33,419 nucleotides of DNA from assembly GCA_007376205.1 (NCBI GenBank), contig VMFU01000009.1, forward strand, positions 1 through 33,419, written 5' to 3'. The stretch is from Candidatus Peregrinibacteria bacterium Gr01-1014_25. GTDB taxonomy: Bacteria; Patescibacteriota; Gracilibacteria; Peribacterales; Peribacteraceae. The notes below the pieces were generated by a model. The model saw only the letters and a program-made list of their open reading frames with translations. It had not been told where the DNA came from and searched no databases. This document shows, piece after piece, positions 1-33,419 of the stretch; position 1 is the stretch's first letter, and each line of letters begins with the position of its first letter. Position numbers and translations under genes: made by a program.

Positions 1-312
1 CAAAGAAAGTGCACCGCCGCCAATTCCTCCTCCATACCGCGCCGTGTCTCGTCGCCGGACGGTCCAAGGCTTCCCGTCCGGCTCCTCGAAAGACATGCTG
101 CAAGCGGCGCTGCCCCTTCACCCCCCGTGGCGGCGGACCTCTCCACGACGAAAACAACCAACAGAAACAAGGCCCGGAGGGTCGCGACCACGGGGGGTGT
201 AAGGGGAAGCCCTGTCCCGTTGCTGCGAGCCGATCTCTCCGAGCGCCGAGGAGGAGAGACGGCGAGCACACAGGGCGGGAGGAGGGGCAATTGGTCGCGA
301 CGGCGTTCTTTG
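1..312 (+). ncRNA. Candidate large structured RNA (nested four-way junction)
   Basis: No convincing protein is encoded here, but the sequence folds into a fully nested structure. Closing stem: 1-7 with 306-312, 15-19 with 301-305, 20-25 with 289-294 and 26-33 with 278-285, 26 Watson-Crick pairs with bulges. Arm 1: 39-44/105-110, 45-49/91-95 and 54-62/74-82. Arm 2: 113-130/188-206, 18 pairs with one bulged T at 200, plus an inner helix 136-144/176-183 and an A-rich loop. Arm 3: 209-215/270-276, 221-224/265-268, 229-232/260-263 and 234-240/253-259. Linkers between arms are only 1-5 nt. The plus strand is preferred because the unpaired loops are A/purine-rich there. The stem reaches base 1, so the RNA may extend off the left edge. 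I do not recognise the family; it lacks tmRNA, SRP or canonical RNase P signatures. Confidence 0.5.
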
Positions 313-313
313 T

Positions 314-343
314 TGTCCTTTCTTTCGCCGGAAAGAAAGGACA
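314..343. repeat. Perfect 13-bp inverted repeat with GCCG loop
   Basis: Bases 314-326 pair perfectly with 331-343 around a 4-nt GCCG loop. The hairpin follows the candidate structured RNA directly and precedes proS. Neither side carries a clear T-tract, so a standard intrinsic terminator is not supported. It could be a 3' stabilising hairpin of the RNA, a processing site or a leader element. The left arm can also pair with bases 2-9, which gives an alternative fold. Confidence 0.6.
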
Positions 344-450
344 GAGAAGATGTTGAGATATCGCGTAGGGAAGTGACAAAGCTGCTGCTACAGAGAGGCA
401 AAAAAGGAAGCGCCGCATTGATACGAAGGAATATGATACTCTTTTTTCAC
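344..450 (+). promoter_or_regulatory. Leader region of proS with probable extended -10
   Basis: About 100 nt between the hairpin and proS. TACTCT (437-442), preceded by TGA, lies 8 nt before the ATG at 451, the spacing seen in front of many genes in this window. An AAGGA at 426-430 sits too close to the ATG at 433 and too far from the one at 451 to be a good ribosome-binding site. No clear -35 is visible. Confidence 0.35.
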
Positions 451-1728
451 ATGCTTCTCCTCTCCCACCTCTTCACGAAAACCTCGAAGGAAGCCGTTGC
501 CGATGCCGGCAGCGTGAACGCCGAGCTCCTCGTCCGCGCCGGATTCATCGCCAAGACGATGGCCGGCGTGTACTCCTTCCTACCGCTCGGGCTGAAAGTG
601 CTGCGAAACATCGAGCGCATCGTCCGCGAGGAGATGGACCGCATTGGCGCGCAAGAACTCCTCCTCTCCGCGCTGTCACCCCGCGAATACTGGGAGACGA
701 CCGGTCGCTGGGATCCCAAAGTCTTCGACGCCCTCTTCCACGTTCCGGGCGCGGGCGAACAGGAGTACGGCCTGAACCCGACCCACGAGGAGATCATCGT
801 GCCCGTCGCGCGGCAGTACGTCCGTTCGTACCGCGACCTGCCGTTCGGCGCGTACCAGATCCAGACGAAGTTCCGCAACGAACTGCGCGCGAAGTCGGGC
901 ATCCTGCGGGGTCGGGAATTCCTGATGAAGGACCTCTACTCATTCCACACCGACCAAGAGGACCTGGAACGCTACTACGCCGTCGTCCAGGACGCCTACG
1001 CCGCGATCTTCCGCCGTCTGGGTCTGGCGGAGAAAACGTACCTGACGTACGCCTCGGGCGGCAGCTTCTCGAAATACTCGCATGAGTACCAGGTAATCCT
1101 GCCCAACGGCGAGGACACCGTCTTCGTCAGCGTCGAAGCGGAGGAGAAGGGCATGCGCATCGCGGTGAACCGCGAGATCTACGAGCCGGGGAAGACCGCC
1201 TGCCCCGTGACGACCGGAACGACGTTCCGCGAGGAACGCGCCTCCGAAGCGGCGAACATCTTCATGCTCGGCACAAAGTTCTCCGCGCCGTTCGGCCTGC
1301 AGTACGCGACGCCCGAGGGGCAGATGAAGGACGTGATCATGGGATGCTACGGCATCGGCGTCTCGCGGCTGATGGGCATCATCGCCGAGGCCTTCGCCGA
1401 CGACGCCGGGCTGGTCTGGCCAAAGGCCGTCGCTCCCGCCGTCGCCCACATCCTCCCCATCGCCAAGAGCAAGGAGGATCCGGCGTTCACGACAGCCATG
1501 CACTGCGCAAAACATCTGGAGGACGCCGGCGTCCCCTGCATCGTCGATGACCGGCTCGATCCCTCGGCGGGCTCGCGCCTGGCGGATGCGGACCTGATGG
1601 GCCTCCCCTTCCGCATCGTCGTCTCGCCCAAGACCCTGGCCGACGACAAGGTGGAAGTGAAGGAGCGCGCCGGCGGCGCGGTGACCCTGTGCGGAACGAC
1701 AAAGCTCCTCGCGCTGGTGAGCGGCTGA
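451..1728 (+). CDS. proS: Prolyl-tRNA synthetase, short form without editing (INS) domain
   Basis: Class II synthetase that charges tRNA-Pro in the cytosol. From ATG 451 it is 425 aa. It shows the N-terminal helix and motif 1 region (LPLGLKVLRNIE), NPTHEE near residue 108, motif 2 (FRNELRAK..GRGREF type) near 140, motif 3 GCYGIGVSR near 297 and a C-terminal anticodon-binding domain from about 320. Typical bacterial ProRS is about 570 aa because a roughly 180-residue INS editing domain lies between motifs 2 and 3; here that interval is short, as in alphaproteobacterial-type enzymes. The frame is open upstream to 127, but that part overlaps the structured RNA and does not look like ProRS. ATG 433 is an alternative start; 451 aligns best with the family N-terminus (MLLLSHLF) and with the -10 spacing. 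Confidence 0.95.
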   Translation: MLLLSHLFTKTSKEAVADAGSVNAELLVRAGFIAKTMAGVYSFLPLGLKVLRNIERIVREEMDRIGAQELLLSALSPREYWETTGRWDPKVFDALFHVPGAGEQEYGLNPTHEEIIVPVARQYVRSYRDLPFGAYQIQTKFRNELRAKSGILRGREFLMKDLYSFHTDQEDLERYYAVVQDAYAAIFRRLGLAEKTYLTYASGGSFSKYSHEYQVILPNGEDTVFVSVEAEEKGMRIAVNREIYEPGKTACPVTTGTTFREERASEAANIFMLGTKFSAPFGLQYATPEGQMKDVIMGCYGIGVSRLMGIIAEAFADDAGLVWPKAVAPAVAHILPIAKSKEDPAFTTAMHCAKHLEDAGVPCIVDDRLDPSAGSRLADADLMGLPFRIVVSPKTLADDKVEVKERAGGAVTLCGTTKLLALVSG

Positions 1729-1732
1729 TGCG

Positions 1733-2452
1733 TCATCGCGGTGTACGCAATGCCGCGGTGTGCATGATCCGCGGGGGAATTTCCACGGCGGTCAGTTCGC
1801 ATTCCAGCGTTTCGGGAACGCCGTTCACCGGATCGTGGACGCGATACACCGCCTTGCCGAGCGGCGATGGTTCCAATGCGCACTGAAGCACGATCGACGG
1901 CATGCACCCCGCGGCTGGCCGCAGGACCAATTCGCTGCAGATATCCCGGAAGTCGTCGGGGTGGAGCCGCGCGGCGCCGAATGCCGAATCGAAAACGATC
2001 CATCCCTTGTCATGCCGGACGTTCGTGATGACGGCACTGCCGCGGCTGCCCGTCGACGGGCGCACGCACTGCAGGACGTACTGGCGACGCTCCGTGCGCA
2101 GTTGCAGGGTCTGATCACCGGCGCGGATGAACTCCGCCTCAATGATTGCCTTGCCCGACGCTGTCTGTACCTCGACGGCGATCGGATAGTCGATCACCGA
2201 AATGTTGTCGTCGAGCATGTCGAGAGGCCGGGCTTTCCCCGGGCCGGAGGCGACGCTTGCGGGCCGCACCTCGCCGGCCTTTCGCCAGTCGTGCATGGCC
2301 ACCGCACCAATGCCGGCTCCGACTCCGATGAGTGCCGACGCCATCAGCATCCTGCGTAAAAAACTCCGCCGCGATGACAGTGAGAGAGAGATGGTGTCAC
2401 CGCTTTCGTTTTGAGCAGTTTCCTCTCCGCCGTAGACGTCTGGAGTGGCCAT
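1733..2452 (-). CDS. Tat-exported protein of unknown function
   Basis: 239 aa. Residues 27-34 read SRRSFLRR, a good twin-arginine motif, followed by a small-residue hydrophobic stretch (about 36-53) as in Tat signal peptides or an N-terminal anchor. The remainder, about 180 aa, is mixed alpha/beta in character with several cysteines, and I do not recognise it. The stop lies 4 bp from the proS stop, so the two genes converge. It is divergent from the secreted protein starting at 2620. No -10 hexamer sits at the usual 6-8 nt before this ATG, so the exact start is less certain than for neighbours. Product role unknown; export by Tat is inferred from the motif alone. Confidence 0.75.
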   Translation of the reverse strand: MATPDVYGGEETAQNESGDTISLSLSSRRSFLRRMLMASALIGVGAGIGAVAMHDWRKAGEVRPASVASGPGKARPLDMLDDNISVIDYPIAVEVQTASGKAIIEAEFIRAGDQTLQLRTERRQYVLQCVRPSTGSRGSAVITNVRHDKGWIVFDSAFGAARLHPDDFRDICSELVLRPAAGCMPSIVLQCALEPSPLGKAVYRVHDPVNGVPETLECELTAVEIPPRIMHTAALRTPR

Positions 2453-2503
2453 CAGTCTTCGTGCGTACAGGCGAAGCGTAGCAGAGGAATATCAAGCTAC
2501 AAA

Positions 2504-2580
2504 AGCTTCCGAGGCTTGCGAAACCTCAACAAGGGAGTTGTTCCTCTGACGTTTGTGATGTTCTTGAAGCCTCCGAAGCT
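2504..2580. repeat. Cruciform-type inverted repeat upstream of secreted-protein promoter
   Basis: Bases 2504-2517 pair with 2567-2580: 13 pairs and one C/C mismatch. Inside, AACAA (2528-2532) pairs with TTGTT (2538-2542) around GGGAG. The outer arm ends 4 bp before a consensus -35 at 2585. It lies in the divergent intergenic region 2453-2619, so it cannot be a terminator of either flanking gene. A regulator site or DNA cruciform is possible. Confidence 0.55.
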
Positions 2581-2584
2581 CCGG

Positions 2585-2612
2585 TTGACAGTCCGCAATC
2601 GTGCGGTAGCGT
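2585..2612 (+). promoter_or_regulatory. Promoter of secreted modular protein, leaderless geometry
   Basis: Perfect TTGACA at 2585-2590, a 16-bp spacer, then TAGCGT at 2607-2612. The ATG at 2620 follows after 7 nt, so transcription should begin at or next to the start codon. This favours ATG 2620 over the in-frame TTG at 2614. Confidence 0.6.
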
Positions 2613-2619
2613 CTTGGGT

Positions 2620-5253
2620 ATGCGCACCACCACAACCGGCATTTTCGCCGCTCTGCTCCTTTTCCTGGCTCCGGCAGCCTCCGCACAACAGGCCGATTCA
2701 TTCTTTGACGTTTTTGCGGACGTTTCCTTACCGCCGGCGAAGACGGAATGCATCGCCTGCGACATCATCCGCCAGTGGATCAGGGACAAGGAGATGGAAA
2801 TTTGGAGAGTGGATTTCAACCTGTTGGGAGCCCGTCTCCAGGCGCCGCGCCTGCAGAACAGCGCCGCGGATGCCCGTAGGGAGGCGGAGAAAGCGGAAAA
2901 GGCTCTGAAGGATTTTGAAAATCCCAAGAGCTGGGTCGAGAACGCCGACGGCAGCGGACATTTGGACAGCAGCGACCTTGCCGCGATGCGGCGTCTGAAT
3001 GCCGACCTGTGGCAGCAATACAAGGACGGCGATATCACCGCGCAGGAATTGAGCGACGCGTGGGGCAATGTCACACCCGCGGACCGGGAGCGCGCGAAGG
3101 ATCAAATCGAGAAGGAACTCGCCGACCGCGCACGGGAGGCGCGGGCGGAGGCCGACAAACTCCAGAAGGAGCTGGACGACTTGATGCGCCAGATCCGCGA
3201 GTGGGAAATCCAGCGCGCGGGCATGGAGGCGTACATCGAATCCCTGCAGAAATCCCTTGAGGAGTGCGAGCGCAAATGCAAGGTAAGCGCCGTCGATCCG
3301 ATCACCGAGTACGAGGATCAGTTCCCCGTCGTCGAACAGGATTCGTGGTGGGATGACATCGTGGAGTGGTTCGGATTCGGCGATGACGAGGAAGACGATG
3401 AGCAGCAGCCGCCGATGACCACGGACGGTCCGGGCGGTGGCGTGGGAGGCCAAGGTGAGGATGTGCCGGGAGGCGGAACAGACGAGGGCGAACCGATGAC
3501 ACCCGCGGACTCGTTCTTCGACATCTTCACGGATTTGGATCTGTCTCCCCCGACGCTGCGATGTCTCCTTTGCGATCCGATTCTGGAGGAAATCGAAGAA
3601 CTGGAGCACGAACTGAAGGAGTTGCAGAACGAGTTCACGGATGCGCAACGCGCGAAAGCCGAGGCGGACAAGAACGTGCATGACGCGGAGGGCAAGAAAG
3701 CCGCCGCGGAGAAGGCGCTCAACGATTTCCGCAACCCGCGCAGCTGGATCGAAAACGCGGACGGCAGCGGCCGCATCGACTCATCGGACTTGGCCGCGCA
3801 GCGCGCTCGCAACCAGTCCCTCTGGCAGGACTACAAGAACGGCGACCTCTCCGCGCAGGAATTGAGCGACGCGTGGGGCAAGCCGATGACGCCACAGGAG
3901 CGCGACGAGTGGAAGGAGAAAGTCGAAGAGGGTCTGGAGCAAGCGGTGAAAGACGCAAAGAGCGCCCTGGACGCCGCGAAGGAAGCCCAGCAGCAAGCTG
4001 CTGACGCCGTTTCCGACATCCAGAAGGACATGCAGGACATCCTGGACGAGATCAAGCGCCTGCAAGCGGAGTACGAGGAATGCCTCAAGCGCTGCGTCGA
4101 AATCGAGGAGGAGCTCGACCTGATCGGCGTTCTCGACGGCGCGAAGATCGAGCCCGATGACGGCGGTGCGGACGAAACCGGCATCTTCGACTGGTTTGAG
4201 GACCTCTTCTCTGGTGACGACGAGGAGTCGGACAGCGATGACGAACCGGGCGACCTGGAAAATGGCGAGGCCAGCGAGGCGCCGATGAGTTCAGCGGCCA
4301 GCGAGGCGGCTTCCGCCCGTAGTACCTCGGACGTCTCCGACGATGGCTCGGCCGTGAAGGGCAGCTTCACCGAGGTCGGCGGCTTGGAGACCGAAGTGCC
4401 GGTCATCGATTACCGCACCGGCCCCGAGGACGCCGTCACGGGCAAGATTCCGGGAGTGCGCAAAACATGCACCATCGAGAGTAAGCGCACATGCACGCTG
4501 TCCTGCGACGGCGAATGCGTTGAGGAAGACGGTTGCTACGTGTGTCAGAAGAAGGCCGCGGAGGATTGCAAGAGCGACACGATGGAGAGCGGCGCCTGCG
4601 GTACCGGCTGCTCCAATGGCCGCTGCGTGAAATCCTACGTGCGCGACGACGGCGTCGCGTGCTATCGCTGCGAACTGAAATCCGACGGCGAAGAAGATCA
4701 GCCGGTCTGTTCCTCCGGCAAAACCCGCGACCGGGACGCCTGCGAAGAGGCTTGCCAGGAGGAGGGCGGCACCTGCACCGCGGACGATAGCGGCTGCTAC
4801 GGCTGTGTGGTCGTCCGCTGCCCGAGCGGCACGTACACGAATGAATGCCCCAGCTCGTGCGCGAGCGGCTGCGACACGGTCGGTCAGGAAGCGGGCGTCA
4901 CCTGCTACGCCTGCAAGAAGAGCTGTACGGACGTCTGTTCCCAACAGGGATACGCCCAGGTCGGCACGAACTGGAGCTCCTACCTCCAATCGTATTTGAG
5001 CGAGTACTCCTGCGTCTCCGGCGCATCGGTGAAGGTCACGACGGCGACGATCGGCAGCTGCACGTGTTCCAACCAACCCGAGGTCACGGTCAACATGACG
5101 CCCCCCATCTGCAAGGGGACGCCGTGCGGCGACGTCGCTTGCGGCCAGTCCGCGAGCTGCCAGCAGGGCGAATCGACCCTCACCGTCCGCTGCAACTGGG
5201 GCGGCTGGCAGAACATCGGCGAAAACAAGTTCCAGCCCGTGCTGGGACAATAA
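2620..5253 (+). CDS. Secreted modular protein: duplicated coiled-coil/Ca-loop module plus Cys-rich C-terminus
   Basis: 877 aa. The N-terminus is a Sec signal peptide with a probable cut after ASA at residue 22. Two copies of one module follow (about 25-225 and 297-505). Each has DSFFD(V/I)F..., a CxxC pair (CIAC, CLLC), heptad-rich helices, then ENADGSG(H/R)(L/I)DSSDLAA and a conserved LW..YK(D/N)GD..AQELSDAWG stretch. The NADGSGRIDSSD element resembles the 12-residue calcium loop of dockerin/EF-hand repeats. Acidic linkers (DDEEDDEQ, GDDEESDSDDE) follow each module. From about 613 to the end there are many cysteines in CxxxC-type spacings, suggesting disulfide-rich surface domains. No C-terminal anchor is visible. 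Probably a cell-surface or released protein; function unknown. It forms a likely operon with the small membrane protein 19 bp downstream. Confidence 0.85.
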   Translation: MRTTTTGIFAALLLFLAPAASAQQADSFFDVFADVSLPPAKTECIACDIIRQWIRDKEMEIWRVDFNLLGARLQAPRLQNSAADARREAEKAEKALKDFENPKSWVENADGSGHLDSSDLAAMRRLNADLWQQYKDGDITAQELSDAWGNVTPADRERAKDQIEKELADRAREARAEADKLQKELDDLMRQIREWEIQRAGMEAYIESLQKSLEECERKCKVSAVDPITEYEDQFPVVEQDSWWDDIVEWFGFGDDEEDDEQQPPMTTDGPGGGVGGQGEDVPGGGTDEGEPMTPADSFFDIFTDLDLSPPTLRCLLCDPILEEIEELEHELKELQNEFTDAQRAKAEADKNVHDAEGKKAAAEKALNDFRNPRSWIENADGSGRIDSSDLAAQRARNQSLWQDYKNGDLSAQELSDAWGKPMTPQERDEWKEKVEEGLEQAVKDAKSALDAAKEAQQQAADAVSDIQKDMQDILDEIKRLQAEYEECLKRCVEIEEELDLIGVLDGAKIEPDDGGADETGIFDWFEDLFSGDDEESDSDDEPGDLENGEASEAPMSSAASEAASARSTSDVSDDGSAVKGSFTEVGGLETEVPVIDYRTGPEDAVTGKIPGVRKTCTIESKRTCTLSCDGECVEEDGCYVCQKKAAEDCKSDTMESGACGTGCSNGRCVKSYVRDDGVACYRCELKSDGEEDQPVCSSGKTRDRDACEEACQEEGGTCTADDSGCYGCVVVRCPSGTYTNECPSSCASGCDTVGQEAGVTCYACKKSCTDVCSQQGYAQVGTNWSSYLQSYLSEYSCVSGASVKVTTATIGSCTCSNQPEVTVNMTPPICKGTPCGDVACGQSASCQQGESTLTVRCNWGGWQNIGENKFQPVLGQ

Positions 5254-5272
5254 TTCCTTCCCCCTTTCTTCC

Positions 5273-5593
5273 ATGCCGGACGTCGCCTTCCCCATCGGCC
5301 TCGCGCTGCTCTTCGTCCATTTGCACTGGTTCTTCGGTGTCGCTGCGCTGCTCGGCGTCATCCTCTTCCTCGTCTGGGCGATTCGCACACTCAATGGTCC
5401 CGGTATGAAGCGTTGGGCGTTGTGGTTCATGATCATCGGTGTCATCGGATCGCTTGTCACCGCTCCGCTCGCCGCTCCGGGCTTCTTCTGGTTCGCCTCG
5501 CTGCTGCGCGGCAAAACCATGGACATGGCGCCCATGATGAAAGGCGGCATGATGTTCAACGACGCGGATGACCGCCGCCTGCCGCCGCGTTAG
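5273..5593 (+). CDS. Small two-helix membrane protein
   Basis: 106 aa with two strongly hydrophobic segments (about 8-36 and 46-70) and a Met-rich, charged tail (MAPMMKGGMMFNDADD). It starts 19 bp after the secreted modular protein on the same strand and has no promoter hexamer of its own at the usual distance, so co-transcription is likely. Its TAG stop overlaps the TAA stop of the convergent CYTH gene by 3 bp (TTAG). I do not recognise the family; a membrane partner for the secreted neighbour is only a guess. Confidence 0.7.
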   Translation: MPDVAFPIGLALLFVHLHWFFGVAALLGVILFLVWAIRTLNGPGMKRWALWFMIIGVIGSLVTAPLAAPGFFWFASLLRGKTMDMAPMMKGGMMFNDADDRRLPPR

Positions 5594-6165
5594 TCCTCGC
5601 TTCTCATCCCGCGCTTCTTCTTCTGACGACGGGCGGCGGGGCTCCCCTTGCTGCGGCGCTCCTCGTAGTGCTCCTTCACTGCCGCCAACGACCAGTGTTT
5701 GCGTTCGTCCCATGGCAGGCCCAGTTCTCCGGCTGTCCGCTTCAGTTGTTCCTGCGTCTGCGCCTGCATGATGAGGAGCGGCGGCATCTCTCCGAGCATG
5801 TCAATATGCATGCGCACCTGCCGGAGCATGTAGGTGATGCGGTGGGCGCTGTGCTCCACCATCTGGTCGACGCCCAGCCTATGGAACAGCGTGCGAATCT
5901 TCTCCAGATCGGCGGGACGGAGCCGGACTTCCATCACACGACGCTCGTCATGACCGTCCGCGCCGGAGCCGTTGATCTTCATCGTCAGGCCGATCTTGCC
6001 GCGCGTCTGGAGGCGCAGGGTTATCCCGCTTTGACTTAGGCCGTAATCGGGCCAGTCGTAATACTCGGCTTCCGCGTTGCTGTCGGCGACCAGCCGGGCG
6101 CCCAGCTCCTGCATCTGCCCCTGCAGCGCGTCGGCATCCACGTCGATGAACTTCACTTCACGCAT
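5590..6165 (-). CDS. CYTH-domain protein (CyaB/triphosphatase-like), possibly degenerate
   Basis: 191 aa. The family includes class IV adenylate cyclases and triphosphate hydrolases that bind substrate inside a beta tunnel. The N-terminus MREVKF matches the CYTH start, but the ExExK signature is reduced to MxExK. GITLRLQTRGKIGLTMK and the ERRVMEVRL strand fit the tunnel strands. Near the C-terminal half, where most members read EIEG, this protein has LIMQAQ. These changes in acidic metal ligands suggest altered or lost catalysis. The C-terminus is basic (RRQKKKRGMR). ATG 6165 was chosen by family alignment; the frame is open far upstream, but that part only shadows queA and ogt. Last gene of an ogt-queA-CYTH run, 56 bp after queA. 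Confidence 0.75.
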   Translation of the reverse strand: MREVKFIDVDADALQGQMQELGARLVADSNAEAEYYDWPDYGLSQSGITLRLQTRGKIGLTMKINGSGADGHDERRVMEVRLRPADLEKIRTLFHRLGVDQMVEHSAHRITYMLRQVRMHIDMLGEMPPLLIMQAQTQEQLKRTAGELGLPWDERKHWSLAAVKEHYEERRSKGSPAARRQKKKRGMRSED

Positions 6166-6221
6166 GGTGGTTGGGAAAAGGGGGCGCCATTGAAACCGCA
6201 TCGGATGCAAAACGCAAGCAT

Positions 6222-7262
6222 TTACCGGATCAGCATCGCGTCGCCGAACGAGAAGAGACGCATCTTGCGCCTGATGGCCCGGGCATAGAGAGACAGGAGC
6301 ATCCTGCGTCCGACGAGCGTGCTCACGAGCATCAGAAGGCTGGAGCGCGGAACGTGAAAGTTCGTGATGAGCCCGTCCACAAGCCGAAAACGATACCCTT
6401 CGCGGATGAAGAGTGTTGTCGTGCCGCGCGGCCGCGCGACGCGGCCGCGCGCATCCGCCGCCGACTCCAGGGCGCGCAACGCCGTCGTCCCGACGGCGAT
6501 GATTGGGCGGTGCTCGTTTTGGGCTTTTTGCAGGGCTCGGCACGTTTTCGTGGGGATGATGTACCGTTCGCCGTGCAGGGAACCGTGCGCGAGTTGGTCG
6601 CCGGTGACGGGTGCGAACGTGCCGAGGCCCACATGCAGCGTTAGCGTCGCCAGTTCGATGCCATCCCGCTGCAGACGCTTGAGCAAGGGCTTCGTGAAGT
6701 GCAGCGATGCCGTCGGCGCGGCCACGGATCCGTCGCTGCGCGCGAACACGGACTGGTATTCGCGGCGGCGTTCGCCTTCGCGCAGCGGCGAATCGGCCAT
6801 GTACGGCGGCAGCGGGGTTCTGCCTCGGCGGCGCAGAATCGCACGCAGGCGGGTGAGCGGGAACGACGGCTCCAAAATCCATCCCGCCGCATCGCGTTTG
6901 AGAACACGAAGGAAACATCGCGGTTCGATCATCAGCTTTTCCCCCTCGCGTAGACGCTTCGGCGAAAGAGCGTGGATGCGCCCACCGCCGGACGAAAGAA
7001 GAAGTAGATCGATCCGCCCGCCCGTCTTGCGCCGGACGGGGAGTCGCGCGGGGATGACCTTCGTGTCGTTGAGCACGAGCAACGCGCGCGGCGGCAGATA
7101 CCGCCCTATGTTCCGGAAAATGTCCCACGCAACCTTCTTCGTCCTGCGGTCGTAGACGAGGAGCCGCGCGCTGTCGCGCGGACGCGCGGGGCGACGGGTG
7201 ATGAGGGACGGCGGCACGGTGAACGCAAAGCGCTCCAGCAATGCCTCCTGACGGGTGTTCAT
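6222..7262 (-). CDS. queA: S-adenosylmethionine:tRNA ribosyltransferase-isomerase
   Basis: 346 aa, the usual length. QueA transfers and isomerises the ribosyl part of SAM onto 7-aminomethyl-7-deazaguanine at the wobble base of GUN-decoding tRNAs, making epoxyqueuosine. Diagnostic blocks are present in order: LLVYDRRTK, LVLNDTKVIPARL, GRTPLPPYM, PTASLHFT, TLHVGLGTFAPV, IAVGTTALRALES, LVDGLITNFHVP and FSFGDAMLI. It starts 9 bp after the ogt stop, which implies co-transcription. No other queuosine genes (tgt, queC/D/E/F) are in the window, so a complete pathway cannot be judged. Confidence 0.96.
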   Translation of the reverse strand: MNTRQEALLERFAFTVPPSLITRRPARPRDSARLLVYDRRTKKVAWDIFRNIGRYLPPRALLVLNDTKVIPARLPVRRKTGGRIDLLLLSSGGGRIHALSPKRLREGEKLMIEPRCFLRVLKRDAAGWILEPSFPLTRLRAILRRRGRTPLPPYMADSPLREGERRREYQSVFARSDGSVAAPTASLHFTKPLLKRLQRDGIELATLTLHVGLGTFAPVTGDQLAHGSLHGERYIIPTKTCRALQKAQNEHRPIIAVGTTALRALESAADARGRVARPRGTTTLFIREGYRFRLVDGLITNFHVPRSSLLMLVSTLVGRRMLLSLYARAIRRKMRLFSFGDAMLIR

Positions 7263-7271
7263 GCAGGAATC

Positions 7272-7739
7272 CTAGCGCGCCGCTTCGTGGTCCAGAAGCC
7301 ACCGTTTCGCGGCGACGCCGCAGGCGTAACCGCCGATATCGCCATCGGCGGCGACCACGCGATGGCAAGGAACGATGATGGGCAGCGGGTTCCGTGTCAG
7401 CGCCTGGCCGATGGCCCGGGCCGAACCGCAGTCCAAGCGCGAACCGAGTGCTCCGTACGTGATCGTTTCGCCGAAGCGCACCCGTTCCAAGGCATTCCAG
7501 ACATCCAGCTGGAAAGACGTGCCGCGCAGAGCGATGGGCACATCGGCAAACACCCGACGCGCCCCCGCGAAGTACTCCGTCAGCTGGCGCGCGCAGTCCC
7601 GGAGAAAGGCAAATTGCTCCCCCAAGGCCTTCTCCGCCGGCGCGCCGATATCGATGGCGACCATGCCGCGCTCCACGGCCCGCAGACGCAGGCACCCGAT
7701 CGGACTGTCGATGCTGCAGAGAGATTCCACCGTCGGCAT
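7272..7739 (-). CDS. ogt: Methylated-DNA--protein-cysteine methyltransferase
   Basis: 155 aa, normal for the short Ogt/MGMT form. It repairs O6-alkylguanine by one-step transfer to its own cysteine. The active-site block IIVPCHRVV puts the acceptor at Cys125; the helix-turn-helix with arginine finger (GSARAIGQAL), the TYGALGS strand and GGYACGVAAKRWLLDHE are all present. ATG 7739 is supported by TAGTAT at 7746-7751, six bases upstream. First gene of the ogt-queA-CYTH run. A G-rich periodic tract lies just upstream of its promoter. Confidence 0.95.
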   Translation of the reverse strand: MPTVESLCSIDSPIGCLRLRAVERGMVAIDIGAPAEKALGEQFAFLRDCARQLTEYFAGARRVFADVPIALRGTSFQLDVWNALERVRFGETITYGALGSRLDCGSARAIGQALTRNPLPIIVPCHRVVAADGDIGGYACGVAAKRWLLDHEAAR

Positions 7740-7745
7740 GCCTGC

Positions 7746-7751
7746 ATACTA
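7746..7751 (-). promoter_or_regulatory. -10 element of ogt, leaderless geometry
   Basis: On the minus strand TAGTAT is followed by 6 nt and the ATG at 7739. A weak TGTGGA lies 17 bp upstream. The predicted transcript would start at or within a base or two of the ATG. Confidence 0.5.
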
Positions 7752-7775
7752 TCGTGCATCCCGCTGCATCCACAC

Positions 7776-7851
7776 AAAAAACCTGCCAATCCAGCGCATC
7801 CCATTCACCCTATCTACCCTATGAACCCCACATACCCTCCTTACCCCGCAT
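7776..7851 (-). repeat. Degenerate 9-nt G-rich tandem tract with G-quadruplex potential and T-run
   Basis: On the minus strand, GGG or GGGG recurs every 9 nt in at least six consecutive units (plus-strand units at 7798, 7807, 7816, 7825, 7834 and 7843 begin ATCCC or ACCC(C/T)). The G-runs are separated by 5-6 nt, matching the usual quadruplex pattern several times over. A run of six T (minus strand) lies further downstream at about 7776-7781. The tract sits between the stop of the small basic protein and the ogt promoter. Confidence 0.6.
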
Positions 7852-7855
7852 TCTC

Positions 7856-8035
7856 TCACTTTTTCTTCCCCATCAGCGCCTCGACGCTCAACCACGGGGC
7901 GACGCGGGCGCTCTTGGCGATCACCTGCTCCTTCTGGGTGGAGGACTTGGCCGCGCCATACCGCTCGCGTAGTTTGCGGATCTTGGCCTTGCGCATGCGA
8001 CGTGCATGAATTTCGCGTTGGCGAATGCGAGACAT
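7856..8035 (-). CDS. Small basic protein of unknown function
   Basis: 59 aa, strongly basic: RxRxREIHARRMRKAKIRKLRERYGAAK, then a helix and a conserved-looking APWLSVEALMGKKK end. The pattern (basic helix, AAKS, then RVAPWLS) resembles small orphan proteins I associate with CPR genomes; I cannot name a family with confidence. Nucleic-acid or ribosome binding is plausible from charge only. ATG 8035 is chosen because TACACT (8044-8049) lies 8 nt upstream with TTGCGG 17 bp further. The frame is open further upstream, but that part overlaps the polX promoter. Confidence 0.7.
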   Translation of the reverse strand: MSRIRQREIHARRMRKAKIRKLRERYGAAKSSTQKEQVIAKSARVAPWLSVEALMGKKK

Positions 8036-8043
8036 AGGGGTTA

Positions 8044-8072
8044 AGTGTAGACGGCGGTGCTTCCTGCCGCAA
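8044..8072 (-). promoter_or_regulatory. Promoter of small basic protein, overlapping polX promoter
   Basis: Minus strand: TTGCGG (8067-8072), 17-bp spacer, TACACT (8044-8049), then 8 nt to the ATG at 8035. It overlaps the opposite polX promoter (8061-8089). Confidence 0.5.
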
Positions 8073-8089
8073 GACAGACGGCATACGAT
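8061..8089 (+). promoter_or_regulatory. Promoter of polX, leaderless geometry
   Basis: Plus strand: TTCCTG (weak -35), 17-bp spacer, TACGAT (8084-8089), then 7 nt to the ATG at 8097. An AGGAG inside those 7 nt could act as a ribosome-binding site only if transcription starts further upstream. Confidence 0.45.
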
Positions 8090-8096
8090 AGGAGAG

Positions 8097-9845
8097 ATGA
8101 CCAACGGCGAGATCGCTGCGGCATTCGAGCGCATCGCCCTCCTCCTGGAACTGAAGGGGGAAAACCCTTTTCGCGTGCGCGCCTATGAGCGGGCAGCGCA
8201 GATGATCACGGCGCATCCGCGGGAAATGCGCGACCTCCACTCCCACGGCGGCGTTGACGCGCTCAAGGAACTGCCGGGCATCGGTGAGGACCTCGCGGAC
8301 AAGATCGCGGAGATGGTGACGACGGGCCGCCTCGTCTACGCAACGAAGTTGCAGAAGGAATTCCCCGAGGGGCTGCTGGCGATTCTGGACATCGAGGGCA
8401 TCGGGCCGAAGAAGGCCAAGCTGCTGTGGCAGAAATTCCGCGTGCGGAGCATCGACGAGCTGGAAACGCTGGCGCAGTCGGGCAAGCTTGAGAAGCTCAA
8501 AGGATGGGGGCCGACGTCCGTGCGGAATATTCTCCGCGGCATCGGCGACCGGCGGACGTTGCGCGCGCGGCTGCCGCTGCCGAAAGCATTGGAACTGGCC
8601 GAGGAACTGTGCGCCGCACTCGCCAGAAGCAAGATGTGCAACCGGCTGGAAATCGCCGGATCGCTCCGCAGGCGCAAGGAGACGATCGGCGACATCGACC
8701 TCCTGGCGACGAGCCGCCGTCCGGAGGAGGTGATGGATGCGTTCTGCGCATTGCCCGCCGTGCAACGCGTCATCGGACGCGGGCCGACGAAGGCATCGGT
8801 GCTGCTGCGCTCCGGCGTGCAGGCCGATCTGCGGGTCGTGGACCCCGCGGTCTTCGGCGCCGCCCTCCACTACTTCACGGGCGGCAAGGAACACAACGTC
8901 ATCGTGCGCACGATGGCCCGCAAGCGCGGCATCACCATCTCCGAGTACGGGGCGTTCCGCGGATCGGCCGAGCGGAAAGGCAAGCTGCTCGCCTCGCGCA
9001 CCGAGGAGGACATTTTCGCCGCCGTAGGGCTGCCATGGATTGCGCCGGAGCTGCGGGAGGGCAGAGGGGAAATCGAGGCCGCACAGAAGGACGCGCTTCC
9101 ATCGCTGATCACGGAAGACGCCATTCGCGGCGACATGCACGTCCATACGGATTTCAGCGATGGCACGGCCTCGGCGGTCGCGATGGCAAAAGCGGCGAAA
9201 GCGGTCGGATACGATTACATCGCCATCACGGATCACGCGTCGCCCATGGGCATGGTCCGGGGCATCAAGACCGGAAATATCGATGCGTACCTGACGATGA
9301 TTGACGACGCGCGCCGTCGCGTCCCGGGTATCCACATCCTCGCCGGAGCCGAGGTCGACATCCTTCCGGACGGGCGGCTCTACCTTCCCGATAGCGTCCT
9401 CGCCAAGCTCGACTGGGTCGTCGCCAGCATCCATCAGGCATTCCGCCAGTCGCGGGCGGAGATGACGAAGCGCGTCCTGCGCGCCGTCGCCCACCCGAAC
9501 GTGCACCTGCTCGGCCACCCTACGGCCCGCCTGCTCGGGCAGCGCACAGGCATCGATATCGACATGGAGGCCGTGCTGCACGCCGCGAAGAAGCAGGGCA
9601 TCGCCGTCGAACACAATGCCTCACCGGAGCGCCTCGACCTGCCGGACGTCTTCCTTCGCCGCGCGAAGGAATTGGGGGTACCCGTCTGCATCGACAGCGA
9701 CGCGCACGACACCGACGGCTACGACAAACGCTTCGGCATCAGCCAAGCCCGCCGCGGGTGGCTGGAAGCAGGAGATGTCTTCAATGCGTGGACGTGGAAA
9801 GAAGCAAACCGCTGGATGTCGCAGCGACGTTCCAAATCAAGATAG
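8097..9845 (+). CDS. polX: Family X DNA polymerase with PHP domain
   Basis: 582 aa, close to Bacillus PolX (about 570). Order: N-terminal 8-kDa helix-hairpin-helix region (ELPGIGEDLADKIAEM, then IEGIGPKKAKLLW), the nucleotidyltransferase core with GSLRRRKETIGDIDLLATS carrying two catalytic aspartates (D-I-D), then a C-terminal PHP domain from about residue 345. PHP metal-ligand motifs are intact: HVHTDFSDG, ITDHAS, GAEVDI, ASIHQAF, LGHPTARLL and IDSDAHD. In this family the PHP domain gives 3'-5' exonuclease and AP-site processing, so the role is gap-filling repair. ATG 8097 is chosen by family fit and by TACGAT 7 nt upstream. No partner gene is adjacent in an operon. Confidence 0.95.
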   Translation: MTNGEIAAAFERIALLLELKGENPFRVRAYERAAQMITAHPREMRDLHSHGGVDALKELPGIGEDLADKIAEMVTTGRLVYATKLQKEFPEGLLAILDIEGIGPKKAKLLWQKFRVRSIDELETLAQSGKLEKLKGWGPTSVRNILRGIGDRRTLRARLPLPKALELAEELCAALARSKMCNRLEIAGSLRRRKETIGDIDLLATSRRPEEVMDAFCALPAVQRVIGRGPTKASVLLRSGVQADLRVVDPAVFGAALHYFTGGKEHNVIVRTMARKRGITISEYGAFRGSAERKGKLLASRTEEDIFAAVGLPWIAPELREGRGEIEAAQKDALPSLITEDAIRGDMHVHTDFSDGTASAVAMAKAAKAVGYDYIAITDHASPMGMVRGIKTGNIDAYLTMIDDARRRVPGIHILAGAEVDILPDGRLYLPDSVLAKLDWVVASIHQAFRQSRAEMTKRVLRAVAHPNVHLLGHPTARLLGQRTGIDIDMEAVLHAAKKQGIAVEHNASPERLDLPDVFLRRAKELGVPVCIDSDAHDTDGYDKRFGISQARRGWLEAGDVFNAWTWKEANRWMSQRRSKSR

Positions 9846-9864
9846 AACGTCAAAAAATCGCTCT

Positions 9865-10545
9865 ATGAAGGGCTCCGTGAGTATGGCATCACACCCATGC
9901 CTCATCAGCCTCTGTCCCCGTACATTCCAAAAAGCCCATCCTGAAGCCATGACGCCGCTTTCCGTCGTCCTCGGTTTGCACGCAGGCTTGCACGGTCATA
10001 CGGCCTCCGCGGCTGTGGCAAGGGATCCCATGGCCGTGCTGCGCCTGCTGCAGCACGCCGGCGTACCGCTCACGGCGGATGTGCAGTCCGCGGCTGTTTT
10101 GCACGGCTGCCTGGACGGCATCGACGATATCGGGCGGCTGCGGATGATGCTCCGCGCGATTGATCGCGTCTGCGGCGCGCGGGTGGCCCGGATGGTCGTC
10201 GCGCTGCGGGAACCCTTCACGGCAATCGCACATATCTCTGAATCTCCGATGCCTCTCTTGCTCAAGCGTGCGACCGGCGCGCGGTGGGACATTCCCCTCC
10301 TCGCCATCGCCCTCGCGGCACACATCGTCCGCGGCCGCGGGCCGGCGGACGCCTTCGCGCCCCTCTGCCCGCCCATGCATTCGCCGTACGCAGGCGGTTA
10401 CCTTCGGCTGCTGGGCATGGCCGAGGAAGCTACGACCTGCGCCGGCGCATCCACGCGTACCCCGCTGACGCCCCGGCGGCCATCACTGCAATCAACCCCG
10501 GGCCTGTCTCGCTGGTCGACGGCGGGCGACGATCGACCGGCCTGA
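9865..10545 (+). CDS. Degenerate HD/RelA-like helical protein, C-terminus overlapping opposite gene
   Basis: 226 aa from ATG 9865; ATG 9949 (198 aa) is an equally good start, and neither has a clear ribosome-binding site or -10. The middle (RDPMAVLRLLQHAG...SAAVLHG...VARMVVALREPF) follows the helix pattern of the HD domain of RelA/SpoT-type enzymes. Where those have LLHD this protein has LHG, and the later KLADR-like helix reads IALAAHIVRG, so the metal-binding His-Asp pair is missing. If the assignment is right it is a pseudoenzyme. The last 38 codons overlap antiparallel the 3' end of the Cys-rich gene (10430-10545) and are Pro/Ser/Thr/Arg-rich, unlike the rest, so an original stop near 10430 may have been lost. 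Function unknown. Confidence 0.5.
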   Translation: MKGSVSMASHPCLISLCPRTFQKAHPEAMTPLSVVLGLHAGLHGHTASAAVARDPMAVLRLLQHAGVPLTADVQSAAVLHGCLDGIDDIGRLRMMLRAIDRVCGARVARMVVALREPFTAIAHISESPMPLLLKRATGARWDIPLLAIALAAHIVRGRGPADAFAPLCPPMHSPYAGGYLRLLGMAEEATTCAGASTRTPLTPRRPSLQSTPGLSRWSTAGDDRPA

Positions 10546-12577
10546 CAGACGTTTCATCGCGCGCGGCATGGAGTTCGACGATGGAACCTCCGAAGACGTA
10601 GAACTGGCCGGGGAACTCCCGCCGGCACGTCCGGTCGCATCCGTCGCCATTCACCGTGTTTCCGTCATCGCACTGCTCAAACGCGGAGTCGAGGATGGAA
10701 TCTCCGCACTTGCCGAGGGAACAGTCCAGGCGGCAACGGGCGTTTTGAACGTTCGAGTTGTTCGGGCCGTCGTCACACTCCTCACCGGGCTGGAAGTAGC
10801 CATCGCTGCAGAAATGCGAGAGGAAACGGCACGCCGGCGTGCATTCGTAGATCAAATTCTGATCGTGCGTGCTCGGTTCGCACTGTTCGCCCAGCGCGCT
10901 CTGGAGGACGCCATCGCCGCATCGTCCCTGCTCCAGACGACAGAGGACGTCGCAACCATCGCCGTCGCGGGCGTTGCCGTCATCGCACTCTTCGGTATGG
11001 TCAAGCTTGCCGTCACCGCATCGCGGGGCCGGGGGGACGATAACACACGTGCACGTGCGCACATCGCAGAGTTTCGTCGAGGGGCAGACGATTGCGGGCT
11101 CGTTGCACTGCTCGCCCGGATTGATCGTGCCATCGCCGCAGAGCGGCCCGCCGGAACACACGCACGCCGCCTCGTCGCACGTTTGCTCAACGGGACACAC
11201 CAAACCGATTTCCCCGCACTGCTCGCCCACGCCAACAACGCCGTCGCCGCATCCCGCCACGCGGCTCATCGACGAGGATGTCGTCATCGACGTACTGGAT
11301 GTCGACGAAGCGCTTGTGGTCGAGGTCGACGACGTCGTGCTGATCGCGGAGGATGTCGTAGAGGTCGTAGAAATCGCAGAGGTCGTAGAAGGCGCGGAAC
11401 TCGTCGACGTCACTTGGCTCGTGGAGGAGGTCTGCGAGGAAGAAAGCGTCGACGTGGACGCCGAACGGCTGGTCGTCGACCGCGAGGTGGAACGGCTCGT
11501 GGTGGACGTCAGCGACCCGGAGAAGCTGCTGGTCGTGATTGCCGATGTGGTTTGGTCCGCGGACGACGTCGAAGAAGAGGAAGTCTGCGATGTGGAAGTG
11601 GAAGAGGAAGAGGAGAGACTGCTGCCCGTCGAGGACGAGCTGGAACTGGTGCTCGATCTGCTCGTCGATGACGTGCGCGATGTCGTGGATGATCGGGACG
11701 TCGTGGATGTGCGGGAGGTCGTTGTACCGCCGACGCCACCTGTCGCTCCGCCCGTGGCACCGCCGGTTGTGCCCCCTGTCGTACCACCGGCAGTCGTCCC
11801 CGTGGTGCCGCCGCCTCCCCCGAACGAGAAATTGCCGAACGTTCCCGTATTTCCTCCGCCACCTGCCGTTGTGCCCCCTCCCCCGCCGCCAACGGGCAAG
11901 ATCACCACCGTTCCATCGGTGCCTCCGCCGCCCCCATAGTTGCCACCGCTTCCGGGAATGCACTCGGCCTCGCATCGCGCAATCGCCCCCTCGTTACCGT
12001 CTTCGTCTTTACGGGGGAAGTAGCGCCTCCCGCTGGGGCACACGGTCGGATATTTCATTTCTTCACATCGCTCGCCCTTGGGCCTACTCAAAAAGCAGCA
12101 GACGTAATTTTGCAATTTGCAATCGCTGCAATTGAACGCATACGCCTCTACCGACTCATCGCATTCCTCCCCCGCATAGGGCTGCCACACGCCATCACCG
12201 CACTTCGCAGGCGGCCTGCAATGCGCGACCCACTGACCGTTCACCAGCTGGTCGTTGACGCACGTCGATCCCGCGCAGCATTCGCTCGTGTCGTTGCAGG
12301 CAAGGCCCACAGGAGGCTGTGTCCTTGGATCGACGGCAGGAATGCAGCATGTATTCTTTGTGCACGACAAACCGTCACAACACTTATTCTGATCGTCACA
12401 CGCTTCCTTCAGCTTGCGACAGGCAGGAGCCGGTGGTGGTTCCACCCCTACTGGACCAGCCCCCTCACCGCTCCAAAGCCGGGTTGGCACTTGCCGCAAC
12501 ACGACCCCCGTGACGAGAAAAACAAGAAGCACTCCTACACCTACCGCCCATCGGAGTGACTCGCGAGACATAATCAA
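10430..12577 (-). CDS. Cys-rich surface protein with DUF4215-like repeats, mucin-like linker and C-terminal anchor
   Basis: 715 aa from TTG 12577, 713 aa from ATG 12571. A hydrophobic segment at about 10-28 serves as signal or anchor. Cysteine-dense knots follow (KCCDGLSC, SECCAGSTC). A Gly-rich part (about 215-285) leads into about 170 residues that are almost only Ser/Thr with Arg, a mucin-like stalk. From about 455 to 680 come five or six repeats of the CGDG(x)nGEqCDdGN...GDGCdxxC type known from surface proteins of Myxococcales and CPR bacteria. The C-terminus has a hydrophobic stretch (GLIAVMAAGASAGYAWM) and RRRRS, a membrane-anchor/sorting-like end. Expected at the cell surface. TACACT (12583-12588) lies 5 nt before the TTG and 11 nt before the ATG. 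Confidence 0.85.
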   Translation of the reverse strand: MIMSRESLRWAVGVGVLLVFLVTGVVLRQVPTRLWSGEGAGPVGVEPPPAPACRKLKEACDDQNKCCDGLSCTKNTCCIPAVDPRTQPPVGLACNDTSECCAGSTCVNDQLVNGQWVAHCRPPAKCGDGVWQPYAGEECDESVEAYAFNCSDCKLQNYVCCFLSRPKGERCEEMKYPTVCPSGRRYFPRKDEDGNEGAIARCEAECIPGSGGNYGGGGGTDGTVVILPVGGGGGGTTAGGGGNTGTFGNFSFGGGGGTTGTTAGGTTGGTTGGATGGATGGVGGTTTSRTSTTSRSSTTSRTSSTSRSSTSSSSSSTGSSLSSSSSTSTSQTSSSSTSSADQTTSAITTSSFSGSLTSTTSRSTSRSTTSRSASTSTLSSSQTSSTSQVTSTSSAPSTTSAISTTSTTSSAISTTSSTSTTSASSTSSTSMTTSSSMSRVAGCGDGVVGVGEQCGEIGLVCPVEQTCDEAACVCSGGPLCGDGTINPGEQCNEPAIVCPSTKLCDVRTCTCVIVPPAPRCGDGKLDHTEECDDGNARDGDGCDVLCRLEQGRCGDGVLQSALGEQCEPSTHDQNLIYECTPACRFLSHFCSDGYFQPGEECDDGPNNSNVQNARCRLDCSLGKCGDSILDSAFEQCDDGNTVNGDGCDRTCRREFPGQFYVFGGSIVELHAARDETSVRPVDRRPPSTSETGPGLIAVMAAGASAGYAWMRRRRS

Positions 12578-12582
12578 TGCGC

Positions 12583-12588
12583 AGTGTA
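12583..12588 (-). promoter_or_regulatory. -10 element of Cys-rich surface protein gene
   Basis: TACACT on the minus strand, 5 nt before the TTG at 12577 and 11 nt before the ATG at 12571. No convincing -35 is seen. The transcript would be leaderless on the TTG or have a leader of only about 4 nt on the ATG. Confidence 0.4.
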
Positions 12589-12630
12589 CTGCACAGAAAA
12601 ACCACTGGCCACCGTTTCGAGATGTGCACC

Positions 12631-13812
12631 TTACTTCTGTGCCGCTCGCGCAGTTTCGTCCTTCATGAAACGCTTTGTGTCATTGTATTGAACATCAAAA
12701 TGATGGACCGTTGGATGGAGGGCAGCAAGCCGCGCAGCCTGGCACCGGTCGATTTCCCTCTTCAGCACGGCACGATCGATGCCCGTCAGACCGGTGACGC
12801 GCTCGTAGTTTTTGACGAATGTGTCGATTTTCCACTCCCGCACACTCGCATTATCGATGACCACGGAGGACGCGGCACTCATCGCGGGCTTGATGGTGGG
12901 ATACACCACAGCACCTTTCCAGTTCGCAACGCTGCCCATACGGACCGACACCACGGCCGAGGGCGGTGCCTGTTTGCCAAGGAAATACGCGCAAGTGAAC
13001 TTGGACGTATCGCGATCGGCACCGTTGGTCGTGAAGTACATCGCCGTGCGCACGTATTCCCTCGATGCCTGCGCTGCGAACGAGGCTGCTTCATCACTCT
13101 CGGACGCACCCGCGGGGTACTCGGGTCCCGCGGCCCAGCTCTTGTTGAGTGCGGAATCGAGGATCGGACGGTACGTCTTCCACGCCCCCTTGTCGCCCCA
13201 ACGCTTATCCCGCATCAGCGCCTCAAGGAACAGAGGCGTCTGCTCGGGCGGCGGCAACGTTTTCCCCAGCCATTTGAGTACGGGTGCGACCTCACGCTTG
13301 AACGTTTCGTAATCCCCGTGCCACGTGCGAGGCAGGAAGTGCATTTCGCGCCGGAAATCCATCCGCAGCCGATGTCCATCAGTCACCGGGTGCTCCGGTG
13401 TTCGCTCGCCCTCCTCCGCAGGGATCGGCTTGCCAGCGAGCTTAAACGCGCTGGCGAAGCAGTCGGTTTCCAATCCCAGGTAGCCGCCGGGGAAGAAGAC
13501 GCCATGCGACTTGGGGTAGCCGGTGGATGCCTGGTAGGGCGTCTTGTCGTCCAGCCGACCCACCCATTTGCACGCATCCGGCCCGTTGAGGTACTCCAAC
13601 ACGCGCCGCTCGACGCTCTCCCGCGACTCTTGCCTTTCCACCTTATTCATCGGCTCCTCGGCTCCGCCGTCCTGCGCCAGCAAACCGGCGAGGCTCGCTC
13701 CGACGATGCTGCGTCCTGCACGCACGAAAAAATCGCGCCGCGAGAGAGTGTCACCGTCTCGATCCATCGGAGCGTTCTCGGCCAGCGAATCGGCAGCGAC
13801 GTCGGGGGGCAT
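12631..13812 (-). CDS. Tat-exported protein of unknown function
   Basis: 393 aa. LSRRDFFVRAG at residues 23-33 is a clear twin-arginine motif, followed by a hydrophobic stretch (SIVGASLAGLLAQ) and a charged mature region; the n-region is unusually long (about 23 residues). The mature part is soluble in character, rich in Trp/Tyr/Lys (GVFFPGGYLGLETDCFA, NKSWAAGPEYP, FTCAYFLGKQAPPS), and I recognise no enzyme motif. Transfer of a folded protein by Tat often means a bound cofactor, but no ligand set is obvious. TAGAAT (13822-13827) lies 9 nt before the ATG. It is the second Tat-type gene in the window; tat genes are not in view. Confidence 0.8.
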   Translation of the reverse strand: MPPDVAADSLAENAPMDRDGDTLSRRDFFVRAGRSIVGASLAGLLAQDGGAEEPMNKVERQESRESVERRVLEYLNGPDACKWVGRLDDKTPYQASTGYPKSHGVFFPGGYLGLETDCFASAFKLAGKPIPAEEGERTPEHPVTDGHRLRMDFRREMHFLPRTWHGDYETFKREVAPVLKWLGKTLPPPEQTPLFLEALMRDKRWGDKGAWKTYRPILDSALNKSWAAGPEYPAGASESDEAASFAAQASREYVRTAMYFTTNGADRDTSKFTCAYFLGKQAPPSAVVSVRMGSVANWKGAVVYPTIKPAMSAASSVVIDNASVREWKIDTFVKNYERVTGLTGIDRAVLKREIDRCQAARLAALHPTVHHFDVQYNDTKRFMKDETARAAQK

Positions 13813-13821
13813 GAGTGGAGC

Positions 13822-13827
13822 ATTCTA
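13822..13827 (-). promoter_or_regulatory. -10 element of the second Tat-substrate gene
   Basis: TAGAAT on the minus strand, 9 nt before the ATG at 13812; a leader of at most about 2-3 nt is predicted. No strong -35. Confidence 0.4.
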
Positions 13828-13844
13828 GGCTGAACACCCCAGAA

Positions 13845-13988
13845 ATGTCAAGGAAACCGGACACGATGGCCAAACGCTTCATTTTGATTTCCGCTGATCT
13901 TTTGCCAAGCAAACACTCCAGCCGTTCCATTGCCCGATGGAATGCCCTCGCCGAGGAGATTTTTAGGACGTTCCGGTGGCTGGAATAA
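13845..13988 (+). CDS. Possible 47-aa peptide upstream of the R-M operon
   Basis: An open frame from ATG 13845 to TAA 13986-13988, in the 225-bp gap before the methyltransferase. The product (MSRKPDTMAKRFILISAD..., then a helix ending IFRTFRWLE) is protein-like, but it has no -10 at the usual distance and no ribosome-binding site. It is too short and has no helix-turn-helix, so it is not a typical R-M controller protein. It may be chance. Confidence 0.25.
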   Translation: MSRKPDTMAKRFILISADLLPSKHSSRSIARWNALAEEIFRTFRWLE

Positions 13989-14025
13989 GGCTATGTTGTC
14001 GACTATGCAAATTACACGCATTCCC

Positions 14026-14031
14026 TACAAT
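14026..14031 (+). promoter_or_regulatory. -10 element of the methyltransferase operon, leaderless geometry
   Basis: TACAAT followed by 6 nt and ATG 14038. A second candidate, TATGTT (13992-13997), lies 7 nt before the in-frame ATG at 14005. Neither has a good -35, so two alternative starts remain possible. Confidence 0.45.
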
Positions 14032-14037
14032 GCGCTC

Positions 14038-14913
14038 ATGCCTAACCGCATCGTGTTCGGGGACAATCTGGAAACGCTCCGAACGCTGCCGTCGGACTCG
14101 GTGCCACTCATCTACATCGACCCTCCCTTCAACACGGGAAAAATCCAATCCCGTAAACAGCTGCGTACGATCCGTTCCCAGGACGGCGACCGCACCGGCT
14201 TTCAAGGGGCCCGTTACAAGACGGAGGTCTTGGGGGAAAAGTCGTACAACGACATCTTCGCCGACTATCTCGGTTTCCTCCAACCGCGCCTGGAGGAAGC
14301 CAAGCGCGTACTGACCCCCGACGGCAGTCTGTATTTCCATATCGACTACCGCGAGGTGCATTACTGCAAAATTTTGCTGGACGAAATTTTCGGCCGTGCG
14401 TCATTCCTCAACGAGATCATCTGGGCATACGACTACGGGGCCAGGTCCAAGGTGAAGTGGCCCGCCAAGCACGACAACATCCTCTGGTATGCGAAAGACC
14501 CCGAAAACTACGTTTTCAATTACGAACAGCTCGACCGCATCCCCTACATGGCCCCCGGTCTCGTCGGTCCCGAAAAAGCGGCGCTCGGCAAGACGCCGAC
14601 CGATACATGGTGGCATACGATTGTCAGTCCCAACGGCCGGGAGAAGACGGGGTACCCGACGCAGAAACCTCTGGGCATCATCAAGCGCATCATCACCGCG
14701 TCGTCGCGCCCGGGGGATCTCGTCATGGATTTTTTCGCCGGGAGCGGGACGCTTGGTGAGGCGGCGCTGATGCTCGGGCGGCGCTTTCTCCTTATCGACA
14801 ACAACCCGGAAGCCATGGACGTCATGGCGAAGCGCTTCGCACAGTATCCCGATGTCCAATTCGAGAACTACGCACCGACGGTAGAGCTGTCCCATCAGTA
14901 CGCTTTGGTATGA
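14038..14913 (+). CDS. Adenine-specific DNA methyltransferase, beta class
   Basis: 291 aa from ATG 14038. Motif IV DPPFNTG is near residue 30 and motif I (DFFAGSGTLGEAAL) near residue 228-240, that is IV before I, the order of beta-class amino-methyltransferases (type II beta or Mod-like). PTQKPLGIIKRII is the motif X region just ahead of motif I. It transfers a methyl group from SAM to adenine in DNA; target sequence cannot be read. Its TGA overlaps the ATG of the next gene (ATGA), and the next pair is also overlapped, so MTase, putative nuclease and membrane protein form a translationally coupled operon. In-frame ATGs at 13993 and 14005 would add 11-15 residues. Confidence 0.92.
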   Translation: MPNRIVFGDNLETLRTLPSDSVPLIYIDPPFNTGKIQSRKQLRTIRSQDGDRTGFQGARYKTEVLGEKSYNDIFADYLGFLQPRLEEAKRVLTPDGSLYFHIDYREVHYCKILLDEIFGRASFLNEIIWAYDYGARSKVKWPAKHDNILWYAKDPENYVFNYEQLDRIPYMAPGLVGPEKAALGKTPTDTWWHTIVSPNGREKTGYPTQKPLGIIKRIITASSRPGDLVMDFFAGSGTLGEAALMLGRRFLLIDNNPEAMDVMAKRFAQYPDVQFENYAPTVELSHQYALV

Positions 14914-15470
14914 AGCGACAGCTCGCCATGACCGATCCTGATGTGCAGATCCTTGCGAGCCTTTCTCTGGGTTTGAAGGGAGAATACATCCGCCCGCGCG
15001 AAGATCCGTGGGCTGGCAGCCCGTTTGCCTGGATCCTCACGCGTCCCTCGCGTCAGCGCGGAAAAATCGGAGAGCAGCTTCTCGCGGGCTGGTGTGCCGC
15101 CCGCGATCTCAATGTCCTGCGAAGTGGAAACAGCGACGCCGACAGAGTCATCGAGGGGAAGCGCGTCGAAATCAAATTCTCGACGCTGTGGCAAAGCGGA
15201 TCGTATACCTTCCAGCAAATACGCGACCAGGATTATGATTACCTCATCTGCCTCGGCATCTGCCCGCTTGACGCCCATGCTTGGATTTTTGCGAAGCGCG
15301 CGATTCCGTTCGGGAAGCTCAAACATCAACATGGCGGAAGCCGTGGCCGCGATACATGGTGGCTGACATTCAAACCCGACCAACCTCCGGTTTGGCTTCG
15401 CAAAGGCGGCGGCCGCCTTGCCGACGTCCACAAGATCCTTGCACGCTTCCGTACCAAAAACCGCTCGTGA
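14910..15470 (+). CDS. Putative type II restriction endonuclease
   Basis: 186 aa. It starts inside the methyltransferase stop (ATGA), the classic arrangement of a cognate nuclease. GKIGEQL, then SDADRVIEGKRVEIKF (about 75-90) gives Asp78, Glu87 and Lys89 in the spacing of a PD-(D/E)xK nuclease core, with Glu55 a possible fourth acidic residue. After it come aromatic, Gln/Asp-rich segments (YTFQQIRDQDYDYLICLG) that look like the following core strand and helix. I cannot name the specificity family. ATG 14928 is an alternative start. No separate specificity or translocase subunit is present, which agrees with a simple type II system. Confidence 0.7.
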   Translation: MKRQLAMTDPDVQILASLSLGLKGEYIRPREDPWAGSPFAWILTRPSRQRGKIGEQLLAGWCAARDLNVLRSGNSDADRVIEGKRVEIKFSTLWQSGSYTFQQIRDQDYDYLICLGICPLDAHAWIFAKRAIPFGKLKHQHGGSRGRDTWWLTFKPDQPPVWLRKGGGRLADVHKILARFRTKNRS

Positions 15471-15799
15471 CTATCCCCTCTTGGCTCGCCATTGCTGTCG
15501 CTGTCGCCGTTGCGGCGTCCGCGAATTCCGTCGCCGCGCTGTGGGCGGGGGATAAGCTGTCGCCGATCTATCTGCCTTTGCTCCTCATCCTCTCACCGCT
15601 GGTCTTCGTCACGTTTGGCATCGTCACGACAAGCAAAGGACTCTCCATTGCTTCGGGTGTGATCGATTCCCTCCTCGTGCTGACCACCATGTTCATCGGA
15701 CTCGTGCTCTTCGGCGAGTGGAAGTACATCACCAATCTCCAACTCATGGGAATGGGCATGGCCGTCATCGGCATTGTCCTCATGCTCACGCGCCATTGA
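15467..15799 (+). CDS. Four-helix membrane protein, SMR/EamA-like, coupled to R-M genes
   Basis: 110 aa from a GTG start that overlaps the preceding TGA (GTGA). The preceding residues in the open frame belong to the shadow of the nuclease gene, so GTG 15467 is preferred. Four hydrophobic segments fill the protein, and the second half (SIASGVIDSLLVLTTMFIG, LVLFGEWKY, then GMGMAVIGIVLML) follows the pattern of the C-terminal half of small multidrug resistance/EamA transporters, including the FGE turn. The family's early membrane glutamate is not obvious. Translational coupling to a nuclease is unusual and suggests co-regulation; a transport substrate cannot be named. Ends 7 bp from the convergent kinase gene. 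Confidence 0.75.
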   Translation: MTIPSWLAIAVAVAVAASANSVAALWAGDKLSPIYLPLLLILSPLVFVTFGIVTTSKGLSIASGVIDSLLVLTTMFIGLVLFGEWKYITNLQLMGMGMAVIGIVLMLTRH

Positions 15800-15805
15800 T
15801 CGGCT

Positions 15806-17323
15806 CTACGCTTTCTTTCGCAAATTCCAGAGGGGCAGCCAGCGTCGGCGCGACGTCTGCTTTGGAATCGCCTCTTCTGTGAGAGGCAGGGAAACGTAGA
15901 ACGTCGTCCCCTTCCCCGTATCGCTTTCGAAACGGATCGATCCGCCCAGCGCTTCGACGGCACCCTTAGCGACATACAGACCGAAACCATTGCCCTTCAC
16001 TTGATTGCGCACGTTGCTCGCGCGGAAGAGTTTGTCGAACGCTCGCTCCTGCTCGGCCTTGGGAATGCCACAACCCGTGTCGCGGACGACGTAGTGCATC
16101 ACGCCGTCGCGGATGGTGACGGTGAAATCGACGTGTCCTCCCGTGGGCGTGTACTTGATGGCATTCGAGAGGAGGTTGTCCATCGTCATCTGCACCAAGC
16201 GCTTGTCCAGACGCGCAGGCGGGAATGACTTGGGAAGGCTGACGCGGAAATCGACCTTCTGTTCTGCGGCCTTCGGCCGCATCACGTCGACCGTCTCGCC
16301 GATGACTTCCTGTACGTTCAACGCATCGCGATTCACCTGCATGCGGCCAAGTTGGACGCGAGAAACGTCCAAAATCATGCTGACCAGATCGTTCATTTTA
16401 TGCACGACCCCCTGCGCGGTCACAAGATTCTCCTTCTGTTCTTTGTTCAATTCGCCCATGTCACCGTCCAGCAACATTTCGCAGTACCATTTGAGCGATG
16501 ACACTGGTGTGGCAAGTTGGTGCGTAACGATTCCCAAGAGTTCGTCCTTTTGGCGGTCGAGGTCCTCGACGAGTTCAACACGGTTATTCCAGATTTTAAT
16601 AAGCGCACATGCCAAAATAAGAAGAATGCCGATCAGAAGGAAAATGAACGCTAAGAATGGAAAAAGTGTTTGTCTGGTGACAACCAAGAAGTCGTTCACT
16701 TTGATATCTGTACCGATGATGGCAACTATTTTGCCATTTATATCTCTAATTGGTGCATAGCCAGTGAGCACTTGTCCATACGAATCTTCATATAACTCTC
16801 TATTTGTCAGTGGTCCCTTGTACGCCTCAAATGCTTCCTCGGGCGGTTCCGGATATGGCTGTCCAGGCCACTGAAGTTGATCTGGCCCCTCGGGCTCAAT
16901 TTTGCCATCGCTGTTCGCATCAATATCATTTGTTATGTCGTCATCTGTATTTGCATATGGATTAATCGATTCTGCATCTGCAACGAACTCCATCAGAGTT
17001 GGATCGTTTTTCGTTTTTCTGAAAATGTACATGAAAACAATGTTCGGGTTTTCGTCCTTTGCCCTTTTAAGTTTTGTGACAACCCTAGCCCATGCGGGCT
17101 TTTTCCAGTCGCTTTCTTCTTGCAGGGCCTCCATATCCTGATAATCAATGTTTGCAGCTTGTGTGATTGCTATAGAAAGCAGTCTTTGACGAAGGTTATC
17201 CGTCAGAAGATTGACTGTGTGCTCATAGAGCACCCACGAAACGCTCGCAGTAATTCCGATCGCAAGCAGAATCAATCCGCCTCCAAGCCATGTCATTGTT
17301 CTTTTTTCAGTTTTTGTCTCCAC
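15806..17323 (-). CDS. Membrane sensor histidine kinase with Cache-like sensor and EF-hand-like loop
   Basis: 505 aa. TM1 about 11-33, an extracytoplasmic domain about 34-218, TM2 about 221-245, then the kinase. The end of the sensor (LTGYAPIRDINGKIVAIIGTDI) is typical of Cache folds. DANSDGKIEPE at 135-145 matches an EF-hand calcium loop except for its last ligand. The kinase is complete: H-box GIVTHQLATP with His268, N-box DNLLSNAIKYTP, G1 RDTGCGIP, F-box FDKLFR and G2 GNGFGLYVAKG. The start is GTG 17323, placed 6 nt after TATAAT. No response regulator is adjacent. The DNA is GC-rich over the kinase but clearly AT-rich over the sensor and TM segments, with the change near 16560-16600 just inside TM2, as if the sensor half came from another source. 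Confidence 0.93.
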   Translation of the reverse strand: METKTEKRTMTWLGGGLILLAIGITASVSWVLYEHTVNLLTDNLRQRLLSIAITQAANIDYQDMEALQEESDWKKPAWARVVTKLKRAKDENPNIVFMYIFRKTKNDPTLMEFVADAESINPYANTDDDITNDIDANSDGKIEPEGPDQLQWPGQPYPEPPEEAFEAYKGPLTNRELYEDSYGQVLTGYAPIRDINGKIVAIIGTDIKVNDFLVVTRQTLFPFLAFIFLLIGILLILACALIKIWNNRVELVEDLDRQKDELLGIVTHQLATPVSSLKWYCEMLLDGDMGELNKEQKENLVTAQGVVHKMNDLVSMILDVSRVQLGRMQVNRDALNVQEVIGETVDVMRPKAAEQKVDFRVSLPKSFPPARLDKRLVQMTMDNLLSNAIKYTPTGGHVDFTVTIRDGVMHYVVRDTGCGIPKAEQERAFDKLFRASNVRNQVKGNGFGLYVAKGAVEALGGSIRFESDTGKGTTFYVSLPLTEEAIPKQTSRRRWLPLWNLRKKA

Positions 17324-17329
17324 CTATTC

Positions 17330-17358
17330 ATTATAACACGCATTGGATTCGGCGACAA
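17330..17358 (-). promoter_or_regulatory. Promoter of the sensor kinase gene, leaderless geometry
   Basis: Minus strand: TTGTCG (17353-17358), 17-bp spacer, extended TGT plus TATAAT (17330-17335), then 6 nt to GTG 17323. It straddles the stop codon of the upstream ALDH-like gene. Confidence 0.7.
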
Positions 17359-17371
17359 TGCTGAAAACCTA

Positions 17372-19228
17372 CTAAACGTCTAATAGCTCTGCAATACGCC
17401 CTCTATCGGCTTCCAAGAGAAATGGTACGAGTCGCGGCCCTGCCTCGGTTCCCAGTAGCAGATTATAAATATGCCTGAAGAATCTTTGTTGGTTCTTACG
17501 CTTAGTGACAGATGCGGCCTTAGATAAGCAGGGCAGTTGATATAGCCATTGGGCAAATTTTGCTGCATCAATCCGTTCATTTTGAATCAGCATCGCCCTT
17601 AGCTTCCGCACTGGTTTCAAGTCGCTCTCCATTAATGAGGCAATGTACTTTTTGTTGGGCTGTTTTAGTAGACTAAAAGTATTTTTTTTCTCTAGACGCA
17701 CATATCTAGCTGAGGTCTGATTAAGGGTGTGAGTATCGACATAACACTCCCCCCATAACACCTGAGTGTTCTCTTCACGGTCTACTTTTAACCCTAACAA
17801 TTTGTGCACATTTCTGGCCTGTACTTTGTCCCAGTAAGCATCATCTCTTTGCTTTAGGACTTTTTTGCCTAGGGCTGGCTTCACTAGGTAATCGAAAATA
17901 TCACGTTGGGGCAGAGTCGGCTTACAAACAATTTTACCATTGAAACTTATGCTGGAAGCGGCGAAACCATAGCCTCCATAGGGCTGCGTGCCCCTTTCAA
18001 CTCCTAAGGCGTGTAAATGTGTATTCCGCAAAACAGATTTTGAATCATGCAAAATCTTATTGCCAATTTTGCGTCCAATCAGGGCATGGACATAATCACT
18101 CGATCCATACAGTGAAATATACATCGCATTACGTGCATATCGATCATCTTCGAAGTACAGGGATAGGTCTTCGTCATGTTCATATTCTTGAATAAACATT
18201 ATTGGCGCAAAAACCTCAGTATAATTTCCCCCACATTTCAATGGTCTGCAGATAATTGTTGGTTCAACAATTGCTTCCCTCGAACGAATTATTCCTGGCA
18301 TATATGGATCGCACCAATGTCGATTTGCAATGAGCAAGTGCTGAATGCGCACCAAATCTTCGGGATCACTAATCGGCCCGACTCTGCATTTTTTGTCTCC
18401 GTATTGACCAACATGCACATCGCGCAGTTTCTCGCGCACGATTTTTAAGAACTCACCAAAAATCTTCTTGTGCACCAAAATGGTATTGGGAGCTGCACAA
18501 TCTTGTCCTTGATTATATAATTGTAAAACAAGTGCTGCTTCGGCTGCTTTAGCAGCGTTCGCATCACTACTTACAACAATTGGGTTGTGCCCAGCGCCAT
18601 TAGTTATGAATAAAGTTCGTTTGTCGAAAACCAGTCGCAATCTTTCGGCATGAGCTGGTATTCCAGTAAAAATCACAGCGTCGCAAACCGGTATGCTTTC
18701 TTGTGTTTTGGAATTCATGCGTATAGCAGACCTTTCCATCAAGAAACCTAAGCGCTCCTTTTTTGAAACGATGACATTTGGAAAAAAGAAAGAACAATTC
18801 AAGGTTTTCAGTAATCTAGGGAAAAAATGGCGCATGCAATTTGGCACACGAAAATGCACCTGACTCCCCATCAGAGATGGAACGAGTACAAAACATGCAA
18901 GTGCATATAAAGGCTGATTTCTAGGCAAAAAGGAAGTTATTTCACCGACACGCAATTGAAAGTATTCTTTATTTTCATGGAGATTTCTCAGCAAATCTAA
19001 AGTTCGATTGCACTCATCTTGCACAACCTCGTAACTCTCGTACTCAAGCAAAATTTGAGAAATTTTCGAAAATTGCTCTTCTATGTGATTAGCAAAATCG
19101 AGGGCAATTTTAGCAACAACTCGAAAATCAACTAGTCCGAATTTTTCATAAGCAAGTTCTGCTGCTATTTGATTAGCTGCGTAAATAGACCGATATTTGG
19201 GAGAGGTACTCCGCAAGGTTTGCGCCAT
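17372..19228 (-). CDS. Aldehyde-dehydrogenase-like protein fused to a class I LysRS-type C-terminal domain
   Basis: 618 aa. Residues 1-455 follow the ALDH fold: RNQPLYALACFVLVPSL near 103-119 (family N.P), VIFTGIPAHAERL near 185-196 (nucleotide-binding turn), GQDC with the presumed nucleophile Cys244, TEVFAPI near 337-343 (family E.FGP) and PYGGYG near 416-421. Two canonical residues are changed: the catalytic-base block ELGGKNP reads NGAGHNP, and the NAD-binding KPS region reads HFRVPN. Loss of the base is common in CoA-acylating/reductive relatives, so water-driven oxidation is unlikely. The last ~60 residues (QRFFRHIYNLLLGTEAGPRL) resemble the C-terminal helical domain of class I lysyl-/glutamyl-tRNA synthetases. 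Such a fusion is unfamiliar to me. The whole gene is AT-rich compared with its surroundings. Substrate unknown. Confidence 0.75.
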   Translation of the reverse strand: MAQTLRSTSPKYRSIYAANQIAAELAYEKFGLVDFRVVAKIALDFANHIEEQFSKISQILLEYESYEVVQDECNRTLDLLRNLHENKEYFQLRVGEITSFLPRNQPLYALACFVLVPSLMGSQVHFRVPNCMRHFFPRLLKTLNCSFFFPNVIVSKKERLGFLMERSAIRMNSKTQESIPVCDAVIFTGIPAHAERLRLVFDKRTLFITNGAGHNPIVVSSDANAAKAAEAALVLQLYNQGQDCAAPNTILVHKKIFGEFLKIVREKLRDVHVGQYGDKKCRVGPISDPEDLVRIQHLLIANRHWCDPYMPGIIRSREAIVEPTIICRPLKCGGNYTEVFAPIMFIQEYEHDEDLSLYFEDDRYARNAMYISLYGSSDYVHALIGRKIGNKILHDSKSVLRNTHLHALGVERGTQPYGGYGFAASSISFNGKIVCKPTLPQRDIFDYLVKPALGKKVLKQRDDAYWDKVQARNVHKLLGLKVDREENTQVLWGECYVDTHTLNQTSARYVRLEKKNTFSLLKQPNKKYIASLMESDLKPVRKLRAMLIQNERIDAAKFAQWLYQLPCLSKAASVTKRKNQQRFFRHIYNLLLGTEAGPRLVPFLLEADRGRIAELLDV

Positions 19229-19303
19229 ACCATTTAGATTCTACCTAAAGAATGTACGTAAATCATTACATCGCTGAATCTTGTTATATCTCAAATCTAC
19301 CTC

Positions 19304-20368
19304 CTACAAACTCTCCTCAATTTCCTCCGCCACCTCGTCGGACACAATGCCCGATTTTCGCAAGCGCTTGAGGTCCTGTTCGAAGGAGTACATCCCCTCG
19401 CTGCTGCCCGTCTGCAGGACGGACCGCAGTTCATGCAGGCGGCTTTCGCGGATGATGTTGCCCACTGCCGGCGTGTTCACGAGCACCTCGCGCAGCGCGA
19501 CGAGTCCGCCCTTTGCCGCTGGGACAAGACGCTGGGAGATGATCGTGCGCAGCGAGAAGGAAATCTGCGAGCGGATCTGCGCCTGCTGATGGGACGGGAA
19601 GACGTCGATGATACGGTCGACGGTCTGCCACGTGTTCGGCGTGTGCAGCGTGGCGAACGTCAGGTGACCGGTCTCCGCAAGCGTGAGGGCCGCGGCAATC
19701 GTCTCCGGGTCGCGCATTTCGCCGACGAGAATGATATCCGGGTCCTGGCGCAGCACACGTTTGAGCGCCTCGGGAAATGCCAGGAAGTCCTGCCCGTACT
19801 GCCGCTGACGAACGATGCCTTTGCCCTTGGGGAAGAGGAATTCGATCGGGTCCTCGAGCGTGACGACGTTCACGGCGCGCGATTGGTGGATGGCGTTGAT
19901 GAGCGACGCGAGAGAGGTCGATTTGCCCGTGCCGGTGGGACCGACGAAGAGCACGAGGCCGTCTTGCAATGCGCAGACGCTCTCCGCGACGTCCTTCAAG
20001 TCGAGGGTATCGACCGTGGGGATCACGTCGGGGATCGTGCGGGCGGCGATGGTGACCGATCCACGTTCGACGGAGCAGTTCACACGGAAGCGCGGACCAC
20101 CGCGAAGCTGGTAGGACGCGTCGAGTTCGCGCTCTCGCTGGAAGCGCTCATAGGCCGTCCCGCCCAGCAGGGCCTTGGCGATACTTTCGGCCAGCTCGGA
20201 TGTCACGTCCTCGTTTGTTTGCGCGACGAGCGCGCCGTTGACCCGGTAGAACACCGGCGAGCCCACGGCGATGTGGACGTCCGACGCTCCCGCCTCCACC
20301 GCATGCTGCAGGATCTGGTCATGGATCTGACCGCTCGATTTGCCGGCACCAGCCGCGCGCTTGGGCAT
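19304..20368 (-). CDS. pilT: PilT-like type IV pilus retraction ATPase
   Basis: 354 aa. A secretion-superfamily ATPase that powers pilus retraction at the inner membrane. An N-terminal PAS-like domain (ASDVHIAVGSPVFYRVNG) is followed by Walker A GPTGTGKST (about 143-151), the Asp box VTLEDPIEF, Walker B IILVGEMRDPETI and the His box TGHLTFATLHT. The C-terminal helices, including the AIRNLIRE-like part (VGNIIRESRLHEL), are typical of PilT. ATG 20368 is fixed by a promoter 6 nt upstream; the further open codons back to 20410 cover that promoter. No other pilus gene is in the window. A soluble partner or pilin elsewhere is expected. Confidence 0.94.
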   Translation of the reverse strand: MPKRAAGAGKSSGQIHDQILQHAVEAGASDVHIAVGSPVFYRVNGALVAQTNEDVTSELAESIAKALLGGTAYERFQRERELDASYQLRGGPRFRVNCSVERGSVTIAARTIPDVIPTVDTLDLKDVAESVCALQDGLVLFVGPTGTGKSTSLASLINAIHQSRAVNVVTLEDPIEFLFPKGKGIVRQRQYGQDFLAFPEALKRVLRQDPDIILVGEMRDPETIAAALTLAETGHLTFATLHTPNTWQTVDRIIDVFPSHQQAQIRSQISFSLRTIISQRLVPAAKGGLVALREVLVNTPAVGNIIRESRLHELRSVLQTGSSEGMYSFEQDLKRLRKSGIVSDEVAEEIEESL

Positions 20369-20374
20369 CCAAAC

Positions 20375-20403
20375 AGTATAGCATTTTTGGCTTCCTGCAG
20401 CAA
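20375..20403 (-). promoter_or_regulatory. Promoter of pilT, leaderless geometry
   Basis: Minus strand: TTGCTG (20398-20403), 17-bp spacer, extended TGC plus TATACT (20375-20380), then 6 nt to ATG 20368. One of the best promoter matches in the window. Confidence 0.7.
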
Positions 20404-20420
20404 TATTCAATCATTTCTCC

Positions 20421-20675
20421 TCACTCCGCCATCCTCCGGCACAGCGCCAGGACGCTCTTGCCGATGTGCGCGGCGGCCGCGGGATCGAGCCCCTCCTCTT
20501 CCTCTGCGGTTTCGGCCCACCACATCACCAGACCACCGACATCTTCCTGAATGTCCTCTCCCTCTTCCATCTCTTCGCGCATCTCCTGATACGCGCGGAC
20601 ACGCTGCGCGAGGAGCGACAACATTTGCCGGTCGAGCTGTTCAAGACGGGCCGCGGCGTTTGTGGCAACGGACAT
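20421..20675 (-). CDS. Small helical protein, chorismate-mutase (AroQ)-like
   Basis: 84 aa from ATG 20675. The pattern RLEQLDRQMLSLLAQRVRAY, then an acidic region and a last helix (GLDPAAAAHIGKSVLALC) follows the three-helix AroQ chorismate mutase fold, in which a long first helix carries the LD..LL.LL..R signature. The usual central lysine is replaced within EMREEMEE and the two tryptophans MWW lie in the second helix, so mutase activity is doubtful. No other shikimate or aromatic-acid genes are nearby. It sits between HTTM (73 bp upstream) and pilT on the same strand. An equally fair reading is an unrelated helical orphan. Confidence 0.5.
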   Translation of the reverse strand: MSVATNAAARLEQLDRQMLSLLAQRVRAYQEMREEMEEGEDIQEDVGGLVMWWAETAEEEEGLDPAAAAHIGKSVLALCRRMAE

Positions 20676-20748
20676 GGCGCGTATGTTTGCCAAGCACGGA
20701 GCGATTGCAATGAATTGGCGTTGACAGGCGATGCGTATCGCTTCCCGC

Positions 20749-21669
20749 TTATCGCTTACCGCCGGGCTCTTTCTGTAGAAATTTCCATCGCCTCTCCAGC
20801 CAATCCGACACCTCCTCCGGCGGGAAGAAGACGACGTACGCGGGAATGAGCACGAGGAACCACCAGATGCCGAGCAGCAGCGCGATGAGCGTGTGGAAGA
20901 GTGCACCCCAGACGAAGAAAATCCAGCGCCAGCCGGGGATCCACAATCCGACGGGCATCGCGAATTCGAAGAGTTTGACGTGGAAAACGAGAGCGTCGTA
21001 GACGGCCATCGGCAGGTTCTGCCGCGCCAGCCAGAATCCGAGCGGCGTCCCCCAGCGGCCGACGAGTCCCCAGGCGAGGACTTCCCCGCTCTGCCAGTCG
21101 GGGAGCCAGAGCTTCTGCCAGCCTACCCCTAAGTACACGGCGGCGATCTGCACCGCGATGATGCGTTGCCACACGATGCTCACCGGTTCCCATGCGAACC
21201 ATGAACCGTGGCGCATCTTCATGCGAATGGAGAATGCACGGTCGGCGCCGCTGCACGCCAGCACGACGAGGAGGAAGGGGAAGAGCCGGTCGAACGACGT
21301 GTTGAAGAGGTGGAACGAGAGGAGCCATTCGTACATCCAGAGGAGCACGGCGACGGCCGCGGCGACACGCATACCCATGCCTGCGGCGACGCAGAGGAGC
21401 GAGGCGACGAGAACCGCGACGACGAGCTGGGCCGCCCATGCAGGAGGCGGGAGGAAGAGTATTGCCAGCACGCCGCCAACATCCGGGTGCGGCAAAACAA
21501 TGCCCGCGCGCGATGCGCTCGCCGCGATATACGGGAGGCGCGTCAGCCACAGCAGCGCGAGGAAAAGGCCGAGGCCGATACGCAGCAGCGCGAGCGCGTG
21601 CGGCGTGGTGTCGCGCAGCCACCAGGCGTCGAAACGCTCCAGCCGGGGATGGCGGGCGGGCGTTGTCAT
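20749..21669 (-). CDS. HTTM-domain membrane protein (vitamin-K-dependent gamma-carboxylase-like)
   Basis: 306 aa from ATG 21669, which overlaps the stop of the upstream gene (ATGA). Eight or more hydrophobic helices. LLRIGLGLFLALLWLTRLPYI, FDRLFPFLLVVLACSGADRAFS, YLGVGWQKL...W..GE and GLWIPGWRWIFFVWGALFHTLIALLLGIWWF are the typical HTTM pattern shared with bacterial gamma-carboxylase-like proteins. The activity of most bacterial HTTM proteins is unknown. It is translationally coupled to the 162-aa membrane-anchored partner upstream, an arrangement I associate with this family. Located in the cytoplasmic membrane. Confidence 0.85.
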   Translation of the reverse strand: MTTPARHPRLERFDAWWLRDTTPHALALLRIGLGLFLALLWLTRLPYIAASASRAGIVLPHPDVGGVLAILFLPPPAWAAQLVVAVLVASLLCVAAGMGMRVAAAVAVLLWMYEWLLSFHLFNTSFDRLFPFLLVVLACSGADRAFSIRMKMRHGSWFAWEPVSIVWQRIIAVQIAAVYLGVGWQKLWLPDWQSGEVLAWGLVGRWGTPLGFWLARQNLPMAVYDALVFHVKLFEFAMPVGLWIPGWRWIFFVWGALFHTLIALLLGIWWFLVLIPAYVVFFPPEEVSDWLERRWKFLQKEPGGKR

Positions 21670-22154
21670 TCGACGTCGGCGATGACGCGACGAAGGGTGA
21701 AGTACGGTTCTCGCCGAAGCGCGGCGAAGCCCTCGGGCGACCGGGGCCACTCCTCCCAGAGCACACGCACGCGGTCGTACGTCCTCCCCTGCTCCGCCTC
21801 GCGTGCCTGCAGCTGCAGGCCGATGTCCACCGCGGCGGCGAAGCGCCGTCCCGCGGGCTTGAGGCTGCGCAGGAACATCCGCGCATTCGCCTCACCGTTT
21901 CCCATCGGGAAGTACGGTGTAAGCTCGATCGCTTCCCACGTTCCGTCCGGATGGCGCCCCTCGGCGGCGAGCGCCCCGTTCCACCACGTGTCGCCCTGGT
22001 AGGGCGCGGCCATCGCATAGCTGAAGAACACGGCCGCATGCAGGAACGGCAGCTGCGGCACACGGTGGGTCATCGCCGCGCGCAGTCCCAGGAGCGTCAC
22101 CGCGAGGTACGCAAGAACGATCGCGCGAAGGCCGATGCGCCGGGCGTGCTGCAC
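21666..22154 (-). CDS. Membrane-anchored partner of HTTM protein
   Basis: 162 aa from a GTG at 22154, placed 6 nt after TACACT (22161-22166). The N-terminus has one hydrophobic helix (IVLAYLAVTLLGLRAA), possibly with a second weak segment, then a soluble part with YFPMGNGEANARMFLRS and LWEEWPRSPEGFAALRREPYF. Its stop overlaps the HTTM start by 4 bp, implying coupled synthesis and probably a complex. I do not recognise a named family beyond its pairing with HTTM. Confidence 0.8.
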   Translation of the reverse strand: MQHARRIGLRAIVLAYLAVTLLGLRAAMTHRVPQLPFLHAAVFFSYAMAAPYQGDTWWNGALAAEGRHPDGTWEAIELTPYFPMGNGEANARMFLRSLKPAGRRFAAAVDIGLQLQAREAEQGRTYDRVRVLWEEWPRSPEGFAALRREPYFTLRRVIADVE

Positions 22155-22160
22155 GGCGGC

Positions 22161-22166
22161 AGTGTA
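22161..22166 (-). promoter_or_regulatory. -10 element of the HTTM operon, leaderless geometry
   Basis: TACACT on the minus strand, exactly 6 nt before the GTG at 22154. No strong -35. It supports the GTG start. Confidence 0.5.
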
Positions 22167-22246
22167 TCGCGGCGGACGTTTCGGCGCCTTGCCCCGCCGT
22201 CATTTCTGCCTATGCTGTAGGGCGACGCCTCCTCCCCCTCCTTCTC

Positions 22247-22648
22247 ATGCGTGCCAAAGCCATCGTCATCGCCGCCATGATCCTCCTGCTGATCAGTCTC
22301 GTCGTCATCAACGGCAAGCGCCGCGCGGCGGAGCAGGAACTCAACCGCCTGTCCGTGCAGCTGCAGCAACTGCAGGGCAACCCGCAGCAGAACCAGGAAC
22401 AGGCGAACAAAATCCTCGCCAAAGTGAAGAAGCACATCGTCCTGGACGACAAGGTGCAACCGACGGTCGCGGCGATCATCGACGTGAAGAAGCTGCGCGA
22501 GCAGAACCCCTTCTATAACAAAGCGGAGAACGGGGACTTCCTCATCGTCACGCAGACGCGCGCGGTGCTGTACGACCCCGACAAGGACATGATCCTGGAC
22601 GTGGCCCCGGTGCAGCTCCAGCAGCCTGCCGCTCCCGCACAGAAATAA
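22247..22648 (+). CDS. Single-pass membrane protein with coiled coil, unknown function
   Basis: 133 aa: a short positive N-terminus, one TM helix ([17 protein letters not shown]), a Gln/Leu-rich coiled coil ([21 protein letters not shown]), then a small globular domain ([23 protein letters not shown]) and a Pro/Ala/Gln tail. The globular part should face outside. This anchor-coil-small-domain layout is common among uncharacterised CPR envelope proteins. TATGCT near 22210 with TTGCCC 16 bp upstream may be the promoter, leaving a leader of about 25-30 nt. It lies 62 bp before ftsH on the same strand. Confidence 0.75.
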
Positions 22649-22674
22649 TTCTGCGCGGATAACCGCCAAAAGGG

Positions 22675-22703
22675 TGGACGCGGTTGCGCCGCCCTCGTAC
22701 CCT
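22675..22703 (+). promoter_or_regulatory. Possible ftsH promoter, leaderless geometry
   Basis: TGGACG (22675-22680), 17-bp spacer, TACCCT (22698-22703), then 7 nt to ATG 22711. The -10 is weak, but the spacing supports 22711 over the TTG at 22684. Confidence 0.35.
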
Positions 22704-22710
22704 TGCGCCC

Positions 22711-24636
<1,926 letters not shown>

Positions 24637-24700
24637 GTTTGCTACACTCCCCGCACGGTTCGTTTGTGACGATGCCGTCGATTGCTCATTCTGTTTTCCT

Positions 24701-24787
24701 GCCCAGGTGGCGAAATTGGTAGACGCGCCAGCTTGAGGGGCTGGTGGCCGCAAGGCCGTGGAGGTTCGAGTCCTCTCTTGGGCACCA
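24701..24787 (+). tRNA. tRNA-Leu (anticodon GAG), CCA encoded
   Basis: 87 nt. The acceptor stem GCCCAGG (24701-24707) pairs with CTTGGGC ahead of ACCA. The anticodon stem CCAGC/GCTGG encloses loop TTGAGGG with anticodon GAG. A long variable arm (GGCC GCAA GGCC) identifies a class II tRNA, and the T-loop TTCGAGT is standard. The discriminator is A (24784), and CCA is encoded at 24785-24787. It lies 64 bp after ftsH; TGC-TACACT at 24640-24648 is a possible extended -10 about 50 nt upstream. Confidence 0.97.
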
Positions 24788-24809
24788 TTCGACTCGTTTC
24801 CCTCGCTCA

Positions 24810-24837
24810 TGGTCCTCGGCCTTTTGGCCTCGGGCCA
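24810..24837 (+). terminator. Possible weak terminator hairpin after tRNA-Leu
   Basis: 24810-24821 pairs with 24826-24837 around TTTT (10 pairs, including one G-T, with a 2-nt internal mismatch), followed by TCTTTG. The T-run is poor. It could serve the tRNA on this strand or the convergent small gene ending at 24857. Confidence 0.3.
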
Positions 24838-24856
24838 TCTTTGAGTAGACCCTCTC

Positions 24857-25087
24857 TTACTGTCCCTCCTCCGCCCGCTGAATTTCCCCGATGAGCTCCG
24901 CGACGACGTCGGGCACTGTCCCGTTGTCTTCCCTTTCAATCAGGCCTTTCAGATGAATACGGGCATCGGCAACGACCGCTTCCAGTTGTTCCCTGCCAAC
25001 CTCTCTGGTCCGCCGCAGCCGCTGCAACCACCACTCCGCTTCTCCACAGACTCCATAAGAACCCGGAATGTCACCGTAGCGTCGCAT
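24857..25087 (-). CDS. Small protein of unknown function
   Basis: 76 aa from ATG 25087, charged and mostly helical (EQLEAVVADARIHLKGLIER, then VPDVVAELIGEIQRAEEG). The N-terminal part (YGDIPGSYGVCGEAEWWLQR) is aromatic and carries one cysteine. I do not recognise it. ATG 25096 is in frame but overlaps TACGAT, the -10; ATG 25087 follows that element after 7 nt, so it is preferred. Confidence 0.6.
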   Translation of the reverse strand: MRRYGDIPGSYGVCGEAEWWLQRLRRTREVGREQLEAVVADARIHLKGLIEREDNGTVPDVVAELIGEIQRAEEGQ

Positions 25088-25094
25088 CGTCCCC

Positions 25095-25121
25095 ATCGTA
25101 GCACTGCCCTCCGCTTGTCAA
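25095..25121 (-). promoter_or_regulatory. Promoter of the small orphan gene, leaderless geometry
   Basis: Minus strand: consensus TTGACA (25116-25121), a 15-bp spacer, extended TGC plus TACGAT (25095-25100), then 7 nt to ATG 25087. Confidence 0.6.
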
Positions 25122-25180
25122 GAAAGACGCACTATCCGCTTCCCATAGCACATGTGCGGGCATACCATCGGGGGCAATCT

Positions 25181-26293
25181 ATGAGCAGGAAGTTCGTCGA
25201 AGGCCTTCTGGAACGCGCAGACATCCGCACCGACGGCGCGCGACCGTGGGACATGCGCGTGCACGATGAACGCGTGTTCGACCGCATGCTCGCGGACGGC
25301 AACTTGGGGTTGGGTGAGGCGTACATGGACGGCTGGTGGGACTGCGACGACTTGGAGGAATTTTTCGTGCGTCTGATTCGATCCGATGTGCGATCCAACG
25401 TCGGCAGATCGTGGAAAATCGTCTGGTACTACCTGCGCTCGCGATTCCTCAACCTCCAGAACCGGCGCCGCTCGTGGCGGGTGAACTGGGAACACTACGA
25501 CATCGACAACGATCTGTACGCGCAGATGCTCGACCGGCGCATGGTGTACACATGCGCATACTGGAAGGACGCCGATTCCCTCGACGGCGCGCAGGAGGCG
25601 AAGCTCGATCTGATTTGCCGCAAACTCGGACTGCGAAAAGGGCAGCGGCTCCTGGACATCGGTTGCGGCTTCGGCGGCCTCGCGGCGTTCGCGGCGCAGA
25701 GGTACGGCGCGACGGTGACCGGCATCACGCTCTCGAAGGAGCAGCGCGCGGCGGCATTGGAGAAGTGCCGCGGTCTCCCGGTCGAGATCCGCCTGCAGGA
25801 CTACCGTGACCTCGGCGCGGAGCAGTTCGATCACATCGCGTCCGTGGAGATGATCGAAGCCGTCGGGCACAGGAATTTTCGCATGTACATGGAAACCGCC
25901 CATCGCTGCTTGAAAAGCGGCGGGCTCTTCGTACTCCAGGCGATCGGACAGAACGCATCTTCGCGCAGCGGCGATCCCTGGCTTGATCGATACATCTTCC
26001 CCAACGGCATGCTGCCGTCCGTCGCACAGCTCGGGAAGGCGATCGACGGGCTCTTCGTCCTGGAGGACTGGCACAATTTCGGCCAGTACTACGTCAAAAC
26101 CCTGCGCTCGTGGCACAAGAACTTCCTCTCCGCGTGGCCCGTGCTGGCGCAGCGGTACAGCGAGCGCTTCAAGCGCATGTGGGAGTACTACCTCCTCTCC
26201 TGCGCGGGTGCGATGCGCTCGCGCCACATCCAGCTCTGGCAAATCGTCCTAAGCAAAGGCGGTGTCATGGGCGGATACGTCGCGCCGCGTTAG
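25181..26293 (+). CDS. cfa: Cyclopropane-fatty-acyl-phospholipid synthase
   Basis: 370 aa, near the usual 380. The enzyme adds a SAM-derived methylene across double bases of unsaturated phospholipid acyl chains at the membrane. N-terminal GLGEAYMDGWWDCDDLEEFF is the family substrate-side signature; LLDIGCGFGGLAAFAA (about 157-172) is the SAM-binding loop; VTGITLSKEQ, SVEMIEAVGHRNF and FPNGMLPS are all typical, as is the C-terminal WRRYL-like region (MWEYYLLSCAGAMR..HIQLWQIVL). ATG 25181 fits the family; the frame is open upstream but unlike Cfa. It ends overlapping the convergent csaA stop by 4 bp. The enzyme implies unsaturated membrane lipids, made or scavenged. Confidence 0.94.
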   Translation: MSRKFVEGLLERADIRTDGARPWDMRVHDERVFDRMLADGNLGLGEAYMDGWWDCDDLEEFFVRLIRSDVRSNVGRSWKIVWYYLRSRFLNLQNRRRSWRVNWEHYDIDNDLYAQMLDRRMVYTCAYWKDADSLDGAQEAKLDLICRKLGLRKGQRLLDIGCGFGGLAAFAAQRYGATVTGITLSKEQRAAALEKCRGLPVEIRLQDYRDLGAEQFDHIASVEMIEAVGHRNFRMYMETAHRCLKSGGLFVLQAIGQNASSRSGDPWLDRYIFPNGMLPSVAQLGKAIDGLFVLEDWHNFGQYYVKTLRSWHKNFLSAWPVLAQRYSERFKRMWEYYLLSCAGAMRSRHIQLWQIVLSKGGVMGGYVAPR

Positions 26294-26622
26294 TGGAGCT
26301 TGCCACCAACGGCCGCTTCGCGCTCCGGCTGAATCAATACGGTATTGCCATCGGCATTGGGGACGCCGAGTGTCAGAACTTCGGAAAGATGCTTGCCGAT
26401 CTGCCGGGGCGCAAAATTGACCACACCAAGAACAAGGCGGCCGATGAGCTCTGGGCCGGAATAGAGCGGCGTCAGTCTGGCAAGGGACTTTTTTGTTCCG
26501 ACTTCTGCGCCGAAATCAATATTCAGAACATGCGTTGAATATTTGCCTTCTGGAAAAGGTTCAACGGATAGCACGCGACCGACGCGTATGTCGATGGCCT
26601 GAAAATCATCGATTGTTGCCAT
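26290..26622 (-). CDS. csaA: CsaA-like tRNA-binding-domain (OB-fold) protein
   Basis: 110 aa, the full length of CsaA. The family is a dimeric OB-fold related to the C-terminal tRNA-binding domain of MetRS; Bacillus CsaA has been described as an export chaperone. IDIRVGRVLSVEPFPEGKYS, LNIDFG...GTKKSLARLT, LYSGPELIGRLVLGVVNF.P.QIG and SEVLTLGVPNADGN match the family throughout. ATG 26622 lies 6 nt after TATGCT. The gene begins 16 bp after ligA on the same strand, and both have their own -10. Confidence 0.93.
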   Translation of the reverse strand: MATIDDFQAIDIRVGRVLSVEPFPEGKYSTHVLNIDFGAEVGTKKSLARLTPLYSGPELIGRLVLGVVNFAPRQIGKHLSEVLTLGVPNADGNTVLIQPEREAAVGGKLH

Positions 26623-26628
26623 GCCGCA

Positions 26629-26634
26629 AGCATA
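26629..26634 (-). promoter_or_regulatory. -10 element of csaA, leaderless geometry
   Basis: TATGCT on the minus strand, exactly 6 nt before ATG 26622, within the 16-bp gap after the ligA stop. No good -35 is seen. Confidence 0.45.
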
Positions 26635-26638
26635 CTCT

Positions 26639-28807
<2,169 letters not shown>

Positions 28808-28824
28808 TCAGAACGGCAGGGACG

Positions 28825-28935
28825 TCAGTGCTGAACGATCGATGTTGGTGTGTCGATGGATGCCGCCGACGATCGGAAGGGAAAACCGGCGAGCAGTAAC
28901 CCCAAAAGACAGAGGGGCAGCAGGAAACGGTGCAT
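28825..28935 (-). CDS. Very small exported peptide (36 aa)
   Basis: ATG 28935 to TGA 28827-28825. The product begins MHRF, then a Leu-rich hydrophobic core (LLPLCLLGLLLAG), then FRSSAAS and a short polar tail; it looks like a complete signal peptide with a 10-15 residue mature part, and the Cys in the core region could even suit lipid modification. TATACT (28943-28948) lies 7 nt before the ATG with TGTACA 16 bp further, the same leaderless geometry as established genes here, which is the main support. It precedes ligA by 29 bp. It might instead be a 5' leader peptide. Confidence 0.5.
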   Translation of the reverse strand: MHRFLLPLCLLGLLLAGFPFRSSAASIDTPTSIVQH

Positions 28936-28942
28936 GGAGGAC

Positions 28943-28970
28943 AGTATACACAAAGTAGCGGCTTTGTACA
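28943..28970 (-). promoter_or_regulatory. Promoter of the 36-aa peptide
   Basis: Minus strand: TGTACA (28965-28970), 16-bp spacer, TATACT (28943-28948), then 7 nt to ATG 28935. It lies just downstream of the giant surface-protein stop at 28984. Confidence 0.5.
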
Positions 28971-28983
28971 GGGTCATGCCCCG

Positions 28984-31900
28984 TTATTCGGATGCGACGG
29001 ACGATGCCTCCTGCGGTGGGGCCGATGCAACGGATTCTTCCGTGGTGGCGCTCGACTTCGGTGTTGGTTCCGCATCTGGCGACGACGCCGTTTCAACGGA
29101 AGACGCTTCGCTTGATGCCGCTTCCGAGCTGACGGCCGCCTCCGAAGAAGCGCTACTGGAAGCGCTTTCCGGCATGACTACGGATGCTGACGAGACTTCA
29201 GAAGATGAAGCTTCGCTCGATGCCGACGATGTGCTCATCGATTCGCTCAACGTCGCTCCGTCGAGCGACACACTCGACGTCGCTTCGGATGCCGTTGATT
29301 CCGAAGAGGATGTCACGACCTGGCTTGCGTACGACTGCACGACGATTTCGTAGCCCGACGGAATCTTTAGGACGGGCGGTTGCAGATAATCGTTCCACTC
29401 GAACGGCGGCAGACCCGGGACTTCCCACTTGTTCCCTTCATGGTACCGCGCACAACTCAAGGGTTGGCCGGCTTCATCGAGAAGCGTCTGGTTGCGCAGG
29501 CAAGCATCGGCGACGGTATTACCGGTGATCGGAATGCCCTTGTCATCGACGACGAACGGAATGGCGAACGCGTAGGCTGGGTCGGCAGGGTCCTCGCCGG
29601 AGACCGCCGTCTGCGGATCGATGCTGCCAAGGGCGAGCCAGGAGAACGTCACGTCGCGGCCGGCGGGAGCTGCCAGGCGGATGCTGAAACCCGTGAGGGT
29701 TGCTGGCTTCAGGGCGTAGAGCACGGGTTCGCTCGGCGATGCCGTGACGACGGGGAGGGCGATGAAGCCCGTCTGGAAGCGCACGGTGACGGATTCCATC
29801 CCCTGCTTCACGAGAGCGTAACCCGTCTGGCGGCTGGAGACGACGAGCTGCCCTTGGACGGTGACGTCGCCGAGGAACTCGGCGAGCCCGCTTATCGTTA
29901 TCGGCCCCACCACGCGCAACGCGCCGCGCAGGAGGAGGTCCGGCGCATCGATGACGGCCCCGCTGCCCATGAGAATCGACCCCGACCCCATCTGCAGGTT
30001 GCCGTACAGATTCAGCGCCCCATAGACCGTCGCGCCGCCGTTCGCCTGCAGGTGCTGCGCCGCGAAGCGTCCGAGTACTTCGGCGCTGCCATCGACACGG
30101 AACGTCCCCGGCACGAAGAGGTCTTGCACGTGGAACATGCCGTCGACGTGCAGATCGCCGACGACTCGCGCGTCGCTGCCGACGGTGAGCGTTGTCGCCG
30201 TTTCGATAGACTCGGCGCTGATGCCCGCCGCCGCGTGCAGAGATCCACTCAACGTAAGATCTTCCGCGGCACCTCTGTCCGAATCCCTATTCCCGATTCC
30301 CAAACGATCAGCTCCCGTCATCGTCTCCAGCACACTGCGAATTTTCTCTGACAGGAACGCATCCGTGAGTCGATCGCTCACTTGCGCCGCGATCTGATCG
30401 TCCAAATCGATCTGATCGACCGCTTCCTGGGCTTTCAGGCGCATCTCGTCGTCGATCTCCATGGCCGCGATCGCATCGGCAACATGCTGCTCCAGGGTGG
30501 CGACGGCCGCCGATTCGTTCTGCCGCGCGATGAGAACGTCGATCGTCCCCTCGCCTGTAGTCCAGCCTTCCAGGGCGACGCCCACGGTCGGCTCTCCTGG
30601 CAGCGCACGCCGCGCATATCCGGGCCTGTCCGCTGACGTCAGAGCATCGCCGGGTCGGATCGCCCCGCTGCCGGTCACGATGACCTTCGTCGACAATTGG
30701 CCAAGGAGACCCACGAGGACGGTACCGGGCACTTGCACCCCTTCGGCTCCGGAGAACTTGTTTCCGATGAACGCTGCCTGGGACGGGCTCGACACGATGC
30801 CGACGAGATTCCCGTCGGCCTCGCGATCGCAGCGCCGGACCGTGCTCGGACGCGTCACGTCAATGCAGACCAGTTCCCCTTGCCGCAGGTTGTCGCTGCT
30901 TACATAGAAGTATTCGGCGTAGTCCGCGCCGTTGCTGTTGAACGTACTGTCGGAATACACCGCTCCCGAGCCGTTGACGCGGAAGACCGTGTTCTCGTCA
31001 TGACCGACGTCGGTGACAATCTTGAGCATATCTTGTGCGCCGTTCGTTTCCTCGGAATCGAGGATGAGCAGGGAACGATTCTCGGTATCGGCAGCAGTGA
31101 GGACGACTTGCTTGTCCGCTTTGAGGTGTTCGATGGTCGATCCCGATCCTGCGACCAGGTCGAGTCCGCCCGCGGTCCCCAGCATGAAGTTTTTGATGAA
31201 GGCATTCACTTTGCCCACGCCGGAGCCATCGAAGCCCTCGTACGCCTGACCGATGATCGGATCGCCGCGGCGGGCTTTCATCGCGGCACCGGAGAGCGAC
31301 GACGGGGCAAGGAAATCACCGGGAGCGATCGCACCGTTCTCCGTGGTGACGTGCACAGGAACCCGTCCTGCGAGCGCAACGGGCACGGGGTATCCTTCGG
31401 ACGCTCCGCCACCCATGACGATATTCGGCGCAGACGAGACGATGCCGATGACGCGATCATCGCCCAGACCCTCGCTCTTGCGAATGCCGAAGGGCAACGA
31501 TGGATCGATGGCGACGATGTCGCCCGCTTCGAGCAAGCGATCGCGCGTGTAGTAGATTTCCGCAAGGTCGGCCGCTCCCGTGAGTTTGGCGTAGCGCAAA
31601 ATGGAGTTTTTGCGGACGATGTGCGTCGTGGCCGCCGTTGCCGTGCTCTGTGCCCATCTGAAGACGAAATTCGCGGCGGTCGACGACGTCTGGAGTACGC
31701 CCGTCACTCGGGTGTACCCCATGTATCCAGGGTTGCCGATGCCCAACTGATCCGCAAAGCATGTTTCGGTTGCAGGGGCGATAACGTAGCAATCGCTAAA
31801 TGCCGTTCCCGTCCCCGTGGTCTGTTCCACATACAGCCTGGTAGAGGCATTCGTGGGAATGGAGAAGCCAATGCGGATCGGTCCGCCGGCATCGGTCCCC

Positions 31901-33048
31901 GTGTCCCATCGAATGTACATTTCGATGACGTAAGCCGTGTTTGCCGAGGCGGCGAAGAGCAGTGCATCGTCATCCTGGAGCGCCGCGGAGTTCGTCACGC
32001 TTTCGTCAGCATTCTTCTCCACGGTGACCGGGCCGATCTGGTCGCACAGGAACCGTTCCGTCGTGTCGTCCCACTGGAGCGCGAAACCGGCGGTGTCGCA
32101 ATCGGTGAGACCCGCACCCGTCATCGAGGACGTAAAGAGCTTGTTGCCCGACATCGTCCCCTCGACGACAAGATTACCCGACGAGGCCAACGTTTTCTGC
32201 GCCCTGATGACAGCGCCGGAGATGGCGTTGAGGACGTTGAGTCCGAGGGTGTTGGGATTGCCGCCGGTGACGTTGATCGTCAGTGCTCCCGTCATCGTGT
32301 CGCCGGAGGTGTTGACGTAGCGGGAGTCTCCCAGCCGCAGTACGCCACCGGAGAAGGTGATAGTACCGACTTCGGGTGCACCTCCACCCGAATTTTGGTC
32401 CGTTCCACAGGAGAAGCGACCGGTCGAGGCGTCCCAGAGGAGCTTGCTCGTCGCGGCAGTGTCGCAGTCCGTAAGCCCTGCGCCGTTGAGGGAGGTGGCG
32501 ACGTAGAGGGAGGCGCCGGAGGCGGCACCCTCCCAGACGAGTGTGCCGGACGAGGCGAGGGTTTTCTGCGCCCTGATGACGGCGCCGGAGATGGCGTTGA
32601 GGACGTTGAGTCCGAGGGTGTTGGGATTGCCGCCGGTGACGTTGATCGTCAGTGCTCCCGTCATTGTGTCGCCGGAGGTGTTCACGTAGCGGGAGTCGCC
32701 GAGACGGAGAACACCGCCGGAGAACGACGACGTTCCAACCTCGGGCGAACCCGCGCTGTTCTGATCGGTGCCGCAGGAGAATCTTCCCAAGGTAGCGTCC
32801 CAGAGAAGCTTGGATGTGCCAGCGACATCACAGTCCGTGAGACCGACGCCGTTGAGAGAGGTTGCAACATACAAACTTGCGCCAGAGGCTGCGCCCTCCC
32901 AGACGAGCGTTCCCGAAGACGTCAGGACATCTTGCGCGCGGAGGAGGTACCGACTTCGGGAGCGTTTGTCGTATCGGTATCGGTGCCGCAGGAGAATCTT
33001 CCCAAGGTAGCGTCCCAGAGAAGCTTGGATGTGGTTGCGGCATCGCAA
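28984..33048 (-). CDS. Giant repetitive surface protein (main open segment)
   Basis: An open frame of more than 1300 codons and clearly the C-terminal bulk of a larger gene. It starts with 123-residue tandem repeats (GASLYVATSLNG, GLTDCD, KLLWD, GRFSCGTDQN, GGVLRLGDSRYVNTSGD, MTGALTINV). Next comes a region with two copies of an A-E-(I/Y)-(Y/F)-Y...GD/GE-(I/L)-V.ID...GIVSS module, similar to surface/tail autoprocessing domains. Then beta-solenoid-like strands (VQDLFVPGTFRVDGSAEVLG, LHLYGNLQMGSGSIL type), a folded domain with Trp near its end, and a final Ser/Ala/Glu-rich low-complexity tail. The codons between about 32945 and 33048 are out of the gene's true frame: upstream coding sequence lies in another frame (next entry), so the annotated ATG at 33048 is not the real start. 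Probably exported, adhesin or fibre-like; no anchor seen. Confidence 0.75.
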   Translation of the reverse strand: MRCRNHIQASLGRYLGKILLRHRYRYDKRSRSRYLLRAQDVLTSSGTLVWEGAASGASLYVATSLNGVGLTDCDVAGTSKLLWDATLGRFSCGTDQNSAGSPEVGTSSFSGGVLRLGDSRYVNTSGDTMTGALTINVTGGNPNTLGLNVLNAISGAVIRAQKTLASSGTLVWEGAASGASLYVATSLNGAGLTDCDTAATSKLLWDASTGRFSCGTDQNSGGGAPEVGTITFSGGVLRLGDSRYVNTSGDTMTGALTINVTGGNPNTLGLNVLNAISGAVIRAQKTLASSGNLVVEGTMSGNKLFTSSMTGAGLTDCDTAGFALQWDDTTERFLCDQIGPVTVEKNADESVTNSAALQDDDALLFAASANTAYVIEMYIRWDTGTDAGGPIRIGFSIPTNASTRLYVEQTTGTGTAFSDCYVIAPATETCFADQLGIGNPGYMGYTRVTGVLQTSSTAANFVFRWAQSTATAATTHIVRKNSILRYAKLTGAADLAEIYYTRDRLLEAGDIVAIDPSLPFGIRKSEGLGDDRVIGIVSSAPNIVMGGGASEGYPVPVALAGRVPVHVTTENGAIAPGDFLAPSSLSGAAMKARRGDPIIGQAYEGFDGSGVGKVNAFIKNFMLGTAGGLDLVAGSGSTIEHLKADKQVVLTAADTENRSLLILDSEETNGAQDMLKIVTDVGHDENTVFRVNGSGAVYSDSTFNSNGADYAEYFYVSSDNLRQGELVCIDVTRPSTVRRCDREADGNLVGIVSSPSQAAFIGNKFSGAEGVQVPGTVLVGLLGQLSTKVIVTGSGAIRPGDALTSADRPGYARRALPGEPTVGVALEGWTTGEGTIDVLIARQNESAAVATLEQHVADAIAAMEIDDEMRLKAQEAVDQIDLDDQIAAQVSDRLTDAFLSEKIRSVLETMTGADRLGIGNRDSDRGAAEDLTLSGSLHAAAGISAESIETATTLTVGSDARVVGDLHVDGMFHVQDLFVPGTFRVDGSAEVLGRFAAQHLQANGGATVYGALNLYGNLQMGSGSILMGSGAVIDAPDLLLRGALRVVGPITISGLAEFLGDVTVQGQLVVSSRQTGYALVKQGMESVTVRFQTGFIALPVVTASPSEPVLYALKPATLTGFSIRLAAPAGRDVTFSWLALGSIDPQTAVSGEDPADPAYAFAIPFVVDDKGIPITGNTVADACLRNQTLLDEAGQPLSCARYHEGNKWEVPGLPPFEWNDYLQPPVLKIPSGYEIVVQSYASQVVTSSSESTASEATSSVSLDGATLSESMSTSSASSEASSSEVSSASVVMPESASSSASSEAAVSSEAASSEASSVETASSPDAEPTPKSSATTEESVASAPPQEASSVASE
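32192..32929 (-). repeat. Tandem 369-bp repeat units inside the surface-protein gene
   Basis: The same landmark occurs at 32192 and 32561, a period of 369 bp (123 codons). About 80 bp inside the unit (from roughly 32214 and 32583) appear identical, while flanking parts differ, suggesting recent duplication or gene conversion. Shorter near-identical blocks recur around 32772-32820 and 32988-33036. Confidence 0.8.
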
Positions 33049-33419
33049 TCGGTGAGACCGGCACCTTGGACTGAAGTAGCAACGTAGAGGGAGGCGCCAC
33101 TCATGGCACCCTCGACGACGAGGGTTCCCGAGGAGGCGAGGGTGGTGCGGGCTTGGACGAGGGATCCCGAGACGGTCTGGAATTCGAGGAGAGTGCCGCT
33201 GATGGTCGAGGAGAGGGAGAAGGCGGTAGCAGTGAGGGTAAGGCCTTGGGCGGCGGTGTAGGTGGTGTCACTGTCACTGCCGCAGGAGAAACGACCTGTT
33301 GTAGCGTCCCAGGCGAGGGTCGAGGTGGCGGCATCACAATCGGTAAGACCTGCACCGTTAATGCTCGTACCGACGTAGAGAGATGCGCCACTTGCGGCGC
33401 CCTCCCAGACGAGCGTTCC
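32922..33419 (-). pseudogene. Upstream part of the giant surface protein, frame-shifted and cut by the right edge
   Basis: In this frame the sequence is open to the right edge and encodes more of the same repeat: GTLVWEGAASGASLY, GLTDCDAATSTLAWD, GRFSCGSDSD, then VVEGAMSGASLYVATSVQG and GRFSCGTDTD, ending at EVGTSS followed by ARKMS and a stop. The homologous repeat should continue FSGGVLRLG...; instead the DNA jumps at about 32935-32945 to the RAQ..L.SSGTLVWEG part, one frame off. About 50 residues of the repeat are missing at this join. Either the gene is truly broken or phase-variable here, or near-identical repeats were mis-assembled. Confidence 0.65.

Follow-up and report, generated by a model that had tools for sequence, protein, structure and literature searches.

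The window, the whole 33,419-nucleotide stretch of DNA that was analysed, begins with a large folded element ahead of proS, and the question is what this element is: a structured RNA, a long leader of proS, or something maintained as DNA. A sequence-only reading had described three long arms closed by a stem into a single four-way junction, and had left all three options standing. We find that positions 1-345 hold two inverted units, a dimer, of an intergenic palindromic repeat that is about 165 bp long and confined to one lineage; one unit runs from 136 to 1 on the minus strand and the other from 182 to 343 on the plus strand.

RNA folding of 1-345 reproduced the three arms (about 37-106, 109-206 and 209-276) and the closing stem (about 1-33/278-312). 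The fold has an energy of -184.1 kcal/mol against a shuffle mean of -139.3 (z = -8.5; 0 of 100 shuffles as good), so the view that it is very unlikely by chance was right, and DNA parameters gave z = -7.6. A 29-nt inverted repeat, 113-141/177-205, is 79% complementary. The two units, A and B, are 56% identical; the closing stem and arm 2 are the pairing of one unit with the other, and arms 1 and 3 are equivalent arms of both. Base pairing between two related units in head-to-head arrangement thus produces the apparent four-way junction, and this replaces the single-junction reading. The stem reaches base 1 because the assembly breaks there, at a contig end that falls within the repeat; the suspicion that the element might be larger proved sound, as other copies extend beyond it. 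The features of the dimer and its neighbour are as follows, R1 being a covariance model that we built from 31 units.

1-136, minus strand: repeat unit A, whose G-rich strand reads from 136 down to 1 (R1 match 113 bits, E 5e-27, truncated at 3').
14-22, minus strand: one arm of the unit A outer stem P1 (CCGCCGCCA on the plus strand), pairing with 128-136; P1 covaries at 9 of 9 pairs in 98 copies.
113-126, minus strand: conserved G-rich loop of unit A, GGGGGGTGAAGGGG on the minus strand, unpaired in the unit structure and nearly invariant across copies.
128-136, minus strand: other arm of the unit A outer stem P1, from sequence, R1 match and covariation.
137-181, no strand: spacer between the inverted units, which takes in each unit's G-rich left-end flank; the two other resolved dimers have a longer spacer.
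182-343, plus strand: repeat unit B, complete (R1 match 88 bits, E 1e-20).
182-190, plus strand: unit B outer stem P1 (TCGCGACCA), pairing with 292-300, a compensatory variant of CCGCCGCCA/TGGCGGCGG.
192-206, plus strand: conserved G-rich loop of unit B, GGGGGGTGTAAGGGG, from sequence and conserved across copies.
292-300, plus strand: other arm of the unit B outer stem P1, from sequence and covariation.
315-342, plus strand: unit B tail hairpin, GTCCTTTCTTTC-GCCG-GAAAGAAAGGAC, a perfect 12-bp palindrome; the tail helix covaries at 13 of 13 pairs.
451-1728, plus strand: proS (proline--tRNA ligase), the neighbour, outside the element (NCBIfam TIGR00409, 375.6 bits against a cut-off of 306.7).

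The tail hairpin of unit A is cut by the contig end; copies elsewhere run past base 1 with CTTTCTTTGTCTCCCCGCAACAAAGAAAGGACGA, and their leftward extension reads TTCAACATCTTCCCGTCCTTTCTTTGTCTCCCCGCAACAAAGAAAGGACGA.

A search with 1-345 of the window's own genome, assembled into 12 contigs (1.12 Mb, 99.9% complete), recovered two further full-length copies (85% and 82% identity) and several partial ones, along with many matches at contig ends. The element contains at least 14 of the 24 contig ends, base 1 included, and causes most of the contig breaks in this assembly. Inverted dimers were resolved three times, in the window and at two other places, which adjoin infB and a LysM/M23 peptidase gene (names read from translations). 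The element is absent at five proS orthologues in relatives and so is not a proS leader, the option that the sequence-only reading had offered. No conserved neighbour gene was found among the loci compared, namely the own-genome dimers and these five orthologues. One proS match (L281, G043:C1:834810-836072) has a single in-frame TAG within the aligned stretch.

The window's own genome holds a second, related repeat family (L012 450-600, L015 400-500 and the ends of L029 and L030), with tail CCACTTTCTTTGTCACCACACAAAGAAAGTAGCC and core CCAGCCGGGCATGGGGAGG; some of its copies are fused to unit B, giving mosaics. The right end of the window, 33101-33419, also resembles an assembly break: a coding repeat there, part of a large protein (ORF 28984-33048, minus strand), is shared with the end of contig C12 (G000 C12 388444-388643).

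Relatives carry the repeating unit singly, at a length of about 165 nt. Its parts are the outer stem P1, the G-rich internal loop facing GGGyGGAGGGG, an inner stem P2 and, optionally, a small hairpin, together with a long arm P4-P5, which a GACGA/GAGGA internal loop interrupts, and the tail hairpin; a direct repeat pre-echoes the 5' arm of this hairpin. A first MAFFT alignment misplaced P2 in one subgroup, and the counts were redone on a covariance-model alignment of 98 distinct copies. This alignment leans towards its model; in it 95.1% of pair cells were standard pairs, against 40-49% in slid controls. Double changes were seen in 40 of 41 pairs, with 689 double-change cells against 153 in shuffles. 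The independent MAFFT alignment gave 88% standard pairs and 113 double-change cells against 34.

The G-rich loop, the apical loop GAAkCCyTGGA and the GACGA/GAGGA internal loop are strongly conserved. The internal loop could be read as tandem G.A pairs flanking a C-G pair, which is flipped to G-C in seven copies. As the tandem G.A pairs would be T.C mismatches on the other strand, folding probably takes place on the G-rich strand. At least two GG tracts stand on each side of the G-rich loop in 94 of the 98 copies, with two GGG tracts in only 34, a pattern suggestive of a G-quadruplex and no more.

Among 57 Peribacteraceae genomes, 40 have the unit by R1 search, with up to 37 copies each; several have 20 or more, with 37 in G012 and 32 in G060. 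When the draw was widened to 287 Patescibacteria genomes, 11 of the 12 family members matched and none of the 275 genomes outside the family did, under stricter filters that could miss weak relatives. All 33 stretches in GTDB genomes with an exact match to a 21-base core are from Peribacteria/Peregrinibacteria. The copies sit mostly between predicted ORFs. No element head was found in the plasmid and phage carriers searched, and no viral contigs with the element were found. This is a real, lineage-restricted palindromic repeat family. A search of mainly non-subscription papers returned no description of such a family, nor did a term search of the Peribacteria genome paper find one mentioned. 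As members of the Candidate Phyla Radiation, Peribacteria have streamlined genomes, and here one non-coding element reaches 37 copies in genomes of 1.1-1.4 Mb.

Short forms of about 90 nt in G021, G045 and G019 are without the P2-P5 arm and keep P1, the G-rich loop and the tail hairpin. Very diverged forms in G045 (L178, L181, L183-L188) differ in their P1 (GTCCGGCCA/TGGCCCGGAC) and bear an additional 5' hairpin, CATTTTCGCAAAGCGAAAATG, and still keep GGGGGGTGAAGGGG and the tail design. In G012 (L196, L197) units are at times paired about 0.9 kb apart on the same strand.

Copy positions are polymorphic. Between the congeneric genomes G012 and G059, presence differs at 7 of about 22 testable sites and the remainder are common to both. 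Identity reaches 98.8% and 97.5% in two pairs of copies at non-orthologous sites, against 79-94% for positional orthologues, and copies from most other genera have their nearest relatives within their own genome. Such near-identity together with the presence differences would fit movement or conversion. Any movement would be slow, since many copies are shared at orthologous sites. The edges of the G012/G059 empty sites are not clean: they are blurred by 10-15% divergence and the indels extend past the unit, and within these blurred edges no target-site duplication or fixed target could be defined.

The orientation of the copies follows the GC-skew replichore. In G043, a single contig of 1,248,026 bp, all 4 copies at 156-404 kb are on the minus strand and all 14 at 678-1047 kb on the plus strand, with one minus copy at 1181 kb; the GC skew switches sign between the minus and plus blocks. 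G045 has 10 of 10 minus copies at 48-545 kb and 6 of 7 plus copies at 754-1179 kb, which matches the skew at replichore scale, single 10-kb values being noisy. The negative-skew strand carries 24 of 30 copies in G012 and 22 of 28 in G059, where about four of the misses are antisense self-matches of the tail palindrome; G044 looked less regular in its position list. Flanking genes may be co-directional, opposed, convergent or divergent, and this mixture means that gene direction does not explain the orientation. On the usual meaning of GC skew, the lagging-strand template would be the C-rich strand. Ribosomal protein L2 agrees with this in position and strand; dnaA and the 16S gene do not confirm it, and as markers of the origin the three give a mixed picture.

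We lean towards the view that the element is a non-autonomous mobile DNA palindrome, of the REPIN or PATE kind, copied through single strands exposed by replication, with its enzyme supplied in trans. The strand exposed as single-stranded DNA at the replication fork would allow the element to fold; the folded element would be recognised, then copied or moved by the enzyme, and this link to the fork would fix its orientation relative to it. The repeat family, its fold, its polymorphic multi-copy distribution and its replichore-linked orientation are observed; that copies transpose instead of converting, pass through single strands and depend on an enzyme is inferred. Against this view stand the lack of a candidate enzyme among the Y1 transposases and reverse transcriptases searched for, the unclean edges of the empty sites and the many copies shared at orthologous positions.

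REP and REPIN sequences are intergenic multi-copy palindromes, single or in inverted doublets, non-coding, and thought to move as single-stranded DNA (PMC3116915, PMC6006769). The element resembles them (and BIMEs) in being intergenic, non-coding, palindromic and multi-copy (up to 37 per genome), and in forming inverted doublets in the window and in the two other own-genome dimers. It differs in size, with a unit of about 165 nt and five helices against hairpins of 21-65 nt (PMC6006769). The GTAG/GTGG foot is not conserved, the left flank being G-rich and GGTGGG-like in some copies only, and the Y1 transposase of a RAYT (TnpA_REP) partnership is missing from most element-rich genomes. Because of these differences in size, foot motif and RAYT partner, we do not class it as a REP. 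PATEs are short and non-coding, with near-end palindromes and no target duplication, and persist where IS200 transposases are broken or missing (PMC3119063). The element is like these non-autonomous IS200/IS605 derivatives in being short and non-coding, with palindromes near its ends, and also in its replication-linked orientation; at its blurred edges no target duplication was visible. Unlike PATEs, it conserves internal helices and loops as well as near-terminal palindromes, and its copies pair as inverted dimers in the window's genome. As no IS605-type parent with matching ends was found at the ten Y1 loci of relatives that were searched (best R1 match E 0.11, not convincing), we do not class it as an IS605 derivative. 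By analogy, its manner of working would be closest to that of REPINs and PATEs.

Of 15 element-bearing genomes examined, 9 lack the Y1 transposase (Y1_Tnp, PF01797), among them the window's own, G012, G043, G044 and G045, and 11 lack the reverse transcriptase RVT_1, again including the window's own. Neither a Y1 transposase or RAYT nor a reverse transcriptase was retained as partner, as they are missing from most element-rich genomes. In G046, Y1 genes lie 2-5 kb from elements in inconsistent arrangements, which we take as coincidence. The mobilising enzyme may be divergent, lost or a host enzyme. Because the copies are so strongly oriented by replichore, fork-coupled DNA mobility can be tested directly and the missing enzyme looked for.

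A more specific proposal, which we put forward tentatively, is that this is a Peribacteraceae-specific single-stranded DNA element with a tertiary-like fold, possibly built on a quadruplex at the G-rich loop and tandem G.A pairs. Its propagation at forks would depend on an enzyme, of the host or of the element, other than a Y1 transposase or a reverse transcriptase, and its copies would record fork direction genome-wide.

The replichore orientation also raises the idea of a polar chromosome landmark, a host-selected DNA site for a motor or replication protein (KOPS/FtsK-like or Ter-like) whose orientation is kept by selection. KOPS/AIMS and Ter-type sites are G-rich and replichore-oriented, as is the element. 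The near-perfect replichore specificity, the G-rich core that is nearly invariant in 98 copies and the positions common to congeneric species all fit such a site, and the conserved loops would equally suit a selected function. However, copy number among family members runs from 0 to 37, congeners differ at about a third of sites, and the copies are elaborate and homogenised within genomes. The element is also long, mobile-looking and variable in number, and it places its G-rich strand on the C-skewed (negative-skew) strand, whereas KOPS and leading-strand polar motifs have the reverse placement. We consider this explanation unlikely.

A structured RNA family, in which the unit is transcribed from the G-rich strand as a multi-copy non-coding RNA or cis element, would account for the single-strand fold, the conserved loops, the 40 covarying pairs and the possible tandem G.A motif with its flipped central pair. 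The covariation is very strong, but the wobble pairs weaken the earlier suggestion of a novel structured RNA. An RNA under selection should keep G-U and avoid A-C; in the element both are equally rare, with 58 G-U against 54 A-C cells among 3904 pair cells in 98 copies, while 45 tRNAs of the same sequences show 22 against 1 in their acceptor and T stems. DNA is therefore favoured over RNA, and the near-perfect symmetric palindromes would match maintenance at the DNA level. The head alone has 44 G-U against 25 A-C, which may reflect a weak strand preference. Orientation also tracks replication rather than genes and is often antisense to the flanking genes, and there is neither a conserved neighbour gene nor an Rfam match: Rfam 15 gave no family at gathering score for 1-345 and nothing credible down to E = 5, in agreement with the earlier statement that no tmRNA, SRP, 6S or canonical RNase P core is present. 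An RNA is thus distinctly unlikely, and it was the option of a DNA-level element that gained support. Strong covariation without RNA-like wobble does mean that covariation-based RNA discovery could mistake this element for a non-coding RNA.

Least probable, and quite improbable in our view, is that the dimer is a decayed MITE or pair of transposon ends, a miniature inverted-repeat element moved by a conventional DDE transposase with its hairpins passive: like MITEs the element is non-autonomous, multi-copy and without coding capacity, and the dimer has long inverted termini, but the repeating unit is strand-oriented and single in most genomes rather than an inverted-repeat pair, no target-site duplication is seen at its blurred edges, and a DDE mechanism predicts neither replichore orientation nor conserved internal helices.

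Tail-hairpin-like sequences, CTTTCTTTGCTTCgTTTCTTTGTCG...GACAAAGAAA, also occur on megaplasmids of Caballeronia sp. SBC2 (L215 1495-1547, L216 1495-1547), at 13-20 places per replicon, where they stand behind an unrelated GC-rich head. This resemblance could reflect either convergence or a widely shared tail module.
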